The notes under the pieces: model-generated | Databases searched by the model: none | Seen by the model: only the letters and a program-made list of their open reading frames with translations | What the model was told of the DNA's origin: nothing | Source: Lachnospiraceae bacterium | GTDB taxonomy: Bacteria > Bacillota > Clostridia > Lachnospirales > Lachnospiraceae | DNA length: 64,000 bases | Assembly: GCA_021202635.1 (NCBI GenBank) | Contig: JAJQCQ010000074.1 | Span: 1-64,000 of the forward strand | Reading direction: 5' to 3' | Position numbers and translations under genes: made by a program | Shown here: positions 1-64,000 of the stretch, in pieces | Layout of the letters: every line of letters starts with the position of its first letter | Numbering within the stretch: position 1 is the stretch's first letter

Positions 1-45
1 TAGTGGATACACTCCCGCTGAAAAAGTCGAGTTAAATACAGAACG

Positions 46-1200
46 TTATACTAGTACTGCAAAAAAGTATAGGCAATTGTCGTAATACCTTCTTTTCCCT
101 GTCCGCAGCTCCATCTTCCAGAATCGCTCTACCCATTCCCTCGTGGTGTCATTGTCCGCAGCCAGTGACGCCTGCGCGACCGTCGCCGGAATCGCCACCG
201 GATGAAGCGGCCGCTCCGCCGCGATCCGGCCGTCTGTTTCGTAAATGTGATAGCTTCCATTCCGCTCGTCCTCAATCAGATACTGCTGAATTCGGTCCGT
301 GGCCACTCTCTGTCCGGCATCCTTGCCAAACCACTCATAATCCAGTCCGATATTCGCGACTGTGCGGTACGAATCGCTGAAAAACCAGTCGTGACGCTCT
401 TTTGTCCACGGAAGCTCCCTGCACAGCGGCCTGCCGTCAAATTCCGCGTATTCCGGCGAAAATCCAGTCACCGGATGACAGGCTGCTGCCAGATATTCCC
501 GGCTTGCCTGCGCCGCCGCTTTCCAGAACGCACGATCCTCCTCATCCGCCCACAGGGCAAACAGCTCATAAAAATGAGGCAGATGATACGACGGATCCGT
601 AAAATCAATCCCCGGCACAAAAAGAATCTGATGATTCTCATGATTCCACATCGGCTTCCCGACACGACCGTTCTGTCCTTTATGCAGACAGGCTCTTAAA
701 ATATCTCTGGCCTCCCTGGAATACTCGTAAATCCCCTCCCCATCGCCCCATCGATGTGAAGCAAAAAACAATGCCATGGCAAAATACTCTTCTCCATCCG
801 GTGCCGGACCATACGCATTTTTCGTTCCGTCCGTCGCGCAGGACCAGGCAAAATATCCCTCATTCTCCTGCCATGCCCTGCCTTGCGGGCAGTCTTGCGG
901 CGCACAGCCGTCTCCCATCCACATAAAAGTCTTCGCCCATTTCCACAGGCGGTCAAACTCTTCCTTTTTATCCAGCTGCACACAGATCATCATGCCGTAA
1001 GACATGCCCTCCGTCCTGGCATCGTCATTACCCGTATCACAGATATAGGCCATATCATCTCCCACCGGATAATAGACCCGCTCGTCCTCTCCTCCGTAAA
1101 AAAACGTATCCCAGGTCTTCTGCAGCTTCCGCTGAATATCCGCCTCAGCGATTCCTGTTTCGCGAAATACATTCCGGTAATTCTTCTGCAGATTGTTCAT
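46..1200 (-). CDS. GH8 reducing-end xylose-releasing exo-oligoxylanase
   Basis: Glycoside hydrolase family 8 enzyme, probably cytoplasmic because no signal peptide is visible. It would remove xylose from the reducing end of xylo-oligosaccharides. The protein (384 residues) has the family 8 general-acid motif RTEGMSYGMM with Glu near residue 64, preceded by CDTGNDDA, and the aromatic-rich (alpha/alpha)6 barrel repeats (EGYFAWSC, DPSYHLPHFYELFA, WFFSDSYRTVANIGLDYEW). Length and composition fit the Rex group (EC 3.2.1.156) better than secreted chitosanases or cellulases. The start ATG at 1200 has AAGAAGGGAG upstream; the longer frame to 1311 runs through an intergenic repeat and is unlikely. No xylan-use neighbours lie on its right, so its operon partners, if any, are left of the window. 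Confidence 0.85.
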   Translation of the reverse strand: MNNLQKNYRNVFRETGIAEADIQRKLQKTWDTFFYGGEDERVYYPVGDDMAYICDTGNDDARTEGMSYGMMICVQLDKKEEFDRLWKWAKTFMWMGDGCAPQDCPQGRAWQENEGYFAWSCATDGTKNAYGPAPDGEEYFAMALFFASHRWGDGEGIYEYSREARDILRACLHKGQNGRVGKPMWNHENHQILFVPGIDFTDPSYHLPHFYELFALWADEEDRAFWKAAAQASREYLAAACHPVTGFSPEYAEFDGRPLCRELPWTKERHDWFFSDSYRTVANIGLDYEWFGKDAGQRVATDRIQQYLIEDERNGSYHIYETDGRIAAERPLHPVAIPATVAQASLAADNDTTREWVERFWKMELRTGKRRYYDNCLYFFAVLV

Positions 1201-1239
1201 TCCTTGTGTCTCCCTTCTTTTACTCGGTAAATGGATCGC

Positions 1240-1372
1240 TGACCAGACGTAACAATGGCCTCGTATCGTTGCAACATCTACGTTTTCGCCCCTCGCCGGG
1301 TGGCATCCCACACTTCATGCGGGATAAGCCCTGCCCACGCAGCAAGTGCGTGGTCGGGATGTGAACAGTAAC
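1240..1372 (-). repeat. Family C intergenic repeat, copy 1 (inverted, expanded)
   Basis: Read on the minus strand this carries GAGTTACTGTTCA, then the hairpin CCACGCA-CTTGC-TGCGTGG (1335-1353), and later GAAAACGTAGATGTTGC. The same order of blocks occurs at 7041, 36254 and 42095. This copy has about 50 extra bases between the hairpin and the GAAAACG block. Confidence 0.65.
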
Positions 1373-1561
1373 TCTGTGTCTCCCCAGCGACTGTTTTGAT
1401 TCATTCTACCATACTGTCAGCGATATGTGTTATTAAATTATTCGAAAGCCATAGTATTTTCTTATTCCATCTTATTGTTTTTTCTTGCCTATCTCCAAAA
1501 AAGCATAAACAGTTTAAATTCCTGACGGATCCAGTTTTCTGTCTTCTTCTGCGAAAAACAA

Positions 1562-1590
1562 TTGCATCCAATATCAATTCCGTGTAAAAT
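1562..1590 (+). promoter_or_regulatory. Predicted sigma-A promoter of udk
   Basis: TTGCAT at 1562-1567 and TAAAAT at 1585-1590 are separated by 17 bases, about 60 bases upstream of the udk start codon. Each box has one or two mismatches to consensus. Confidence 0.5.
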
Positions 1591-1652
1591 CAAATAAATC
1601 GCAACTGTGAAAACACTAAACGGTTACGAAAAACCAGCGAAAGGGGTTCATT

Positions 1653-2273
1653 ATGGACTGTATCATTATAGGAATCGCCGGAGGAACCGGCTCAGGAAAA
1701 TCGACGTTTACGAATCGCCTGAAAGAGCGATTCTCTGATGACATAGCGGTCATTTATCACGACAATTACTACCGGCGGCAGGACAATGTGCCATTTGAAA
1801 TTCGGAAAATGGTAAACTATGATCATCCGGACGCGCTGGAGACAGACTTGATGGTGCAGCATCTGGAAATGCTGAAAAATGGACAGGCGATCGACTGCCC
1901 CGTCTATGATTACAGTCAGCACAACCGCTCGGACCGGACCATCCACATCGAGCCGCGCCGGATCATCGTCGCAGAAGGCATCCTGCTGCTCGCCGATGAG
2001 CGCCTGCGCAATCTGTGCGACATTAAGATTTTCGTTGAGGCAGATGCCGATGAACGCATCCTGCGGCGAATCGTCCGCGATGTAAAAGAGCGCGGCAGGG
2101 ACCTCGATAACATCGTCCAGCAATACCTGACTACTGTCAAACCCATGCATTATATGTTTGTCGAGCCGACAAAAGCCACTGCCGACCTTGTGATTAACAG
2201 CGGTATGAATGATGTTGCCTTTGATATCGTACAGACAAAAATCCGGCTGTTGCTTGAAAGTGCATCCGCATGA
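1653..2273 (+). CDS. udk: Uridine kinase
   Basis: Uridine/cytidine kinase of the pyrimidine salvage pathway, phosphorylating uridine or cytidine to the monophosphate in the cytoplasm. The 206-residue protein has the P-loop GIAGGTGSGKST at residues 7-18, the HDNYY motif near residue 36, the NYDHPDAL segment, and EGILLL (Walker B region) near 108, all typical of Udk. Length matches the family. AAAGGGG lies 8 bases before the ATG. It appears monocistronic: its own promoter lies upstream and a hairpin with a T run follows at 2286. This kinase family also includes phosphoribulokinase-like proteins, but the NYDHPDA and YYR motifs favour uridine kinase. Confidence 0.93.
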   Translation: MDCIIIGIAGGTGSGKSTFTNRLKERFSDDIAVIYHDNYYRRQDNVPFEIRKMVNYDHPDALETDLMVQHLEMLKNGQAIDCPVYDYSQHNRSDRTIHIEPRRIIVAEGILLLADERLRNLCDIKIFVEADADERILRRIVRDVKERGRDLDNIVQQYLTTVKPMHYMFVEPTKATADLVINSGMNDVAFDIVQTKIRLLLESASA

Positions 2274-2285
2274 AAAACCGGGAAA

Positions 2286-2323
2286 GGGACGTTTGCATAA
2301 TGGCATGCTTACGTCTCTTTTTT
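2286..2323 (+). terminator. Rho-independent terminator of udk
   Basis: GGGACGT and ACGTCTC pair around an internal GCAT/ATGC stem and are followed by a run of seven T, 12 bases after the udk stop codon. Confidence 0.6.
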
Positions 2324-2400
2324 ACGTATAGCTCTATTTTCCGCTTTCTCCCATAATTTGTTTGATATGAATCTATGATGCGATTTTTCCTTTGTCAGTT

Positions 2401-2433
2401 AAAAAAGCCGCTGCCAGAATTTCTGACAGCGGC
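2401..2433 (-). terminator. Rho-independent terminator of the secreted repeat protein gene
   Basis: On the minus strand a 13-base stem (GCCGCTGTCAGAA with TTCTGGCAGCGGC, one mismatch) is followed by six T. It lies about 40 bases past the stop of the 2475-5405 gene. Confidence 0.85.
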
Positions 2434-2474
2434 CTTCATTATTATGTTATTCTGTTAATCAGCCCATTTACTGA

Positions 2475-5405
2475 TTAAGCAACCTGATCGTAGAACTGGC
2501 CATTCACTACATTGAAGGTAGCTCCATCGTACTCATAGGTTCCGGTGTAGGTAGAAAGCTTGCCATTCTCTACAAGGAAGAATGTGTTATCATAGATAAC
2601 TGCTCCCGTATAATCTACAACCTGACCACCTGCAAGATAGTAGAATGTGTCATCTCCACCGATTGCAGAATCATAGAACCACAGTCCGTTTACTTCGTCC
2701 ATCAGACGGCCATAGCAGAAGAGGAACTGAGCTCCATCATAGGTTACCAGACCTGTTACAGACGTATCAAGCTGGCCAGCTGTGATGTAGAACGTCTCAC
2801 CATCATAGATGGTAACACCCGTATACTGGGTCTGGATCTTGCCGTATGCCAGCATATACCAGTTGCCATCGTACAGAGCAAGTCCGTTTGCATCTATGCA
2901 GAGCACGCCGTTTGCTACGAAGTAATATCCGCCATTGTACTCAGCGATTCCGTTGAAGTCTTCCGCCCACTCGTTGTTCACGTAGTACTTGTAGACACCA
3001 TCTTCCAGATAAATACCATTCATTGTAGTTACATCCGGATCATATGCGGTATCCTTGTCAACACGGCCGTTGTAAGCGGTTGAAGATGTATAGTAGTTAA
3101 AGGTCTTGGTCTGCGTTCCAACTACTGTAGCACTTGAGCTCTTATAGCTAAAGGTCAGAGTGATGTAGCCGTTTGCACCATTTGTATCCTGAGCCTGGAT
3201 TGCGTCTACTGTTACAGAGAGACCTGAGGAAGTATTGCTGTTATCGCCCTTAAGGTAAACTTTATTTCCACCGCAGTTCTCGCAGAGTGTATAAACCTTA
3301 ACAGTTACGCCAAGAGTAGAGTCACCCTCGTTTCCGCCACCAATCAGATACGTTGTAACAGTTCCATTCAGGATTGTCTTGTTGCTTACACTAAGGGAAG
3401 AAGCGGTCAGCAGGCTTGAACCATAGTCAACCACCTTGTCACCTGTTACTTCGATATATATCGTGGAAGCACCATTGTTGTTGTAATAATCATCTGTGTA
3501 GTCATCCGATGTTGCATCATAAGAACCATCAATCTCATTCGTATGCGCAAGTCTCGGAATGGTCAAAGATACAGTATCCTCGTACTCATAATCGCAACGT
3601 GTGCACTTGTGAACCTTATCATAGCTTCCAGCGCTCTCGCAGGTAGCCGGTACATAATTCTCAACCGTAACACCGCCATCGTTGTGGCCTCTTGCATCTA
3701 CATCAACTGTATAGGTGTAAACAACGGTCTTGTTGCTGGCCGGCTCAGTTGTGCAGTAGAAGGTTACGGTAACCGTACCGGATGTTGTACAGGTAGAGGT
3801 ATCCGCTGTGATCTCTACATAATCCTCTGTATCATCATCCGTCAGAGCAGCGATCTTGGAGATGATCATGTCTGTTGTAAGCTTTGTTGTGCTGCGGTCA
3901 ATGCTGTTTACATAGCTGTTCAGGCTTCTATATACAGAGCCAAGCCATGTATGAGAACCAGTCTTCGCTGTACCTGTTCCAACGGTAGCAACCTCTGTGT
4001 ATGTGCAGTCCGTATAAACTACTCCGCTAACGATACCATTCCAAACCTGAGAACCTGTGTTGCTGTTTACTTCTACATGCTTCTCATAGGTATGAGAGCA
4101 AGCGGTCAGCGGGCAATTCTCTGCATAGCACTCGGTCACTTCTGTATAGGTGATCGTCGGATAGCATACAGAGCTCTCTACAATCAGGCTGCCGTCACTT
4201 GCATAAGAAATCGTGCAAAGATCCATATCGGTCTGGCTATCAAATACTGCTACATTAATTGTCATATGATGCGCTGCTACAGAAACCTTCTGTGTGCCAA
4301 GTGCAACACCATTCTTGTTGTAATACTGAATCGTGTAGCTTCCTGCTACTGTGCAGTCCGAAAGCTCAACATCCGTATAATCCGGAAGTGTCTCATAGGA
4401 TGTCGCATCTGTTGTCAGAGAAGTCGTGAACTTTCTTCCAGCAAGATTAGCCAATTCAAGGCGATTGCCGTCAATCCAGAAAGCCTCAACGCCGTTGAAG
4501 CTGATGACTTCTGCATAAGCCGCCTGTGTAGAATACTCGGTTACATATTCATAAACCGTCTCTCCGCAAAGAACACAGGTATGCATCAGATAATAGTGGC
4601 CATCATACTCCGGACCTGCCAGCTGTACGTTTCCTGAAGAATCCAGGGTTGCATAGTAAAGGGTCGTGCTGCCGCTGAAGGTGCCTGTCTTAAGGCCATC
4701 AGAGCCAACGATTTCAGTAGATGTACCTACTGTAACCGCCTTGCTGCCAACAACGATGTTGGAAACAGAAGCAGTCTCTGCAACTGCAACGCTCGTTGTC
4801 CAAACATGCGCAGCACCGTCAATCATTTCTGCATCTGTCCAGCCGATTTCCGCGCCGCAGACAGAGCAAACGATTCTGTACTGTACCTGAGCAACATCTG
4901 AGCAGGATACATTTGTTACATTGCCATTCGCATCAAGATAACGAGCAGTTGACGTCACTGTCTCTGTATGAGCAGTTTTTGACAATGTCGTGTCAATCAG
5001 TGTCTGCGTACCATTATGATCCTTCATCACAATTTTAATTGAACCAGTAGCTGAGCATGTCGCTGCTGTATATGTAACAGTCCAGCTCAAGCTGCTCATC
5101 TGTGAGGAAGAACCGGTTCCGGTAATTGTCTCTATGAATGAAGCTTCGTTGTCCTCATTATATGCTACAACCGTAGCCGTAATCGAACTGGAACCATACG
5201 TAATATCCGTTAACTTATACGTATACACCAATTCTTCTACTGTTGCCGGAGTATCAACTGCTTCTGTCTCCTCCGCTTCTACAGCCACCTCAGTTACCGC
5301 CTCGGTAGCTTCCTCTTCCTCCGCATAAACATACGGAGAAAATGCGCTTACAGCCATCAATGCGGACATGGCAAGAGCTGCAAGCTTGGTTCTTTTTAGT
5401 TTCAT
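2475..5405 (-). CDS. Large secreted protein with Cys-knuckle modules and C-terminal wall-binding-like repeats
   Basis: A 976-residue exported protein of unknown function. Residues 1-28 are a Sec signal peptide ending VYA-EEEE; there is no lipobox and no LPxTG anchor. An acidic Thr/Val/Glu linker follows. The body is Ser/Thr-rich beta-type sequence with at least four CxxC knuckles (CSVC, CVLC, CTRC, CENC), several in the TC-x3-G-x7-CxxC...H arrangement seen in Clostridia surface proteins. The last 180 residues are eight repeats of about 22 residues of the form G-x3-YDG-x2-FY-x3-G-x-L, resembling choline or cell-wall binding repeats. This suggests non-covalent surface attachment. AGGAGAGAGG lies just before the ATG. 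A strong promoter, a 200-base leader and a strong terminator suggest high, independent expression. Function and ligand cannot be told from the sequence. Confidence 0.8.
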   Translation of the reverse strand: MKLKRTKLAALAMSALMAVSAFSPYVYAEEEEATEAVTEVAVEAEETEAVDTPATVEELVYTYKLTDITYGSSSITATVVAYNEDNEASFIETITGTGSSSQMSSLSWTVTYTAATCSATGSIKIVMKDHNGTQTLIDTTLSKTAHTETVTSTARYLDANGNVTNVSCSDVAQVQYRIVCSVCGAEIGWTDAEMIDGAAHVWTTSVAVAETASVSNIVVGSKAVTVGTSTEIVGSDGLKTGTFSGSTTLYYATLDSSGNVQLAGPEYDGHYYLMHTCVLCGETVYEYVTEYSTQAAYAEVISFNGVEAFWIDGNRLELANLAGRKFTTSLTTDATSYETLPDYTDVELSDCTVAGSYTIQYYNKNGVALGTQKVSVAAHHMTINVAVFDSQTDMDLCTISYASDGSLIVESSVCYPTITYTEVTECYAENCPLTACSHTYEKHVEVNSNTGSQVWNGIVSGVVYTDCTYTEVATVGTGTAKTGSHTWLGSVYRSLNSYVNSIDRSTTKLTTDMIISKIAALTDDDTEDYVEITADTSTCTTSGTVTVTFYCTTEPASNKTVVYTYTVDVDARGHNDGGVTVENYVPATCESAGSYDKVHKCTRCDYEYEDTVSLTIPRLAHTNEIDGSYDATSDDYTDDYYNNNGASTIYIEVTGDKVVDYGSSLLTASSLSVSNKTILNGTVTTYLIGGGNEGDSTLGVTVKVYTLCENCGGNKVYLKGDNSNTSSGLSVTVDAIQAQDTNGANGYITLTFSYKSSSATVVGTQTKTFNYYTSSTAYNGRVDKDTAYDPDVTTMNGIYLEDGVYKYYVNNEWAEDFNGIAEYNGGYYFVANGVLCIDANGLALYDGNWYMLAYGKIQTQYTGVTIYDGETFYITAGQLDTSVTGLVTYDGAQFLFCYGRLMDEVNGLWFYDSAIGGDDTFYYLAGGQVVDYTGAVIYDNTFFLVENGKLSTYTGTYEYDGATFNVVNGQFYDQVA

Positions 5406-5541
5406 ATTACCTCTCTCCTTTTCCCTGTTGTAGCAGGCCCCTTATAATTAATATAGTTTTAAGTCCTGCCATGTTGATTCTCTGCCTCTTTCCGCTCACA
5501 CCAGAGATGCCGCACTCCCGCATTTACATGAGAGACAAGTA

Positions 5542-5592
5542 GAACAAGATCTTATTTTCTTTTTTTGTCACACGAAAACTAAGATTTTGTTC
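5542..5592 (-). promoter_or_regulatory. Inverted repeat in the 5' leader of the secreted protein gene
   Basis: GAACAAGATCTTA (5542-5554) and TAAGATTTTGTTC (5580-5592) form a 13-base arm pair with one mismatch and an A/T-rich 25-base loop. It lies inside the transcribed leader, 137 bases before the start codon. It could stabilise the mRNA or bind a regulator; nothing identifies the class. Confidence 0.5.
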
Positions 5593-5618
5593 ATTCAACA
5601 TTCACATTTACATTTAGC

Positions 5619-5647
5619 AGTATAGTTGAAATTCCTCTTTTTGTCAA
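5619..5647 (-). promoter_or_regulatory. Sigma-A promoter of the secreted repeat protein gene
   Basis: On the minus strand a perfect TTGACA (5642-5647) is followed after 17 bases by TATACT (5619-5624). Transcription would begin about 205 bases before the start codon. Confidence 0.8.
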
Positions 5648-5792
5648 CGCCTATTTTGAAGTTTTTCCGTGAAACAGTTAATTATTTTTTACGAAAGTTT
5701 TAAGAAGTTATTGTTCACCTTCTTTCCCGCTCAAATTTGAATCGGAAGATGTCCGCCTGCCGGGGTTGTTATCCGCTTTCATCTAACTGAAT

Positions 5793-6923
5793 TCACTTCA
5801 GGCCATGCCGCGCCATTCGAGCACGCAGAATCGCAAGTTCTCTCTCCGCCTTATCCGCCCTCAGAGCTTCCCGCTCGGTGTTTTTTCGTTCTTCACGCCT
5901 CCCCTCTTCTCTTCCTTCTTCTCTTCCTTCTTCTCTTCCTTCTTCTCTTCCTTTCGTTATAGCGTCGTCCAGCATTTCCTTAAGTGCCTGTACCATCGTA
6001 TAATCCCCCTTTCCGTCTTCTGATGTATTTTTTAGAAAAAGTTTTTTTAGCTTCGCAGATCCCATCATTTCTACCATTACATTCCTTGCTGTCCATGATG
6101 TTCGTTCTAAAGCATCTTCATTCTCGGCCAGGAACCTTTCTAACTCTTTCTTATGCTGCGAATACCTCACACAGCCAAAAACCATTTTCAGATCATCATT
6201 ATAGGATAAAATTTCCTCTTCTGTCATTTTTTGTACTTCCAGCACATAAATTGCATAATCCGGTGCGTAGACAGCCCATTTATTGCCTCTGAACATGTCT
6301 GACAGGCTTCTTGGCCCGCTCCATGAGTCCTTTCCCCAATAGATCACCAGGGTAATACAGGGGGATAACTGGTCTGTCTGATAAAAACGGCTGATATATT
6401 CCCCATTGGCCGCCTTTGAAGCCACGGTTATTTCCATGCCAGCATCATTCTCAGCCTGATCGCTTTTTCCGGTGCCCTTTTTCTCCCTGGCCTCTTTGGC
6501 GTGCCGGTCTGTCACGAGCCGTACCTGCCGCGCATAATTAATGAAATCCCGCGCCATGACACGGAAAGACATCTGAAAATCGTCCAGGGTCTGATTCTCG
6601 ATTCCCAGGATCAGCTGGCTTGTACCGTCTTTTGCGCATTTCACCACGTCTCGATACTGTGTAAGAGTAATACAGCCATTCTCTGTCAGTCGAATCGTCG
6701 CAGTTTCCCTGATATCCTCCGTAGAAAGCCCTTCCGGGTTCACCGGGTCGTCCCTCAGAATTGTATGATTGAAAACCTCGGCAAAATTCCTGTTATCTTT
6801 CAGAAAAAGTGCTGTCAGTGCGTCTTTCTGACTGCCCAATCCGCCAATTTTTCCGTCTGTAAATGTCTCGCTTTGTACTATACTTTTCTCTTTGGTCTCA
6901 TTCTGTTTACTACTTTTTCTCAT
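5793..6923 (-). CDS. Rpn/YhgA-like PD-(D/E)XK nuclease family protein
   Basis: A 376-residue member of the Rpn (YhgA, PF04754-like) family, whose characterised members are DNA endonucleases that promote RecA-independent recombination; the family was once annotated as putative transposase. Visible features are the N-terminal GSQKDALTALFLKDNRNFAEVFNH, the nuclease core LILGIENQT (Glu-x-Gln in the D/ExK position), YARQVRL and the ITLVIYWG strand. The C-terminus is charged, with a GREE repeat run from a 12-bp tandem array. The start at 6923 is chosen because a good promoter (6974-7002) overlaps the longer frame's start at 6983. Such genes are often present in many copies in gut Clostridia. No partner gene is evident. 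Confidence 0.8.
   Translation of the reverse strand: MRKSSKQNETKEKSIVQSETFTDGKIGGLGSQKDALTALFLKDNRNFAEVFNHTILRDDPVNPEGLSTEDIRETATIRLTENGCITLTQYRDVVKCAKDGTSQLILGIENQTLDDFQMSFRVMARDFINYARQVRLVTDRHAKEAREKKGTGKSDQAENDAGMEITVASKAANGEYISRFYQTDQLSPCITLVIYWGKDSWSGPRSLSDMFRGNKWAVYAPDYAIYVLEVQKMTEEEILSYNDDLKMVFGCVRYSQHKKELERFLAENEDALERTSWTARNVMVEMMGSAKLKKLFLKNTSEDGKGDYTMVQALKEMLDDAITKGREEGREEGREEGREEGRREERKNTEREALRADKAERELAILRARMARHGLK
5905..5954 (-). repeat. 12-bp tandem repeat in the Rpn gene, about four units
   Basis: The plus-strand unit is ttctcttccttc, nearly perfect over four copies, encoding consecutive GREE tetrapeptides near the C-terminus. Unit length is a multiple of three, so slippage would change length without breaking frame. 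Confidence 0.8.
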
Positions 6924-6973
6924 TAAGAGTATCTTGAATCTTCCCCACTCAAAAAGTTCAATTGAACATTTAC

Positions 6974-7002
6974 ATTGTATCATCTAAGCATTACAAAGTC
7001 AA
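6974..7002 (-). promoter_or_regulatory. Predicted promoter of the Rpn gene
   Basis: TTGACT (6997-7002) and TACAAT (6974-6979) on the minus strand, 17 bases apart. It places the transcript start near 6966, downstream of the first possible ATG at 6983, and so supports the start at 6923. Confidence 0.6.
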
Positions 7003-7040
7003 TTATATTTTTAATTCGTTTATGTGATTTATTGTTGCTG

Positions 7041-7114
7041 GTTACTGTTCATATCTCAACCACGCACTTGCTACTGGGGCAAGATTGAAAACGTAGATGT
7101 AACAGGCGTCTGGC
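7041..7114 (+). repeat. Family C intergenic repeat, copy 2
   Basis: GTTACTGTTCATATC, CCACGCACTTGCT, GATTGAAAACGTAGATG and AACAGGCGTCTGGC occur in the same order and spacing as in the copy at 36254. Confidence 0.7.
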
Positions 7115-7181
7115 TCATCGGGTTTCTACGTAGAATGTGGCTCCTCCTGTTTTTAGTATAACAAAGAAATGTCTGGCTGTC

Positions 7182-7200
7182 ATCCAAGCTGTGCTTGGAT
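7182..7200. repeat. Short perfect hairpin
   Basis: ATCCAAGC, three-base loop TGT, GCTTGGAT. It lies between the family C and family A repeats and may be part of a composite element. No T run follows on either strand. Confidence 0.5.
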
Positions 7201-7216
7201 ACTCCGCTGGCCGGAT

Positions 7217-7277
7217 GCTACAGATCACAGCTTGACCAATTTACGTTATTTTAGGCACTACAGGTGCGACCAGTAAT
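7217..7277. repeat. Family A palindromic repeat, copy 1
   Basis: 61 bp bounded by GCTACAGATCACAGC and GGTGCGACCAGTAAT, a degenerate form of the 15-bp inverted ends seen in the copies at 40999, 53909 and 63288. The interior ACCAATTTACGTTATTTTA is shared with those copies. Confidence 0.75.
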
Positions 7278-7372
7278 GGCCGTATGCTGTTATAAGTCAC
7301 ACCTGGAATGGTTCGATAAAGAATGCGCATAGCCAGTCATCCCGATGTTGCAGGGCACCGTTTGATCGAATC

Positions 7373-10300
7373 TTATGCCATCTTCTCCAGCGCCGTCACC
7401 AGCTCCTGCGCCAGCGGCAGGGTCTCCTCGGCTTCTTTTCCGTTGATACGGGCACGGGTATAGAGGAAGCAGGGCTTACCTTCCACAACAAATTTCAGTC
7501 GGCCGCGATACTTCTTCAGAAGCTGATCGATCCGGGTGGTATCGATCTGGGCATGCTCATACATTTGAAAACGAAGCTCGTTTCCTTTCTGGGAAAGCTC
7601 CTCAATCCAGGCGTTATGAGCCTGGGCACGCAGGCGGGCGATCGCAAGAAGATTTTGTACCGAGCGCGGCGGCTCGCCAAAGCGATCGAGGAGTTCTTCC
7701 AGCATGTCATCATGCTCCTCCTCTGTGCGGATGGCAGCGATGCGCTTGTAGATATCGAGCTTCTGTGCCTCACTGCGGATGTAACGGTCAGGAATAAAAG
7801 CATCGATATCAAGGTCAATTGTGGTCTCAAAGCTTTCCTGCGGCGGCTGTATGCCCTGTGCTTCTTTTACGGATTCGTTGAGAAGCTTGCAGTACAGGTC
7901 GTAGCCGACCGCCTCCATATGTCCATGCTGCTCGCTGCCGAGCAGGTTTCCGGCACCGCGGATTTCAAGGTCGCGCATGGCAATACGGAAACCGCTGCCA
8001 AGCTCCGTAAATTCGCGGATTGCAGAAAGCCGTTTCTCTGCCACTTCCTTTAGCATCTTATTGCGGCGATACATCAGGAATGCGTAAGAGGTGCGGCTGG
8101 AACGTCCTACACGGCCGCGCAGCTGATAAAGCTGAGACAGTCCCATCGTATCCGCATCATGAATGATCATGGTATTCACATTGGAAATATCCAGTCCGGT
8201 CTCAATAATCGTCGTGGTTACAAGGACATCAATGTCTCCATTGATAAAATCAAACATGATCTTTTCCAGCTCATGCTCTTTCATCTGTCCATGAGCAAAC
8301 GCGACCTGTGCCTGCGGGACAAGAGCCGCGATTTTATTGGTGATATCAACAATCGTATTGACACGATTATATACATAATACACCTGCCCGCCCCGGGCAA
8401 GCTCACGGCTGATGGCTTCACGCACCATCTCTTCGTTGTATTCCATGACGTACGTCTGAATGGGCAGACGCTCCTGGGGCGCCTCTTCGAGAATGCTCAT
8501 ATCGCGGATACCAATCAGGCTCATATGCAGCGTACGCGGAATCGGGGTTGCGGTCAGGGTCATTACATCGATGTCGGTCTTTAACTGCTTGATTTTTTCC
8601 TTGTGCGTCACACCAAACCGTTGTTCTTCGTCGATGATAAGCAGGCCAAGATCCTTATACTGAACATCCTTAGAGAGCAGGCGGTGGGTGCCGATCACAA
8701 TATCGACAAGCCCGCTTTTTAAATCGGTCAGCGTCTTTTTCTGCTCCGCCGGCGTCCGAAAGCGGCACATCAGGTCCACACGCACCGGGAAGTCTTTCAT
8801 ACGCTGTAAAAACGTGTTGTAATGCTGCTGCGCGAGAATCGTTGTCGGCACCAGATAAGCGACCTGTTTTCCGTCCTGTACGGCCTTAAAGGCGGCCCGA
8901 ATCGCAATCTCGGTCTTTCCGAAACCCACATCGCCGCAAATCAGGCGGTCCATGATTTTCGTACTCTGCATATCGTGCTTGACATCTTCAATCGCCGCGA
9001 GCTGATCCTCTGTCTCCTCATATGGAAACATTTCCTCAAATTCCTGCTGCCAGACGGTGTCCTCGCTGTAGGTAAAGCCATCTTTTCGCTGCCGTTCGGC
9101 ATATAGCTTCACCAGGTCCTGCGCAATCTCACGGGCAGCAGTGCGTACCTTCGATTTGGTGCGGTTCCACTCCTGCGTACCCAGCTTGTTCAGCTTCGGC
9201 GGCCGCGCGTCACTGTCAGCGTATTTCTGAATCACGTCCAGCTGTGTCGCCGGAACGTAAAGGTTGCTGCCTCCGGCGTACTCAATCTTCATATAATCCT
9301 TTGTGACATGGTCGACCTCGACCTTCTCGATTCCTTTATAAACACCAAGGCCGTGATTTTCATGCACGGCAAAATCGCCGACCGACAGCTCAGAAAAGCT
9401 GCTGATCTGCTGACCCTCGTAACGTTTCTGCCTTTTTCGTTTCTTCTTCTCCTGGCCAAAAATATCACTCTCTGTAATTACCGCAAAACGAATCAGAGGA
9501 TATTCGTAGCCCCGTTTCGCATTGCCATAGGTAATCAGAATCTCTCCGGAGTGCACCTCACGCGTTTCGTCTTCTGTGTAAAAAGCCGACAGTCCCTCCT
9601 CTGTCAGATCCCGTGCCAGGCGGTTCCCCCTCGTGCGGGACGCCGCCAGCAGGATCACGCGGTAGCCTTCCCGCTTCCAGCCCCTGAGGTCCTTTACCAG
9701 ATACTCAAAGCTGTTATTATATGGATTGACCGAGCGGACAGTCAGGCTGTATTTGCCGGAAACAGCCCATGGCGCCTTTGCGTTCTCCAGCGTACAAAGA
9801 CCCACCGCATTCCGTCGGCAGATCGCGGCAGCGGTCGCCTGCGTGGAAAACAGCAGCTCCGTCTGCCCGGGCAGTACATAGCCTTTCTCCAGACGGTTCG
9901 TCATGCTCTCGGAAAACTCCAGTTCTACCGCATCGCCCGCTTCCAGCATCCGGTTGGGTTCATCAAGAAACAAAATGGTCCGTTCCGGGTCGAAATAATC
10001 CAGGAAACTGATCTTTTCCCCTACAAAGTAGTCGATAAAGCCTTCCATAGAAAGAGGCTCCCCCGTCTCCTCCAGCTCGTCGCGGCAGTCCTGAAGAAGC
10101 TGGCGGATTCTGCCGGCCGCTTCCCCGGCATCAGCCAGATGCGCAGCATTTTTCTCATCGCCGGCACGTCCTGCCATTCTCTGCTTCTGAAATTTCTCCT
10201 CGGCTGCTTTTGCTTCTTTTTTGATCCGTGCAAGCGCCCGTTTTCGTGCCGCCTGGTCCGGAATCAGCTCCGCAGCCGGAAAAATCCGCACCCGGTCCAG

Positions 10301-11086
10301 ATTTTCAATGGACCGCTGACTCTCCACGTCAAAGCTGCGAATCGAGTCCACTTCTTCTCCCCAAAGCTCGATGCGAACCGGATTTTCCTCCGTCAGGGGA
10401 AAAATATCAATAATCCCGCCCCGGACCGCAAACTGCCCCGGTCCTTCGACCTGTCCAGTGCGCTCATAGCCAAGCCGGATCAGCTCTTTTTTCAGTTTTT
10501 CCGTATCAATCTCCGCATCGCCGTCAATCGTAAGAATGTGTTCCTGCCATTCCTGAAACGGAACCATGCGGTTCATGCAGGCAGCGATCGTCGTAATAAT
10601 TGTCAGCGGCTTTTCCTGCACCGGATCAGCTCCTCCTGCCGGTCTGTTCTTTGCCGCCTCCCTTTGGCTCGTCGAAACATCCGTTTGCTTTGTATCCGCA
10701 CCAGAAGCTCCAGCCAGACTGCCGTCCGTCAGCGCCTTCAGCACCTGGATCCGCTGCTGTTCCAGAAGATTGCTGTGAATATCCGCCTGAAAAAAAATCA
10801 GATCCTTCGCCGGAAAGTACAGGACATCCCTGTCAAAAAAACGATAATTCTCATACATCTCCTTCGCCCGGAGATCATTGTAGGTAATAATAAGTGTAAC
10901 CGGATGTGCTGTGCTTTCCGGCACATGCTTCTTCTCATGAAATTCCTCCGCCAGGCAATGTACAAAATGGGATTTCTGGGAGTCAATACACCCCGTTACC
11001 TGAAGCAGGCCGCGGTTTCCCACGGCCTTTTGACTGATTTCCTCAAATTCCCCAAGCTGCCGCATGGGAGCCAGAAATGCTTTCAT
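7373..11086 (-). CDS. mfd: Transcription-repair coupling factor
   Basis: Mfd removes RNA polymerase stalled at DNA lesions and recruits UvrA. Seen in order: the N-terminal UvrB-like module, including [12 protein letters not shown] and [15 protein letters not shown]; the RNA-polymerase-interacting domain ([14 protein letters not shown], near residue 575); Walker [10 protein letters not shown] near 719; DEEQ box near 819; [13 protein letters not shown]; and the C-terminal regulatory domain with [11 protein letters not shown]. At 1237 residues it is some 60 longer than usual because of two insertions: a linker near residues 123-160, and a segment near 302-322 that matches the family D in-frame repeat. 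AGAGGAAGA precedes the ATG. It is the last gene of murF-pth-mfd, 21 bases after pth, an arrangement close to the common pth-mfd order of Firmicutes. Confidence 0.97.
10118..10180 (-). repeat. Family D in-frame coding repeat, copy in mfd
   Basis: The plus strand reads agatgcgcagcatttttctc, closely matching aaatgcgaagcatttttctc inside murF at 12031. It encodes the peptide [20 protein letters not shown] in the region after the UvrB-like module, where related Mfd proteins carry a variable helical linker. Confidence 0.7.
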
Positions 11087-11107
11087 CTCTATCTTCCTCT
11101 AATCTCA

Positions 11108-11683
11108 TCATTTCGCCAGATGCGTATTGTACGCATTCATCACCGCCTGCACATCCTCGCTCAGCAGCATAGCCGCGGCATCCCCTGCGCGGGAAAAGGC
11201 CTCCGACATGGTCTCCCATTCTTCCTCCGGAAAATGCCCCAGCACATAATCGACAAGGTCATACTCCTGCGGTTTCTCACCGACGCCGATCCTGACCCGC
11301 GCAAATACCTGTGTGCCAAGCTGCTGAATGATATTTTTGATTCCATTGTGTCCGCCCGCACTACCTTTCGCCCGCACGCGAAGCTGTCCCGGCGGCAGGC
11401 TGATGTCATCATATAAAACAATGAATGCTTCCTCCGGGTTGAGCTTGTAAAAGTCACAGGCGGCACGGATACTCTCACCGCTCGCATTCATGTAAGTCAG
11501 CGGCTTCAGAAGAAGAACCTTCTGGCCATTGATCACGCCAGTTCCGGTAAGCGCCCGGAATTTCTCTGTCTCAATCCGGATCCCATATTTGTCCGCCAGG
11601 CGGTCAATTGCTTCGTAACCGGCATTGTGCCGTGTGTGTGCGTATTTTCGTCCGGGATTACCGAGTCCCGCTATAATATACAT
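11108..11683 (-). CDS. pth: Peptidyl-tRNA hydrolase
   Basis: Essential enzyme that frees tRNA from peptidyl-tRNA released by stalled ribosomes. The 191-residue protein begins MYIIAGLGNPGRKYAHTRHN, with the GLGNPG motif and catalytic His in TRHNAG. It also has KPLTYMNASGESI, the YDDISLPPGQLRVRAKGSAGGHNGIKNI core with catalytic Asp in YDD, and FARVRIGVGEKP. The ATG at 11683 has GATGAGGAAA upstream, which rules out the longer frame from 11734. It starts 10 bases after murF and ends 21 before mfd, so the three are probably cotranscribed. Confidence 0.96.
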   Translation of the reverse strand: MYIIAGLGNPGRKYAHTRHNAGYEAIDRLADKYGIRIETEKFRALTGTGVINGQKVLLLKPLTYMNASGESIRAACDFYKLNPEEAFIVLYDDISLPPGQLRVRAKGSAGGHNGIKNIIQQLGTQVFARVRIGVGEKPQEYDLVDYVLGHFPEEEWETMSEAFSRAGDAAAMLLSEDVQAVMNAYNTHLAK

Positions 11684-11693
11684 GATCGTTTCC

Positions 11694-13304
11694 TCATCCT
11701 TTTTCATTCTCCAGACTCGCGACAACCTTTTCAAACTGCATGAAATGTGACGCTTTTACAAGGATCGTGTCGCCTTTTTCCACCAGTGACGGAAGCGTTT
11801 CAAGCAGCGCCGGCAGATCCGGCAGAACCATCGTCCTTTTCTCCGGATTCACCGCATGGATTCCTTCCGCGATTTGTGCACTTAACTTCCCCACACAGAT
11901 ACACAGGTCGATCTCCAGCCGCCCTGCAAATTCACCGACCTCGCGGTGCATCTGTTCCTCCTCACCGCCAAGCTCACCCATATCGCCCAGAATCGCTACC
12001 CTTCGATTCCACCCGTCCACAGCGCCGACCAAATGCGAAGCATTTTTCTCATCGTCGGCGCGTCTTGCCGCCGAGCGCATGCGAGGGGACGCCTCCTCCA
12101 GAACCTCCAGCGATGCTTTCATCGACATCGGATTTGCATTGTAACAGTCATCGATGATCGTAAAATTCTCCGTGTGGATAATATGGAATCGTCCGCTCAC
12201 CGGCTGCAGGCTCTCAATCCCCGTCCGGATCTCATCCATTGACAGACCATACTGCAGACCGACCGCTGTGGCCGCAAGTGCATTCCGCACCATGTGAATG
12301 CCCGGAATCGGAATCAATACTTTAAAGCTGTCACCTGAAGCAGCATGGATTCGGCACTCGATTCCAACCAGCCCTTTTTTCTCGATCTGATCCGCATAGA
12401 TATCATTTCCAGTCCCCAGCCCAAAGAAAACCGGTCGAAGTACCGCCTTTTTTCCATCATCCACGCAGTCTGCAGCCTCGACCGGCTGCGCCGCATTTTC
12501 CTCATGATCGGCGCGTCCTGCTGCCGATGCGTCCGGCCAGTGACAGGCATTCAGCTCCGGCCGGTGCGAAAACGGAGACTGCATGCGCGGAGATATATCC
12601 GCAACTTTTACCTCCCGCACCGTCACCAGCTTATCATCGTCCCCGTTTAGTATAATATGCCCATCCGGGCGTAAAAAATCAAAAATTTCCGTCTTCGCGC
12701 GCAGTACACCGTCACGGTCTCCCAGAAATTCCAGGTGGCACTGACCAATATTCGTGATCACACAGGTATCCGGCTGTGCGATCCGCGCCAGCCGGTGCAT
12801 CTCCCCAAAGTGGTTGATGCCCATCTCAAGCACCGCAATCTCATCCTCATCGCGCAGACGGAAGATGGTCAGCGGAAGTCCCAGCTCGTTGTTAAAATTC
12901 CCAGCTGTTTTCAGGGTGCGATACTTCTGCGAAAGAACCGCCGCGATCATCTCCTTCGTGCTGGTCTTGCCGACACTGCCCGTAACACCGACCACCGGGA
13001 TCGCCAGCTGCTCCAGATAGTACGCCGCAAGCGCGCCAAGCGCACGGATCGTAGAATCTACTTTTATGTAATTTCCCGCGCTTTCGCGAGGGGGCGTTTC
13101 CACAAGCACGCAGAGCGCACCTTTTTCAAAAACAGACTCGATAAAATCATGTCCATCCACCCGCTCGCCTTTAATCGCCGCGAACAGGCAGCCTGGCTCC
13201 GCTTTTCGGCTGTCTGTCGTCACGGAACAGATTTCTCTGTCCCGATCCTCGTCTCTTCCATAATAAATACCACCGCAGGCCTCCGCCATGCGGGTCAAGG
13301 TCAT
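11694..13304 (-). CDS. murF: UDP-N-acetylmuramoyl-tripeptide--D-alanyl-D-alanine ligase
   Basis: Cytoplasmic Mur ligase adding D-Ala-D-Ala to the peptidoglycan precursor. Motifs: ATP loop GVTGSVGKTSTKE near residues 105-118, AGNFNNELGLPLT, EMGINHFGEM, NAHAATAVG-type segment NALAATAVGLQYG, DDCYNANPMSMKASLE and LGDMGELG. At about 536 residues it is some 80 longer than ordinary MurF. The extra length is two insertions: residues 237-281 in the central domain and 406-431 in a loop of the C-terminal domain. Both begin SPRM and carry a GRAD-type peptide (family D). Three ATGs are possible (13325, 13313, 13304); 13304 has the best spaced GGAAGG. It heads murF-pth-mfd and follows a family B repeat. 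Confidence 0.95.
   Translation of the reverse strand: MTLTRMAEACGGIYYGRDEDRDREICSVTTDSRKAEPGCLFAAIKGERVDGHDFIESVFEKGALCVLVETPPRESAGNYIKVDSTIRALGALAAYYLEQLAIPVVGVTGSVGKTSTKEMIAAVLSQKYRTLKTAGNFNNELGLPLTIFRLRDEDEIAVLEMGINHFGEMHRLARIAQPDTCVITNIGQCHLEFLGDRDGVLRAKTEIFDFLRPDGHIILNGDDDKLVTVREVKVADISPRMQSPFSHRPELNACHWPDASAAGRADHEENAAQPVEAADCVDDGKKAVLRPVFFGLGTGNDIYADQIEKKGLVGIECRIHAASGDSFKVLIPIPGIHMVRNALAATAVGLQYGLSMDEIRTGIESLQPVSGRFHIIHTENFTIIDDCYNANPMSMKASLEVLEEASPRMRSAARRADDEKNASHLVGAVDGWNRRVAILGDMGELGGEEEQMHREVGEFAGRLEIDLCICVGKLSAQIAEGIHAVNPEKRTMVLPDLPALLETLPSLVEKGDTILVKASHFMQFEKVVASLENEKG
12010..12087 (-). repeat. Family D in-frame coding repeat, C-terminal copy in murF
   Basis: It encodes SPRMRSAARRADDEKNASH followed by LVGAVDGW. 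The plus strand contains a perfect hairpin AAATGC-GAA-GCATTT (12031-12045), then tttctcatcgtcggcgcgtc. The insertion falls between a helix (SLEVLEEA) and a strand (RRVAILGDMGELG) of the MurF C-terminal domain, where ordinary MurF proteins have a short loop. Confidence 0.75.
12462..12594 (-). repeat. Family D in-frame coding repeat, central copy in murF
   Basis: It encodes SPRMQS, a spacer, then AAGRADHEENAAQPVEAAD. The plus strand carries gccgcattttcctcatgatc and ggcgcgtcctgctgccgatg, matching the other two copies. It interrupts the central domain before VFFGLGTGNDIYA. Confidence 0.65.
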
Positions 13305-13341
13305 ATTTTTCATTCCTTCCCCCATACTTCCCTTACTCAGT

Positions 13342-13413
13342 GTACTATTCAGAACAGCAGGCCACAGACCGCCTTCTCTGTCTTTTCTTTTCGATGCTGT
13401 TCTGAACTGTTAC
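13342..13413. repeat. Family B palindromic repeat, copy 1
   Basis: Bounded by CTATTCAGAACAGCAGG and GCTGTTCTGAACTGTTAC. It fills most of the gap between the L,D-transpeptidase stop codon (which it touches) and murF. Confidence 0.75.
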
Positions 13414-15137
13414 TACTCAATGATAATCACTCCGTCATCACTTCCCGATGAGGACCCGTCCGACCAGATGGTCTCATCGGAGATCGTGATCTCAAATTCC
13501 GCGTCGCCGGTACTCGTGCCATCTGAGGTTGTGTCATCGTCATCGTCGTCGATTCGGTTCGTCTCCGTCGAGCCGCCGTCAGCGGTGCTGCCGCCGGAAG
13601 AAGATGTCCCGGAGAAATCCGAGCTGTTTCCATCAATAATGATGATATTGTCATCCTCGTCATCTGTACTCGACGAACTGCTGCCGGACGAGCTGTTTGC
13701 TACATAGGAGGTGCCGCTGCTCGCTGTACTGTAACCGTAATTTGTACTGCTGGTATAACAGATGACCGGCGTCCCGGCTTCTATGTTCTCAAAAATCGTC
13801 TGTGCCTGCGCGGTCGGCGTGTTAATGCAGCCGTGCGAACCATTGGTGATGTAAATCGTGCCGCCGTAGCTGCTTCTCCAGGAATCGGCGTCATGAATTC
13901 CCACATTTCCGTAAAACGGCATCCAGTAATTCACTGGCGTTTCATAGGTCTCTCCAGTCAGAACGGCATCCTGCTTTTTGTAAACGATATAAAACATTCC
14001 TTCCGGAGAAACATTTCCCGTACTGACATTACCCGTCACAACCGGCGTCTCTACAAGCAGTTCGCCATCCTTATAATACCACATTCTCTGGTTCGTGTAA
14101 TCAATTTCCACATAGGTATCGCCGACATCGTTCGTTCCTCGCGTCAGAGCACTGTTCGTCCACACAGGGGAACGGCCCTCGATCTGACCGGCCAGAAGCA
14201 GATTGTAAAGTGCCTCTGTCTCGGACTCGCGGTCCATCTTCCAGCCGTACGTAACAGACTCCACGTAAACGGTCTCCCCATTTGAAGTGACAAACGGCTC
14301 GTAAGTACCGATTGTGTCATAGGTATCGGCAAGCGTCTCGACCCATGCAGCCACTGAATCATAATCAAAGGACGGTGTATTTTCTTCATCCAGTGAGAAC
14401 CAGTCCATAAAGGTGGAGGAGTCCAGGGTCACCACCACATCGCCGCTCATATAGTAATTAATATACATGGAAGCGTACTGGTTGTAAAGGCTCACCGCTT
14501 CGATCAGGCTTTCCTCTTCCGATGTGACCTCCGCCGATATGTAACACCCGGCCATTTCCAGATTCAGGCTTTTTTTCCCGGATTCCACCGCCGTCTCCAC
14601 AGCGGCGACCACCTTTTCCGTGTCAAGCTGTGTCCCTTCTGTCTCCGCGACAATCCCATAGGTGCCGTCCTCCAGGAGCGTTACATACGCATTTTCCGGA
14701 GCTGTCATCTGATCGGCCTGCATCATGGAAAACGTCTGTACCACCGCGGCCAGCTTTTCTGCATCATAGGTCACCGACGTGTCCATCGAGTAAGACTGTC
14801 CGTCCAGAAAGCAGGCAAAGAGCCAGGAAAATGCATTCTGCTCTCCAAGAAGCGCCGCCGTCTCTCCATTTGACACAAAACAATAGTCAAAATCCGTGCC
14901 CAGAATCGTCTCCTGCTCCTCGTCTCTTCCCGTAATGACCAGGCGGTACTCTTCAGCCTCTGCCGCAATCTGTTCTTCTGCCTCCGTCACGGTCATCCCG
15001 GAAACATCAATCCCATTGATCGTGGTATTTTTCAGAAAATGCGTCGTGTAATACATTGCGCACGCCGTGTATGTGCCAAGCACGCACGCCAGTAAGAATA
15101 AAACAATCGCCAGCAGAATGGCTGTCCGTTTTCTCAT
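13413..15137 (-). CDS. Membrane-anchored L,D-transpeptidase (YkuD fold)
   Basis: Probably forms 3-3 peptidoglycan cross-links or attaches proteins to peptidoglycan outside the cell. The 574-residue protein has an N-terminal membrane anchor (residues 5-27), then a PG-binding-4-like region with NTTINGIDVSGMTVTEAEEQI, and a YkuD catalytic domain with His in GIHDADSW and the nucleophile in ITNGSHGCINTP near residue 435. The last 120 residues are a Ser/Asp/Gly-rich, low-complexity tail (runs of SSSS and DDDD) that may span the wall. ATG at 15137 has AGAGGGATT upstream; the frame to 15188 is not needed. It lies upstream of murF, so both act in wall synthesis. Confidence 0.9.
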   Translation of the reverse strand: MRKRTAILLAIVLFLLACVLGTYTACAMYYTTHFLKNTTINGIDVSGMTVTEAEEQIAAEAEEYRLVITGRDEEQETILGTDFDYCFVSNGETAALLGEQNAFSWLFACFLDGQSYSMDTSVTYDAEKLAAVVQTFSMMQADQMTAPENAYVTLLEDGTYGIVAETEGTQLDTEKVVAAVETAVESGKKSLNLEMAGCYISAEVTSEEESLIEAVSLYNQYASMYINYYMSGDVVVTLDSSTFMDWFSLDEENTPSFDYDSVAAWVETLADTYDTIGTYEPFVTSNGETVYVESVTYGWKMDRESETEALYNLLLAGQIEGRSPVWTNSALTRGTNDVGDTYVEIDYTNQRMWYYKDGELLVETPVVTGNVSTGNVSPEGMFYIVYKKQDAVLTGETYETPVNYWMPFYGNVGIHDADSWRSSYGGTIYITNGSHGCINTPTAQAQTIFENIEAGTPVICYTSSTNYGYSTASSGTSYVANSSSGSSSSSTDDEDDNIIIIDGNSSDFSGTSSSGGSTADGGSTETNRIDDDDDDTTSDGTSTGDAEFEITISDETIWSDGSSSGSDDGVIIIE

Positions 15138-15343
15138 ATAATCCCTCTTTTCATGTAAACTGCGTAATTCGCGCATTAAGCGGTACATATTTCATAAAAG
15201 ATCCTTATTACACATCATATATCACAGTTCAAAATAATAAAAGGAATGCTCCGTTAAGAGTAAATTGTTTTTTTCTTAAAATAATCCAGGCATATGCCGC
15301 GCTTCAAACCGTTCCGGTTGCAGCGGTCAGGCACATATCATCA

Positions 15344-17563
15344 TCATACAATCACCGGCACCATCCGGGGTCTTGCCTCCAGAACAACCGCAGAAGTCGC
15401 CGACAGCACAATCTTCAGCTCGCCGCCAATCAGGGGATATGCGGCGCATTCTTCGGTAAATCCTTCCTTGGTGGTCTCAAATACCCGCTCCAGGACGCAA
15501 TCGTTGGTAATGCCTGCCGGCCACACCGGAAGGGTCAGCTCCAGCCGTTCCTCGCTGTTGTTAAAAATCACTACCATCTGGCACTCCCGACTGAATCTTC
15601 CGTAAGCCAGCCAGTTCTGCCGGTTCTGGCGCTCCCCGTGAAGCGCTTCCGAAGCGGCTGTACGATCTGCCGCTTCCGATGACAAATCAAAGCCACCGCT
15701 GCCCAGGAACCGCAGCGAACCATGCGCAAATACCGGATAACGGCGATGCATCGCTATCACGCGGCGGTGAAATTCCAGCATCTGTTTATCCTCATGTCCC
15801 CAGGGATAGGTGCGCCGGTTGTCCGGGTCGGTAAAGCCGCAGACGCCGGCCTCGTCGCCATAATACAGCGTCGGCGCACCGGGCCAGGTCATCTGCATAA
15901 CCACTGCCTCGCGCATGATCTCCGGGCGAATCCCTTCAGAGGCGGCCGCGCCGCCCAGCTTTTCCACACGCCCCGGACGACTGCTGGTGCGCGTCAGGAA
16001 GCGGGAATGATCGTGATTGGAAAGCTCATTCATCGCCACCTGCAGCGAAGGGGTGAGAAATTCCGTCATATTCCGCGTCATTGACTGCACAAAGGCCTGC
16101 GAGTCCCCGTGAAGCTCTTCCCTGTATTCATCACTGTGCTTTTCCATCCCGGTGAAAAACCAGGTCAGAGGCTCCATAAATGCGCGGTAATTCATCACCG
16201 TGTCCCATTCATCGCCGCCCAGCCAGGGCGATGCATCTTCATAGTGCTCCGCCAGAATGATCGCCTCTGGATTTGCCGCTTTCACCACATTGCGGAATTT
16301 CTTCCAGAACTGGTGATTGTATTCCGCGGAAAATCCGAGATCTGCCGCCACATCGAGGCGCCAGCCATCTACATTGTAAGGCGGAGATACCCATTTTGCG
16401 GCAATCCGCAGAATATATTCCTCCAGCTCCTGTGAGGCCTCATAATTCAGCTTCGGCAGTGTCTCATAGTCCCACCAGCCCTCATAATAAGAGTTGTATG
16501 GCCACTCATGCTCATTATTGAATTTGAAAAAGGAACGGTATGGGCTGTCCGCTGCTACATAAGCCCCTTTCTCATAACCGGGCTGTCTCTCGTAGATGCG
16601 TTCCCGATCCATCCATTTATTAAAGGAACCGCAGTGATTAAACACGCCGTCCAGAATGACTCGCATCCCCCGTCGGTGTACCTCTTCCACAAATTGCGCA
16701 AAAAACGCGTTGCTCGCCTCCAGATTCCGCCGATCCGTCACCCGGCTGATGTAGCGCGTCGCGTCGCGGTTGCTCAGATGCATCTCCTGCGCCAGACTCC
16801 CTGCGGAGGAATGCTCCGCCGCTTCGTTACAGTCATCCGGAAGCAATGCTCCCCGTTCCGCCACGATCACCCCGATATGCGGGTCAATGTAGTCATAGTC
16901 CTGCGTATCATATTTATGATTCGATGGGGATACAAAGACCGGATTCAGGTACAAAACCTCCACACCCAGCTCCTGCAGATAATCCAGCTTATCCCAGACG
17001 CCCTGCAGATCGCCGCCATAGAATTCCCGCGTATCATCGGCCGCCGGAAGCTGATCCCAGTCCGTGATCCGGCTTACCGGCTTTCCCAGGTAAAAATATT
17101 CCCTGTCCAGCACATCATTGGAGGGATCCCCATTGCAAAACCGTTCCGTAAAAATCTGGTACATGACCGCCCCCTTCGCCCAGTCCGGCGTCGAAAACCC
17201 CGGAACGAGGCAGAACAGGCGGCTCCGGTTCAGGTTCCGCGACACACCCAGCCTCGTGTAAAAGCAGCGCGCCTTCCCGGCCTGCACCTCAAAGTAATAG
17301 TAAACCGGCGCCTCATCCACTTGAATATCTGTCGCATAGTAATCAAAACGCGAATCGCTGGCCTCAACCTCCATGGCCTTTTTCGTCGCCTCGCTGATAA
17401 AAAACACGAAATCCACATTATCTCTCTTCGTACGAAAACGAACCCGCACCGTATCACCAGGCTTCGGCTCCATCGGCGTCACATAATTCTCCGTCCCATC
17501 GCTGAACAGGGACTGAATATCAAAGACCGGCCGCATATGGATAAAATAATCCAGTCTCTTCAT
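15344..17563 (-). CDS. GH13 alpha-amylase family enzyme (neopullulanase/cyclomaltodextrinase-like)
   Basis: Cytoplasmic alpha-glucan hydrolase, no signal peptide. Order: an N-terminal carbohydrate-binding-like beta domain (residues 1-120), the GH13 barrel starting WAKGAVMYQIFTERFCNGDP, and a C-terminal beta domain. Catalytic residues are visible: Asp in GWRLDVAAD near residue 401, Glu in IILAEHYEDA near 440 and Asp in NELSNHDHSR near 517; also VILDGVFNHCG. A hydrophilic insertion, EAADRTAASEALHGERQNRQN, interrupts the C-terminal domain. Start choice is weak: ATG at 17563 fits homologue-like MKRLDYFIHMRPVFD, while ATGs at 17599 and 17623 lie in frame, 17623 with a distant AAGGGAAG. It sits inside the housekeeping block without sugar genes. 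Confidence 0.88.
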   Translation of the reverse strand: MKRLDYFIHMRPVFDIQSLFSDGTENYVTPMEPKPGDTVRVRFRTKRDNVDFVFFISEATKKAMEVEASDSRFDYYATDIQVDEAPVYYYFEVQAGKARCFYTRLGVSRNLNRSRLFCLVPGFSTPDWAKGAVMYQIFTERFCNGDPSNDVLDREYFYLGKPVSRITDWDQLPAADDTREFYGGDLQGVWDKLDYLQELGVEVLYLNPVFVSPSNHKYDTQDYDYIDPHIGVIVAERGALLPDDCNEAAEHSSAGSLAQEMHLSNRDATRYISRVTDRRNLEASNAFFAQFVEEVHRRGMRVILDGVFNHCGSFNKWMDRERIYERQPGYEKGAYVAADSPYRSFFKFNNEHEWPYNSYYEGWWDYETLPKLNYEASQELEEYILRIAAKWVSPPYNVDGWRLDVAADLGFSAEYNHQFWKKFRNVVKAANPEAIILAEHYEDASPWLGGDEWDTVMNYRAFMEPLTWFFTGMEKHSDEYREELHGDSQAFVQSMTRNMTEFLTPSLQVAMNELSNHDHSRFLTRTSSRPGRVEKLGGAAASEGIRPEIMREAVVMQMTWPGAPTLYYGDEAGVCGFTDPDNRRTYPWGHEDKQMLEFHRRVIAMHRRYPVFAHGSLRFLGSGGFDLSSEAADRTAASEALHGERQNRQNWLAYGRFSRECQMVVIFNNSEERLELTLPVWPAGITNDCVLERVFETTKEGFTEECAAYPLIGGELKIVLSATSAVVLEARPRMVPVIV

Positions 17564-17665
17564 CAATTTCTTTTTTTTTCTGATCCATACCACAGTCATC
17601 CTTACTCTTATTATAAAACCCATTATAATCAAGATTTCTTCCCTTCGCAACCGCTTTTTGGGCAG

Positions 17666-17687
17666 AAAAAAGCAGCCTTACGGCTGC
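17666..17687 (-). terminator. Rho-independent terminator downstream of ftsH
   Basis: On the minus strand GCAGCC-GTAA-GGCTGC is followed by six T. It lies about 180 bases past the ftsH stop codon. The plus strand also has a short T run, so it may act both ways. Confidence 0.75.
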
Positions 17688-17867
17688 CTTTTCCGGAGAA
17701 GGTATCTCTCAAATGGGGTGTAGCAAAAACTATATAATGTATTGGGGGGTTTTACGATGATCATTATAGCATTTGTTTCCAAATAAGTGTGCACAAATTT
17801 CACAAAATTGTCTTCATATTTTTGTGCAAATTATCGCTTCCTTGTCCCCGGCTTACTGCTTCCCGTT

Positions 17868-19676
17868 TCAGGAAAAAAGTGCCTCAAATTCCTCGCGCCC
17901 AATCTTTTCTTTTTCAACCAGAAGCTTTGCACTGGCATGGAGGACGTCCATATGCGCCATAATCATCTCGCGCGCTTTCTCGTGAGATTCATCGACAATA
18001 CGCTTTACCTCTTCATCGATCAGGGAGGCAATCTCTTCTCCGTAAGCGCGCGTGTGCGCAAGATCTCTTCCAATAAAGACCTGATCATCGTCGTTGTCGT
18101 AATTGATCAGTCCGACACGGTCGGACATTCCGTATCGGGTCACCATCGCGCGGGCAATCGCTGTCGCCTGCTTAATATCCTGCGAGGCGCCTGTCGTCAC
18201 ATCACCGATGATCAGCTCTTCCGCGACGCGGCCGCCGAGACTGACAATAATATTCTGCTCCATCTGTCCCTTCGTCTGGAACATCTCATCCTTTTCCGGC
18301 AGCGGCATAGTATAGCCCGCGGCACCGCGCCCTGTCGGAATAATGGAAACGGTGTAAACCGGCCCGACATCCGGCAGCAGATGAAACAGGATCGCATGCC
18401 CGGATTCATGATAAGCAGTGATCCGTTTCTCTTTTTCTGAAATCACGCGGCTCTTTTTCTCTGCCCCGATACCAACCTTAATAAAGGCGCGATTAATATC
18501 CGCCTGGCAGATATAGGCCCGGTCTTCCTTCGCCGCCATAATCGCGGCCTCATTCATCAGATTCTCCAGATCTGCACCGGTAAATCCCGCTGTCGTCCGG
18601 GCCACCTCAGACAGACTGACATCGTCCGCAAGCGGTTTCCCCTTTGTGTGTACCTGCAGGATCTCTTCTCTGCCCTTAATGTCCGGCCGTCCTACCGCTA
18701 CCTGCCGGTCAAACCGCCCCGGACGAAGGATTGCCGGGTCCAGGATATCGACACGGTTCGTCGCCGCCATGACAATGATGCCCTCGTTGACGCCAAACCC
18801 ATCCATCTCAACCAGAAGCTGGTTCAGGGTCTGCTCCCGCTCATCATGACCCCCGCCCATGCCGGTACCACGGCGTCTTGCCACAGCATCGATCTCATCA
18901 ATAAACACGATACAGGGCTGGTGCTTTTTCGCTTCTTCAAACAGATCGCGCACCCGTGACGCGCCAACTCCGACGAACATTTCCACAAAATCCGATCCGG
19001 AAATGGAGAAAAACGGTACCCCCGCTTCCCCTGCCACCGCTTTCGCCAGCAGCGTTTTGCCCGTACCCGGAGGTCCCACCAGAATCACTCCCTTGGGGAT
19101 CCGCGCGCCAATCTGAATAAATCTGGACGGCTCCTTCAAAAAAGAGATAATCTCTTCCAGATCCTCTTTTTCCTCTTTCAATCCGGCCACATTCTCAAAG
19201 GTCACCCGCTTCGCGTCCGGTGAAATCATTTTCGCCCGGCTCTTTCCAAAATTCATCATTCTGGAATTGCCGCCTCCGGCCTGACGGTTCATCATGGTAA
19301 ACATCATCATCATGACAGCTACAATGATAATCGTCGGCAGAATCCAGGATAAAATCTCGCTCCCGCTCTCCACTGCCAGCACCTCGAGTGTAACATCCTC
19401 ATATTCCTCAAGGTCTGCCTCTGCCGTCTCAACGTTCAGAACATTCACATAGCGAATGTCGCCGGAGGTCAGCACCACCTTCAGAGAACCGGTCGGGGTC
19501 TCCTGGTTCGGCGTGATACTGATTTTCACCACTTCATCATTTTCCAGGGCTTCCTCAAGCTCACTGTAATTCCAGGTCTGTGTCTCCTCCATTCCGCCGC
19601 GGAATGTAACCAGAAGAATCAGGATAACCAGTACTCCCGCGAGGTAAAGTCCCAGGCCCTTTGCATTTTTGGTCAA
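17868..19676 (-). CDS. ftsH: ATP-dependent membrane zinc metalloprotease FtsH
   Basis: Membrane AAA+ protease that degrades damaged membrane proteins and regulators. The 602-residue protein has transmembrane segments at about 8-25 and 108-128 flanking an extracellular domain. The Walker A motif GPPGTGKT lies near 204, with FIDEIDAV (Walker B), SRH region [19 protein letters not shown], and the zinc site HESGH near 424. Length matches the family. It closes the tilS-hpt-ftsH order typical of Firmicutes but is separated from hpt by 350 bases of palindromes, so it may have its own promoter. Confidence 0.97.
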
Positions 19677-19757
19677 TTTTGTACATCTCCTGTCTAAACC
19701 CGCCGCAGGTATACCTGCGCGGTCTGTTTTTGCATTTTTCTGCCGCCTCTGCTTTGC

Positions 19758-19790
19758 TTCCGTTCTAAACAGCAGGCCGCAGACTCCGTT
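19758..19790 (+). repeat. Family B half copy
   Basis: CCGTTCTAAACAGCAGGCCGCAGACTCCG resembles the left arm of the family B repeat at 47959 (TTCAGAACAGCAGGCCGCAGACTGCC). No matching right arm is present nearby. Confidence 0.5.
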
Positions 19791-19802
19791 TCACTTCGGT
19801 CG

Positions 19803-19844
19803 GCGCTAAACGAACGTCCACTGGACGTTCAGCGCCGCTGCTTC
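19803..19844. repeat. Hairpin repeat, unit 1
   Basis: GGCGCT, then GAACGTCCA-C-TGGACGTTC (perfect arms), then AGCGCC. Preceded by cttcggtc, which also precedes unit 2. Confidence 0.75.
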
Positions 19845-19903
19845 GCAGCTATATGCCGCTTCGCGTCATATGTCTGTGGCTCGCTGGGCGTTCTTCGCTC
19901 CGC

Positions 19904-19945
19904 TTCGGTCGGCGCTAAACGGATGTCCACTGGACATCCAGCGCC
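19904..19945. repeat. Hairpin repeat, unit 2 with compensatory changes
   Basis: GGCGCT, then GGATGTCCA-C-TGGACATCC, then AGCGCC. Compared with unit 1, changed bases in the left arm are matched in the right arm, so the pairing is kept. Confidence 0.75.
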
Positions 19946-19957
19946 CGCCCATCTCCC

Positions 19958-20013
19958 GAAATGCAATCTTCCTCCTTTGCCGGCAAGCCGTCAAGGAGGT
20001 ATATTGCATTTCG
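19958..20013. repeat. Long imperfect stem-loop just after hpt
   Basis: CGAAATGCAAT (19958-19968) pairs perfectly with ATTGCATTTCG (20003-20013), with an inner CCTCCTT/AAGGAGG pair. It starts 17 bases past the hpt stop. A T run is lacking, but it could stop transcription or protect the mRNA end. Confidence 0.65.
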
Positions 20014-20029
20014 CTGCTGTTTGGAACTT

Positions 20030-20557
20030 TTAATCCGAAAACTCGACGACGCCGATGAAGGGGAGGTTGCGGTATTTCTGCGCGTAGTCCAGCCCGTATC
20101 CAACCACAAACTCATCCGGAATATTGAAGCAGGTGTAATCCACCACCACCTGGGAAACCCGGCGCTCTGGCTTGTCGAGAAGCGTACACAGACGCAGGGT
20201 TGCGGGATTGCGTTCTTCTAAAATGTGGAGCAGATAGCTCAGCGTGCGCCCGGAGTCGATGATATCCTCCACAATCAGCACGTTCTTCCCGTCCAGCGGC
20301 TCGTCCAGGTCTTTCACGATTCGCACTACTCCGCTCGATTTCGTATCATTTCCATAGCTGCTGACAGACATAAAATCCATTGTAACCGGAACGGTAATCC
20401 GCTTTGCCAGCTCACACATGAAAAATACCGCGCCCTTGAGTACGCAGATCAGATGAACGCTCTTACCCGCATAGTCCTCGCTGATCTGTTTCGCGATCTC
20501 CTCAATCCGCTGGTCTACTTCCTGCTCGGACAGCAGGATTCTGACTTTTTCTTTCAT
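20030..20557 (-). CDS. hpt: Hypoxanthine phosphoribosyltransferase
   Basis: Purine salvage enzyme making IMP or GMP from hypoxanthine or guanine and PRPP. The 175-residue protein has the PRPP loop VLIVEDIIDSGRTLSYL and the SYGNDTKSSG active-site loop. It also has the C-terminal FVVGYGLDYAQKYRNLPFIG. AAGGAGAG lies upstream of the ATG at 20557, and that ATG overlaps the tilS stop codon (ATGA), so translation is coupled. The longer frame to 20689 lies inside tilS and is not real. The tilS-hpt-ftsH order is standard in Firmicutes. Confidence 0.96.
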   Translation of the reverse strand: MKEKVRILLSEQEVDQRIEEIAKQISEDYAGKSVHLICVLKGAVFFMCELAKRITVPVTMDFMSVSSYGNDTKSSGVVRIVKDLDEPLDGKNVLIVEDIIDSGRTLSYLLHILEERNPATLRLCTLLDKPERRVSQVVVDYTCFNIPDEFVVGYGLDYAQKYRNLPFIGVVEFSD

Positions 20558-22059
20558 TTCGTCTCTCCTTTTGTTATCGGAAGCTGCCGGTTTTCTCTGC
20601 CTGTTCCCGCAGCTATCTGGATTTTGATCACGTGCTCTGTCGCGTCCGTCACTTTGGCAGCCTCGCTGATCCGCCAGCCAACCACCCACAGAATATGGGA
20701 GCCATCCGCCAGCACAGGGATCTGATCCCGCTGATCCCGCGGAATTTTCCGGTCGATCATATAGTCTTTCAGCTTCTGTGTGCCGCCCTGGGCATTTATG
20801 ACCAGATAATCTCCTGTTTTTCTCGTCCGCAACAGCAAACTATTTGTTATTGTATCATAGGAAAACCATTTCGTATACTTTTTTTCTTCTAAAATAATTT
20901 TTTTCAATTCGGGCGTATTCTCCATCCGCTCAGCAGTCACGCAAAAACCATTGTGGAAAAGACGGCCGGGCACCGGAAGAAGGATTTCCTCCCTGCATTC
21001 GGCATTCATCCGGAAATCTGCTCCGTTTTCCCTGAAGCCGGATGCCGACAGCCCTGCTTCGCCCTGTCCCTTTCTCTTTACAAACCGCAATACCCCGTTT
21101 TCGCGCACCGCCCGAATTCCGCCGGGCAGGTCGCAGCTTTTTCCGCAGTCCATATCCGCCAGCCGTTCCAGCGCCTTCAGATGCACTGCCCCCACATCTT
21201 TCATACCGCCGCTCTTTTGCAGAGCACGCTTTAATAATTCTTCGCGGATCAGAGTTTCTTCCTTATTAAAATAGTCTAAGAGGATCCAGACAGATTTATC
21301 CGCCGCGGAAGCTCCGGCATCCTCTCTCAGGCATTTTGCCGCAGCCTCGTCTGTCTTTTTGTCTACATAGTCCTGTATCTCCTGCAGCCGCCCGGCAGCC
21401 TCCGCAATGTGCCGTCCGGCCTGTCCGTTCAGCTCTTTCTCCATCTGAGGAAGCAGATGCAGACGAATCCGGTTTCTTGTAAAATCCGTTTCCAGATTCG
21501 TGCGGTCCGTTCGCCAGGGAATTCCTTCCCCGCGCAGCCAGGTCTCAATCTCGCTGCGTTCTGTAAAAAGGAGAGGACGGATGATACTGCCCTGCATCGG
21601 CCGGATTCCCCCCAGCCCTCGCAGTCCGCTGCCGCGTGCCAGATTCCACAGCACAGTCTCTGCCTGATCATTCTGATTATGGGCAACCGCGATGCGATCT
21701 GCGCCCCACTCTCCGGCCACATCCCGGAAAATCCGATACCGTTCCGCCCGGCCGGCCTCCTCGCAGGAAAGCTTCTCCGCTTCAGCACGCTGGCGCACCT
21801 GCGCGTGGACAACCCGACACGGAACGCGAAGCTCCCTGCACATATTCTCTACGAATACCGCGTCCTCCAGGCTTTCCCTTCCACGCAATCCATGCTCTAC
21901 GTGCACTGCCAGCAGGTCAAATGGCAGTTTGTGACGACAGTCCGCCAGGACGCGCAGCAAACATACCGAGTCCGCACCTCCCGAAACCCCGGCAATCACC
22001 CGCATTCCAGGTTCTATCATATGGTATTTTTTTATCACATGGAAAATGTGTTCTATCAT
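20554..22059 (-). CDS. tilS: tRNA(Ile)-lysidine synthetase
   Basis: Adds lysine to C34 of the CAU-anticodon tRNA(Ile) so that it reads AUA; essential in bacteria. The 501-residue protein has the PP-loop motif GVSGGADSVCLL near residue 25, HVEHGLRGRESLEDA, a VAHNQNDQAETVLWNLARGSGLRGLGG block and a C-terminal domain ending in GWRISEAAKVT. GGAGAAGGG precedes the ATG. It overlaps hpt by four bases and follows spoIIE after about 80 bases that include a family B half repeat. Confidence 0.96.
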   Translation of the reverse strand: MIEHIFHVIKKYHMIEPGMRVIAGVSGGADSVCLLRVLADCRHKLPFDLLAVHVEHGLRGRESLEDAVFVENMCRELRVPCRVVHAQVRQRAEAEKLSCEEAGRAERYRIFRDVAGEWGADRIAVAHNQNDQAETVLWNLARGSGLRGLGGIRPMQGSIIRPLLFTERSEIETWLRGEGIPWRTDRTNLETDFTRNRIRLHLLPQMEKELNGQAGRHIAEAAGRLQEIQDYVDKKTDEAAAKCLREDAGASAADKSVWILLDYFNKEETLIREELLKRALQKSGGMKDVGAVHLKALERLADMDCGKSCDLPGGIRAVRENGVLRFVKRKGQGEAGLSASGFRENGADFRMNAECREEILLPVPGRLFHNGFCVTAERMENTPELKKIILEEKKYTKWFSYDTITNSLLLRTRKTGDYLVINAQGGTQKLKDYMIDRKIPRDQRDQIPVLADGSHILWVVGWRISEAAKVTDATEHVIKIQIAAGTGRENRQLPITKGETK

Positions 22060-22117
22060 TTATCCCTTCTCCTGCTGAATCATTCGCATATTGAACTACC
22101 TTCCGAACCAAAGCGAA

Positions 22118-22145
22118 GCACAGACCAGCTATTCTGAATCGTTAC
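22118..22145 (-). repeat. Family B half copy at the end of spoIIE
   Basis: The plus strand reads GACCAGCTATTCTGAATCGTTAC, which is the outer arm of family B in reverse (GTAACGATTCAGAA). It overlaps the spoIIE stop codon at 22142-22144, so the repeat supplies the gene's last bases. Confidence 0.55.
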
Positions 22146-23590
22146 CTTTTTTCAAAAATTGTCCCAATCAGAATGGTCATATCATCCCTTGCCTGCCGTC
22201 TTTGCGAAAGATAAACGCGCTCCATCAGCTTCCGGGCATACTCCTGCGCATTTCGTGTCTTTGTTCGGATAATCAGCTCCGCCATATCCTTCTCATGATT
22301 TTCCCCAGGCAGCGCATCCGACACGCCATCGGTCATCATCACAATGCTCGCACCGGATTTCAGTGTCCGATGCAGGCTTTCATAATCCGTCTGCTGTATC
22401 ACCCCGGAAGGAAGCGCATCGGAGCGAATCACCTCGATTTCTCTGTCGTCGATCAGAAAAGTCGCCGCGGCCCCAAATTTGATCATATCACATTTTGCAT
22501 TATATAGGTCAACCATGCATAAGTCAATCGTTGAGAATATCTGACTGCCATTCTGCAGCAGCATACACGAATTAATCAGCCATACCGCCAGCTCCTGCGG
22601 AAACCCTGCCTCGAAAAACTGTTCCAGCAGTTCGACCACCTTCTCGCTCTCCCGATTCGCCTCCGTGCCGGATCCCATGCCATCCGCCAGGCTCATCACG
22701 ACCTTCCCGCTGTTTTTCTGCAAAAGCGTATAATTATCTCCGGATACCATCTCTCCGGTTTTCGTGATACGCGCAACTCCGCAGAAAAGCTGGAAATTGG
22801 TATCTGGAACAAAATGAAAAATCGTCGGTACATCCGTCACAGCTGCCCGGCAGTCAGGAGCCGGACACATTTTTTCCCCGCAGGAATCCGACAAAGCTTC
22901 CGCAACAGACCGGGCGGACACCACCTGTACCCGCTTTCCAAAGCGCGGCATCCGAAAATCCTTCCATACGGCTGCACCAGGCAGAGGGCTCCTCTTCCCC
23001 GCATGCACAGTCAGATAATACTCTGTCTTATCCTTTTCCCGCGCAAACGCACAGATATCATCCAGCTCCACATCCAGATACAGCAATTCCCTGCGCAGCT
23101 TTTTCGCAACCCGCAGCTCTGCCCCCGATGCGTCTGCGTAGCCCTGTGCCGTCTGCCGCAAAAGCTCCGCGGTCTGAAAAATCTGTTCCCCCGCGGCCTG
23201 GCGCTGCTCCAGCATCCGATTACTCCAGAGCAGCTGGTCCCGTGCCTCCTCATAGCCCGCCCGTAGTGCCAGCGACAGCTGACCGGGGCGGCCGCAATTC
23301 TCCCGCAGATACTGCTCCTGCTCCGGGGAAATTTTCCCGCTGCACTCCATCTCCCGCAGACAGTCATACAAAACCCTGCAATTCGAAAAATACGCGTCCC
23401 CCCAGCACGTTTTTTCTTTCTGACATTTCACGCAGGCTCTCTCTCTCACATTCTCAAACAAAACACGCAGTTCCGCCTCGCCCAGTCGTTCCCTCTGGCA
23501 GGGCATTCTCTGAAACAGTCCGGCCAGTCCGTAAAACGCCTCTGCGAACTTCGCCATCTGTTCCTGTTCCGGCCGATTCCATCCGTCCAT
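22142..23590 (-). CDS. spoIIE: SpoIIE-type PP2C protein serine phosphatase
   Basis: By analogy with Bacillus SpoIIE it would dephosphorylate the anti-anti-sigma factor SpoIIAA and so activate sigma-F in the forespore. The C-terminal 220 residues are the PP2C-type phosphatase: SGDNYTLLQ, LADGMGSGTEA, FSTIDLCMVDL, MTDGVSDALPG and QARDDMTILI. Before it are Cys-rich (CVKCQKEKTCWG) and coiled-coil regions as in SpoIIE. The long N-terminal multi-pass membrane domain of Bacillus SpoIIE (about 827 residues) is absent: this protein has about 482 residues. The ATG at 23590 has GGAGG seven bases upstream; 23596 is also possible. Position between divIC and tilS is the classic spoIIE location. Confidence 0.88.
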   Translation of the reverse strand: MDGWNRPEQEQMAKFAEAFYGLAGLFQRMPCQRERLGEAELRVLFENVRERACVKCQKEKTCWGDAYFSNCRVLYDCLREMECSGKISPEQEQYLRENCGRPGQLSLALRAGYEEARDQLLWSNRMLEQRQAAGEQIFQTAELLRQTAQGYADASGAELRVAKKLRRELLYLDVELDDICAFAREKDKTEYYLTVHAGKRSPLPGAAVWKDFRMPRFGKRVQVVSARSVAEALSDSCGEKMCPAPDCRAAVTDVPTIFHFVPDTNFQLFCGVARITKTGEMVSGDNYTLLQKNSGKVVMSLADGMGSGTEANRESEKVVELLEQFFEAGFPQELAVWLINSCMLLQNGSQIFSTIDLCMVDLYNAKCDMIKFGAAATFLIDDREIEVIRSDALPSGVIQQTDYESLHRTLKSGASIVMMTDGVSDALPGENHEKDMAELIIRTKTRNAQEYARKLMERVYLSQRRQARDDMTILIGTIFEKR

Positions 23591-23845
23591 GTCCATTCCT
23601 CCCCTCCGCGCCTGTTTCCACCACACGGACCTGCGGTGCAGTTCTTTTTTCCGCAAAGCAGGCCGATGGAAAGTACCGCGTTCCGCTATCTGTCATCATA
23701 ACACCCTGTGCGCGCAAGATCTGTCGGAATCGCGGAGGAAATCGTTAAAAAAAGAAAGGATATCACGCACCGCAATATCCTCTCATCTTTCCTGCATGTC
23801 GGATCGACTGCAGCCGTTCAGCACTACACTGTAACAGCCATTCTC

Positions 23846-24148
23846 TTATTCAGCCACCCGGTAAATCACATCATCCTCATAAACCAGCCCCAGCTTTTCC
23901 CGCGCCAGCTTTTCTATGTATTCATCCGAATTCAGATATTCGCCGAGCTCATCAATCTCATCCGCACGAACTTCCTCGTCCTGAATCTGCTCCTCCAGAT
24001 CCGCGATCTGCTCCACGTACTCGGCATTCTGCGCTCTCAGAGACTGGCTTTGCACCAACAGTCCCAGGAGCAGTACCATGACGACCGCAGCAATCGCGTA
24101 CATGCCGTGCCGATTCCCCTTGCTCGGCTTCTTTTTCCGTCCTGCCAT
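23846..24148 (-). CDS. divIC: Septum formation initiator DivIC/FtsB family
   Basis: Small bitopic division protein that works with FtsL and DivIB at the septum. About 100 residues: basic N-terminus, one membrane segment (about 15-32), then a coiled coil (QNAEYVEQIADLEEQIQDEEVRADEIDEL), ending LAREKLGLVYEDDVIYRVAE, which is the family signature. The ATG at 24148 has AAAAGGGG upstream; a GTG at 24205 opens the same frame but has no good ribosome site. The yabP-yabQ-divIC order is as in Bacillus. The yabQ frame runs on through most of this gene in a different frame. Confidence 0.9.
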   Translation of the reverse strand: MAGRKKKPSKGNRHGMYAIAAVVMVLLLGLLVQSQSLRAQNAEYVEQIADLEEQIQDEEVRADEIDELGEYLNSDEYIEKLAREKLGLVYEDDVIYRVAE

Positions 24149-24698
24149 CCTGTTTACCCCTTTTCCAGTTTTCAATACAAGAACTCCTGTCTTTTTTTCT
24201 GTCACGCCAGACGTTCGTTCCCTCCTTCGACCGTCCGCGCTGAATTCTCCCCTTCAAATTCGTTCTTCTATTGTAAACTCTTTTTCGAGTAAATTCAATT
24301 CTTTTCTTGTTTATTTTACAAAAAACCCCAGCTATTTTTCTGGCAGCGGTCAAAAGCACACGCAAAGGATACGTGACTGTCTGGTAAAGCAGGGAAAACA
24401 GGCTGGAAAGCAGCTGTACAACCTTCGGGCTAAACGAAAAATGATAGAGTAAAATGCCGATCCCCATCCCTGCCGCGACATACCCCCGAATGACCCCGCC
24501 CGTCTCCCGGAAGGCCAGATAAAAAGTCAGGAAGCCTGCGAACAGCCAGAACAGAAAATCTTCGATCGAAAGAACAGGCAGACTGTGGCGAAAGCTCCGG
24601 CGCAGCGCACGCAGGAAATCATACAGAAGGGTAAGTGCGGCGCCATGAAGCACCGAAATCAGAAAAACGGCAGCCTCCTGCCGTATTACACCGCTCAC
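23958..24698 (-). CDS. yabQ: Spore cortex biosynthesis protein YabQ
   Basis: Membrane protein needed for spore cortex formation in Bacillus. Residues 1-130 match the family: about four membrane segments with FLISVLHGAALTLLYDFLRALRR and EDFLFWLFAGFLTFYLAFRET. After residue 140 the sequence turns into Arg/Gly/Ser-rich nonsense-like text because the frame continues 191 bases into divIC out of frame, ending only at 23958. Either the natural stop was lost or a frameshift lies near 24240-24290. The start is GTG at 24698, overlapping the yabP stop (GTGA) with AGGAGAA upstream, so it is translationally coupled. Confidence 0.8.
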   Translation of the reverse strand: MSGVIRQEAAVFLISVLHGAALTLLYDFLRALRRSFRHSLPVLSIEDFLFWLFAGFLTFYLAFRETGGVIRGYVAAGMGIGILLYHFSFSPKVVQLLSSLFSLLYQTVTYPLRVLLTAARKIAGVFCKINKKRIEFTRKRVYNRRTNLKGRIQRGRSKEGTNVWRDRKKDRSSCIENWKRGKQDGRTEKEAEQGESARHVRDCCGRHGTAPGTVGAKPVSESAECRVRGADRGSGGADSGRGSSCG

Positions 24699-24973
24699 TG
24701 GAGCATTCTCCTGATCAGCGAACCTTTTTTCGCGGGATTGCTTCCCGAATAGACAATACTATCCACACATCCGCGCATTTTCACCTCCCCCTGAGAAAGC
24801 TCCAGCCGTCCAATGTGGAGGTCTTTTCCCTTTACGGTAAGCATTCCCTGCCCGGTCTGAAGCACTATGGTATTCTCATCAAAAGAAAGGACATCCGTCA
24901 CTCCCGTTACGCTGCCCTCTGTCCTGTCTCTCCACGCAATACTGTGTGGCGTCCCATTTTTCTTTTCTTCCAT
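24695..24973 (-). CDS. yabP: Sporulation protein YabP
   Basis: Small sporulation protein required for cortex assembly, active in the mother cell in Bacillus. About 92 residues with the family core SVTGVTDVLSFDENTIVLQT, GMLTVKGKDLHIGRLELSQGE and GCVDSIVYSG. ATG at 24973 has GGAG eight bases upstream; a second ATG six codons earlier would add MCPECG. It begins the yabP-yabQ-divIC group and lies behind a terminator (25035-25064) that isolates it from rqcP, so it should have its own, possibly sporulation-specific, promoter. Confidence 0.9.
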   Translation of the reverse strand: MEEKKNGTPHSIAWRDRTEGSVTGVTDVLSFDENTIVLQTGQGMLTVKGKDLHIGRLELSQGEVKMRGCVDSIVYSGSNPAKKGSLIRRMLQ

Positions 24974-25034
24974 CCCGCACTCCGGACACAATTGTCTTGC
25001 CTTTAATATATGTGAACAGACAGCGATTCAGAAC

Positions 25035-25064
25035 AAAAGTCCCGCACCAGAATGCGGGACTTTT
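25035..25064. terminator. Bidirectional-looking terminator after hup-rqcP
   Basis: AAAAGTCCCGCA and TGCGGGACTTTT form a perfect 12-base stem with a six-base loop. On the minus strand it ends in TTTT, 14 bases past the rqcP stop. Confidence 0.85.
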
Positions 25065-25077
25065 ATTCTTGCAATCA

Positions 25078-25317
25078 CTACAGATAACGGTACATCTCTG
25101 CGGCGCCTTCCTTTTTGACTGTCTCCTGTACAGACAGTACTTCGACCTTAACCGTCCGGCTGCCAAACCCGATCTCAATCACATCACCCGGCTTTACGGC
25201 AACGGATGCTTTCGCCGCTTTGCCGTTTACCAGGACACGGCCGGCATCGCATGCCTCGTTTGCCACTGTCCTGCGTTTGATCAGCCTCGATACCTTCAGA
25301 TATTTATCCAGGCGCAT
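25078..25317 (-). CDS. rqcP: S4-domain RNA-binding protein RqcP (YabO/Hsp15-like)
   Basis: Acts in ribosome-associated quality control: with RqcH it stabilises obstructed 50S subunits during poly-Ala tailing. The 79-residue protein is one S4 domain: MRLDKYLKVSRLIKRRTVANEACDAG, then GRVLVNGKAAKASVAVKPGDVIEI. It starts four bases after the hup stop and has only a weak ribosome site, suggesting translational coupling. The other side is closed by a strong terminator. Note that mutS2 (RqcU), another factor linked to collided ribosomes, is also in this window at 44560. Confidence 0.92.
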   Translation of the reverse strand: MRLDKYLKVSRLIKRRTVANEACDAGRVLVNGKAAKASVAVKPGDVIEIGFGSRTVKVEVLSVQETVKKEGAAEMYRYL

Positions 25318-25321
25318 CGGA

Positions 25322-25597
25322 TTACTCGTTTACGGTATCTTTCAGTGCTTTGCCGGCTTTAAATTTCGGCATCTTAGAAGCCGCGATCTTCATCGTCTCT
25401 CCGGTCTGAGGATTTCTTCCTTCTCTCTCCGGACGAACAGCGACTTCAAATGTACCAAAGCCAACCAGCTGCACCTTTTCACCGCTCTTAAGCTGCTCTG
25501 TGACCACTTCTGTAAAAGCTTTCAGAGCCTTCTCCGCATCCTTTCTTGATAACTCTGTCTTCTCCGCAATCGCTGCGACTAATTCAGTCTTATTCAT
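25322..25597 (-). CDS. hup: HU family DNA-binding protein
   Basis: Histone-like dimeric nucleoid protein that bends DNA. The 91-residue sequence is a full [33 protein letters not shown], and the DNA-binding arm with [32 protein letters not shown] precedes the ATG at 25597. A strong promoter sits 170 bases upstream, and the leader carries a 10-base perfect hairpin (25706-25738). It is cotranscribed with rqcP, an order common in Clostridia. Confidence 0.97.
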
Positions 25598-25705
25598 TGT
25601 AATTCCTCCTGTAAATATTTCTATATTATGTTGCATCATGGATCTTTTCATGCGCACAACCCGCAAGGAACAGTTCCAGCGAATGCCAGAGGCAACCGAC
25701 ACGGA

Positions 25706-25738
25706 CGGGCAGGAGCTGGACAAGCCATCTCCTGCCCG
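25706..25738 (-). promoter_or_regulatory. Leader hairpin of hup-rqcP
   Basis: CGGGCAGGAG (25706-25715) and CTCCTGCCCG (25729-25738) are perfect 10-base arms with a 13-base loop in the transcribed leader. No T run follows, so it is not a canonical terminator. It may protect the 5' end or regulate HU synthesis. Confidence 0.65.
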
Positions 25739-25767
25739 ATTGTACATCCATAAGATCCTCGTCCCTA

Positions 25768-25796
25768 TTTATATAATGATCGACCTTTTTTGTCAA
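25768..25796 (-). promoter_or_regulatory. Sigma-A promoter of hup-rqcP
   Basis: A perfect TTGACA (25791-25796) and TATAAA (25768-25773) with 17-base spacing on the minus strand. Confidence 0.8.
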
Positions 25797-25881
25797 GGTT
25801 TTCCTGTCATATTTACTGCCCTTCCTGGCGGATCCTTTCCTCAAAGGCATTCCCGAAAACCGTTCCTGCTCCCGCTACGCG

Positions 25882-27621
25882 TCAAAGCATTTTGTTAATC
25901 ATTGCCAGCACCTGTTCCCCAAGTGCCGCCGATTTCGCATCGGCGTCCTCCAGAGACGTTCCCTTGATCCCATAGTAGAACTTTACCTTCGGCTCTGTAC
26001 CGGACGGACGCACGCACAGCCACGCATCATCGGTAAGATCGTAATAAAGCACGTTGGAGTTCGGAAGTCCGGTCGGCTTCACTTCTCCAGTCGCGATGTC
26101 TCTGATCGTATCTGCTTTGTAATCGCGCGCGGAAAGCACCTTGTACCCGCCAATCTCTGTCGGCGGGTTCTTCCGCAGCGTATCCAGAATCCCCTGGATC
26201 TTCTGCAGGCCTTCGATGCCCTTGAGCGTGATGGACTTAATATCATCCTTATAATAGCCATAGCGCTCATACATATCAATCATCGCGTCCCAGAGCGTCT
26301 TGCCCTGCGTTTTATAAAACGCAGCAGCCTCCGCAAGCGCCATCACTGCCACAATCGCGTCCTTGTCGCGTGCGTGTGTGCCAATCAGGCAGCCATAGCT
26401 CTCCTCAAAGCCAAACAGATATGTACCTTTGCCGCTCTGCTCAAAGCCAAGGATCTGCTGCCCGATGTATTTAAATCCGGTCAGAACCTCGACCAGACCG
26501 GTTCCATAATATTTCGCAATCGCGTCCGCCATGTTCGTCGTCACAATCGTCTTAATCAGAACGCCATCCTCCGGAAGGCCCTGCAGCGCTTTTTTCTGGC
26601 TGATTTCATAATCTGCCAGCAGACAGCCGGACATATTCCCGGTCAAGGTATGGTATTCCCCGGTCTTTGCGTCTTTCACACGAACACCAAGGCGATCCGC
26701 GTCCGGGTCCGTCGCCAGCACCAGATCCGCGTCAATCTCCTTCGCCAGCTTCAATCCCAGTTCAAATGCCTCGTCCGCCTCCGGATTCGGATAGCTGACC
26801 GTCGGGAAATCACCGTCCGGGAGCTCCTGCTGCGGCACAACGTAAACATTCTCAAATCCCAGCTCCTTCAGTACGCGGCGCGCCGGGATGTTCCCCGTGC
26901 CGTGCAGCGGCGTGTAGACGATCTTCAGGTTCTTACTCTCCTTGGCAATCGCCTCCGGATGAAGCACAAGCTTCTTCAGACAGCCGATAAATGCGTCGTC
27001 AATCTTCGCACCGATCACCTCATAAAGTCCTGCCGCGATCGCCGCTTCCTTGTCCATCGTTTTTGCAGCCGTATAATCCGTGATCGCTTTTACCTCGGCC
27101 ATGATACCGGTGTCATGCGGCGGCGTAATCTGCGCGCCATCCTCCCAGTATACCTTGTAGCCGTTATATTCCGGCGGATTGTGGCTGGCCGTAATATTGA
27201 TCCCGGCGATGCAGCCAAGCTCCCGCACGGCAAAGGACAGCTCCGGGGTCGGACGCAGGGATTCGAACACATATGCCTTAATGCCGTTTGCTGCCAGTGT
27301 CAGTGCCGCAAAATCCGCGAACTCCGGCGACATATGTCTGGAGTCAAAGGCAATCGCCACACTCTTCGGCTGTGAATCACTTACTTTATTGATATAATTT
27401 GCAAGTCCCTGTGTCGCTTTCTGTACGACATACTGGTTCATCCGGTTCGTCCCCGCGCCAATCACCCCGCGAAGACCGGCCGTACCAAACTCCAGCTCCG
27501 TGTAAAACCTCTCCTTAATCTCATTGTCATCCTTTTCAATCGCTTTCAGTTCTGCTTTCGTCGCTTCATCAAAGTACGGGGTCGAAAGCCATTCTTCATA
27601 GGCCTTTCTGTACGCTTCCAT
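25882..27621 (-). CDS. pgcA: Phosphoglucomutase / phosphomannomutase
   Basis: Alpha-D-phosphohexomutase interconverting glucose-1-P and glucose-6-P (possibly mannose phosphates), feeding UDP-glucose and glycogen pathways. The 579-residue protein has the four-domain family layout: phosphoserine loop GINITASHNPPEYNGYK near residue 145, metal loop LATDPDADRLGVRV near 305, sugar-binding loop GFEESYGCL near 400 and phosphate-binding RPSGTEPKVKFYYG near 545. Length matches the 575-580 residue Firmicutes PgcA type. ATAACACAGGAGGTA precedes the start. An extended -10 promoter lies about 115 bases upstream. It appears monocistronic. Confidence 0.93.
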   Translation of the reverse strand: MEAYRKAYEEWLSTPYFDEATKAELKAIEKDDNEIKERFYTELEFGTAGLRGVIGAGTNRMNQYVVQKATQGLANYINKVSDSQPKSVAIAFDSRHMSPEFADFAALTLAANGIKAYVFESLRPTPELSFAVRELGCIAGINITASHNPPEYNGYKVYWEDGAQITPPHDTGIMAEVKAITDYTAAKTMDKEAAIAAGLYEVIGAKIDDAFIGCLKKLVLHPEAIAKESKNLKIVYTPLHGTGNIPARRVLKELGFENVYVVPQQELPDGDFPTVSYPNPEADEAFELGLKLAKEIDADLVLATDPDADRLGVRVKDAKTGEYHTLTGNMSGCLLADYEISQKKALQGLPEDGVLIKTIVTTNMADAIAKYYGTGLVEVLTGFKYIGQQILGFEQSGKGTYLFGFEESYGCLIGTHARDKDAIVAVMALAEAAAFYKTQGKTLWDAMIDMYERYGYYKDDIKSITLKGIEGLQKIQGILDTLRKNPPTEIGGYKVLSARDYKADTIRDIATGEVKPTGLPNSNVLYYDLTDDAWLCVRPSGTEPKVKFYYGIKGTSLEDADAKSAALGEQVLAMINKML

Positions 27622-27732
27622 TGGATACCTCCTGTGTTATAAAATAGTTTATTGCTCACACGCGGCTTGGTGTGTCTGTGATTAAGAAGAAAACCGCTTC
27701 CCATAACAGCGTGCTTTCTTCTGATAGGTCAC

Positions 27733-27738
27733 ATTATA
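27733..27738 (-). promoter_or_regulatory. Extended -10 promoter of pgcA
   Basis: TGGTATAAT on the minus strand gives a perfect -10 with an extended TGn motif; no good -35 box is present at 17 bases. Confidence 0.5.
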
Positions 27739-27819
27739 CCAAGTTTTCACAGAAATGGGAACCTGTTTTCTGGCTTTTTCTGCGGTAGATTACAGATTCA
27801 GAGCATTGCACATTTCCGG

Positions 27820-27848
27820 TTGCTTTTTCCAGTGAAATCGTTTATAAT
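27820..27848 (+). promoter_or_regulatory. Sigma-A promoter of the opp operon
   Basis: TTGCTT (27820-27825) and a perfect TATAAT (27843-27848), 17 bases apart. Transcription would start near 27855, leaving a leader of about 235 bases before the substrate-binding protein gene. Confidence 0.75.
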
Positions 27849-27875
27849 AATTTGCAGTTGTGGACTGATTACGAA

Positions 27876-27916
27876 GGGGTAACTGACATCGCGGGGGTGG
27901 TCTGTTGCCCCTTTTT
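27876..27916 (+). terminator. Terminator-like hairpin in the opp leader (possible attenuator)
   Basis: GGGGTAACTGAC (27876-27887) pairs with GTCTGTTGCCCC (27900-27911), one mismatch and one wobble, followed at once by TTTTT. It starts only about 20 bases after the predicted transcription start, so it would end most transcripts before the coding region unless countered. Confidence 0.65.
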
Positions 27917-27996
27917 CTGTAAAAGACAGCAGAGAAAAACTTCTCGCATACCGTGTTGGTTTCTTCATCGTAATGAGTCTGCGCGTTTTGAATCTG

Positions 27997-28059
27997 GTAA
28001 CGATTCAGAACAGCAGACCACAGGTCTGTGCTTTGTTCGGCTCTGCTCTGAATGGTTAC
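27997..28059. repeat. Family B palindromic repeat, copy 2
   Basis: GTAACGATTCAGAACAGCAG on the left, CTGCTCTGAATGGTTAC on the right, in the leader 31 bases before the ATG of the substrate-binding protein gene. Confidence 0.7.
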
Positions 28060-28089
28060 ACAAAAATGTATTTTCAGGAGGAAAACACC

Positions 28090-30036
28090 ATGAAAAAATT
28101 ATCCAGACGAGAATTCCTGCGTGGTTCCGCGGCGAGTGCGGCAGGTCTTGCCCTGTCAGGCTTCTTTGGACCGCTTGGCACGACGGTAATGGCAGAAGAG
28201 GATTCGGAAAGCGTTTACCGCGTTCTGTATTCCGGAGAGCTGACCACGCTGAATTATCTGATCACCGCTTCTACGGCTGAATTTGCGATCGGCGCGAATG
28301 TCGTAGACACACTGATCGAGTATGACAGCTTCGGCGAGCTTCAGCCGAGCCTTGCGACCGAGTGGGTTCACGACGAGGAAGCAAACACCTGGACCTTCAC
28401 GATCCGTGAGGGACAGTCCTGGATTGACTCTACCGGAGCCATCGTTGCAGATGTAACGGCGCAGGATTTTGTAGACGCGATGAAGTATGTGCTGACACCG
28501 GAATACGGCAGCGCAACTGCGCAGAATCTCTTTGGTGTTATCGCAAATGCCGAGGAATATTACAATGGCCTTGCAGGGGAAGAAGGCTACGAAGCGATTG
28601 ATTTCTCCGAGGTTGGCGTAGCGGCGACCGATACCTACACACTGACCTACACGCTGGCGAAGGAAGTACCGTATTTCCTGTCGATGCTTACTTATGTCTG
28701 CTTCATGCCGGCCTATGGTCCGCAGCTGGAAGAGCTCGGCGCAAGCTTCGGCACCTCTGCAGAAAATATGTATTACAACGGCGCGTTCTATCTTTCCAGC
28801 TATGAACCGCAGGTCGAGCTGGTAATGACAAAGAACCCGAACAACTGGGATGCGGACAATGTCCTGATTGATGAAATTCAGAAGACCTACAACGCTGAGG
28901 CAGAGACCATCGGCGCTGAGATGGCAAAGCGCGGTGAGATTGATTACACAACCCTGAGCGCAGATATTGTAGACTCCTGGCTCGCAGATGAAGAGACCAG
29001 CAGCATGGTCAGCATGGAGCGTCCGTCAATCGATTACTGCTACTTCTATTGCCTCAACTTCAACATGTATGCCCTGAATGAGGACTATACCACGGAAGGT
29101 ATGGAGGGCTACAGCGTTGATGAAGCATATGAGCCGGAAAACTGGCTGCTCGCGGTAAACAACGAGAATTTCCGTCAGTCCATCCGCCACGCGATCAACC
29201 GTCTGTCCACCTACTCCGTAGACACCGGTTCTTACGCAGATCCGACCACATATATGCAGAACACCATCACGCCGGTCGGCTTTGCTACCAACTCTGACAC
29301 TGGCACGGATTATACAGATGAAGAAGCACTCGCTGACATCATGGCGACCGATTCCTATGACTCTGAGCTGGCTCTTTCCTACAAGGAAGCTGCGATGGAA
29401 GAGCTGACCGCAGCAGGCGCAACCTTCCCGGTTAAGATTCTTGTAAAATACAATCCGTCTACAACGAACTGGGAGGATCGTTCCATCGTTCTTGAGCAGC
29501 AGCTGGAAGCGATCCTTGGCACAGATTACGTCGATATCACGGTAGAGGCAGGCCCGTCCGACGGCTTCCTGAGCGCGGTTCGCCGTGCCGGCGATTATCA
29601 GCTGATGCTCTGCAACTGGGGCGCGGATTATGCAGATCCCGAGACCTGGACCGATCCGTTCTATCAGTCGGCAAACAGCGACGGTTCCTATGATCCGGGC
29701 ATGAAATATGCTTATCTTGCAACCGCGATCACAAACGGCACCGAATCCGCAGAGACAGTAGCAGAATACTTCGCGATGGTAGAGGCAGCAAAAGAGATCA
29801 CCAGCGATACTTCCGCCCGCTACGCTGCATTCGCAGAGGCAGAGGCTTATCTGATCGATCACGCACTTGTCATCCCGTATGGTCTGGAGGTCAGCAGCTT
29901 TGTCGTGAGCAAGCTGAATCCGTGGGAAGGCCAGTACGCCGCATTTGGTGTCTCCAACCAGCGTTACAAGGGTCAGCAGCTCTATGAGGACTTCATCACC
30001 ATGGAGCAGTACGAGGCATCCGCAGCAGAGCACTGA
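28090..30036 (+). CDS. oppA: Peptide ABC transporter substrate-binding protein (SBP family 5)
   Basis: Extracellular receptor of an oligopeptide (Opp/Dpp-type) importer. The 648-residue protein is a family 5 solute-binding protein: LNYLITASTAEFAIGANVVDTLIEYD, LATEWVHDEEANTWTFTIREGQSW, and the LCNWGADYADPETWTDPFY block. The signal has a twin-arginine motif, SRREFLRG, with a hydrophobic stretch and MAEE as likely cleavage site, but no lipobox cysteine (LSGFF where LxGC is expected), so membrane attachment is unclear. CAGGAGGAAAAC precedes the ATG at 28090; the frame from 27973 runs through a repeat. First gene of opp-ABCDF. Confidence 0.92.
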   Translation: MKKLSRREFLRGSAASAAGLALSGFFGPLGTTVMAEEDSESVYRVLYSGELTTLNYLITASTAEFAIGANVVDTLIEYDSFGELQPSLATEWVHDEEANTWTFTIREGQSWIDSTGAIVADVTAQDFVDAMKYVLTPEYGSATAQNLFGVIANAEEYYNGLAGEEGYEAIDFSEVGVAATDTYTLTYTLAKEVPYFLSMLTYVCFMPAYGPQLEELGASFGTSAENMYYNGAFYLSSYEPQVELVMTKNPNNWDADNVLIDEIQKTYNAEAETIGAEMAKRGEIDYTTLSADIVDSWLADEETSSMVSMERPSIDYCYFYCLNFNMYALNEDYTTEGMEGYSVDEAYEPENWLLAVNNENFRQSIRHAINRLSTYSVDTGSYADPTTYMQNTITPVGFATNSDTGTDYTDEEALADIMATDSYDSELALSYKEAAMEELTAAGATFPVKILVKYNPSTTNWEDRSIVLEQQLEAILGTDYVDITVEAGPSDGFLSAVRRAGDYQLMLCNWGADYADPETWTDPFYQSANSDGSYDPGMKYAYLATAITNGTESAETVAEYFAMVEAAKEITSDTSARYAAFAEAEAYLIDHALVIPYGLEVSSFVVSKLNPWEGQYAAFGVSNQRYKGQQLYEDFITMEQYEASAAEH

Positions 30037-30133
30037 TCTGTACACCGCTGTTTCGAAGCGTATTTGCAGGCATGCAGAGCCACTGCCTGCTACTCTGAAT
30101 CATCACACAGTTTTTAACTGAGAACCGTGGCCT

Positions 30134-30161
30134 GGCAGGTGTGGCGCAAATTGCACCTGCC
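30134..30161 (+). other. Hairpin between oppA and oppB
   Basis: Perfect 8-base arms GGCAGGTG and CACCTGCC with a 12-base loop; no T run. It could protect the oppA message from 3' decay. Confidence 0.5.
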
Positions 30162-30206
30162 GTCGTAACTGTTCAGTACCCTCACAGTTACCTGCCATCT
30201 TTTATA

Positions 30207-30230
30207 CGCCCCGCGGGAAACTACGGGGCG
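30207..30230 (+). terminator. GC-rich hairpin between oppA and oppB, weak terminator
   Basis: CGCCCCG-CGGGAAACTA-CGGGGCG, followed by cagattttcc. The T run is late and short, so leaky termination is more likely than a full stop. Confidence 0.4.
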
Positions 30231-30485
30231 CAGATTTTCCAGTCACACGGACTTTTTCGCCCAGCGACCGAAGCGGTAGCGCAGACCCGCGTCTGGCGTT
30301 AGCCAGAACGATTCCCTGCGCGGCTGAACACATCAGACATAAATGAGGCCTGGAACCCCATCTTTCCAGACGTCATTTGTGCCTGCCGCAAATACTGCAC
30401 GAAAAAATAACATTCCCATTTCCCTTCCGGCGCTGATTCTTAACCGGTTCCGCCGCACTTGGGGAATCGTATTATGGAGGTACCT

Positions 30486-31427
30486 ATGGTAAAATATCTG
30501 GCCAAACGAATCGGGCGTTCCCTGATTACCCTTTTCATCATCATCTGCGTCGTCTTTATTCTGATGCGGCAGATGCCCATCGAAGGCTATTTCCAGAATT
30601 TTGACAAGCTGACCGAAGCCCAGATTCAGGCCGGTCTGGAGGAACAGGGACTTCTGGATCCCATACCTGTACAGCTTCTTCATTTTTTCCAGAATATGTT
30701 CAAAGGGGATTTTGGCGTTTCGCATTCCTACCGTGTGAATGTCCCGGTGACAGAAATTCTGGCGGACAAGCTTCCTATTTCCATCAAGCTTGGCTCCCTC
30801 TCCATCCTTGTCTCCCTGATTCTCGGCATTCCTCTGGGAACGATCATGGCGCGCTTTAAAAGCCGCATCCCGGATAAGTTAGGCACCCTTTTCATCGTCT
30901 TTATCCAGGCGGTTCCGGCGGCGGTGTATTATCTCTTTATCCAGATGTACGGCACGCTGCTCCTTGATATTCCGTTGCTCTTCGACGAATCAAACTGGAA
31001 AAGCTGGATTCTGCCGGTCTTTTCCATGTCGCTGGGGAACATCGCCTACTATGGCATGTGGCTGCGCCGTTATATGGTGGACGAGTCCAACAAAGACTAC
31101 GTCCGGCTCGCCAAAGCGAAAGGTGCGTCCGGCAATTCTGTGATGTTCCGCCACATTTTCCGTAACGCGTTTGTTCCGATGGTACAGTATCTGCCATCCT
31201 CTTTTCTGAATACCGTCATCGGCTCCATCTATGTAGAGTCTCTTTACAGTATCCCCGGCATGGGCGGCCTGCTGGTGACTGTAATCAAAGGAAACGACAA
31301 CAACATGGTACAGGCGATCGTGCTGCTGTATGCCACCGTCGGCGTCATCGGCCTGCTGCTTGGCGACATCATGATGGTGATTCTGGATCCCAGAATTTCC
31401 CTGAGCGGAAAGGAGGGCGAGCGCTGA
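30486..31427 (+). CDS. oppB: Peptide ABC transporter permease, OppB/DppB type
   Basis: First membrane subunit of the peptide importer. The 313-residue protein starts MVKYLAKRIGRSLITLFIII with a typical OppB first helix, followed by about five more membrane segments. The EAA cytoplasmic loop is DYVRLAKAKGASGNSVMFRHIFRNAFVP. The C-terminal SIYVESLYSIPGMGGLLV block is characteristic. GGAGGTACCT precedes the ATG at 30486. Its stop codon overlaps the oppC start by one base. Confidence 0.93.
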   Translation: MVKYLAKRIGRSLITLFIIICVVFILMRQMPIEGYFQNFDKLTEAQIQAGLEEQGLLDPIPVQLLHFFQNMFKGDFGVSHSYRVNVPVTEILADKLPISIKLGSLSILVSLILGIPLGTIMARFKSRIPDKLGTLFIVFIQAVPAAVYYLFIQMYGTLLLDIPLLFDESNWKSWILPVFSMSLGNIAYYGMWLRRYMVDESNKDYVRLAKAKGASGNSVMFRHIFRNAFVPMVQYLPSSFLNTVIGSIYVESLYSIPGMGGLLVTVIKGNDNNMVQAIVLLYATVGVIGLLLGDIMMVILDPRISLSGKEGER

Positions 31428-32542
31428 TGGCACGCACAATACGAGACCACGTCTCCGAAAAACTGGAAAAAAATATGGAAGACTGCCTGCGCGAGGAGCT
31501 CCGGGGCGATAAGACAACGAATCAAGCGGAGACGACCGCAGACAAAAAGTCAGCGACAAACGACAGACAAAGCACTTCCTCTGAAAACGGAAGCAATGCC
31601 GCCCCGGCTGACGAAGCGGATTTATTTACATTTGCCGAATACGACGAAGCGGAAAGCGAGCGCGCCGGTTACACCAATTACTCTTACTGGGGAAGCACCG
31701 TGCGGATGTTTTTCAAGGATAAGGGCGCGGTATTCTGCCTGATCGTGATGATCGCGATCATCGCATTTACCATTATCCAGCCGTATCTGCCCGGTCAGCG
31801 CGACCCATATACGATCAATACAGACTCCGAACTGTTTATCCCGCTGAGGAATGTTGCTCCCTGTGCGGAATACTGGTTTGGCACAAACTCGATCGGCCAG
31901 GACCTCTGGGCGCGCATCTGGGCCGGCACCCGCACCTCCCTGTTCATTGGCTTTGCCGTGGCCATGGTAGAAGCAGTGGTCGGCATCACCATGGGTGTGC
32001 TCTGGGGGTATGTGCGCAAGCTGGACTTCCTCTTTACGGAAATCTATAACGTGCTGGATAACATCCCGCAGACCATCGTCCTGATCCTGATCGCCTACAT
32101 CATGACGCCGAGCGTGAAAACACTGATTTTCGCCATGAGCCTGACCGGCTGGATTGGGATGGCACGCTTTATCCGAAACCAGATCCTGATCATCCGCGAC
32201 CGCGATTACAATCTGGCATCCCGGTGCCTGGGCACCCCTACGAAACGGCTGGTATTCAAGAATCTTCTCCCATACCTGGTGTCTGTCATCATGCTGCGCA
32301 TGGCGCTCGCGATTCCGGCGGCAATCGGAAACGAAGTCTTCATCACCTACATCGGCCTCGGCCTTCCCGCCACAACAGCAAGTCTTGGCCAGCTGATTGA
32401 GGATGGGCGGCAGGTCATGATGAACGCCTCGCAGCGCTACCAGCTGATTTTCCCGGCAGTTGTGCTTTCCATCGTGACGATTTCCTTTTACATCGTGGGC
32501 AACGCCTTCTCCGATGCGGCAGACCCCAAGAATCACCGATAG
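31427..32542 (+). CDS. oppC: Peptide ABC transporter permease, OppC/DppC type
   Basis: Second membrane subunit of the importer. The 371-residue protein has a long hydrophilic N-terminal extension (about 85 residues, rich in Thr, Glu, Asp and Lys) before the first membrane helix at VFCLIVMIAIIAFTIIQPYL, then HLFGTDxxGRD-like WFGTNSIGQDLWARIWAGTR, and the EAA loop with DYNLASRCLGTPTKRLVFKNLLPYL. The extension is unusual for OppC and resembles the linker-like insertions in other genes of this window. It overlaps oppB (TGATG) and is therefore translationally coupled. Confidence 0.92.
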   Translation: MARTIRDHVSEKLEKNMEDCLREELRGDKTTNQAETTADKKSATNDRQSTSSENGSNAAPADEADLFTFAEYDEAESERAGYTNYSYWGSTVRMFFKDKGAVFCLIVMIAIIAFTIIQPYLPGQRDPYTINTDSELFIPLRNVAPCAEYWFGTNSIGQDLWARIWAGTRTSLFIGFAVAMVEAVVGITMGVLWGYVRKLDFLFTEIYNVLDNIPQTIVLILIAYIMTPSVKTLIFAMSLTGWIGMARFIRNQILIIRDRDYNLASRCLGTPTKRLVFKNLLPYLVSVIMLRMALAIPAAIGNEVFITYIGLGLPATTASLGQLIEDGRQVMMNASQRYQLIFPAVVLSIVTISFYIVGNAFSDAADPKNHR

Positions 32543-32548
32543 AAGATG

Positions 32549-32571
32549 TCCTGCACTGCTTTTGTGCAGGA
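32549..32571 (+). other. Hairpin between oppC and oppD
   Basis: TCCTGCAC-TGCTTTT-GTGCAGGA, perfect 8-base arms, six bases after the oppC stop. A second perfect palindrome, GATTTGC-AAA-GCAAATC, follows at 32605-32621. Neither has a T run; they may be mRNA stability elements within the operon. Confidence 0.5.
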
Positions 32572-32673
32572 AGCAGGCCTTGCCATGATGCAGAGAAGCT
32601 TCCGGATTTGCAAAGCAAATCGAGAACGATATCATCACTTTGTACAGCAGGGCTTACCAGTTAAGGAGCAGAC

Positions 32674-33738
32674 ATGGCGAACGAACTTATTTTATCTGTA
32701 AAAAATCTTAATGTAAAATTTCACCTGCGCGGCCAGGAGCTCCACGCGATTCGCAACGTTTCTCTTGATATTTATCGCGGCGAGAGCATCGCGATCGTAG
32801 GCGAATCCGGTTCCGGAAAGTCTGTCTTTACGCGGACCTTCATGGGACTGCTGGACTCGAACGGTTATATTCCGAGCGGTGAAATCCTTTATTTTGGCAA
32901 TACGGCCACCGCCGGAATCAATCTGGCGAAGCTTAAAAAGGAACGCGACTGGCGTGCGATTCGCGGCGGAGAAATCGCCATGATCATGCAGGATCCGATG
33001 ACCAGCCTGAACCCGCTGAAATCCATCGGCTCGCAGATCGCGGAGGCGATACGCCTGCACCAGTCGGACATCAAGGGCTCTGCGGCCATCAATGAAAAGG
33101 TCATTGAATATCTCCGTGAGGTCGGAATTCCGGAACCGGAACGGCGCTGCAGACAATACGCACATGAATTTTCCGGCGGGATGCGCCAGCGTGTGGTCAT
33201 CGCCATCGCACTCGCATGCAACCCGAGAATCCTGATCTGCGATGAGCCCACAACTGCGCTGGATGTGACGATCCAGGACCAGATCATCCACCTGCTAAAA
33301 GACTTAAAAGAAAAATACCAGCTGACCATCGTCTTTATTACCCATGACCTGGGCGTTGTCGCGAACATCGCCGACCGCGTGGCTGTGATGTACGCCGGCG
33401 ATTTTGTAGAGATCGGCATGGCGGAGGAGATCTTTTACGATCCGCGCCACCCCTACACCTGGGCGCTTCTCTCCTCACTGCCGCAGCTGGGCGAGCGCGG
33501 AGAAAAGCTATTCACCATCAAAGGCACTCCGCCCAACCTGTTCAAAGAAATCAAGGGCGATGCCTTTGCGCCGCGCAATCCGCGCGCACTGAAAATTGAC
33601 TATATCAAAGAGCCTCCTTATTTTGACGTAAGCCCGACGCACAAAGCCAAGACCTGGCTTCTGGATCCGCGCGCACCAAAGGTCGAGCCGCCGGAGGCCA
33701 TCCGGAATCTGAAGGATCTGGAAAGTGTTTACGGGTAA
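32674..33738 (+). CDS. oppD: Peptide ABC transporter ATP-binding protein, OppD type
   Basis: ATPase subunit energising peptide import at the inner face of the membrane. The 354-residue protein has Walker A GESGSGKS near residue 45, Q-loop MIMQDPMTSLNPL, signature FSGGMRQR near 168, Walker B LICDEPTTALD and H-loop FITHDLGVVA. After residue 265 comes the oligopeptide-transporter C-terminal region (HPYTWALLSSLPQLGERGEKLFTIKGTPPNL). That region usually has Cys residues binding an iron-sulphur cluster in Opp/Dpp ATPases; here they are not evident. AAGGAG precedes the ATG. Confidence 0.94.
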   Translation: MANELILSVKNLNVKFHLRGQELHAIRNVSLDIYRGESIAIVGESGSGKSVFTRTFMGLLDSNGYIPSGEILYFGNTATAGINLAKLKKERDWRAIRGGEIAMIMQDPMTSLNPLKSIGSQIAEAIRLHQSDIKGSAAINEKVIEYLREVGIPEPERRCRQYAHEFSGGMRQRVVIAIALACNPRILICDEPTTALDVTIQDQIIHLLKDLKEKYQLTIVFITHDLGVVANIADRVAVMYAGDFVEIGMAEEIFYDPRHPYTWALLSSLPQLGERGEKLFTIKGTPPNLFKEIKGDAFAPRNPRALKIDYIKEPPYFDVSPTHKAKTWLLDPRAPKVEPPEAIRNLKDLESVYG

Positions 33739-33828
33739 AAGCCAGAAAAGACGGCTGCGTTTCAATACAGGAAGGATACAGCCGAATCGTATCCGTTGAA
33801 AGCCGATCAGTTGAGGAATAAGCAGAAA

Positions 33829-34764
33829 ATGAATACAGGAAAAGAAGTATTGTTCGAGGTCAATGATCTTCATGTGACCTTCGGAAAAGGAAAAAAAGCA
33901 TTCGAGGCAGTCCGCGGTGTCACGTTTCAGGTGCACCGGGGCGAAACCTTTGGCATCGTTGGCGAGTCCGGTTCCGGCAAGACGACGATCGGCCGCACCA
34001 TCATGCGCATCTATACTCCGTCGCAGGGAAACGTGATTTACAAGGGCGAACAGATCAGCGGCAAAATCAGCAAAGCGCTGGATAAAAAGGTGATCCAGGA
34101 AATCCAGATGATTTTTCAGGATCCGATGGCATCCTTAAATGAGCGAGCCAAGGTAGATTACATTGTCTCCGAGGGGCTGATCAATCTGCGCGGCCGCTCC
34201 CTGAAAGAAAAGGAGCGCCAGGAGCTTGTCACAAAGGCTCTGGAGGACGTAGGGCTCCTCCCAGAATTTGCCAGCCGCTTCCCGCATGAGTTTTCCGGCG
34301 GACAGCGTCAGAGAATCGGCATTGCACGCGCCCTGATCATGGAGCCGGAATGCATCATTGCAGATGAACCCATTTCTGCGCTCGACGTTTCCATCCGGGC
34401 TCAGGTACTGAATCTGCTGGCCGACCTGCAAAAGGAAAAAGGCATCACTTACATCTTCATCGCCCATGATCTGTCTGTCATGCGCTACTTTACCGATCGC
34501 ATCGCAGTCCTTCATAAGGGAAAAATGGTTGAGCTTGCGGATACCGAAGATCTGATCTCCCATCCGGCGCATCCTTACACCAAAGCCCTGCTTTCAGCGA
34601 TCCCGATGCCGGATCCGATCCGCGAACGAAAGAAGAAGCTGTTCGTGTACGACCCGGGCATCCATGACTATGACCGGAATCCGCCGAAATGGACGGAAAT
34701 CGCCCCTGGACATTTCCTGCTGGCGAATGAGCGGGAGCTGACAGAGGGGTTCGGGCAAAAATGA
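33829..34764 (+). CDS. oppF: Peptide ABC transporter ATP-binding protein, OppF type
   Basis: Second ATPase subunit of the importer. It has Walker A GESGSGKTT, Q-loop QMIFQDPMASLNERAKV, signature FSGGQRQRIGIARAL, Walker B CIIADEPISALD and the H-loop IAHDLSVMRY. It ends with the OppF C-terminal extension (HPYTKALLSAIPMPDP). The ATG at 33829 has GAGGA 11 bases upstream; a TTG at 33796 in frame is less likely. A half copy of family B follows the stop codon and separates it from the serine hydrolase gene. Confidence 0.93.
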   Translation: MNTGKEVLFEVNDLHVTFGKGKKAFEAVRGVTFQVHRGETFGIVGESGSGKTTIGRTIMRIYTPSQGNVIYKGEQISGKISKALDKKVIQEIQMIFQDPMASLNERAKVDYIVSEGLINLRGRSLKEKERQELVTKALEDVGLLPEFASRFPHEFSGGQRQRIGIARALIMEPECIIADEPISALDVSIRAQVLNLLADLQKEKGITYIFIAHDLSVMRYFTDRIAVLHKGKMVELADTEDLISHPAHPYTKALLSAIPMPDPIRERKKKLFVYDPGIHDYDRNPPKWTEIAPGHFLLANERELTEGFGQK

Positions 34765-34771
34765 GCACCTG

Positions 34772-34808
34772 CCCTTTCTTTTCGATGCTGTTCGGAACGG
34801 TTTGATAA
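34772..34808 (+). repeat. Family B half copy after oppF
   Basis: tttcttttcgatgctgttcg is shared almost exactly with the right half of the family B copy at 13342-13413 (ttttcttttcgatgctgttc). The left arm is missing. Confidence 0.55.
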
Positions 34809-34836
34809 CACTATAAATATAAAAGAGGAGCCATTT

Positions 34837-35808
34837 ATGCATCCAAAACTTACGCTGGAAAAACGCATTCAGGCCGAAATCTTTGGTTATGACGGCAAAA
34901 TGAGTGTCTATGTAAATGATTTAAAGGGAAACGAGATCGCGCTGGACGCCGACCAGCCCTTCGAGACTGCAAGCACCATCAAATCCTTTATTCTGGCCTG
35001 CCTGTTCGCGCAGATCGAAGCCGGAGGGGCCGACCCGGATGACATTCTTGTCTGTGACAGGAAATATTATATAAATGGCAGCGGACTGCTGCGCTCTCTG
35101 ATGGAAACGGCCGATGCCGCTTTCCCCGCCGGCCGGCCGCTAAAATCCGCAGGAGCGGGAAACGATTCGGCGGTCAACCCGCATTCCGCATCTGAAAATC
35201 GCGACCTGTCAGACAGCAAAGATGCAAACAAAATATCCCTGCGCGCGATTGATGTAGCAACCTTAATGATCATCATCAGCGATAACATTGCAACCAATAT
35301 GCTCATTGATTATCTCGGTCTCGACACCATCAACGACTACATCCGGAGCCTCGGCTACACGCAGACATGTCTGCACAATCCGATCGACTTTGACAAATAC
35401 GACCGGCTCGGCACAACAACGCCACGCGAGTACGGCGATCTCTTCGTCCGTCTCGCCAAAGGCGAGCTGGTAAGCGCCGAGGCCAGCCGGCAGATGCGGG
35501 GAATTTTCAAAAAACAGCACTACAACAGTACGCTCACACGCTATTTCCCGCAATACTACCTCGACTGTGAAGAAACCGAAGAGGAGGAGCTGATTTATGT
35601 CGCCTCCAAAAGCGGCAGTATGAACGCCTGCCGGAACGATGGCGGCATTGTCCACACGCCTTACGGCGACTATGTGATTGTGATCATGAACCGTGAATTC
35701 CACGATATTCTTGAGCACTACGAGCATGCCGGCCAGGTATATGGGGCAAAGGTCAGCCGTATGATCCTCGACCAGTATCTGGCGCTTGAAGGGCGGCTGG
35801 TATTATAA
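34837..35808 (+). CDS. Serine hydrolase of the class A beta-lactamase fold
   Basis: Penicillin-recognising serine enzyme, probably a peptidase or amidase acting on a small or peptide substrate rather than a resistance enzyme. The 323-residue protein has the three family motifs: STIK (nucleophile Ser near residue 47), SDN in MIIISDNIATNML near 148, and KSGS in the KTG position near 260. No signal peptide is visible, so it seems cytoplasmic, which argues against antibiotic resistance. A hydrophilic insertion (residues about 95-128) sits between the first two motifs. GAGGAG precedes the ATG. Being the last gene behind oppABCDF suggests it processes imported peptides; this is inference from location. 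Confidence 0.82.
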   Translation: MHPKLTLEKRIQAEIFGYDGKMSVYVNDLKGNEIALDADQPFETASTIKSFILACLFAQIEAGGADPDDILVCDRKYYINGSGLLRSLMETADAAFPAGRPLKSAGAGNDSAVNPHSASENRDLSDSKDANKISLRAIDVATLMIIISDNIATNMLIDYLGLDTINDYIRSLGYTQTCLHNPIDFDKYDRLGTTTPREYGDLFVRLAKGELVSAEASRQMRGIFKKQHYNSTLTRYFPQYYLDCEETEEEELIYVASKSGSMNACRNDGGIVHTPYGDYVIVIMNREFHDILEHYEHAGQVYGAKVSRMILDQYLALEGRLVL

Positions 35809-35848
35809 ACAGATATCTGTGAACCAACAGTTTCCAGGTTTTCTGCTC

Positions 35849-35877
35849 TTGACAAATCTGCCGGAAACCTGTATAGT
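35849..35877 (+). promoter_or_regulatory. Sigma-A promoter of the SRP RNA gene
   Basis: A perfect TTGACA (35849-35854), a 17-base spacer and TATAGT (35872-35877). Transcription would start near 35884, about 50 bases before the mature RNA. Confidence 0.85.
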
Positions 35878-35933
35878 GTTGAGGTATTGAGAGGAAAGCG
35901 GTTCGTTTTCCTCTGTCATAACTGGTATCACAT

Positions 35934-36200
35934 TTCCGTGCAGCCGGGGAGATAGCGGTGCCCTGTCGCCTGCAATCCGCTACAGCAGGGGTGATGCCGA
36001 GCTTAGGGCGTTCTGTTGTGGAGCTGCCCCTGATAAGTGATGTTGACGTCTGGGTCTTGCGCGGCAGGAATCCGTGAACCGTGTCAGGTCGGGAACGGAG
36101 CAGCACTAAGCGGAACCACCTGGGTGCCGTAAGGTAGCCTGGACTGAGTTAACTGTCAGGGTAACGTCTGTGGCAGGCGTTCGAAGCGAGGCGCACGGAT
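35934..36200 (+). ncRNA. ffs: Signal recognition particle RNA, large (Bacillus) type
   Basis: RNA core of the SRP, which binds Ffh and targets nascent membrane proteins. The ends pair (CCGTGC at 35936 with GCACGG at 36193). The Alu-like 5' domain has gagatagcggtgccctgtcg and the gcaatccgctacagcagggg block. Domain IV is gtcaggtcgggaacggagca, with the GGAA loop closed by C-G and G-C pairs where many Firmicutes have CC/GG, so the stem is retained by paired changes. ggtgccgtaaggtagcctgg follows. About 267 bases, as expected for the long Firmicutes form. The promoter lies upstream and a terminator at 36215. Confidence 0.93.
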
Positions 36201-36214
36201 TAAAATAAAAACAT

Positions 36215-36253
36215 TCCTCTGGCGTGGTTTTATCCATTTGCCAGAGGATTTTT
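36215..36253 (+). terminator. Rho-independent terminator of the SRP RNA gene
   Basis: TCCTCTGGC (36215-36223) and GCCAGAGGA (36240-36248) form a perfect 9-base stem followed by TTTTT. Confidence 0.88.
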
Positions 36254-36360
36254 GTTATTGTTCACTCCTTGATCACGCACTTGCTGCGCAGTCAGGAGAG
36301 AAAACGCAGAGATTACAGGCATCTGGCCCATCGCAAAGCGACCTTGGCCGGCCAGATGCC
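36254..36360 (+). repeat. Family C intergenic repeat, copy 3, with terminal palindrome
   Basis: GTTATTGTTCACTCC, TCACGCACTTGCTGCG, GAGAAAACGCAGAGATTACA, then a perfect inverted pair GGCATCTGGC (36318-36327) and GCCAGATGCC (36351-36360). It begins directly after the SRP terminator and ends about 50 bases before tadA. Confidence 0.7.
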
Positions 36361-36412
36361 CCGCTCCCATTCGCCACAGACAACAGGCAATTTACAGGAA
36401 GATGCAAAAACT

Positions 36413-36883
36413 ATGATGAGTGCAGATGAGAAATACATGAAAGAAGCCCTTCGACAGGCCAAAAAAGCATACGCGCTCCGCGAAGTTCCGATCGGATGCG
36501 TGATCGTTTATGAAGATCAGATTCTGGCACGAGGCTACAATCGCCGCAATACAGACAAAAATACCACTGCACATGCTGAGATGATTGCAATCCGCCGGGC
36601 GAGCAAAAAACTCGGCGACTGGCGCCTCGAGGGATGTACCATCTACATTACCCTCGAGCCCTGCCAGATGTGTGCCGGTGCGATCGTCCAGTCCCGTATC
36701 ACCCGCGCCGTCATCGGCGCCATGAATCCCAAAGCGGGCTGTGCCGGCTCTGTGCTGAATCTCCTCGAAATGCCTGCATTCAACCACCAGGTCACCGTCG
36801 AACGCGGTATTCTGGAGGAAGAATGCAGCAGCATGCTCTCCGGATTCTTCCGCGAGCTGCGGGAGTATAAAAAGAATCTGTAA
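36413..36883 (+). CDS. tadA: tRNA-specific adenosine deaminase
   Basis: Converts A34 to inosine in tRNA(Arg)(ACG), an essential modification. The 157-residue protein has the cytidine-deaminase-like zinc site: HAEMIAIRRA (His ligand and catalytic Glu) and PCQMCAGAI (two Cys ligands). It also has YNRRNTDKNTTAHAE and the C-terminal LSGFFRELREYKK. Two adjacent ATGs (36413, 36416) follow AGGAAGATG. It lies just after the SRP RNA, an order often seen in Clostridia, and ends 13 bases from the convergent PurF-like gene with no obvious terminator between them. Confidence 0.95.
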   Translation: MMSADEKYMKEALRQAKKAYALREVPIGCVIVYEDQILARGYNRRNTDKNTTAHAEMIAIRRASKKLGDWRLEGCTIYITLEPCQMCAGAIVQSRITRAVIGAMNPKAGCAGSVLNLLEMPAFNHQVTVERGILEEECSSMLSGFFRELREYKKNL

Positions 36884-36896
36884 CGCTTCTGTATTC

Positions 36897-38315
36897 TTAT
36901 TCTTTTCCGCTAAAGCAGTAGGTACACAGCTTACACGGATCAATACCGATGGATTTCTCCATATCATCAAGCCGGTGATAGCGCAGCGTAGTGAAATTCT
37001 GCTCCTTACGAATGGCTTCGAGCATCTCTGTGTAATTTTTACTGCAGGGATCCGCATAGTCAGCAAGCACTTCCTGCGAAACGGCATCCCCCTCGCGCTC
37101 CCGCACAATGCGGCGGGCAATCAGATCCATATCGGACTTTGACCGCGAAAAGTTCAGATATTTACATCCAAATAATAACGGCGGACAGGCCGGGCGCACA
37201 TGGACTTCCTTCGCACCGCTCTGATAGAGGAATTCTGTCGTCTCGCGCAGCTGCGTGCCGCGAACGATCGAGTCATCGATCAAAAGCAGTTTTTTATCCT
37301 TAATCAGAGCCTTGACCGGGATCAGCTTCATCCGGGCGATCAGATTGCGCTGGCTTTGCCGGGTCGGCATGAAAGAACGCGGCCAGGTCGGCGTGTATTT
37401 GATAAACGGACGCGCAAATGGAATCCCGGACTCATTCGCGTAGCCAATCGCATGCGGCGTACCGGAATCCGGCACGCCAGCCACGATGTCCGGTGAAATA
37501 TTTGCAGCCTCCCGGTCACGGGCAGCGAGCATCCCACCGCAGCGATAACGCATCTCCTCGACATTGACTCCTTCATAGGATGCGGTTGGATAACCATAAT
37601 AAACCCACAGAAAAGAGCAGATCCGCATCTGTTCCCCCGGTGCGCCGACCACTTTCACCTCGTCCGGTGTGATAAAATCGATCTCTGCCGGTCCCAGCTC
37701 ACGATAATCCTCATAGCCAAGGTTCAGGTAGGCGAAATTTTCGAATGAGACACAGTAGGCATCCTCTTTCTTTCCAATCACCAGCGGTGTCCGCCCCAAT
37801 CGGTCACGGGCGGCATAGATGCCGTCTTTTGTCAGCAAAAGTAAGGTCATCGAGCCATCAACGACCTCCTGTACATAACGAATTCCCTCGACGATCGAAT
37901 CCTTTTTACAGATCAAAGCCGCAACCAGCTCTGTCGCGTTGATCTGACCGCCGCTCATCTCCTGAAAATGCGTATGCCCATTCTCATATACCGAGCGCAG
38001 AAGCTCGTCCATGTTGTTAATCTTGCCCACTGTCGTAATCGCAAAGCTGCCCAGGTGTGACTGCACCAGCAGCGGCTGCGGCTCATAATCCGAAATGCAT
38101 CCAATCCCCAGATGCCCGTCCATCTCGTCCGCATCCTTCTCAAACTTCGTCCGGAACGGAGAATTCTCAATGTTGTGAATCGCGCGCGCAAATCCCTGCT
38201 CTCCATACACAGCCATCCCGCCGCGGCGCGTTCCCAGATGCGAATGATAATCCACTCCGTAAAACAATTCCATCGTGCAGCTTCTCTTTGCTGCCACTCC
38301 AAATATACCGCCCAT
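36897..38315 (-). CDS. PurF-like phosphoribosyltransferase lacking the glutaminase nucleophile
   Basis: Related to amidophosphoribosyltransferase, the first enzyme of purine synthesis. The 472-residue protein has the N-terminal Ntn-hydrolase fold (YHSHLGTRRGGMAVY in place of LQHRGQESAGI, then GHLGIGC), the PRPP loop LLLIDDSIVRGTQ near residue 347, and Cys residues fitting the PurF iron-sulphur cluster (PACPPLLFGC and CKLCTYC). However it starts MGGIFG: position 2 is Gly where PurF has the catalytic Cys1, and the start is fixed by AAGGGAGA upstream. Glutaminase activity is therefore unlikely. It might use ammonia, be regulatory, or make a different product. No pur genes are adjacent. I recognise this as a PurF paralogue type in Clostridia, with unknown role. 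Confidence 0.8.
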   Translation of the reverse strand: MGGIFGVAAKRSCTMELFYGVDYHSHLGTRRGGMAVYGEQGFARAIHNIENSPFRTKFEKDADEMDGHLGIGCISDYEPQPLLVQSHLGSFAITTVGKINNMDELLRSVYENGHTHFQEMSGGQINATELVAALICKKDSIVEGIRYVQEVVDGSMTLLLLTKDGIYAARDRLGRTPLVIGKKEDAYCVSFENFAYLNLGYEDYRELGPAEIDFITPDEVKVVGAPGEQMRICSFLWVYYGYPTASYEGVNVEEMRYRCGGMLAARDREAANISPDIVAGVPDSGTPHAIGYANESGIPFARPFIKYTPTWPRSFMPTRQSQRNLIARMKLIPVKALIKDKKLLLIDDSIVRGTQLRETTEFLYQSGAKEVHVRPACPPLLFGCKYLNFSRSKSDMDLIARRIVREREGDAVSQEVLADYADPCSKNYTEMLEAIRKEQNFTTLRYHRLDDMEKSIGIDPCKLCTYCFSGKE

Positions 38316-38385
38316 GTTCTGTCTCCCTTCATTGTCAGTTACGCTCAGTATACCATGAACATGAGCGGTTTTCCAGTATTATACA

Positions 38386-38413
38386 CAAAAATGCTCCCCG
38401 GAATCCGGGGAGC
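38386..38413 (-). terminator. Rho-independent terminator of the fab operon
   Basis: GCTCCCCGG-ATT-CCGGGGAGC on the minus strand followed by ATTTTTG. It lies 36 bases past the fabZ stop. Confidence 0.88.
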
Positions 38414-38448
38414 AAAGATCTTTTTTTAGCTGCCGCGTCAGCAGCTAT

Positions 38449-38871
38449 TTACTGTATCACAAAGGTCAGCTCCGCTTCCGTGCAGACCTTGTCATCCACG
38501 TAAGCGGTCGCTTTGCCGATACCGACCGGGCCTTTTACCTTAATCACCTCAAGTTCCAGGCGAAGGACGTCCCCCGGCACAACCTTCTGACGAAAACGCG
38601 CCTTATTGATGCCGCCGAACAGGACAAGCCTGCCCTTGTATTCATCCAGAGAAAGAATCGCAACAGCCCCGACCTGAGCAAGCGCTTCCAGGATCAGCAC
38701 ACCCGGCATCACCGGCTCCTGCGGAAAATGTCCCGCAAAGAATGGCTCGTTATAAGATACGCACTTGCGTCCGACCGCACGCACCCCTGGCTCCAGCTCA
38801 TCAATCCGGTCCACGAGAAGGAACGGTGAACGGTGCGGCAGTATTTCCATGATTTGTTTGCTATCTAACAT
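38449..38871 (-). CDS. fabZ: 3-hydroxyacyl-ACP dehydratase FabZ
   Basis: Dehydrates 3-hydroxyacyl-ACP in fatty acid elongation. The 140-residue hot-dog protein has the family core [17 protein letters not shown], then [26 protein letters not shown] with catalytic His in GHFP and Glu in LEAL. AAGAAGGTT precedes the ATG. Last gene of the FASII operon; a strong terminator follows. Since fabA or fabN are not seen, the route to unsaturated fatty acids cannot be judged from this window. Confidence 0.95.
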
Positions 38872-38893
38872 CCTGCAACCTTCTTTCCTTCAG

Positions 38894-40129
38894 TCATTCC
38901 GCGTATTTTTTGAATAACAGCGTCGCGTTGTGCCCGCCGAATCCCAGAGAATTGGTCAGGCAGGCATTTACTTCGCGCTTAACACCTTCCGGCGTATAAT
39001 TGAGATCCATCTCTTCCTCCGCCTCGCGGAAACCGGCCGTGGCATGAATGTAGTTCTCCATAATGCTCTTTACGCAGACCACCGCTTCCAGACCGCCGGC
39101 AGCGCCAAGAGCATGCCCGATCATAGACTTGGTTGAATTCACATTCAGCTGATAAGCAGCCTCGCCGAAGGCTGCCTTGATCGCACGCGTCTCACAGAGG
39201 TCGTTGAGATGTGTCGCAGTACCGTGTGCGTTGACATACGGAATCTCCTCCGGAGCCAGACCAGCCTCATTCATCGCCACCTTCATCGCACGTGCCGCGC
39301 CCTCGCCGGTCTCTACCGGAGAAGTGATATGGTAGGCATCGCTGGTCGCCCCATATCCGGCGATCTCCGCCAGTATCACTGCACCACGCTGCTTCGCGTG
39401 GGAAAGCTCCTCCAGCACCAGAACGCCTGCGCCTTCCCCCATGACAAAGCCGCTTCGGTCTTTATCAAATGGAAGGGAAGCACGCAGCGGATCCGTCTCC
39501 CTGCTCAATGCGGTCAGGGCAGTAAAGCCCGCGACCCCCATCGGACAAATGGCCGCCTCGGTGCCTCCGGCCACCATCACATCCGCGTCACCGACCTGAA
39601 TGGAACGGTAAGCCTCTCCGATGGAGTGTGTTCCTGTCGCGCACGCAGTCACAACGTTAATATTTTTCCCTTTCAGCCCAAAATGAATCCCGACATTGCC
39701 GGCCGCCATATTGGAAATCAGCAGCGGAACAAAAAGCGTAGGGATTCGGCCCGGCCCTTTTTCTGTCAGCTTTGTGTGCGCCTGCTCCATAATCTGAAGA
39801 CTGCCGATGCCGCTGCCGATGGAAACTCCCACCCGCCAGCTTTCCTCCTCCGTCAGGTCGCCAATCCCGGCCTGTGCAAGCGCCTCCGCCGCCGCTGCCA
39901 CCGCATACTGGCTGAACAGCTCCATGCGCCTGGATTCTTTTACATCCATCACGGAAAGCGGATCAAAATCCTTTACTTCCGCAGCCAGCTTTGCCTTGTA
40001 GTCTGTTGTGTCAAAACGGGTAATCGGCGCGATTCCAACCTTCTTTGCCTTCAGGCTGTCCCAGTAAGCATCCACCGAGTTCCCGATCGGGGAAATCGCG
40101 CCCATACCTGTCACTACAACTCTTCTCAT
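38894..40129 (-). CDS. fabF: 3-oxoacyl-ACP synthase II
   Basis: Condensing enzyme of fatty acid elongation. The 411-residue protein starts MRRVVVTGMGAISPIG and has the Cys-His-His triad: Cys in TACATGTHSIG near 161, His in NAHGTATHLND near 302 and His in KSMIGHALGAAGG near 339. GFGGHNATLLF is at the C-terminus. ATG at 40129 has AAAGGAC upstream; the frame from 40150 is not needed. It sits between fabG and fabZ in the operon. No fabH is present in the window, so initiation is encoded elsewhere. Confidence 0.96.
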   Translation of the reverse strand: MRRVVVTGMGAISPIGNSVDAYWDSLKAKKVGIAPITRFDTTDYKAKLAAEVKDFDPLSVMDVKESRRMELFSQYAVAAAAEALAQAGIGDLTEEESWRVGVSIGSGIGSLQIMEQAHTKLTEKGPGRIPTLFVPLLISNMAAGNVGIHFGLKGKNINVVTACATGTHSIGEAYRSIQVGDADVMVAGGTEAAICPMGVAGFTALTALSRETDPLRASLPFDKDRSGFVMGEGAGVLVLEELSHAKQRGAVILAEIAGYGATSDAYHITSPVETGEGAARAMKVAMNEAGLAPEEIPYVNAHGTATHLNDLCETRAIKAAFGEAAYQLNVNSTKSMIGHALGAAGGLEAVVCVKSIMENYIHATAGFREAEEEMDLNYTPEGVKREVNACLTNSLGFGGHNATLLFKKYAE

Positions 40130-40231
40130 ATGATGTCCTTTCTGTGTCATGACCAGACGATACTCCGCCTTGCTGCGAAGTACCTGTGATAACGTGAATT
40201 GTGCAGGGAAAAGTCCCCTTACATAATGCTT

Positions 40232-40978
40232 TTAAATCCCCATACCGCCGTCTACGGAAATCACCTGTCCGGTAATGTAGGCCGCCTTATCCGATGCCAG
40301 AAAGGCGACTGCTTCCGCGATATCCTGCGGCTGGCCAATCCTTCCAAGCGGGATCTGTGTCATCATTGCCGCTTTCTGCGCGTCGGTAAGTACCGCAGTC
40401 ATGTCCGTCTCAACATAACCGGGTGCTACCGCATTCACCGTAATCCCACGACTGGCAAGCTCTTTTGCCAGGCTCTTCGTCATGCCGACCACACCTGCTT
40501 TCGCCGCACTGTAATTGATCTGTCCGGCATTGCCGTGCAGACCGACAATCGAAGAAAGACTGATAATTCTGCCGTAGCGTTTGCGGAGCATCTGCTTCGC
40601 AGCCAGCTTCATGCAGAAAAAGGTGCCCTTCAGATTCGTATCCAGCACCTGATCAAACTCTTCCTCACTCATCCGCATCGCGAGATTGTCCCGTGTAATG
40701 CCGGCGTTGTTCACCAGAATATCCGGTACACCGAGCTGGTCCGCCACCTCTTTGAACATTCGCTCACACTCTTCCTGTGAAGAAATGTCTGCCTGAACAA
40801 TCATTGCCCGTCTTCCGATCGCAGTGATCTCATCCGCGACTTCCTGTGCCTTTTCCCTGGAACCGCAGTAATTCACCGCCACATCCGCGCCGTATCCGGC
40901 GAGTGTCCGTGCGATGGCACGGCCGATTCCTCTGCTCGCGCCGGTCACAAGCGCGATTTTTCCTTCTAACATGTCCAT
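40232..40978 (-). CDS. fabG: 3-oxoacyl-ACP reductase FabG
   Basis: NADPH-dependent short-chain dehydrogenase reducing 3-oxoacyl-ACP. The 248-residue protein has the cofactor loop [27 protein letters not shown], catalytic Ser and Tyr-x3-Lys in [21 protein letters not shown], and ends [12 protein letters not shown], all diagnostic of FabG. GGAAGGGA precedes the ATG. It is separated from fabD by a gap holding a family A repeat. Confidence 0.96.
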
Positions 40979-40998
40979 CTGTCCCTTCCGAAACTGTC

Positions 40999-41060
40999 AT
41001 TACAGGTCACGCCATGACAAAATTCATGTTATCTGACCCGCCACAGGTGTGACCCGTAAC
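40999..41060. repeat. Family A palindromic repeat, copy 2
   Basis: 62 bp bounded by ATTACAGGTCACGCC and GGTGTGACCCGTAAC. It fills the fabD-fabG gap inside an operon, so it must allow transcription through. Confidence 0.8.
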
Positions 41061-41073
41061 CAACTGTCCAATG

Positions 41074-42069
41074 CTACAGCGCACTCTGCACCGCCTCGAG
41101 GTCTTCCGGCTTTTCAATATGCAGCGCCCGCACGGTTTTATTGATCTTCTTCATGAAATTGGTCAGCGTCGTCCCCGGCCCGATCTCAATAAAGGTATCC
41201 GCTCCGGCCTCGATCATATACTCCACACTCTGCTGCCAGCGCACCGGGGAGCACACCTGCCGTCCAAGCAGGGTGCGAATTTCTTCCGGATCGCTGACCG
41301 GCCCGGCCGTCACATTTGAAAGCACCAGAAGCTCCGGCTTCCGTATTTCCTGATCTGCAAGCAATGCTGCCAGCTTTTCTCCCGCACCGGAAAGCATGGA
41401 GGAATGAAATGGTCCGCTCACTACCAGCGGTACCGCCCTGCTTGCTCCCGCTTCCAGAAGCTTCGCCGCCGCGCGGTCTACCGCATCCTTTTCTCCGGAA
41501 ATCACCTGCTGCCCCGGACAGTTGTAGTTCGCTACGCTCACCTGTCCATCCGTCGCTGCACAGATCTCCTCGATCGGCAGCGGCCTTCGGCTCAGAATCG
41601 CTGTCATCGCCCCGCCGACCGGCACAGCCTCTTCCATATAAATACCGCGCTGGCAGACGATTTTGACCGCATCTGACACGGAAAATGTTCCGGCAGCCGT
41701 CAGCGCGCAATACTCGCCAAGGCTTAAGCCGGCGGCCATGTCCGCCTGAACCCCTGCCTTTTGTACCGCTGCGAGAATCGCCAGGCTTGCCGTCAGCAGC
41801 ACCGGCTGTGTGTATCTGGTCTGGTTGATCTTCGTATTCGGAACACGTCCGTCCTCCCCGGCCTGCTCCTTTTTTCCATCCGCCTCTGCTCCGACAGCGC
41901 CATCCGCAGGCAGCGTCTCCGAAAAACAGATTTCCTCGATGGAATAACCCGCCGCCGCAGAGGCCGTCTCAAAGACTGCGCGGCTCTCCGGGCACAAATC
42001 ATAAAACTCCCGGGCCATGCCGACGCGCTGCGCGCCCTGGCCCGGAAATACAAATGCAATTTTACTCAT
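41074..42069 (-). CDS. fabD: Malonyl-CoA:ACP transacylase
   Basis: Loads malonyl groups onto acyl carrier protein. The 331-residue protein has FVFPGQGAQRVGMA at its start, the nucleophile Ser in GLSLGEYCALTAAG near residue 117, GGAMTAIL, CPGQQVISG and catalytic His in SGPFHSSML. Compared with ordinary FabD (about 310, Ser near 92) there are about 25 extra residues before INQTRYTQPVLL, a hydrophilic insert rich in Gly, Ala, Asp and Lys. AAGGAGAAGG precedes the ATG. Position fabK-fabD-fabG-fabF is standard for Clostridia and streptococci. Confidence 0.95.
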   Translation of the reverse strand: MSKIAFVFPGQGAQRVGMAREFYDLCPESRAVFETASAAAGYSIEEICFSETLPADGAVGAEADGKKEQAGEDGRVPNTKINQTRYTQPVLLTASLAILAAVQKAGVQADMAAGLSLGEYCALTAAGTFSVSDAVKIVCQRGIYMEEAVPVGGAMTAILSRRPLPIEEICAATDGQVSVANYNCPGQQVISGEKDAVDRAAAKLLEAGASRAVPLVVSGPFHSSMLSGAGEKLAALLADQEIRKPELLVLSNVTAGPVSDPEEIRTLLGRQVCSPVRWQQSVEYMIEAGADTFIEIGPGTTLTNFMKKINKTVRALHIEKPEDLEAVQSAL

Positions 42070-42094
42070 TCCTTCTCCTTGAATGTAATCTGCC

Positions 42095-42156
42095 GTTACT
42101 GGTCACAACCCGACCATGCATCTGCTGCGTGGTCAAGGTTGAAAACGTTGTGGTAA
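42095..42156. repeat. Hybrid family A/C repeat in the fabK-fabD gap
   Basis: GTTACTGGTCACAACCCGAC resembles the left end of family A. CATCTGCTGCGTGGTC and GGTTGAAAACGTTG resemble the middle and right part of family C. The unit ends one base before the fabK stop codon. Confidence 0.6.
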
Positions 42157-43080
42157 CTATCTGCCAAGCAGTGCTTCTGCCTGGCTCATAATCTCCTCGA
42201 TCATCTCCTGGCAGGTCTGCTCTTTGTTTACCATCCCGGCAATCTGCCCGCACATCATGGAGCCGCCGGTGACATCTCCCTCCTGCACCGCTTTGCGCAG
42301 AGAGCCGACTGTCAGGGTCTCCAGCTCCTCAAAGGTACAGCCTTCCTTTTCCATGGCCAGATATTTCCGCGTCATCTGGTTGCGGATCTGACGGCATGGA
42401 TGGCCCACGGAGCGTGCAGTCACAACCGTGTCAATGTCTTTCGCCTTCAATACCTGATTCTTATAATTCTGATGAATCACACATTCCTTCGAAACCAGGA
42501 AACGTGTCCCCATCTGCACACCGGCCGCGCCAAGCATCATCGCCGCCGCAAAGCCTCTGCCGTCTGCGATTCCGCCGGCCGCGATGACCGGGATCGTGAC
42601 GCCGTCCACCACCTGCGGCACCAATGTCATCGTCGTACTCTCGCCAATGTGCCCGCCGGACTCACAGCCCTCCGCAATCACCGCATCCGCGCCGCCGCGC
42701 TGCATCATCTTCGCGAGCGCTACACTGGCCACCACCGGGATCACCTTGATTCCGGCGCTCTTCCACTGTTCCATATAAGTACCCGGATTGCCCGCACCGG
42801 TCGTCACCACCGCGACCTTTTCCTCTGTCACCACCTGCGCAACCTCAGCCGCAAACGGACTCAGCAGCATAATATTCACACCGAACGGCTTATCCGTCTT
42901 TTCCTTTGTCAGCCGGATCTGCTCCCTCACATAGTCCGCCGGCGCGTTGCCCGCAGCGATAATTCCCAGCCCGCCCGCGTTCGAGACAGCCGAGGCAAGG
43001 GAATTCTCAGCCACCCATGCCATGCCGCCCTGAAAGATCGGGTACTGGATCCCCAGTAATTCTGTAATCGCGGTCTTCAT
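42157..43080 (-). CDS. fabK: Enoyl-ACP reductase II (FMN-dependent)
   Basis: Final reduction step of each elongation cycle, using FMN and NAD(P)H; triclosan-insensitive alternative to FabI. The 307-residue protein matches the FabK/nitronate monooxygenase barrel: QYPIFQGGMAWVAENSLASAVSNAGGLGII at the start, PFGVNIMLLSP, AVVTTGAGNPG, GADAVIAEGCESGGHIGESTTMTLVP, and PVIAAGGIADGRG. The ATG overlaps the acpP stop (TAATG). Operon context with acpP and fabD distinguishes it from nitronate monooxygenases. Confidence 0.95.
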   Translation of the reverse strand: MKTAITELLGIQYPIFQGGMAWVAENSLASAVSNAGGLGIIAAGNAPADYVREQIRLTKEKTDKPFGVNIMLLSPFAAEVAQVVTEEKVAVVTTGAGNPGTYMEQWKSAGIKVIPVVASVALAKMMQRGGADAVIAEGCESGGHIGESTTMTLVPQVVDGVTIPVIAAGGIADGRGFAAAMMLGAAGVQMGTRFLVSKECVIHQNYKNQVLKAKDIDTVVTARSVGHPCRQIRNQMTRKYLAMEKEGCTFEELETLTVGSLRKAVQEGDVTGGSMMCGQIAGMVNKEQTCQEMIEEIMSQAEALLGR

Positions 43081-43313
43081 TATTCCTCAATTCCTTTCGC
43101 ATTCAGATAATTCATAACGGACTGTACCGTCGTCAGCTGCTCCAGATCCTCTGTCGGAATCTCGATATCATACTCTTCTTCAAGAGCCATCACCAGCTCA
43201 AACAGATCCAGGGAATCTGCACTCAGATCTGCCTTAAAATCGGTTTCCGGCCCGATCTCTTCCTGTGATACATGAAGCTGCTCTGCTACGATTTCGATTA
43301 ATTTTTCCTGCAT
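43080..43313 (-). CDS. acpP: Acyl carrier protein
   Basis: Carries the growing acyl chain on a phosphopantetheine arm. The 77-residue acidic protein has the attachment Ser in LSADSLDLFELVMALEEEY, where the usual DSLDxVEL is DSLDLFEL, and EDLEQLTTVQSVMNYL at the C-terminus. AAGGAG precedes the ATG. First gene of the fab set, 32 bases after the small membrane protein gene 43346-43651, with no terminator or clear promoter in that gap. Confidence 0.96.
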   Translation of the reverse strand: MQEKLIEIVAEQLHVSQEEIGPETDFKADLSADSLDLFELVMALEEEYDIEIPTEDLEQLTTVQSVMNYLNAKGIEE

Positions 43314-43345
43314 GATAAGTTTTCTCCTTTTTTGTAATAATTGAT

Positions 43346-43651
43346 TCAGGCGCGGCGCGTTCCGTCAAATGCCGCCAGGTGCCTCATACAGGCAAACACG
43401 GCAATACCGGCCACTGCCGCTGAACAGGCTGCCGCAAAACCGGAAACCGCCACGACAACTCTCCAGTTTGTGTGCGTCTGCGGTTCTGCTTCCGATTCCG
43501 GATTCTGATCTGCCGAACGAACCGTAACGGACTCCAGATCCAGCTCCGGAATTTCATTTTCCAGAAAAGACGGATGGATTTCACGAAACATACAAATCAG
43601 CCGTCTGGAAAACTCATCTGTACTCTTTGTATCTGCATTTTTCATTCCCAT
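43346..43651 (-). CDS. Small single-helix membrane protein, candidate anti-sigma factor
   Basis: About 101 residues, family not recognised. The N-terminal part is hydrophilic (SRRLICMFREIHPSFLENEIPELD), followed by a Glu/Gln/Thr linker and one membrane helix near the C-terminus (VVVAVSGFAAACSAAVAGIAVFACM) with a short basic tail. AGGAGGTGACAGG precedes the ATG at 43651, only four bases after the ECF sigma gene stop. An ECF sigma followed at once by a one-helix protein is the usual sigma/anti-sigma arrangement, but the zinc-binding HxxxCxxC anti-sigma motif is absent, so the role is inferred from location only. Confidence 0.6.
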   Translation of the reverse strand: MGMKNADTKSTDEFSRRLICMFREIHPSFLENEIPELDLESVTVRSADQNPESEAEPQTHTNWRVVVAVSGFAAACSAAVAGIAVFACMRHLAAFDGTRRA

Positions 43652-43655
43652 CCTG

Positions 43656-44255
43656 TCACCTCCTGTTTCCATCCTCTGGCACAGCGGATGATATCTGGCG
43701 TCGGCTTTCCCGCTCATATCGCTTCCGAAGCTTTTTCTTCAGACGCGACAGCTTGCTGTCTACCGCGTTTTCTGACATCCCCATTGCCTCCGCAATCTGC
43801 CGGGTACTCTGCAGATAATAAAACCGCCGCAGCACCAGCTCCCGGTCTTTCTTTTTCAGGTCATTGAGTACACGTTCCAGCGCCTGCACTTCCTCCTGAA
43901 AAATCATTCGCCGCTCGGGATTACCTGAATCATCCATATCTCCGGAACCCAGCGGATCTTCTTCTCCGGTTTCTTCAAACGCTTCCCGCCGGACAGCCTT
44001 TCGCAGATAATTCAGCGCTGTATTGCGCGTAATTGCCTTTAACCAGGTGCGAAATGACGCTTTTTCCAGATCGAAGGCGGCGCCATGCGTCCAGACCTTC
44101 ATATAAACGTCATTGATGCATTCCTCAACCTCCGTCTGCCGATCGCGAAGAATGGTCACCGCGATGTACCGAAGCAGCCGCTCATAGCGTTCCGCGATCA
44201 GTTCTATGCTTTTTTGATCCCGCTCTTGAAGCAACTTAACGATGTCTTCATCCAT
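43656..44255 (-). CDS. ECF-type RNA polymerase sigma factor
   Basis: Alternative sigma factor of the sigma-70 ECF group. The 199-residue protein has region 2 (ERYERLLRYIAVTILRDRQTEVEECINDVYMKVW, then FRTWLKAITRNTALNYLRK) and region 4 (LNDLKKKDRELVLRRFYYLQSTRQIAEAMGMSENAVDSKLSRLKKKLR) joined by a short acidic linker. Regions 1 and 3 are missing, as expected. AAGGAGATG precedes the ATG at 44255. It is followed by a candidate anti-sigma protein and then the FASII genes in the same direction, suggesting it could influence lipid synthesis; the regulon is unknown. Confidence 0.9.
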   Translation of the reverse strand: MDEDIVKLLQERDQKSIELIAERYERLLRYIAVTILRDRQTEVEECINDVYMKVWTHGAAFDLEKASFRTWLKAITRNTALNYLRKAVRREAFEETGEEDPLGSGDMDDSGNPERRMIFQEEVQALERVLNDLKKKDRELVLRRFYYLQSTRQIAEAMGMSENAVDSKLSRLKKKLRKRYERESRRQISSAVPEDGNRR

Positions 44256-44559
44256 CCGGCACATCTCCTTTACTTATACTCATGAATCCGGAAAATCTTG
44301 CAAAAAATTTTTCGTGCTTATGGAATCGCAGACGGCATTCCATATCTGCTGATTCAAAGTATAAACGAAAGTCATTATGTAGGCAAGCAAACAAATGAAA
44401 AAATTTTGGCTGCCTTCCGGGCAGCTATAATTTATTGCTTTTCAAATCGCCTATTATGCGGTAAAATAGCGGCAAATGAAAACACAAAATCAATCTGTTC
44501 GTCTGTCGCGGACAAATCGGCCGCCAGACGTTATTTCCCGTAACTATGAGGATTTTATA
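44256..44559. other. Divergent intergenic region, sigma factor / mutS2
   Basis: AT-rich promoter-type region of about 300 bases. A short hairpin GCTGCC-TTCC-GGGCAGC stands just before TATAAT near 44430, which could be the mutS2 promoter, although no good -35 box was found. No gene or repeat of families A-C was recognised. Confidence 0.45.
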
Positions 44560-47235
44560 ATGAATGAAAAAGCGTTAAAAGTATTGGAATACCACAAAGT
44601 CATCCAGCGCCTGGCAGAATTTGCCGGGTCACAGCCGGGCAGGGAGCGCTGCCTGGCTCTCGTCCCGTCTGACGATCTGGAAGAGATTCTGCGGATGCAG
44701 CGCGAGACATCCGATGCAGTCAGCCGCACCCTGCGCAAGGGACGGGTCTCTTTTTCCGGTCTGAGCGACATCCGCGGCTCACTGCGTCGGCTGGAGATCG
44801 GAAGCTCTCTGAATATAGAAGAGCTGCTGCGGATCTGTACGGTAATGGAGACGACCGCACGCGTAAAAAGCTGGGCAAAGGATGAATCCGCCAGCCGGAG
44901 AAATGCTGCGGGACTCTCATCCGATATTGATACGCCGGACGATTCTCTGGCACAAATGTTTATGGACCTGCAGCCGCTCACCCAGGTCGCAAATGAGATC
45001 CGGCGCTGTATTCTTTCAGAGGAAGAGATCAGCGACGACGCCAGCGCAGGCCTGCGCCAGGTGCGGCGGCAGATGAAGCTGGTGAATGAGCGCATTCACT
45101 CCTCTCTCGCTTCTTATTTAAATGGGCCCTCGCGGACGTATCTGCAGGACGCAGTGATCACACAGAGGAGCGGTCGTTACTGTGTTCCGGTAAAAGCCGA
45201 ACACCGCGGCCAGGTACCGGGAATGATCCATGACCAGTCCTCGAGCGGTTCCACCCTCTTTGTCGAACCAATGGCTGTGGTAAAGCTGAACAACGATCTG
45301 CGTGAGCTGGAGATCCGTGAACAGAAGGAGATCGAAATCGTCCTGGCAAATCTGAGCGCGGAGGTTGGAGAACACACCGAAGCCTTAAATTATAACGTCC
45401 TGCTTTTAACGGAGCTGGATTTCATTTTTGCGCGCGCGCAGCTTTCGCTTTCTTATCGAGGTTCGGAGCCTGACTTCAATACAGAAGGGCGCATCCATAT
45501 CAGAAAGGGCCGTCATCCGCTGCTGGATCCAAAAACGGTCGTCCCGGTAGATATTCGCCTCGGTGACGATTTTACACTGCTGGTGATCTCCGGACCGAAC
45601 ACCGGCGGCAAGACGGTCTCCCTGAAGACCGTAGGATTGTTCACGCTGCTCGGCCAGGCGGGATTGCATATCCCGGCGCTGGATCATTCTGAGCTCTCTG
45701 TTTTCAGTGAAGTGTATGCGGATATTGGCGATGAACAGAGCATCGAGCAGAGCCTGAGTACCTTTTCCTCCCATATGACCAATATCGTTTCCTTTTTAAA
45801 TGCAATGGATGAACGGGACGCACAGATATGGGCCGGGGATTCTGCCTGGGATTTATCCTCCCCTGGCTCCAGAACCTCTGACCGTGCCTCCTCCCGAACT
45901 GTGCCGCAGCAATCGAACCGGTCTCCCTTTGCATCCGCCCGGGAGTCCCTGCATGGCCGGACGATTTCCTGGGACAGCCGGACGGCGGGGGAACGTTCTT
46001 TAGTCCTCTTTGACGAGCTTGGCGCGGGCACGGACCCGACAGAGGGCGCGGCTCTGGCGATCGCGATCCTTTCGAATCTGCACAGCCGCGGCGTCCGCAC
46101 AATCGCCACAACACACTACAGCGAGCTGAAGGTTTACGCTCTCTCCACGCCGGGCGTAGAAAACGGCTGCTGCGAATTTGATGTCGAGACCCTGCGCCCG
46201 ACCTACCGTCTGCTGATTGGTGTTCCAGGCAAGAGCAATGCGTTCGCGATCTCTGAAAAGCTCGGCCTCCCGGACTATATCATTGAAGATGCGAAAACGC
46301 ACCTCACCACAGAAGATGAAGCCTTTGAGGATGTTATCACAAATCTGGAAAACAGCCGTGTGACGATCGAACGGGAACGGGAGGAGATCGCACGCTACAG
46401 GCAGGAGGTCGAAGAGCTGAAAACCCGTCTCTCTCAAAAGGAAGGCCGTCTTGATGAAAGCCGGGATGCGATTCTGACAAAAGCCCGCGAGGAAGCACGG
46501 GAGATTCTGCGCGAAGCCAAGGACTACGCGGACGAAACCATCCGAACGTTTCATAAGCTCGGCTCGGAGTCAGATTCTTCCCGCAAAATGGAACAGGAAC
46601 GCGCAAAGCTCCGCGAAAAGATGTCCGACAATGACAAAAAGCTTGGCCTGAAAACGGACAAAAAGCCAAAAAAGGAGCTGACCGGCAAAGACCTGCACAT
46701 CGGCGACGGAGTGCGGGTGCTGAGTCTGAACCTGAACGGAACCGTCAGCACACTTCCGGACGCCAAAGGGAATCTTTTCGTCCAGATGGGCATCCTGCGC
46801 TCACAGGTAAATATCAAGGACCTGGAAAAGATAAACGACGAGCCGCTCACTTCTGTTTACGGAAAAGGCAAATCCTCTGGCAGTGCCAAAGGCTCCGGCA
46901 GCAGGAAATATGGCAGCTCTAGCTCATCCGCAGGCTCTGCCCGCTCCGGCAGCACTGCTGACCAGGGTGTGCAGAATGCCAAAAGCTACAGCATTCGCTC
47001 AGAAATCAACCTGATCGGCAAGACCACTGACGAGGCCATCGCGGAGCTGGACAAATACATGGACGACGCCTGTCTCGCTCACCTTTCCCCGATTCGCATT
47101 GTCCACGGCAAGGGAAGCGGTATTCTGCGCAAAGCGGTACACCAGTATCTGCGCAGGCAGAGCTACGTCGCGTCCTACCGGCTCGGTGTCTTCGGGGAAG
47201 GCGATTCCGGTGTCACGATTGTGGAATTAAAATAA
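44560..47235 (+). CDS. mutS2: MutS2 (RqcU) ATPase/endonuclease
   Basis: MutS2 family protein; in Bacillus it acts on collided ribosomes and in others suppresses recombination. About 891 residues: N-terminal core and clamp helices, Walker A GPNTGGKT near residue 345, LSTFSSHM signature, Walker B LVLFDELGAGTDP near 481, ATTHYSELK, a long coiled coil (EDAKTHLTTEDEAFEDVITNLENS onward), a KOW-like region and a C-terminal Smr nuclease domain (LIGKTTDEAIAELDKYMDDA, IVHGKGSGILR). Unusual: about 55 Ser/Arg/Pro-rich residues (423-477) are inserted just before Walker B, and there is a Ser/Gly-rich linker before Smr. GAGGA precedes the ATG at 44560. A response regulator gene follows 12 bases later. Confidence 0.94.
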   Translation: MNEKALKVLEYHKVIQRLAEFAGSQPGRERCLALVPSDDLEEILRMQRETSDAVSRTLRKGRVSFSGLSDIRGSLRRLEIGSSLNIEELLRICTVMETTARVKSWAKDESASRRNAAGLSSDIDTPDDSLAQMFMDLQPLTQVANEIRRCILSEEEISDDASAGLRQVRRQMKLVNERIHSSLASYLNGPSRTYLQDAVITQRSGRYCVPVKAEHRGQVPGMIHDQSSSGSTLFVEPMAVVKLNNDLRELEIREQKEIEIVLANLSAEVGEHTEALNYNVLLLTELDFIFARAQLSLSYRGSEPDFNTEGRIHIRKGRHPLLDPKTVVPVDIRLGDDFTLLVISGPNTGGKTVSLKTVGLFTLLGQAGLHIPALDHSELSVFSEVYADIGDEQSIEQSLSTFSSHMTNIVSFLNAMDERDAQIWAGDSAWDLSSPGSRTSDRASSRTVPQQSNRSPFASARESLHGRTISWDSRTAGERSLVLFDELGAGTDPTEGAALAIAILSNLHSRGVRTIATTHYSELKVYALSTPGVENGCCEFDVETLRPTYRLLIGVPGKSNAFAISEKLGLPDYIIEDAKTHLTTEDEAFEDVITNLENSRVTIEREREEIARYRQEVEELKTRLSQKEGRLDESRDAILTKAREEAREILREAKDYADETIRTFHKLGSESDSSRKMEQERAKLREKMSDNDKKLGLKTDKKPKKELTGKDLHIGDGVRVLSLNLNGTVSTLPDAKGNLFVQMGILRSQVNIKDLEKINDEPLTSVYGKGKSSGSAKGSGSRKYGSSSSSAGSARSGSTADQGVQNAKSYSIRSEINLIGKTTDEAIAELDKYMDDACLAHLSPIRIVHGKGSGILRKAVHQYLRRQSYVASYRLGVFGEGDSGVTIVELK

Positions 47236-47247
47236 AGAAGGGATTTT

Positions 47248-47952
47248 ATGACAGAACAGCAGAAAATAATGGTTGCGGATCCGGATGAATCCTCCGCACA
47301 GCTGACGATATTCTACCTGACGCAGGCCCTCTACGAGACCAGAATGATCTCCGACGCAGGCTTAATTTCTACGGAGTGTCTCCATTTCCAGCCGGATCTG
47401 GTTCTCCTGGATGTGCTCTTTCCAAACACCGAAAAATTTCAGGCCTGTAAAGAGCTGCGGACACAGTCAGAGGTTCCCGTGATCCTGCTCTCCTCCTCCA
47501 GTGATGTGAGCGACCGCGTCTGCGGCCTGGATCTGGGCGCAGACGATTATCTGACGAAGCCCTATGACGCACGGGAGCTTCTCGCCCGTATCCGTGCTGT
47601 TCTTCGCCGTTATCACCCGCCCGCACCCGCACTCACGCAGGAAACAGAAGCAGGAGAATCTGTCAGATATCCGGATCTGCTGGTCAGCCTGACCAATTAT
47701 TCTGTCATCTATCAGGGGCAGATGGTCGATTTACCGCCCAAAGAACTGGAGCTGCTTTATTTCCTGGCCTCCTCGCCGAATCAGGTATTCTCCAGAGAAC
47801 AGCTTCTGGACCGGCTTTGGGGATTTGATTACATGGGCGATACCCGTACGGTCGATGTCCATATCAAACGTCTGCGCGAAAAATTCAAGGCAAACAAATA
47901 CTGGGCCATTAAGACAGTCTGGGGCGTTGGCTATAAATTTGAAGTGAAATGA
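47248..47952 (+). CDS. OmpR/PhoB-family response regulator
   Basis: Two-component DNA-binding regulator. The 234-residue protein has a receiver domain (acidic pocket near Asp11-Asp13, phospho-acceptor Asp55 in VLLDVLF, Lys104 in YLTKPYD) and a winged-helix output domain (VDLPPKELELLYFLASSPNQVFSREQLLDRLWG, TRTVDVHIKRLREKF, WAIKTVWGVGYKFEV). No histidine kinase gene is adjacent, so it is an orphan here. It starts 12 bases after mutS2 with GAAGGGA upstream and is probably cotranscribed. A family B palindrome follows directly. Confidence 0.92.
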   Translation: MTEQQKIMVADPDESSAQLTIFYLTQALYETRMISDAGLISTECLHFQPDLVLLDVLFPNTEKFQACKELRTQSEVPVILLSSSSDVSDRVCGLDLGADDYLTKPYDARELLARIRAVLRRYHPPAPALTQETEAGESVRYPDLLVSLTNYSVIYQGQMVDLPPKELELLYFLASSPNQVFSREQLLDRLWGFDYMGDTRTVDVHIKRLREKFKANKYWAIKTVWGVGYKFEVK

Positions 47953-47958
47953 ATTTTC

Positions 47959-48010
47959 GTAACGATTCAGAACAGCAGGCCGCAGACTGCCTGCTGTTCT
48001 GAACTGTTAC
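47959..48010. repeat. Family B palindromic repeat, copy 3 (most perfect)
   Basis: 52 bp. TTCAGAACAGCAGGC and GCCTGCTGTTCTGAA are perfect 15-base arms with an 8-base loop, bounded by GTAAC and GTTAC. It starts seven bases after the response regulator stop and could act as a transcript end, but has no T run. Confidence 0.85.
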
Positions 48011-48103
48011 AAAAGAAATAAGAAAGACTTCATTTTTTACTGGAAAAGGTATGATAAAATGCAGGTAATCACAGAAACGGAAAACACAGAAAGGAAGAAA
48101 ATT

Positions 48104-49171
48104 ATGAAGAAGAATCTTTTTTTACGCACACTGACCATCCTTCTGGCCATCTGCCTGACGGGCGCCTTTTCCATGACAGCCCTGGCAGTCAGCGCACGCT
48201 GGGAAAGCACTACCTCCCGCGATGAAAATAATAACATCTGTATTGACTTTGAAGAGGTACAGGTCGTACTTCCCTCCAGCTGGGGTGGCAAGGTTCAGAT
48301 GAATATTTCCACGGATTACGTCAGCTTTTACCACATTAGCTCACGCAATGCCTGGACCGAAGAGCTCGGCTTTGACAACGGCGGCCACCTGTTTACGATC
48401 GCCTACACGGAGGACGACGATTATCTCGATCTTCCGAGCTACATGGTGATCGGATATACCTCAGAAGGAACCTATTATGCAGAATTTCCGACCGACTATC
48501 AGGCTTACACCGGGGACTCCGAAATCGAAGCGGAATACAATGCTCTCTCCGATGATATGGACTGGATCAAAGCGAATCTGACACTGACCGTCGACGTCAT
48601 CATTGAGATTGATTCAGAATACATCTTCGAGAACAGCGCATCCGCATACCTGACCGAAGCCGACCTCTCCGGCATGACCGCAGATGAGGTACAGATGGCA
48701 ATTAATGAAATCTATGCGCGGCATCACCGCAGGTTCTACCTCGACGATGTCCAGGAATACTTTGACTCCAGAACCTGGTACAGCGGCTTCATCGAGCCGG
48801 ATGATTTCGACGTCAGCGTGATGAATGTCTACGAATCCGCTAACATAAACCTTATGGTCGACTACCTCGCCAACCATGATTTTGACGCGGATGCCAACTT
48901 AACCGAATACATTCTTCCGACAAGCTCCACCGCATACCTGACTGCGAGCGACCTCACCGGTATGACCGCCGAGGAGCTGCAGATGGCAATCAATGAAATT
49001 TATGCACGGCACGGGCGCAGATTCAGCACGGCCAGCATCCAGGAATACTTTGATTCCAAATCCTGGTACACCGGCACGATCTCTCCGGAGAATTTTGACA
49101 CCGGCGTGCTGAACAGCTACGAAACCACGAATATCAGCCTGCTGTTACAGACGAAAGAAGCGCGGTCATAA
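48104..49171 (+). CDS. Secreted protein with two YARHG domains
   Basis: A 355-residue exported protein with a Sec signal peptide (MKKNLFLRTLTILLAICLTG, cleavage likely after ALA). Residues about 30-190 are a beta-rich domain not recognised. The C-terminal half has two YARHG domains, each with MTADEVQMAINEIYARHHRR or MTAEELQMAINEIYARHGRR, followed by a YFDSxxWY segment. YARHG domains are extracellular and of unknown function, often on wall-associated proteins. AAAGGAAG precedes the ATG at 48104. The 3' end overlaps the convergent YkgJ-type gene by six bases. Confidence 0.85.
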   Translation: MKKNLFLRTLTILLAICLTGAFSMTALAVSARWESTTSRDENNNICIDFEEVQVVLPSSWGGKVQMNISTDYVSFYHISSRNAWTEELGFDNGGHLFTIAYTEDDDYLDLPSYMVIGYTSEGTYYAEFPTDYQAYTGDSEIEAEYNALSDDMDWIKANLTLTVDVIIEIDSEYIFENSASAYLTEADLSGMTADEVQMAINEIYARHHRRFYLDDVQEYFDSRTWYSGFIEPDDFDVSVMNVYESANINLMVDYLANHDFDADANLTEYILPTSSTAYLTASDLTGMTAEELQMAINEIYARHGRRFSTASIQEYFDSKSWYTGTISPENFDTGVLNSYETTNISLLLQTKEARS

Positions 49172-49855
49172 GACCGCCTCTGCCAGCGCAAGCCGCTCCT
49201 CAAACTGCGCATAAAAATCCTGCGTCAGATCATATGGCTTCATAAAAAACAGCTTCAGCAGATAAAGGTTGAGGTTTTTTACCACAGACTCCTCTTCCGC
49301 TCCGGCAACAACTGCTTCTGCCCGCGCCAGAAAATTGTGCCACTTCAATATATACTCCTCGTATCTGGCAAGCTGCGGCTGATCCAGCCACTTCTCGACC
49401 CTCACCTTTGTCTTATTCGGAACGGGACATTCATTCACCTGGAGAAAATAATGGAATGTCTCCTCTGTATAAGCATTACGGGAAGTGGCTTTCTTCTCAT
49501 AGTACCTTCCAAGCGGGAACAGCCGGCAGACGCCCGGCCGGAACGCATGCACACTGCAGCGCCCCTCCTCATTCAGAAACCCGCGCGCATCCTTTTCCTG
49601 ATCCATCGCAAGATTCGGCAGAATAATCCCATCTACAACATTTAACTCCAGCTTAGCCGTCAAAAGCGCGTCCATTGTCATACCGGTTCCCTGTGCCAGA
49701 CGATAGACATCCAGCGGATCCAGGATCGCTGATTTTCCCATTCCGCGGCAGCAGCTTGAACAGCCGCGGCAGCCGCCGCAGCCAACCCGCACCATATCGC
49801 GGCGACTATACAGACGGCCGTCCGATATTTCTTCCAGACTTACCTGTCGTTTCAC
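49166..49855 (-). CDS. YkgJ-family cysteine cluster protein
   Basis: Member of the YkgJ (PF03692) family, thought to bind zinc or iron through a Cys cluster; enzymatic role unknown. The N-terminal cluster is VGCGGCRGCSSCCRGMG, with further Cys in GRCSVHAFRPGVCRLFPLG, matching the family pattern. The C-terminal half is helical and not recognised. The best start is GTG at 49855 with GGAG eight bases upstream; a GTG at 49864 is too close to the ribosome site. It lies next to two G3E metal-related GTPases in the same direction, which suggests a metal-handling neighbourhood. Confidence 0.82.
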   Translation of the reverse strand: MKRQVSLEEISDGRLYSRRDMVRVGCGGCRGCSSCCRGMGKSAILDPLDVYRLAQGTGMTMDALLTAKLELNVVDGIILPNLAMDQEKDARGFLNEEGRCSVHAFRPGVCRLFPLGRYYEKKATSRNAYTEETFHYFLQVNECPVPNKTKVRVEKWLDQPQLARYEEYILKWHNFLARAEAVVAGAEEESVVKNLNLYLLKLFFMKPYDLTQDFYAQFEERLALAEAVL

Positions 49856-49942
49856 CGATTCCACTCCTAACCCGGATCAGCCGGAATCCGAATCACACAT
49901 GCGATCTCGTCGCTGTTCCGTACCTTCACCGTTACGCCATAT

Positions 49943-50887
49943 TTAATTAAAATACACCGTATCTTCCTCCGGAGCCCCAGTCAGCTCATAGCTCTTCGCG
50001 TACAGGACCGGTCCTTCCTCACCGTACTCTTTCTGATACTCATAACGAATCTCCGCGGTCAGCCAAATCCACTGCCTCGGCTTCAGGTCACCCACAAAAC
50101 CGGCTTTGCACACATATCCGACAAAACGGATATCCTCCGCGCAGCAGGTCATAACATTGCGGCCGGGAATGAACGCATTCGACGGGAGGCGGCGCGACTT
50201 CATGACCTTTGCCCGGAAACGTACCTTCTTCCCCTCGTACCGGTCCTTCGACTCAAAGGCGTCAAGATACCAGAGACCATAATCAATATCGTCCACCTGA
50301 ATCACATCCGCCGTCAGATCAAAGGGAGGCACATCCTTGCCCGGGTCAATCGGATTCCCTTCTTCGTCCTCAAAGTACACCATCGCACGCGGATTCAGTC
50401 CCCGAACCGTACGCCGATAGGACAGCAAATCCATCTCTGGCGTACAGCGGTTAAACATCGCCATCTCCGTATACTGAAACAGATTACTTAAAATACTGCG
50501 CATATTATTCAGATAAACAGGAAAAGTACTTCCATCAATCACCGTGATCACCTGCGCAATTGCCATACTGAGCGGAAGCTCCTCTCCGTACAGCCACTTA
50601 CAGTCCCACATGCCATTCATCTCAATAAAAATCCGTTTCGGACGATAGTGCTTTTCACAGGTCCGCAAAAAATCAGCCGTAAACTCTTCCTGCGAATCCG
50701 CGGTCACCACAGAAAAATTCATATCCGCCAGCGCCTTCTCATCATACTCTGCCTCGCCCTCCTCACAGAGAATCAGAAGTCCCCTCTGTCCGTCCGCGAA
50801 ATCGCCGCCTTCCAGGACTTCCCGCAGAAAAGTCGTCTTGCCCGCTTCCAGAAACCCTGTAATTAAATAAATCGGAATTTGCCGCAT
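49943..50887 (-). CDS. G3E-like GTPase fused to a TIGR03943-like C-terminal domain
   Basis: A 314-residue protein. Residues 1-180 resemble CobW/COG0523 G3E GTPases: P-loop YLITGFLEAGKTTFL near residue 8, KRIFIEMNGMW in the Walker B position. The metal-site CxCC and the NKxD base-recognition motif are not recognisable (LCEEGEAEYD; FNRCTPEMD), so GTP use may differ. Residues 190-314 (RFRAKVMKSRRLPSNAFIPG, MTCCAEDIRFVGYVC) resemble the extracytoplasmic domain of the YcgQ/TIGR03943 family, which often pairs with CobW proteins; here the two seem fused. It is 51 bases after the His-rich GTPase gene, same direction, probably one operon. Confidence 0.75.
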   Translation of the reverse strand: MRQIPIYLITGFLEAGKTTFLREVLEGGDFADGQRGLLILCEEGEAEYDEKALADMNFSVVTADSQEEFTADFLRTCEKHYRPKRIFIEMNGMWDCKWLYGEELPLSMAIAQVITVIDGSTFPVYLNNMRSILSNLFQYTEMAMFNRCTPEMDLLSYRRTVRGLNPRAMVYFEDEEGNPIDPGKDVPPFDLTADVIQVDDIDYGLWYLDAFESKDRYEGKKVRFRAKVMKSRRLPSNAFIPGRNVMTCCAEDIRFVGYVCKAGFVGDLKPRQWIWLTAEIRYEYQKEYGEEGPVLYAKSYELTGAPEEDTVYFN

Positions 50888-50938
50888 ACTCTATCACTCT
50901 TTTCTTTTTCGAATCCATGATCCACCGGGTTCTCCCGA

Positions 50939-52102
50939 TCACGCCAGATGAAACAGCTCCGCAAGCTTCTGCTCATTCAGCTGTGCTCCGATCACACAAA
51001 AACGGCCGGTGTAATCCGCTGCCCCGGTTCGGATTTCATATTCCTCCGGTACAAAATCAAAATGAATCCAGGTACCGTCTGTCGCAGGAAGCATTCCCTT
51101 CGCGCGAAGCACCGTGCCATAGCTCTCCTCACTTCCGAGCGCCTGAAGGATCTCCAAAACCTCATCCTTCGTATACTTGCGCGGCGTCTCCTGCCCCCAG
51201 GAAGTAAACACTTCATCTGCATGATGATGGTGATGATGATGTCCATCATGGTCATGATGATGCTCGTGGCAGCAGCATTCCTCTTCCCCATCGTGATGAT
51301 GCTCATGGTCATGGTCGTGCTCGTGGTGATGCTCGTGATCATGGTGATGCTCATGATCGTGCTCCTCGTGATCATGGTGGTGCTCATGATCGTGCTCCTC
51401 ATGATCATGGTGGTGCTCGTGATCATGCTCCTCATGGCAGCAGCATTCTTCTTCGTCCTCGTCTGCATGCGCTGCAGTCTCTGCAAGGAGCATCTGTGCA
51501 AGGACATCTGTCTCCTCCATGGCACTGAGTATCTGCGCTCCGGTCAGGTCATCCCACGGTGTGGTAATGATCGTTGCATGCGGATTCTTTTCACGAATCA
51601 TAGCCGCCGCCTCCAGCTGCTTCTCCTCAGAAAGCTTCTGCGTGCGGCTCAGGATTACTGTCGCTGCGCTCTCGATCTGATTGTTATAAAATTCGCCGAA
51701 ATTCTTCATATACATTTTGATCTTGGACGCGTCCGCTACCGTTGTCAGGGCGTTCAGCTCCAGTCCCGCTTCCTGTGCCGCTCCTTCCACAGCCTTGCGC
51801 ACATCCGAAAGCTTGCCCACGCCCGACGGCTCAATAATAATGCGATCCGGAGAAAACTGCTCCGCCACCTCTTTCAGCGCTTTGCCGAAATCTCCTACCA
51901 GAGAGCAGCAGATGCAGCCGGAATTCATCTCTGTAATATTGATCCCTGCGTCTTTCAGAAATCCCCCGTCAATACCGATCTCCCCAAATTCATTCTCAAT
52001 CAGCACGATCTTCTTTCCCGCAAATACCTCCGCAATCAGTTTTTTGATCAGCGTCGTCTTGCCAGCGCCAAGAAAACCGGAAATAATGTCTACCTTTATC
52101 AT
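50939..52102 (-). CDS. CobW/COG0523 G3E GTPase with a very His-rich metal-binding region
   Basis: Metal-chaperone GTPase of the ZNG1/YciC/YjiA group, likely for zinc or another divalent ion. The 387-residue protein has Walker A SGFLGAGKTT near residue 9, ENEFGEIGID, the metal motif GCICCSLVG, and DRIIIEPSGVG (Walker B region). Residues about 205-295 contain two CCCH blocks and around forty His in HDHEEHDHEHH-type repeats. The C-terminal CobW_C domain (LRAKGMLPATDGTWIHFDFVPEEYEIR) follows. ATG at 52102 has GAAGG six bases upstream; 52108 is also possible. A Zur box was looked for but not recognised. Paired with the G3E fusion gene downstream. Confidence 0.88.
   Translation of the reverse strand: MIKVDIISGFLGAGKTTLIKKLIAEVFAGKKIVLIENEFGEIGIDGGFLKDAGINITEMNSGCICCSLVGDFGKALKEVAEQFSPDRIIIEPSGVGKLSDVRKAVEGAAQEAGLELNALTTVADASKIKMYMKNFGEFYNNQIESAATVILSRTQKLSEEKQLEAAAMIREKNPHATIITTPWDDLTGAQILSAMEETDVLAQMLLAETAAHADEDEEECCCHEEHDHEHHHDHEEHDHEHHHDHEEHDHEHHHDHEHHHEHDHDHEHHHDGEEECCCHEHHHDHDGHHHHHHHADEVFTSWGQETPRKYTKDEVLEILQALGSEESYGTVLRAKGMLPATDGTWIHFDFVPEEYEIRTGAADYTGRFCVIGAQLNEQKLAELFHLA
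51219..51435 (-). repeat. His-codon tandem repeats, partly 33-bp units
   Basis: Between about 51348 and 51435 nearly identical 33-bp units (tcatgatcgtgctcctcgtg...) encode HDHEEHDHEHH. The rest is irregular CAT/CAC/GAT codons. The array is in frame within the G3E GTPase gene. Confidence 0.75.
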
Positions 52103-52142
52103 CTTCATCCTTCTTTCTGTCTTATCATTTTGTTGCTGTTCT

Positions 52143-52190
52143 GTTACAGTTCAGAACAGCAGGCCGCCTGCCAGGCTGTTCTGAACTGTT
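52143..52190. repeat. Family B palindromic repeat, copy 4
   Basis: GTTACAGTTCAGAACAGC and GCTGTTCTGAACTGTT with an inner GCCTGCCAGG. It lies between the glnQ-type gene terminator and the His-rich GTPase start. Confidence 0.8.
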
Positions 52191-52201
52191 TTCCCTATCA
52201 C

Positions 52202-52227
52202 AAAAAGCAGCGGCTTTTCGCGCTGCT
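52202..52227 (-). terminator. Rho-independent terminator of the amino acid ABC operon
   Basis: On the minus strand AGCAGCG and CGCTGCT pair around CGAAAAGC and are followed by TTTTTG. It is about 90 bases past the ATPase stop codon. Confidence 0.75.
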
Positions 52228-52315
52228 CTGCTATAGTACACCAAAAATAGCAAGAATGCAAGTGGTCATCCGGCGTAATTCCGTATGCATTCTGCGCAAA
52301 GACTTCCGATACAGC

Positions 52316-53092
52316 CTACTGGCGGGATGAACCGTACTGTCCAAATTTCCCAAGAAATTCACGGATGCGCGCGTGGTCGGCGTCAAACACCTCATCCGGG
52401 GAGCCTTCGAGGGCCACGACACCCTTATCCATAAAAATCACGCGGTCTGATATCTCGCGCGCAAATGCCATCTCATGAGTGACAATTACCATTGTGATAT
52501 GCGTCTCGGCAAGTGATTTGATGACCTTCAGCACTTCTCCGGTCAGCTCCGGATCCAGCGCGGATGTCGGTTCGTCAAAAAACAGAATCTTCGGATGCAG
52601 CGCAAGCGCCCGCGCAATCGCAACTCTCTGACACTGCCCGCCCGAGAGCTGGCATGGATACGCGTTCTCTTTATCCGCCAGTCCCATTTTCCGCAGAAGC
52701 TCCCGCGCCTCCGCGCAGACCTCCGCCTTCGGACGCTTCTGAATGGTAATCGGTGCATCTGTGATATTTTTTATTACAGAAAAATGCGGAAACAGGTTGA
52801 AATTCTGAAACACCAGCCCGAAACAGGCGTGTATTTTCCTCGCCTGCTCTCCTTTCGGATAGAAGCGTTTTCCGTCCTTTGCGACCCAGGCCGTCTTCTC
52901 TCCCATATAAAGGATCTCACCGCCATCAATCTGCTCCAGCATGGTCGCACAGCGCAGCAATGTCGACTTGCCGGAGCCGGACGGACCGATAATCGACAAA
53001 ATTTCCCCCTCGCTTACCGAAAGAGAAATATCATGAATGACCTCCAGGTTATCAAACTGCTTTTTGATATGATTCATTTCAAGAAGCTTCAT
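52316..53092 (-). CDS. Polar amino acid ABC transporter ATP-binding protein (GlnQ/HisP type)
   Basis: ATPase of an amino acid importer. About 258 residues: Walker [11 protein letters not shown]-loop [15 protein letters not shown], signature [16 protein letters not shown], Walker [15 protein letters not shown] and H-loop [17 protein letters not shown], all of the GlnQ family. The signature has Gln-Cys-Gln instead of the common Gln-Gln-Gln. ATG at 53092 has AAGGAG 12 bases upstream; the longer frame to 53176 is less likely. Last gene of SBP-permease-ATPase. Confidence 0.93.
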
Positions 53093-53183
53093 AGCAAGCC
53101 GCAACTCCTTTATATCCCTGATTTGTAACTGTTCCATCCCTTCCCAGTTACAAAGCTTATCCCGCAATTTATGCAAGATGCCG

Positions 53184-53834
53184 CTACTGATAATAATTCA
53201 GCCGTTTTTCGATCTGCTCCATCACAACTGCCACGACCAGATTAAAAACATAATAGAAAACGGCCGCCACCACAAAGGGCATAAAAGTCGTCTGCGACGC
53301 CGCAATCTGTTTCGCGATCGTGAACATCTCAGCATAAGCCAGAGAAAAACTCAGCGAAGTATCCTTGACCAGCGTAATGACCTCATTCGTCACGGACGGC
53401 AGAATTCGTTTTACCACCTGCGGAAATATAATCCGGAAAAAACAGGAGATTTTCCCATACCCCAGCACCTGAGCCGCCTCATACTGTCCAACCGGCATAG
53501 ACTCAATGCCCGCCCGGTAAATCTCAGCAAAATAAGCCGCATAATTCAGGGAAAACCCAATAATAATCGCGGTAAAACGATATCCGCCGCCGATTTTCAT
53601 GCCAAACAGGTAATACGGTCCAAAATACACGACCAGAAGCTGAAGCATCAGCGGTGTCCCGCGCATCACGGATATATATATTTTTGTAATGGTACGCAGC
53701 AGACGATTTTTTGACATTCTGCCGAACGAAATCAGAAGTCCGAGCGGCAGAGAAAAAATCAGGGTCAGTGCAAAAATTCCCATCGACCGCAGCATACCGC
53801 TGCTCAACTGACTCAGCATGACTGAAAATTTCAT
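53184..53834 (-). CDS. Polar amino acid ABC transporter permease (GlnP/HisM type)
   Basis: Membrane subunit of the amino acid importer, about 216 residues with five hydrophobic helices. The family signatures are [14 protein letters not shown] (the RGTPxxxQ motif) and the EAA loop [30 protein letters not shown] preceding ATG at 53852 lies within a stem-loop that looks like a terminator, so the ATG at 53834 (MKFSVML) is preferred although its ribosome site is weak. It lies 91 bases upstream of the ATPase start. Confidence 0.9.
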
Positions 53835-53847
53835 ATTATCAATAAAA

Positions 53848-53871
53848 GGCATCCCACATTTGCAGGATGCC
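53848..53871 (-). terminator. Hairpin between the substrate-binding protein and permease genes
   Basis: GGCATCC-TGCAAATGTG-GGATGCC followed by TTTTATT on the minus strand. It lies inside the operon, so it probably terminates only part of the transcripts and keeps the binding protein in excess. Confidence 0.6.
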
Positions 53872-53908
53872 CTTATCCTCCATCTAGTCCGTGCGATCTG
53901 TCGCGATC

Positions 53909-53969
53909 ATTCCAGATCACACCCTGACCAATTCATGTTATTTCAACCACTACCGGCGTGACCAGTAAC
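53909..53969. repeat. Family A palindromic repeat, copy 3
   Basis: 61 bp bounded by ATTCCAGATCACACC and GGCGTGACCAGTAAC. It stands in the gap between binding protein and permease genes, next to the hairpin at 53848. Confidence 0.8.
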
Positions 53970-53983
53970 GTCGCAATCACATT

Positions 53984-54814
53984 TTACTCTGTCACCGCTT
54001 CTGTCTCTGTCTCCGCCTCATCCAGGATGCCTTCTCCCAGACAAACCATATCGCTCAGCTCATATTTCTCAGCGAGCTCCGCTACCGTGCCATCCTCTAC
54101 AAGCGCCAGCAGCGCTTCATTTACGGTGTCGCGCAGCTCTTCATCATCCAGACGGAAGCCAATGCCGTACTGTTCTGAATTCAGTTCTTCCTCCAGGATG
54201 ATATAGCCTTCTTTTTCCTTAATCTGATACTGTGCAACCCCAATGTCCATTGCCACCGCGTCAATGCTTCCGGCCTGCAGCTCTACAAATGCGGTATTAT
54301 AATCCGCAAACTCCTGCAGAGTGCCAAAGGTCGCCGCCAGATCTGCCTGGTCCCCATCCTCGCTCAGAAGCTCCAGCGCAGCGGACGCAGCCTGCACGCC
54401 CACGATCTTACCTGCCAGATCCTCCAGGCTGGCAATGCCGGAATCCTCCGCCACTACAATCACCTGACTGTTATCCACATACGGATAAGACCACGCGTAA
54501 TTATCCTCTCGTCCATTGATGGTAAAGCCGCTCCAGATGCAGTCGATCGAGCCGGACTCCAGCTCCAGGTCCTTAGAGTCCCAATCAATCGGAGTCTTGA
54601 TAAGCTCCCATCCTTCCAGGTCACAGACCGCCTGCGCCAGCTCCAGATCGAATCCGGTGTACTCACCGTCATCATCCATATAGCCGTACGGCGGATATTC
54701 TGCATCAAATCCTACCGTAAACGTCGTTCTCTCGTCCGCCATACTGACGGTTCCCATCGTCATGGAGACTGCCAAAGCAGCGGCCACCGCACCAGCCATC
54801 CAGTTCTTCTTCAT
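53984..54814 (-). CDS. Polar amino acid ABC transporter substrate-binding protein
   Basis: Family 3 solute-binding protein, about 276 residues. It has a Sec signal (MKKNWMAGAVAAALAVSMTM, probable cleavage after SMA) without a lipobox Cys. The mature part shows FTVGFDAEYPPYGYMDDDGEYTGFDLELA, WDSKDLELESGSIDCIWSGFTI, YVDNSQVIVV and the ELQAGSIDAVAMDIGVAQYQI segment. It ends in a Glu/Thr-rich tail (ETETEAVTE). GGAGGAG precedes the ATG at 54814. Lack of a lipid anchor in a Gram-positive binding protein is unusual. Ligand cannot be told; general family members bind glutamine, cystine, histidine or similar. Confidence 0.92.
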   Translation of the reverse strand: MKKNWMAGAVAAALAVSMTMGTVSMADERTTFTVGFDAEYPPYGYMDDDGEYTGFDLELAQAVCDLEGWELIKTPIDWDSKDLELESGSIDCIWSGFTINGREDNYAWSYPYVDNSQVIVVAEDSGIASLEDLAGKIVGVQAASAALELLSEDGDQADLAATFGTLQEFADYNTAFVELQAGSIDAVAMDIGVAQYQIKEKEGYIILEEELNSEQYGIGFRLDDEELRDTVNEALLALVEDGTVAELAEKYELSDMVCLGEGILDEAETETEAVTE

Positions 54815-54911
54815 AATATTCTCCTCCATTTCCGTTACAACTGCGTCGCTCTACCGCGCTAAATTACAGGTCAATACTAACAGATAATCCAGATGCTGTC
54901 AACAAAGATTT

Positions 54912-56798
54912 CTATTCGTTATATTCGCTGAGTGTGCTTCGATATTTCAGGATCCAGACACCAAACAGCAGCATCCATCCCAGCTGGCCGACACCGGCCG
55001 CAATGCCGGTCATTTCCAGATTCACAATACCGGAAAGGATATTGATAATACCAGTCAGTGCAAGGATCATATGGATCACCGCCACATATGCGGAAACCTT
55101 GCCGCAGCACTCTCCCGTCCGCGCATTTACGCTGACGATCCGGATGGTTGAAAGATAACAGAAAAAGTACATGACAATCGCCATCGTCACAACGATCGCG
55201 CCAACCAGCGTCGCCACCGCTATGATAAGCAGGCTCTGCGTTCCGCCGCTCCACGCCGCAATCACCAGCGTCACAGAAAGAATCAGGACAACCAGCAGCA
55301 CCGCACAGGCAGCAATCATCTCAATAATCGTCACAATCTGCATCAGCACAAAGCCGATCCCCGGCATTTTCTTTAAACTGTGTGACAGAATACAGATAAG
55401 CCAGAGACCCAGGCAAAGCAAAAGATCCGGAACCCGGATCGCCAGGTTGATCGCCAGCGCACCGTTATCCAGCTGTGCCATTGCACTCTGGAACATGCTG
55501 ACATAGCCGCTCAGCTGAGAAGGAAGATCCAGAAGATTCAGCAGCTTCGCAATCTGCCCGTAGCTCAGCTCCCTCATAAAAATCGCCGCAACCGATCCGG
55601 CCAGGAATACTGTCTGAAGAAGAGCAACCACAATCAGCAGAGGGGACGTCAATGCATCCTTTGACGCCTCGATCACTCTCCGGGCCATGCCTGAGCCCTT
55701 GCCGCCCGCATGGCCGGCCTGCCCTGAAGCCCCCCGGTTTTCCTGCGGAATCTGTGCATATGGCTGCACGGGCGGCTTCTGCTGCCCTCCTGCGGCCCGC
55801 GAAGCATTGTTCCCATTTCCCGCAGCACTCTGGCCGGCTGCCATACGTCCGTCTGACGGCCGCTGCGCTGCGCGCTGCCCCGCAGACGCCGCCGCAGTCT
55901 GTCTCCCGGCTGTATCCGGCCGTCTTCTTGGCTGAACCGGATCTCCTGGTATTTCACTCCTGTATGCCACGCTTTCTCCGGAATGCCCGCCGTGCACATC
56001 CCTGCGAATCACGCCCTGCGCACCGTCAAATTCCGCCATGGATTCCTGACCGTATATCTGCGGACCGCCCTTTGTCCTGCGCGGCCTTGCCGCTGCCTGA
56101 CGCGGTGCATTTACCTCCGCTTTTACGGAGGCTTCGGTCTCTTCCACAGCCGCCGTCTCAGGCTCCGCGGACGCTTCTCTCTCACGCTGCAGAGGAACCT
56201 CAGCCCTGTTCTCCACCGGCATCACCGCCTCATTCCTCGCAGGCGCCTCCGCTACACGCTTTGCAAATGCCTCTGCCGCACTCTGAACCGGTTCTTCCGC
56301 CACACGCTCAACAAATGTCTCCGCCTGCTTCGCGCATGCTTCCGCATGCTCCGCATATGTCTCCGCCTGCTTCGCGTACACTTCTGCCTGCTTCGCGTGT
56401 GTCTCCGCCCGTTTCGCGAATGTCTCATACATGTCCTCTGCACCTGCGTCCGTCACCGGTGCAGCCTGTGAAAGAGGCTCATCCGCCTCCCCGCTCTGAC
56501 GTGCAGAACGCGCAAAATCCTCTTCCGGGAGGACTGTCACCCCCGGCTCATCCATTTGAAGCATTTCCAGTGCGGATGCCAGCTTTGACTCCACTGCGGT
56601 GTCCGGCTGTACCATCGGCTCATCATCCTGCACCTTCGTCAGAACCTCCTTGAGCTGTTCCTCGATCCTTTCATCCGGCTTCAGGGAATCCTCCCCGCCA
56701 TTGGCCTCACCTTCCATATCTATAAATGGATTCCCACACACACTGCAGACCACACTGTCGTCATCCCCGATATTACCACACACGATACAGCGTTTCAT
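54912..56798 (-). CDS. Zinc-ribbon multi-pass membrane protein with heptad repeats
   Basis: A 628-residue protein, family not recognised. Residues 1-25 are a zinc ribbon (CIVCGN...CSVCGN). Residues 125-165 are tandem heptads (AKQAETY, AKQAEVY, AEHAEAC) predicted to form a coiled coil. A long Ala/Gln/Arg/Gly-rich disordered linker follows (about 200-385), then about five or six membrane helices, resembling DUF-type zinc-ribbon membrane proteins of Clostridia. AGGAGG precedes the ATG. It is monocistronic by spacing, between the amino acid transporter and an aminotransferase. Confidence 0.7.
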   Translation of the reverse strand: MKRCIVCGNIGDDDSVVCSVCGNPFIDMEGEANGGEDSLKPDERIEEQLKEVLTKVQDDEPMVQPDTAVESKLASALEMLQMDEPGVTVLPEEDFARSARQSGEADEPLSQAAPVTDAGAEDMYETFAKRAETHAKQAEVYAKQAETYAEHAEACAKQAETFVERVAEEPVQSAAEAFAKRVAEAPARNEAVMPVENRAEVPLQREREASAEPETAAVEETEASVKAEVNAPRQAAARPRRTKGGPQIYGQESMAEFDGAQGVIRRDVHGGHSGESVAYRSEIPGDPVQPRRRPDTAGRQTAAASAGQRAAQRPSDGRMAAGQSAAGNGNNASRAAGGQQKPPVQPYAQIPQENRGASGQAGHAGGKGSGMARRVIEASKDALTSPLLIVVALLQTVFLAGSVAAIFMRELSYGQIAKLLNLLDLPSQLSGYVSMFQSAMAQLDNGALAINLAIRVPDLLLCLGLWLICILSHSLKKMPGIGFVLMQIVTIIEMIAACAVLLVVLILSVTLVIAAWSGGTQSLLIIAVATLVGAIVVTMAIVMYFFCYLSTIRIVSVNARTGECCGKVSAYVAVIHMILALTGIINILSGIVNLEMTGIAAGVGQLGWMLLFGVWILKYRSTLSEYNE

Positions 56799-57104
56799 AC
56801 TTGTTCCGTTCCTCCTGTTCCAGCTTATCCCGGGGATCTTCTTTCACGTGCCTCCCCGCTTTTTGGCCATCCTTCTATATTATGTTTTGAGCGACAAAAG
56901 GGTTTTCCAAAGCGATTCTCGCCCACATGCGCATAAACTCTGTGTCATTATACCCCATTTACCAGACTGGAGCAAGCAAAATCATAAATTCCGCGCAAAA
57001 ACATAACAAAAACATAGCCACACCTCAGCGAAATATCCGCATTCCAGATGTGGCTACGACAAAATTATTCTATGCGTAACTGTGAAGATGTTAAACCGTT
57101 ACAG
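56799..57104. other. Intergenic region between the aminotransferase and the zinc-ribbon protein gene
   Basis: It contains the aminotransferase terminator (57013-57054) and the upstream region of the zinc-ribbon gene, with TATAAT-like AT-rich sequence (acataatataga on the minus strand near 56880) as a possible -10. No gene seen. Confidence 0.5.
57013..57054 (-). terminator. Rho-independent terminator of the aminotransferase gene
   Basis: On the minus strand GCCACATC (57047-57054) pairs with GGTGTGGC (57017-57024), followed by TATGTTTTTG and a second T run. Confidence 0.7.
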
Positions 57105-58388
57105 CTATTTTTCCAGATATTTTTCCAGGCTGACCAGCTTTACACTCAGCACAAAGATTTCCGTTGCCAGCTGCAGCTCCTCCGGTGTCGGGAACGAAGG
57201 TGCGATTCGGATATTGCTGTCCTTCGGGTCTTTTCCATATGGGTAGGTCGCACCCGCGCCGGTCATCGTCACACCGGCCTCCTTTGCCTTTGCCACAATC
57301 TTCTTCGCGCAGCCGTCCAGTGAATCAAACGAGATAAAATAACCGCCCTTCGGCTTTGTCCAGGTTCCAATCTCCAGACCGCCAAGCTCCCGCTCCAGGC
57401 CTTCCTCGACTGCCTCAAACTTTGGCCGCAGGATTGCCGCATGCTTTCTCATATGCGCATGCACGCCATCCATATTTTTGAAGAAGCGCACATGGCGCAG
57501 CTGGTTCAGCTTGTCGTGCCCGATTGTCTGATAAAACAGCGCACGCCGCGCGTCTGCCAGGTTCGCCTCCGAAGCTGCAAACGCCGCGATCCCGGATCCC
57601 GGGAAGGAGACCTTTGAAGTCGAAATAAATTTGAATACCAGATCCTCATTGCCAGCCTTCGTCGCCTCAGTCAGAAGCTCCAGAATCACATCCTGATCCT
57701 CGTCATACAAATGATGAATGGAATAAGCATTATCCCAGAAAATACGGAAATCCTTTGCCGCCGGCTTCAGATTCGCAAAGCGCAGAACCGTTTCATCCGA
57801 ATAAGAAACGCCCGTCGGATTCGAGTATTTCGGCACGCACCAGATTCCCTTAATCAGCGGATCATTCGCAACCAGCCGCTCCACCAGATCCATATCCGGG
57901 CCGGTCGGAAGCAGCGGTACATTGATCATCTCAATCCCAAAAAACTCCGTGATGCCAAAATGGCGGTCATAACCAGGCACCGGACAGAGAAACTTCACCT
58001 TTTCCAGCAATCCCCACGGCGTATGTCCGCATACACCCATTGACATTGCCCGTGCCACCGTATCGAACATCACATTCAGGCTGGAATTCCCATAAATCAG
58101 GATATTCTTTTCCGGCACCTCAGACATATCCGCAAGCAGATGCCTTGCCTCCGGGATTCCGTCCATCACGCCATAATTCCTGCAGTCCACACCGGATTCA
58201 CATCTCAGATCCGCCGTACTGCTCAGAACATCCATCATTCCGTTGGAAAGATCCAGCTGTTCTTTTGAAGGCTTTCCTCTTGACATATCCAGCTTCAGGT
58301 CCTTCGCCTTCATCTCCTGGTATCTGGCCTCTACAGCCGCTTTTTCCGCCAGAAGCTCCTCACGGGTCATCATTTTATAAGGTTTCAT
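57105..58388 (-). CDS. PLP-dependent class I aminotransferase (PF12897-like)
   Basis: Fold-type I aminotransferase, about 427 residues, of a subgroup often annotated as putative aspartate aminotransferase. Visible: LDMSRGKPSKEQLDLSNGMMD at the N-terminus, GNSSLNVMFDTVARAM (cofactor-binding), VPKYSNPTGVSYSDETV, DNAYSIHHL, and the Schiff-base Lys in FISTSKVSFPGSGIAAFAAS. The C-terminal domain has WTKPKGGYFISFDSLDG and APSFPTPEELQLA. GGAGGAG precedes the ATG at 58388. Substrate cannot be fixed. It stands alone, with a terminator downstream and a half family A repeat upstream. Confidence 0.88.
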   Translation of the reverse strand: MKPYKMMTREELLAEKAAVEARYQEMKAKDLKLDMSRGKPSKEQLDLSNGMMDVLSSTADLRCESGVDCRNYGVMDGIPEARHLLADMSEVPEKNILIYGNSSLNVMFDTVARAMSMGVCGHTPWGLLEKVKFLCPVPGYDRHFGITEFFGIEMINVPLLPTGPDMDLVERLVANDPLIKGIWCVPKYSNPTGVSYSDETVLRFANLKPAAKDFRIFWDNAYSIHHLYDEDQDVILELLTEATKAGNEDLVFKFISTSKVSFPGSGIAAFAASEANLADARRALFYQTIGHDKLNQLRHVRFFKNMDGVHAHMRKHAAILRPKFEAVEEGLERELGGLEIGTWTKPKGGYFISFDSLDGCAKKIVAKAKEAGVTMTGAGATYPYGKDPKDSNIRIAPSFPTPEELQLATEIFVLSVKLVSLEKYLEK

Positions 58389-58544
58389 AAAGTATTCTCC
58401 TCCAGTCCTGTATTCTGCGTCGCTCCGCCAGCTTATCTGTCTCTCTTGCGCGTACAAATGTCCGTGCCCAGTAAAAATTCACCTTACCTATTCTATCCCC
58501 GCCGCCCTTGTTCGTCAAGGCTTTCTTCCTGATTCCGCAATAAA

Positions 58545-58586
58545 AGTTACTGGTTAATACTGGTCACACCATGACCAGATTACCTT
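58545..58586 (+). repeat. Family A half copy
   Basis: GTTACTGGTTAATACTGGTC then ACACCATGACCAGATTACC: the left end of family A, partly doubled, without the right arm. It lies between the zincin gene stop and the aminotransferase start. Confidence 0.6.
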
Positions 58587-58978
58587 GTTTTTGTTTCTGC
58601 AGATGCGTCCTGTAACGCTCTCTCCGTATACTGCGATATCTGAATGGCATCCTCAATCTCCAGATCGCGCTCCCCGGCGAGCGATTCCAGATGATGCCGA
58701 AATTCATGAAGCAGGACCTTCCGAATCTTCTCCAGAAGCGCTTCCTCCCGCCAGGAGCCGCAGCAGCGCATAAAGGAACCATAATACAGCACAATAAACC
58801 GTCCAAGATAATAATCCCGGTGATATTCGCCCATCACAAACAGGTCGCCGTGCAGATCAGCCGGATGCAGCTGTGCCTGCGCCTTCACAAAAATCCCTCC
58901 GTTCAGTTCCCGATAAAAATCCTCCGGAAAGGTGTCCGCAATCTCATAAGCCGCTGTCTCGAATTCGTCAAATGTCAT
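58580..58978 (-). CDS. Zincin-like metallopeptidase family protein
   Basis: About 132 residues, of the short zincin family (PF06262-like) with an HExxH-type motif: VLLHEFRHHLESLAGERDLEIEDA, where His-Glu-x2-His is the presumed zinc site. The N-terminus MTFDEFETAAYEIADTFPEDF is typical. Cytoplasmic; substrate unknown. ATG at 58978 has GGATAGAGGG upstream. It is the last gene in the direction XpaC-TelA-PF06541-zincin, 67 bases after the membrane protein gene, so probably cotranscribed. The end of the upstream gene and the region before this start share a near-identical 24-base stretch (cctgcgccatcagc). Confidence 0.8.
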   Translation of the reverse strand: MTFDEFETAAYEIADTFPEDFYRELNGGIFVKAQAQLHPADLHGDLFVMGEYHRDYYLGRFIVLYYGSFMRCCGSWREEALLEKIRKVLLHEFRHHLESLAGERDLEIEDAIQISQYTERALQDASAETKTR

Positions 58979-59045
58979 AAACTGCCCTCTATCCTTTGCC
59001 TGCGCCATCAGCAGCTGCATCGGTTTCCCGCAGACGGCACATCCC

Positions 59046-60326
59046 CTATTCCTTCGCCTGCGCCATCAGCGTACAGTCCCGGCTGTATTCACATCTGCCG
59101 TAATCACAATCCGATCCAAGCAGAATTCGTCCGTCTCCCTCTGTGAGCTCATATTCACAAAGCACCGTCCGCGTCTGATTCTGCTTTTTGCAAAAGCCGC
59201 TGATAAAGGCTTCCGTCTCCATAAGTCTTGTTTCTCCTTTTATTTTTTTCTCCTCCGAGTCTGATTTCGCATCGTCTTTCCGGGATACCGACTTCTTCAC
59301 ATCATCAAATGCCTCCTGATTCATAAAAGAAACCGCCCTGGGATTCCGCTTAAGCAATCCGCGAATCGATCGGGCGCTGATCCGGTGCAGCAGGTCATTT
59401 TCTCCCGCCAGACGCGCCGTTTTCTCCTGAACCGCTGCGAGTTTATCCGTCAGCTCCTGGATTGTCGCAATTTTGCCGGGCAGCTCTCCCAGCGCGGCAA
59501 TCCGCTCTGACATCTCCTGCGCACCCATCGTGAACGTCTCGTTCGCTTTTTCACCCGCGTTCTTAACCGCATTCTCGAATTCCTGCCGCCAGTCAGCAAC
59601 CGCAGTTCCCAGCTCCGTTTTGCGCTCATTGACTGCCTGCCCAAGCTCCGTCCTTCGCTCCGTAAATGTGTTTTCCACTTCCAGCTTCCGCTCCGCGAAC
59701 ATGTCTTCCATTTCCGACTTTCGCTCGGCAATCGCCAGCTCAAGCTCCTGTTTTCGCCTGGCAAGCTTTTGCATCTCTTCGTTGGCGCGCTCCCACTGAA
59801 TCAGCACATCGCGCAGACGAATCGCTGCGCGGAAGGACGTCACTGCGTCGGCCGTCACAAACGGCGTCACCAGAATCACCACGGCCTCGACAATCCCCTT
59901 ATCCAAAGCCAGCACAAGCTTCTCCACATAAACCTGAAGCACCCTGACGACCAGCACGGTCATCACACCCCAGCAAAGCGTAGACCCCAGACAGATATGT
60001 CCATTCAGATTCATAAATTTATCCGAATAATCCCAATAACGCACATGAAACAGCTTTTCCATCACCGCTCCGGCCACGTATTCGAGCACTGTAGCCGCAG
60101 CCATGCCGGACAGGCACATCAGCGGAATATTCTCCCGAAACGGAATCGTCACCACCAGTACACAGATTGCACCGCTGCCATAAATCGGCAAAAGGGGGCC
60201 TTTTAAAAAGCCCCGGTTCACCAGATGTTTCTCTTTGACAGATACGTAGACAGACTCCCAGACCCAGCCCAGAAAGCAGTAAATATAGAAAAACAGCACC
60301 CACTGCGAAAATGAGTAAATCGTCAT
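59046..60326 (-). CDS. PF06541-type multi-pass membrane protein with coiled-coil and Cys tail
   Basis: A 426-residue protein often annotated as putative ABC transporter permease (PF06541), though no transporter partner is present. The N-terminal 165 residues hold about five membrane helices with FLGWVWESVYVSVKEKHLVNRGFLKGPLLPIYG, the family signature. Next is a long charged coiled coil with repeats (LAIAERKSEMEDMFAERKLE, NERKTELGTAV), a basic region and a Cys-rich tail (FCKKQNQ, LCEYEL, DCDYGRCEYSRDC) that could bind metal. AAGGTGATG precedes the ATG. It lies 34 bases after telA. Function unknown. Confidence 0.75.
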   Translation of the reverse strand: MTIYSFSQWVLFFYIYCFLGWVWESVYVSVKEKHLVNRGFLKGPLLPIYGSGAICVLVVTIPFRENIPLMCLSGMAAATVLEYVAGAVMEKLFHVRYWDYSDKFMNLNGHICLGSTLCWGVMTVLVVRVLQVYVEKLVLALDKGIVEAVVILVTPFVTADAVTSFRAAIRLRDVLIQWERANEEMQKLARRKQELELAIAERKSEMEDMFAERKLEVENTFTERRTELGQAVNERKTELGTAVADWRQEFENAVKNAGEKANETFTMGAQEMSERIAALGELPGKIATIQELTDKLAAVQEKTARLAGENDLLHRISARSIRGLLKRNPRAVSFMNQEAFDDVKKSVSRKDDAKSDSEEKKIKGETRLMETEAFISGFCKKQNQTRTVLCEYELTEGDGRILLGSDCDYGRCEYSRDCTLMAQAKE

Positions 60327-60360
60327 ATCATCACCTTATTCGCCAATCGTACCTTCCATC

Positions 60361-61527
60361 CTACTTCTTCAGCCCAATCAGCGTATTTTTCAGCTCCTGC
60401 TCCATGCGGTTCAGCTCATCCTCCGCCGCACGGCGCTTTGCGCGGCCATCCTCCTGAATCTTCATCACTTCATCAAGCGTTGAAATCAGACTCGCATTCG
60501 TCGACTTCAATGTTTCCAGGTCAACAATCCCCCGCTCAGAGGCCTTCGCGCTCTCAACCGTCGCCATCTTCAGCTGCTCCGCGTTCTTCTTCAGAAGCGC
60601 GTTCGTCATATCCGTGACTTCCCTCTGCGCTTTCGCCGCCTGATTCGCATGCTCCACGCCCAGGGAAATCACCATCTGGCTCTTCCACAGAGGAATCGTA
60701 TTCACCACGGTCGACTGAATCTTCTCAATCATCAGCGTGTCACTCGCCTGCACCAGACGAATCTGCGGCGCAGTCTGAATCGAAATCATGCGTGTCAGCT
60801 CCAGATCGTGGATTTTCTTTTCAAAACGGTCGCAGAGCTCCTGCAAATCCTTTGCCGCCTGCGCATCCTCCGGCAGATTGCTCCGCTGCGCCTTCTCAAT
60901 CGCTGCGGCAAGCTCCGTCGCACGCACCTCCTCCAGGCGCTTTTTCCCGGCCAGGATATACATGGACAGCTCTTTAAAATAAGAAAGATTCAGTCCATAC
61001 ATTTTATCCAGCACAGCCACGTCCTTCATCAGCTGCACCTGGTGATCCTCCAGAACTGTGCAGATCTTCTCAACGTTGACCTCCGCCTTATCGTATTTTG
61101 CTTTCATATTGGCTACTTTATTGCCGCTCTTTTTAAACAGACCGCCAAACAGCCCTTTCTCATTCTCATCCTCATCAAAGCTCTTAAGCTCTGTCACAAG
61201 ACTGGAAATCATATCGCCGACCTCTCCGAGATCCTTTGTACGTACATTTTTCAAAGCGGTCTCCGAAAAATCCGCCATCTTTTTCTGCGTACCCGCGCCA
61301 TATTGCAAAATTCCGTTCGAATCATGCAGATTGATCTGCTTGCTGAACTCGTCCACCATCTTCCGCTCTTCCGGCGTCAGCGAATCCTCTGTCAGCTGCG
61401 GGTCCGCAGCGGGTTTCGTCTCCTTTTCAGGCACTGGCACCGCGGCCGGCTCTTCCGCCACCGGCGTCCCGAACGTCAATACCGGCGTCGGTACCTCCGC
61501 ATCCATAAGATCTTTAAATTCATCCAT
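60361..61527 (-). CDS. telA: TelA-family toxic anion resistance protein
   Basis: Soluble, mostly helical protein (388 residues) of the TelA/KlaA family (PF05816), named for tellurite resistance and linked to envelope stress and antimicrobial tolerance in Firmicutes. Recognised by the central region TKDLGEVGDMISSLVTELKS, VRATELAAAIEKAQRSN, then LVQASDTLMIEKIQSTVVNTIPLWKSQMVISLG and NALLKKNAEQLK. A Pro/Glu/Val-rich segment precedes the helical core. GGGAGGAC precedes the ATG. It directly follows an XpaC gene, a pairing seen in many Firmicutes. Confidence 0.9.
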   Translation of the reverse strand: MDEFKDLMDAEVPTPVLTFGTPVAEEPAAVPVPEKETKPAADPQLTEDSLTPEERKMVDEFSKQINLHDSNGILQYGAGTQKKMADFSETALKNVRTKDLGEVGDMISSLVTELKSFDEDENEKGLFGGLFKKSGNKVANMKAKYDKAEVNVEKICTVLEDHQVQLMKDVAVLDKMYGLNLSYFKELSMYILAGKKRLEEVRATELAAAIEKAQRSNLPEDAQAAKDLQELCDRFEKKIHDLELTRMISIQTAPQIRLVQASDTLMIEKIQSTVVNTIPLWKSQMVISLGVEHANQAAKAQREVTDMTNALLKKNAEQLKMATVESAKASERGIVDLETLKSTNASLISTLDEVMKIQEDGRAKRRAAEDELNRMEQELKNTLIGLKK

Positions 61528-61561
61528 TTTGTTGTCCTCCCTTGTATATTTTTTTCAATAT

Positions 61562-63091
61562 CTATTTCGTCTCAAATCCATTTTTTGTCAGCCCTTCCTG
61601 CGCCAGCATGGAATTCAGCACCGAGATATCCGAGGAGATATCCCACGCCTGCTCCTCATACAGATCATCCAGCAGCTTCTCGAACGCGGTATTAATCGTA
61701 TCCAGCGCACTCTCAATTTCCTTGCGTGTATTTTCGATATTCTGCCCCCGAATCGGCTGATCATCCAGCTCACAATACGCATCCAGCAGCTTCCGGGTCG
61801 TCGGCAGATAATAACTCATCATTTTGCGCAGATCAGAGACCGCATCCGGATTCTTCTCTGCTTCCCGGAAAATCCTCGTCACCACCAGCTCCAGCCGGTC
61901 CAGCTTCGCCGTCATCTGCGCATCCGGAATCTTCGCATTGCACTCATGAATGTGACGGATGTATTTCCAGCCTTCTTCAATCAAAGCCTGATGCTCCGGT
62001 GAACGCTCTGTTTTCCCGGTTTTTTCCTTCTCTGATTCCGTCGCATTCTGCGCCGCAGCGGATGACTGGCTTCCGCCGCTCATCTCCTGTTCACTCTGGC
62101 GCCTCTCAAATTCTGTCTCCGCCTGAAGATATTGCTGATACGTCGACTGATCGGTGATCAGAAGCGTCTCCTTACGGTCCAAATACCCCACCGGAAAATA
62201 CCCGCGCCGGATCATTTTTTTCAGATCCTTCTTCACGTAATTGCCGGTCTCTCCGATTCCAGCCGCCAGCTCCTCAATCATGCAGTAGGTCCGCGTCCCG
62301 ATCACTTCCTGATAGCGCTTAAAACGTCTGGATTCGCCCAGGCGTCTCTGCCCATTCGCCCCCAGCAGAAGGCTGCCCGCAAAAAGCAGTCCGGTCGTAA
62401 CACCCCCGGCCGCAAACAGAAACAGATCGCCGATCGCAGCAGCAGCAGCGGCTTCCATCGCGAGGGAAGCTCCAAAAATCACACCCATCCCATAACCAAT
62501 ATACTTCATCAGCTTACTGCCCAGCTCGCCAGGCACCTGCCGTTTCGCCTTTACCGGCTGGCTGCGCTGCATTCCCTGGCCGCTTTGGCCATAAAAGGAG
62601 CCTCTCTGAGCGGAAGACTGCCCCTGTGTCCGTCCTGTCGCCCGCTCATACGCCTGTCTGCCCCGGTTCGCTGCCTGCTCATACGCCTGTCTGCCCCGAT
62701 CTGCCGTCTGCTCATACGCTCTTCGCACACGATCCGCTGATCCGCGGTAGGTCTGATCATATGCATCCCCAGTCGTTCCGCCCTGACCAGAACTGCCTGC
62801 CGACCCATCCTGATCATAGCTGTCATACGCATCCCTGGACGCACCAGAGCCGCCATATCCACTGTCATAAGAACCGCTGCCGTCCGAATCATATGTCTGG
62901 CCGCCTGCGGTCCATCCGCCACTGCGGTTCCCGCCAAGATTTCCACGGATTGCATCCTGCAGACCATCCATCGTGTCATTGACCACGTCCGCGATCGTAT
63001 TGCCCAGCTGCGAAAAATCTCCCGTATCCACAGCATCCTGCACCAGTCTCTTTATCTGATCACCGGCCTCATACCAGTCATTTTTTGTCAT
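61562..63091 (-). CDS. XpaC-family membrane protein (5-bromo-4-chloroindolyl phosphate hydrolysis protein)
   Basis: About 509 residues. The C-terminal 240 residues match the XpaC family (PF10112), which occurs with TelA; the old name comes from an indicator-dye phenotype and true function is unknown. N-terminal helical part (MTKNDWYEAGDQIKRLVQDAVDTGDFSQL, GLQDAIRGNLGG) is followed by a Gly/Ser/Tyr/Asp-rich disordered region and Arg/Ala/Tyr/Gln repeats (RRAYEQTADRGRQAYEQAAN). Then come two membrane helices (MGVIFGASLAMEAAAAA, FAAGGVTTGLLFAGSLLLG) and a winged-helix-like cytoplasmic part with a zinc-free EELAAGIGETGNYVKKDLKK. ATG at 63091 has AGGGG upstream. First gene of the four-gene group. 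Confidence 0.85.
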   Translation of the reverse strand: MTKNDWYEAGDQIKRLVQDAVDTGDFSQLGNTIADVVNDTMDGLQDAIRGNLGGNRSGGWTAGGQTYDSDGSGSYDSGYGGSGASRDAYDSYDQDGSAGSSGQGGTTGDAYDQTYRGSADRVRRAYEQTADRGRQAYEQAANRGRQAYERATGRTQGQSSAQRGSFYGQSGQGMQRSQPVKAKRQVPGELGSKLMKYIGYGMGVIFGASLAMEAAAAAAIGDLFLFAAGGVTTGLLFAGSLLLGANGQRRLGESRRFKRYQEVIGTRTYCMIEELAAGIGETGNYVKKDLKKMIRRGYFPVGYLDRKETLLITDQSTYQQYLQAETEFERRQSEQEMSGGSQSSAAAQNATESEKEKTGKTERSPEHQALIEEGWKYIRHIHECNAKIPDAQMTAKLDRLELVVTRIFREAEKNPDAVSDLRKMMSYYLPTTRKLLDAYCELDDQPIRGQNIENTRKEIESALDTINTAFEKLLDDLYEEQAWDISSDISVLNSMLAQEGLTKNGFETK

Positions 63092-63287
63092 TCTACGCAC
63101 CCCTGCATGACATCTGGCGATCCTTCTGCGCCGCCAGGTGCTTCCTCGCTGCAATCGCCCCGAATCGCCCGCTCCTTTTGGGCATTTTCACATAAATTCG
63201 AAGCACCTTTCCCGTCCATAATAGCATATTCATTCCCCTGCTTCAAGGGAAAAATCCACGTATCCATCGAAGGTATTTGATCCGGCT

Positions 63288-63348
63288 GTTACAGGTCACA
63301 CCGCGACCAGATTACCGATATTTAACTTCTGCTGGTGTGACCAGTAAC
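63288..63348. repeat. Family A palindromic repeat, copy 4 (most perfect)
   Basis: 61 bp bounded by GTTACAGGTCACACC and GGTGTGACCAGTAAC. The ends are complementary at 14 of 15 positions. Confidence 0.85.
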
Positions 63349-63373
63349 AATTAAAATCGATTTTTCTGCTCAG

Positions 63374-63405
63374 AAAAAGGCTGCCCGCCAATCTGGCGGA
63401 CAGCC
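63374..63405 (-). terminator. Rho-independent terminator of the NlpC/P60 gene
   Basis: GGCTGTCCGCC and GGCGGGCAGCC pair (one mismatch) around AGATT on the minus strand and are followed by TTTTT. Confidence 0.85.
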
Positions 63406-63437
63406 CTGAATTCTGTGTATCACTATGTCACTCTGTC

Positions 63438-64000
63438 TTATGACCAATATCTTCTCGCGCATACCGGTGTGCGGTAGTTGTAACTCGAAATAATGATACC
63501 GGTGCTGGATGTACTTGCATGTACTACCTGGCCATTTCCAATATAAAGAGCTACATGGCTGATGCCGCTGCCATCCGAGTAGAACAGAAGATCTCCTGCC
63601 TGGATATCACTTAAGGATACCGATGTACCGCTGGAGGCCTGCGCTGCCGCTGTACGCGGAATGCTGATTCCGAAATTCGCAAATACCGACTGTGTAAATC
63701 CAGAGCAGTCAGCGCCATTGGTCAGGCTTGTCCCGCCGTATACGTACGGGTTCCCGACAAACTGTACTGCGTAGTTCGCGATCGACTGTCCTGTAGAAGA
63801 AGACGAAGAAGTACTGGTCGTCGTTGTGGAAGCTTCTGTGGATGCGGTCTGTGCTGCTTCCGTCTGTGCTGCTTCTGTCTGTGCCGCCTCCGTCTGCACT
63901 GCCTCTGTCTGTGCTGCTTCTGTATAAGTTGTCTCCGTACTTGCAGCCGCTTCTGTGTAGGTCGTCTCTGATGCCGATGTATCTGTCGCTGCAGAGGTAT
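63438..64000 (-). CDS. Secreted NlpC/P60 family peptidoglycan hydrolase (partial)
   Basis: Only the C-terminal 187 residues are in the window; the frame is open to the edge, so the start lies beyond 64000. The catalytic domain (last 110 residues) has Cys in NGADCSGFTQSVFANFG, His in GISHVALYIGNG and a second His in QVVHAS, matching the Cys-His-His triad of gamma-D-Glu-diamino acid endopeptidases. The rest is a Thr/Glu/Ala-rich linker with QTEAA repeats followed by Ser/Thr runs, typical of surface hydrolases. The signal peptide and any binding domains are not visible. A strong terminator follows. Confidence 0.9.
   Translation of the reverse strand, partial: TSAATDTSASETTYTEAAASTETTYTEAAQTEAVQTEAAQTEAAQTEAAQTASTEASTTTTSTSSSSSTGQSIANYAVQFVGNPYVYGGTSLTNGADCSGFTQSVFANFGISIPRTAAAQASSGTSVSLSDIQAGDLLFYSDGSGISHVALYIGNGQVVHASTSSTGIIISSYNYRTPVCARRYWS
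63838..63917 (-). repeat. 15-bp tandem repeats in the NlpC/P60 linker
   Basis: About five units of gctgcttctgtctgt-type sequence encode QTEAA. Units differ by silent or single changes. The array is in frame. Confidence 0.75.

Follow-up and report, generated by a model that had tools for sequence, protein, structure and literature searches.

Copies of a palindromic repeat of the RF02987 (GA-cis) family lie in frame within murF, mfd and other genes of a Lachnospiraceae clade

Related segments in the cell-wall enzyme MurF and the repair enzyme Mfd of a Lachnospiraceae bacterium are copies of one repeat family, which matches the Rfam family RF02987 "GA-cis RNA". Within a Lachnospiraceae genus, a single clade of uncultured gut bacteria has accumulated tens of copies of this element per genome, and many of these copies lie in genes. 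With a probability of about 0.84, we regard the copies as a small, non-autonomous, mobile palindromic element of the RF02987 family that expanded within this clade and persists in genes by keeping the reading frame and adding a tolerated peptide. The DNA analyzed here (the window) comprises 64,000 nt of the assembly GCA_021202635.1 (contig JAJQCQ010000074.1, positions 1–64,000 of the forward strand). We designate the window's own genome G000; the genomes used are drafts and, where named, mostly MAGs.

The window contains 4 copies in 2 host genes, as follows:

7373–11086, minus strand: host gene mfd, 1237 aa, with the UvrB_inter, CarD_TRCF_RID, DEAD, Helicase_C, and TRCF domains in order.
11697–13325, minus strand: host gene murF, 543 aa, with the domains Mur_ligase_M (3e-43) and Mur_ligase_C (1.2e-18).
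12018–12100, minus strand: MurF site 2, the best-preserved copy, in frame; peptide ASPRMRSAARRADDEKNASHLVGAVD; net insert 78 nt.
12471–12557, minus strand: MurF site 1, a decayed copy; peptide SAAGRADHEENAAQPVEA; R1 (the covariance model described below) E 0.0055.
13041–13105, minus strand: MurF site 0, a truncated copy or footprint; VETPPRESAG; R1 E 0.099.
10124–10201, minus strand: Mfd copy, decayed; R1 E 8.5e-4.

The first-pass annotation had reported three related segments, two in MurF and one in Mfd, that match at the DNA level, and these segments are real. They form a three-copy repeat family at 10121–10180, 12015–12074, and 12468–12527 with 72–77% identity over 60 nt (77% between MurF sites 2 and 1; 72% between the Mfd copy and MurF site 2), and the window contains 3 instances of its core motif versus 0.35 expected, a number reached in 0 of 100 shuffles. 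All three are read from the minus strand and, as had been stated, in the same frame, with the peptides SAAGRADHEENAAQPVEA and SAARRADDEKNASHLVGA in MurF and the third in Mfd, and the perfect hairpin that had been noticed in one copy (AAATGC-TTC-GCATTT) lies within the copy at 12018–12100. The extent needed revision: the segments are related as described, but SPRM, which had been placed in front of the MurF repeats, is the 5′ part of the element itself (consensus TPPR), and the element is longer, with a net insertion of 78 nt. At MurF site 1, the first stem region is extended, and SPRM plus 18 residues precede the peptide; this first MurF copy and the Mfd copy are old and decayed. At MurF site 0, the clear element sequence is 13076–13105, and 28 nt match the consensus at 96% identity. 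The first-pass annotation had judged MurF about 80 residues too long; the protein has 543 aa, and its insert-free congeners in the MurF alignment have ~455–475 aa.

Searches of G000 with the 78-nt unit and then with a refined 95-nt consensus revealed many further copies, with E values down to 1e-36. In G000, 25 copies match RF02987 over the Rfam curated gathering threshold of 34.7 bits; the MurF site 2 copy scores 38.3 bits over the full length of the model (positions 1–88) on the plus strand, opposite to murF. Likewise, 17 of 19 loci around other copies contain over-threshold matches (19 in total), and every match runs opposite to the strand that encodes the peptide. For counting copies in G000 and 47 congeners, we used R1, which was trained on 18 in-gene G000 copies. 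The model detects all four window copies, the truncated MurF site 0 copy weakly; the E value of 7e-19 for the MurF site 2 copy (12018–12100) is that of a member of the training set. The further copies that the first-pass annotation had thought worth seeking are numerous, ~41 in G000 and 13–88 in 16 congeners, and the remaining congeners have 0–8. In a MurF tree of 25 congeners, the 7 copy-rich genomes cluster together, with two changes needed; the origin may be single.

The unit of ~72 nt reads ACGCCCCCTCGC..GCTCGGCGGCAGG..arm..AAACGCTKCGCGTTT..arm′ and ends in GCT, and a junction of ~6 nt is added to it. The element is composed of two hairpins and has a repeat period of 78 nt, which is also the spacing of tandem copies and the net insertion; each copy adds ~26 aa, with the consensus (V)ETPPRxxSAAGRA..ENAARLxGA in the used frame. 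Among the 18 in-gene copies, 96.9% of the cells pair, and 14 of 20 pairs are changed on both sides. Cells with double changes number 57, versus 13.6 ± 2.9 in shuffled controls and at most 13 when the alignment is slid. The shuffles do not remove the relatedness of the copies; the slid controls retain it and fall far short, and since the same sequences served to derive the structure, part of the gap between observed and slid values is expected. When each window copy was folded singly, as had been suggested in the first pass, z values ranged from −1.6 to 0: MurF site 2 exceeded shuffled sequence weakly, but the Mfd copy and the MurF site 1 copy, both decayed, folded no better than shuffled sequence. 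Because single-sequence folding is weak, the structural case rests on covariation. Nucleotide diversity by codon position is 0.307/0.313/0.234, and this lack of a third-position excess means that the peptide carries no sign of purifying selection. Together with the covariation of the arms, it indicates that the nucleic-acid structure is conserved and that the peptide is probably a passenger.

For 17 of the 30 examined G000 copies, the peptide strand has an enclosing ORF of at least 250 aa (a looser stop-to-stop measure with frame choice gives 18), and all but one or two of the in-gene copies use the same frame; copy C38, in an esterase, is an exception to the common frame and strand. Besides mfd and murF, the G000 hosts include genes for ABC transporters, a pyridine nucleotide-disulphide oxidoreductase, a CoA-activase-like protein, UDP-galactopyranose mutase, helicases, and an AAA protein. 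In the congeners, 39 of the 52 copies lying within ORFs of at least 300 aa use the common frame. A small number of copies in genes are read in another frame or from the opposite strand, some of them in real genes (integrase, ABC permease, RecD2, MutL, AAA protein). A core length divisible by 3 is found in 47 of 48 in-gene copies versus 20 of 28 other copies (Fisher p 0.001). That stop codons force the frame bias was rejected, since the consensus is stop-free in all six frames. The used frame has a net charge of −1 and the other five frames have net charges of +3 to +10. Charge, and tolerance by the host, may be what underlies the bias.

Comparison of orthologues, by which the first-pass annotation had expected presence or absence to be read, revealed cleanly empty sites in relatives, and the filled site usually exceeds the empty one by exactly 78 nt. 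MurF site 2 is occupied in G000 and also in G443, which has more than one copy there; in G410 a CCCCCTCGC remnant persists, in G408 the site has a longer insert of unrelated sequence, and the other aligned congeners lack the element, with a net difference of 78 nt in most. MurF site 1 has a decayed homologue in G410 only among the aligned congeners. At MurF site 0, G416 and G447 have full copies with differing arms, and G000 and G443 have the VETPPR footprint only, which is expected after deletion between direct repeats. At the Mfd site, 12 of 13 aligned congeners have no clear copy (11 have no insert at all, and G397 has an unrelated one), and G410 retains the remnant RNASHLADA. The Mfd of G416 is empty at the window's site and has an independent full copy elsewhere, flanked by VEAPPR repeats. 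The same 78-nt difference was found for the gene pairs L312/L412, L331/L307, L337/L327, and L322/L042. Unrelated low-complexity insertions also occur in the same MurF and Mfd loops of congeners.

In the AlphaFold2 model of MurF, predicted from a 30-sequence alignment, the fold is kept (mean pLDDT 86; 384 of 543 residues at 90 or above), and the inserts have pLDDT below 50, with residues 248–289, 416–419, and 428–437 below that value. The model suggests that the inserts lie in disordered loops of an intact fold, in agreement with the earlier placement of the segments in loops.

In other Lachnospiraceae, the family is intergenic, and none of 92 copies from 17 genomes spans an ORF of at least 250 aa. 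Of 64 isolated copies in these other genera, 39 are positioned within ~26 nt upstream of a ribosome-binding site, 38 of them with a start codon, against backgrounds of 12% and 7% for the two adjacencies; units in the sampled genera are ~85–90 nt or more. Over-threshold matches outside the genus, sought in 391 genomes of the class, are all in Lachnospiraceae, and an exact 26-base pattern, sought in a collection of ~85,000 species, occurs only in MAGs labelled Lachnospiraceae or Clostridiales bacterium. Phage, plasmid, and viral contigs gave no match to the exact pattern in IMG/VR or by blastn.

Scattered, lineage-specific, precise insertions and copy-number bursts argue for mobility, which would be conferred by an enzyme acting in trans, assumed to be a transposase. 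A unit that keeps the reading frame could persist in genes; judged from the DNA, the inserts would be translated into the host proteins, where the common frame would give a stop-free, near-neutral, disordered peptide that hosts may tolerate in surface loops. Later fates would be tandem expansion, shrinkage to the VETPPR footprint, or decay, and arm replacement and array change are probably aided by homologous exchange between copies with a common TPPR-coding end. Target-site duplication is limited to a weak 6-nt tendency (2.82 matching positions versus 2.58 in shuffled sites; z 3.1, p 0.0025, the best of nine shifts), and the empty sites share at most a few bases. With tandem arrays set aside, neither a clear target-site duplication nor copying of the arms from the target is supported. 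The analysis identified no mobilizing enzyme; across the congener genomes, Y1 transposases (PF01797) show no association with copy number (Fisher p 0.36). At even odds, a fuller history applies, in which most Lachnospiraceae with the family have it between genes, next to ribosome-binding sites, and one clade evolved a gene-compatible form. This form, with a frame-keeping length, six open frames, and a preferred frame that encodes a benign peptide, would colonize essential genes at tens of copies per genome without the known REP transposase.

The same observations can be read in other ways. Under Rfam's GA-cis filing, the copies would be structured regulatory RNAs (cis-regulatory leaders or antisense RNAs), and those within genes would be functional RNA structures. 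The RF02987 match, the strong covariation, and the proximity of 39 of 64 isolated copies in other genera to ribosome-binding sites speak for this, but the clade's copies are scattered over internal positions of unrelated genes, opposite to the Rfam strand. Their sites are species-specific, tandem arrays and footprints occur, and the decayed Mfd and MurF copies fold no better than shuffled sequence; we consider the regulatory reading improbable. A little less probable still is a narrower version of the preferred explanation, namely a REP/BIME-type element moved by a Y1 (RAYT/TnpA_REP) transposase. It would fit small, palindromic, multi-copy repeats without an obvious target-site duplication, given that Y1 chemistry proceeds without one, but the copy-rich G443, G445, G448, G441, and G408 (90–100% complete) have 0 PF01797 matches and G403 has 8 matches and 0 copies.

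That the 26-aa segment is a selected module, a functional linker or interaction motif that the protein needs, draws on the single frame of nearly all in-gene G000 copies and on the recognizable peptide. It is very improbable, as the hosts are unrelated, congeners lack the segment, AlphaFold predicts disorder, and diversity is not concentrated at third codon positions (values above). Ordinary loop divergence with chance similarity, for which the sites in variable MurF and Mfd loops and the unrelated low-complexity inserts of congeners could be cited, has a negligible probability, because chance is excluded by the motif excess over shuffles, the DNA-level copies to 1e-36, and the Rfam match; further genome copies and statistics refute it.

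By score and structure, the repeat family is a member of RF02987: it has the same two-hairpin architecture and the conserved GCCCCCTC..GGCGGC core. Rfam types RF02987 as an sRNA gene, whereas here it is a repeat with a 78-nt period inside protein genes, in frame and on the opposite strand, and the RNA-gene reading leaves these in-gene copies unexplained. GA-cis was reportedly first described as a cis-regulatory RNA upstream of genes, a location absent from the Rfam model, which is true of many copies in other genera and untrue of the in-gene copies of this genus. In the open literature searched, GA-cis is mentioned only in the Rfam 15 paper, within a table (PMC11701678). The first-pass annotation had put the repeat forward as its best candidate for something undescribed; as a sequence and structure family it is already in Rfam, and what appears to be new is its insertion, in many copies and in frame, into coding genes. 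In this view, an Rfam "sRNA" family becomes a mobile element.

The palindromic elements of Rickettsia and Wolbachia lie in frame in conserved genes and are translated and tolerated as solvent-exposed segments (PMC2229807, PMC10969869, PMC3767692). The Lachnospiraceae element, known here from sequence alone, appears to behave as they do, being a palindromic repeat in frame in conserved protein genes; the precedent invoked in the first pass holds as a way of working and not as membership. Rickettsia palindromic elements are alphaproteobacterial, 105–146 bp long, and have terminal inverted repeats, whereas the present element, of 72–78 nt, has two separate hairpins, tandem arrays, footprints, and intergenic copies in sister genera. 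Given these differences in host, size, and architecture, we do not file it among them. In the open literature searched, protein-coding palindromic elements have not been reported from Bacillota. This phenomenon, so far described mainly in Rickettsia and Wolbachia, is thus extended to gut Lachnospiraceae at a higher copy number, and because arms and decay vary and congeners with and without copies exist, the tolerance of selfish DNA in essential proteins becomes directly testable.

ERIC/RU-1, YPAL/RU-2, RU-3, and the Correia 107-bp MITEs are small mobile elements with open frames that are sometimes fused to genes in frame (PMC2229807, PMC2759123). They are mainly intergenic and 103–168 bp long, and target-site duplications are listed for ERIC, YPAL, and Correia; in the Lachnospiraceae element, by contrast, in-gene frame-keeping copies are common and duplication is weak at best. 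REP/BIME sequences with RAYT are likewise short, palindromic, and multi-copy with covarying hairpins, but REPs are extragenic, and the Lachnospiraceae element lacks the Y1 transposase association. By inspection, the consensus ends (ACGCC../..GGCGCT) have only a short CGCC as a common inverted match.

The MurF loops that hold the element are generally insertion-tolerant, because at some of the same loops the congeners G408, G397, G411, and G418 carry low-complexity in-frame inserts that are unrelated to the element (L139, L155, L157, and L158, respectively). A further insert is located in Mfd:

10613–10723, minus strand: further Mfd insert, residues ~122–158

This insert lies at the same place as an independent GA-cis copy in the congener G416, and comparison of the insert with the element revealed no recognisable similarity. 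In a MutL ORF of G416 (L309:701–1873), several tandem copies of the element, in the opposite strand orientation, form an array in the N-terminal part, ahead of the MutL_C domain.

Variants of the element of ~119 nt have an additional hairpin block (GGATATCCCGCCCGAAGGGCGAGGATGCCACCCGGCGAGGGC) within the first stem, which is perhaps a nested second element. These variants were found at 4 loci:

L290:5970–6088: long variant with the extra hairpin block
L315:243–364: long variant with the extra hairpin block
L344:582–700: long variant with the extra hairpin block
L352:979–1097: long variant with the extra hairpin block

The intergenic GA-cis copies in other Lachnospiraceae genera (L164–L243, e.g., L239 and L186) start with AGGAGG..ATG on the Rfam strand. 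This sequence looks like a ribosome-binding site followed by a start codon, and the copies are located directly upstream of the real gene's own such signals. Some of these copies have near-identical sequence at both ends. The window's genome also contains a pair of AAAATGC-TYC-GCATTTTTC hairpins spaced ~100 nt apart (L022 and L026; contig C104, 68204 and 68305); their likeness to the element is limited to the inner hairpin, and they possibly represent a different repeat family.

Follow-up and report, generated by a model that had tools for sequence, protein, structure and literature searches.

Two hairpins between hpt and ftsH in a Lachnospiraceae genome as probable parts of a degraded mobile element carrying a dispersed 55-nt module

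Introduction

The genes hpt and ftsH of a Lachnospiraceae bacterium (assembly GCA_021202635.1) lie on the same strand, hpt ending at position 20030 on the minus strand of contig JAJQCQ010000074.1, of which positions 1 to 64,000 were analysed as a whole and are referred to as the window. They are separated by a gap measured at about 353 bases, in agreement with the roughly 350 bases given for it before, which harbors two similar hairpins and a third long stem-loop. The initial annotation of this region regarded the hairpins as tandem units of the spacer and argued from changes matched across their stems for selection or copying that preserves the pairing. The locus raises the question whether these structures represent an RNA maintained at this particular place, or whether they arrived as parts of something that is copied throughout the genome.

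Results

Two hairpin units as parts of a larger structure

Re-reading the sequence bore out the letters and positions recorded for both units, whose hairpins extend over 19802-19836 and 19911-19945. The repeat shared by the units reaches upstream of the hairpins, covering 53 nt at 85% identity and a spacing of 109 nt, and the unit core, GTCCACTGGAC, is present at two places of the window, where 0.00 occurrences would be expected. Exactly two pairs are changed between the hairpins, A-T to G-C and C-G to T-A, and both are fully compensated; the reported matching across the stem therefore holds, whereas the mention of several differing positions was a slight overstatement. The third stem-loop, which pairs 19957-19977 with 19993-20013 at 90% complementarity, was also found as described, 16 bases from the hpt stop codon. 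A region of 278 nt is folded far better than shuffled sequences, the z-scores being -8.4 for RNA and -10.2 for DNA, and no match to the curated covariance models of Rfam was found in it up to E = 5.

These 278 bases (19756-20033, plus strand), located between the two genes, match a family of elements elsewhere in the genome, here called E. The left terminal inverted repeat, GCTTCCGTTCTAAACAGC (19756-19773, plus strand; family consensus GTAACNNTTCAGAACAGC), was recognised by its inverted pairing and by the family ends, and its partner, GCTGTTTGGAACTTTTAA in plus-strand letters (20016-20033, minus strand), overlaps the hpt stop codon. Three arms, all on the plus strand, follow each other between these ends. 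Arm 1 consists of the 5' stem side GGCCGCAGAC (19775-19784), assigned from the fold and from comparison with intact E, and of the 3' side GTCTGTGGC (19872-19880), assigned from the fold; at its insertion site it carries the first unit as copy 1 of a sequence designated module A (19782-19836; 78.3 bits with the covariance model R1). The stem of arm 2, GGGCG (19886-19890) paired with CGCCC (19946-19950), reads GGGCGTTCCGCCC in uninterrupted E, and its loop is occupied by the second unit as module A copy 2 (19891-19945; 83.0 bits with R1). Arm 3 (CGAAATGCAAT / ATTGCATTTCG, 19957-20013), identified as an inverted pair and by comparison with E, is the third stem-loop itself and differs from the family consensus in two pairs, both compensated. 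There are indeed two copies of the hairpin, yet instead of a simple tandem they form the inner portions of two separate arms within one larger structure with paired outer ends. Both ends of this copy are degraded, and no target duplication is visible at it. On sequence resemblance only, a possible additional E-like arm 3 scrap, GCAGGTATACCTGC, adjoins the ftsH start (19690-19735, plus strand).

Element E, a dispersed family with inverted ends

At least 43 matches to E were obtained in the window's assembly with the region as query, and at least 74 with a more intact copy. Intact copies, some of them near-identical, measure 176 bp; they occur both here and in sister species, often with exact 8-bp target duplications. 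They are bounded by GTAACNNTTCAGAACAGC in inverted order and contain three internal arms with the consensus sequences GGCCRCAGAC..GTCTGWGGC (arm 1, itself branched), GGGCG TTC CGCCC (arm 2), and CGAAATGAAAA..TTTTCATTTCG (arm 3). Sequences resembling the ends with up to two mismatches are present at least 246 times in the genome, as compared to 0 matches for a reversed control pattern. Among 38 candidates with paired ends, 11 are flanked by a target duplication exact in 8 of 8 bases and 5 by one matching in 7 of 8, the targets being AT-rich, and the same 8-bp duplication flanks copies in sister species. Within the genus, at least 40 of 47 genomes contain E matches. The genome further contains minimal versions (about 50-70 bp), several of them within the window, where four elements of about 50-73 bp with both ends were located (13341-13413, 27997-28059, 47959-48010, and 52143-52192), beside single or degraded ends at 22128-22145 and 34787-34804. 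No E was found in plasmid or phage records, and the end pattern gave scattered single matches in IMG/VR.

The dispersal, the inverted ends and the 8-bp duplications together constitute the signature of a non-autonomous transposon. Element E is short and devoid of coding capacity, and shares with MITEs the terminal inverted repeats, the target duplication of fixed length and the many near-identical dispersed copies; it differs from them in its conserved multi-armed interior and in being itself a target for module A. It therefore looks like a MITE-like non-autonomous mobile element, apparently a new family of a known kind.

Module A and its distribution

Module A is 55 nt long and consists of a leader (NTCTMCGCTYCGCTTC), the sequence CGGTC, a 6-bp stem, a one-sided AARC bulge, a second stem of 8 bp (sometimes 7 bp) and the apex CCACTGG, with the foot GGTC retained in nearly all copies. 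All counts were derived from R1 and are minimum values. The genome contains at least 58 matches; the units are dispersed, and their assignment to the hpt-ftsH spacer as a feature of it did not survive. At least 43 of 47 genomes of the genus carry the module, with up to at least 112 copies per genome, and genomes without any E match are among the module-rich ones (such as G031, at least 110 copies, and G036, at least 100). Across the family it was recorded in at least 130 of the 298 genera sampled (about 44%).

Within E, three sites are used by the module, namely arm 1, the arm-2 loop and arm 3, and one E copy (locus L002, contig C38) is filled at all three. Modules also reside inside other copies of module A (L062, L082, and L331) or stand alone in unrelated places. 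Where two or more copies are neighbors, they are on the same strand in 10 of 11 cases and inverted in one. At least three other, unnamed structured repeat families of sister species were seen to carry module A at a fixed position in each (L321, L322, L324, L325, L328, L333, and L334; L314, L315, L320, L329, and L332; L295-L311). A solo copy at L027 (1481-1535) lies in frame within a long open frame, an apparent CoA-activase gene (Pfam DUF2229), to which it adds about 19 residues. At two loci from two species (L326 and L327, about 150-240), the module appears, to judge from the letters, to break up, at the variable loop, what resembles the 3' half of a tRNA-Pro, and another copy follows shortly downstream; neither ARAGORN nor Rfam called a tRNA there, and six loci outside the window region gave no Rfam match up to E = 1.

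No module A was found in plasmid records, and phage records yielded one 85% match in an unannotated faecal record, while four pattern matches in IMG/VR all failed the covariance model. The open-access literature searched returned no paper describing E or module A. Expansion segments of 5S rRNA were also considered; the insert in the 133-nt 5S RNA of Lachnospiraceae appears much shorter when compared by description (PMC7812874). Module A likewise looks like an apparently new repeat family of a known kind.

Covariation in the repeat and its absence from the spacer of relatives

The covariation noticed in the two units is a strong property of module A at large. In an alignment of 23 copies from this genome, which was not fitted to a model, 96.5% of the pair cells are standard and 8 of the 14 pairs show double changes; the observed covariation score was reached by none of 500 shuffles. 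A second alignment of 70 distinct copies from many species, fitted to the covariance model and hence leaning towards the structure, contains 98.3% paired cells and double changes in 11 of 14 pairs (137 cells). Sliding the partner reduced the paired fraction to 30-41%, and again 0 of 500 shuffles scored as high. The argument for selection or copying that preserves pairing thus stands.

The hpt-ftsH spacers of relatives, fetched by their Hpt and by their names placing the window in Lachnospiraceae, were tested for module A at nine loci (L094-L102), and none of the nine contains it. There is almost no spacer in L096 and L097, and the genome of the former (G010) has many copies of E and module A elsewhere; decayed E scraps are present in the spacers of L094, L095, and L098. 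Pairing, by which the initial annotation wished its proposal to be judged in close relatives, is therefore conserved for the repeat family but not at this locus, and has to be regarded as a property of the repeat rather than of the spacer. Two side observations concern the region behind hpt. In L094, the closest relative (Hpt 97% identical), unrelated palindromic inserts follow the gene (about 3525-3680), which may indicate that this spacer tolerates palindromic inserts generally, and in L100 short units with a consensus near CTCAACGGGAAAAACGCGAAGCATTTTTCCGAGTCTG form a tandem array of their own (about 3525-3900).

Discussion

Very probably, E once inserted immediately behind hpt, and the feature is this old copy, now degraded and carrying two copies of module A; the insertion event of this particular copy is something we infer from the behavior of the E family. 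The initial observation was correct and well argued, but its frame was too small. Being placed between genes of the same strand, E would probably be read through in the hpt-ftsH transcript; nothing in the evidence shows a regulation of either gene by it.

As to its mobility, E would be moved in trans by a DDE-type transposase making a staggered cut of 8 bp. No autonomous transposon with E ends was found at the IS66 loci or in the two inspected cases of paired ends lying far apart in the genome, the latter enclosing ordinary genes. An IS66-family element is a conceivable, if doubtful, mobiliser. IS66 elements have ends that begin with GTAA and generate 8-bp duplications, to which the terminal bases and the duplication length of E correspond, but this genome has no IS66 gene, and the IS66 loci examined in the genus, many of them on short contigs, have no E-like ends nearby, so IS66 found no support as the mobiliser.

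The spread of module A itself is a separate problem. The conservation of foot, bulge and apex, beside stems that vary freely yet remain matched, suggests recognition of the folded strand, and the matched changes would mean that the hairpin, not the letters of its stem, is what the spread must keep. One strand of the module may thus fold into a bulged hairpin (foot GGTC, bulge AARC, loop CCACTGG) before spreading, and some enzyme would then insert it adjoining a GWC/TTC-like trinucleotide, often where the target can fold as well. Comparison of filled and empty sites in E and module A revealed 2-3 replaced bases at the left junction instead of a clean insertion; these sites, and one in the tRNA-like sequence that is presumed to be empty, suggest that the module inserts next to GAC, GTC or TTC. 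On this basis we only tentatively regard module A as a family-wide, selfish 55-nt DNA hairpin handled by an enzyme that reads folded single strands and prefers folding targets. With similar reserve, its targets might comprise arms within other mobile repeats, further copies of module A, and possibly a tRNA-like half gene.

Module A might also manage without a dedicated enzyme, as a passenger of E and other larger repeats that is additionally propagated by recombination or template switching between palindromes; we consider this possible rather than probable. It is known that mutation can correct palindromes through strand switching; template switching would account for the compensated changes as well, and the many copies inside other repeat families and the replaced bases at the left junctions fit the same explanation. 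However, its presence in at least 130 of 298 genera, the solo copies in unrelated places, the modules inside modules and the one in-frame copy in a coding gene argue for an insertion of the module as such. Comparable palindromes are known as Rickettsia palindromic elements, which are longer and occur both in non-coding DNA and in frame inside genes; module A is mostly non-coding, with L027 as the one clear in-frame case. The small dispersed repeats (SDR) of Nostoc are tiny and insert into other repeats by an unknown mechanism. Compared by description, module A resembles them in both size class and habit, and differs in its host, its greater length and its strong hairpin; the Nostoc repeats are named in PMC3116915.

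Mobilisation of module A as a REP sequence by a RAYT (Y1 HUH) transposase, either resident or recently lost, appears rather unlikely, although such a system in outline works like the spread proposed above. Like module A, REPs and REPINs are short, gene-less and intergenic, form bulged hairpins with a tetranucleotide foot, and number tens to hundreds per genome, and the plan of long REPs, with the tetranucleotide directly 5' of a bulged hairpin, is that of the module; a bulged or short-loop hairpin and many intergenic copies are thus found in both. The foot that defines REPs is GT[AG]G (PMC6006769), whereas module A has GGTC and a 4-nt one-sided AARC bulge. The only Y1 gene of the genome is not flanked by the module, which lies within 1.5 kb of Y1 genes at just 2 of 30 Y1 loci scanned. 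Among 43 genomes, Y1 is absent from 9 of 28 with high copy numbers and present in 10 of 15 free of the module, hence without any association, and a resident Y1/RAYT protein was accordingly rejected as the mover. Copies of module A are mostly single or on the same strand, which does not correspond to the inverted doublets of REPINs. Moreover, REPs are described as species-specific (PMC6006769), whereas module A is one family recognisable across 130 genera. Since two defining features, the foot and a linked RAYT, are lacking, module A was not filed as a REP.

A structured RNA specific to this locus, such as a small RNA or an element processing or stabilising the mRNA, kept by selection on pairing, is very improbable in spite of the strong folding of the transcript strand and the compensated changes, because these units are found at dozens of unrelated sites elsewhere, module A is missing from the relatives' spacers (two of which hardly exist), and Rfam gave no match.

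For the degraded E copy with its two modules, the general lesson is that covarying hairpins in one spacer are no proof of a local RNA, as the covariation here belongs to a mobile repeat. What makes the finding interesting is that module A has spread across the family with no mover in sight. The hosts of the module are common gut bacteria, and a 55-nt sequence of this kind in about 44% of the sampled Lachnospiraceae genera could affect genome assembly, the false discovery of RNA motifs, and mRNA structure.
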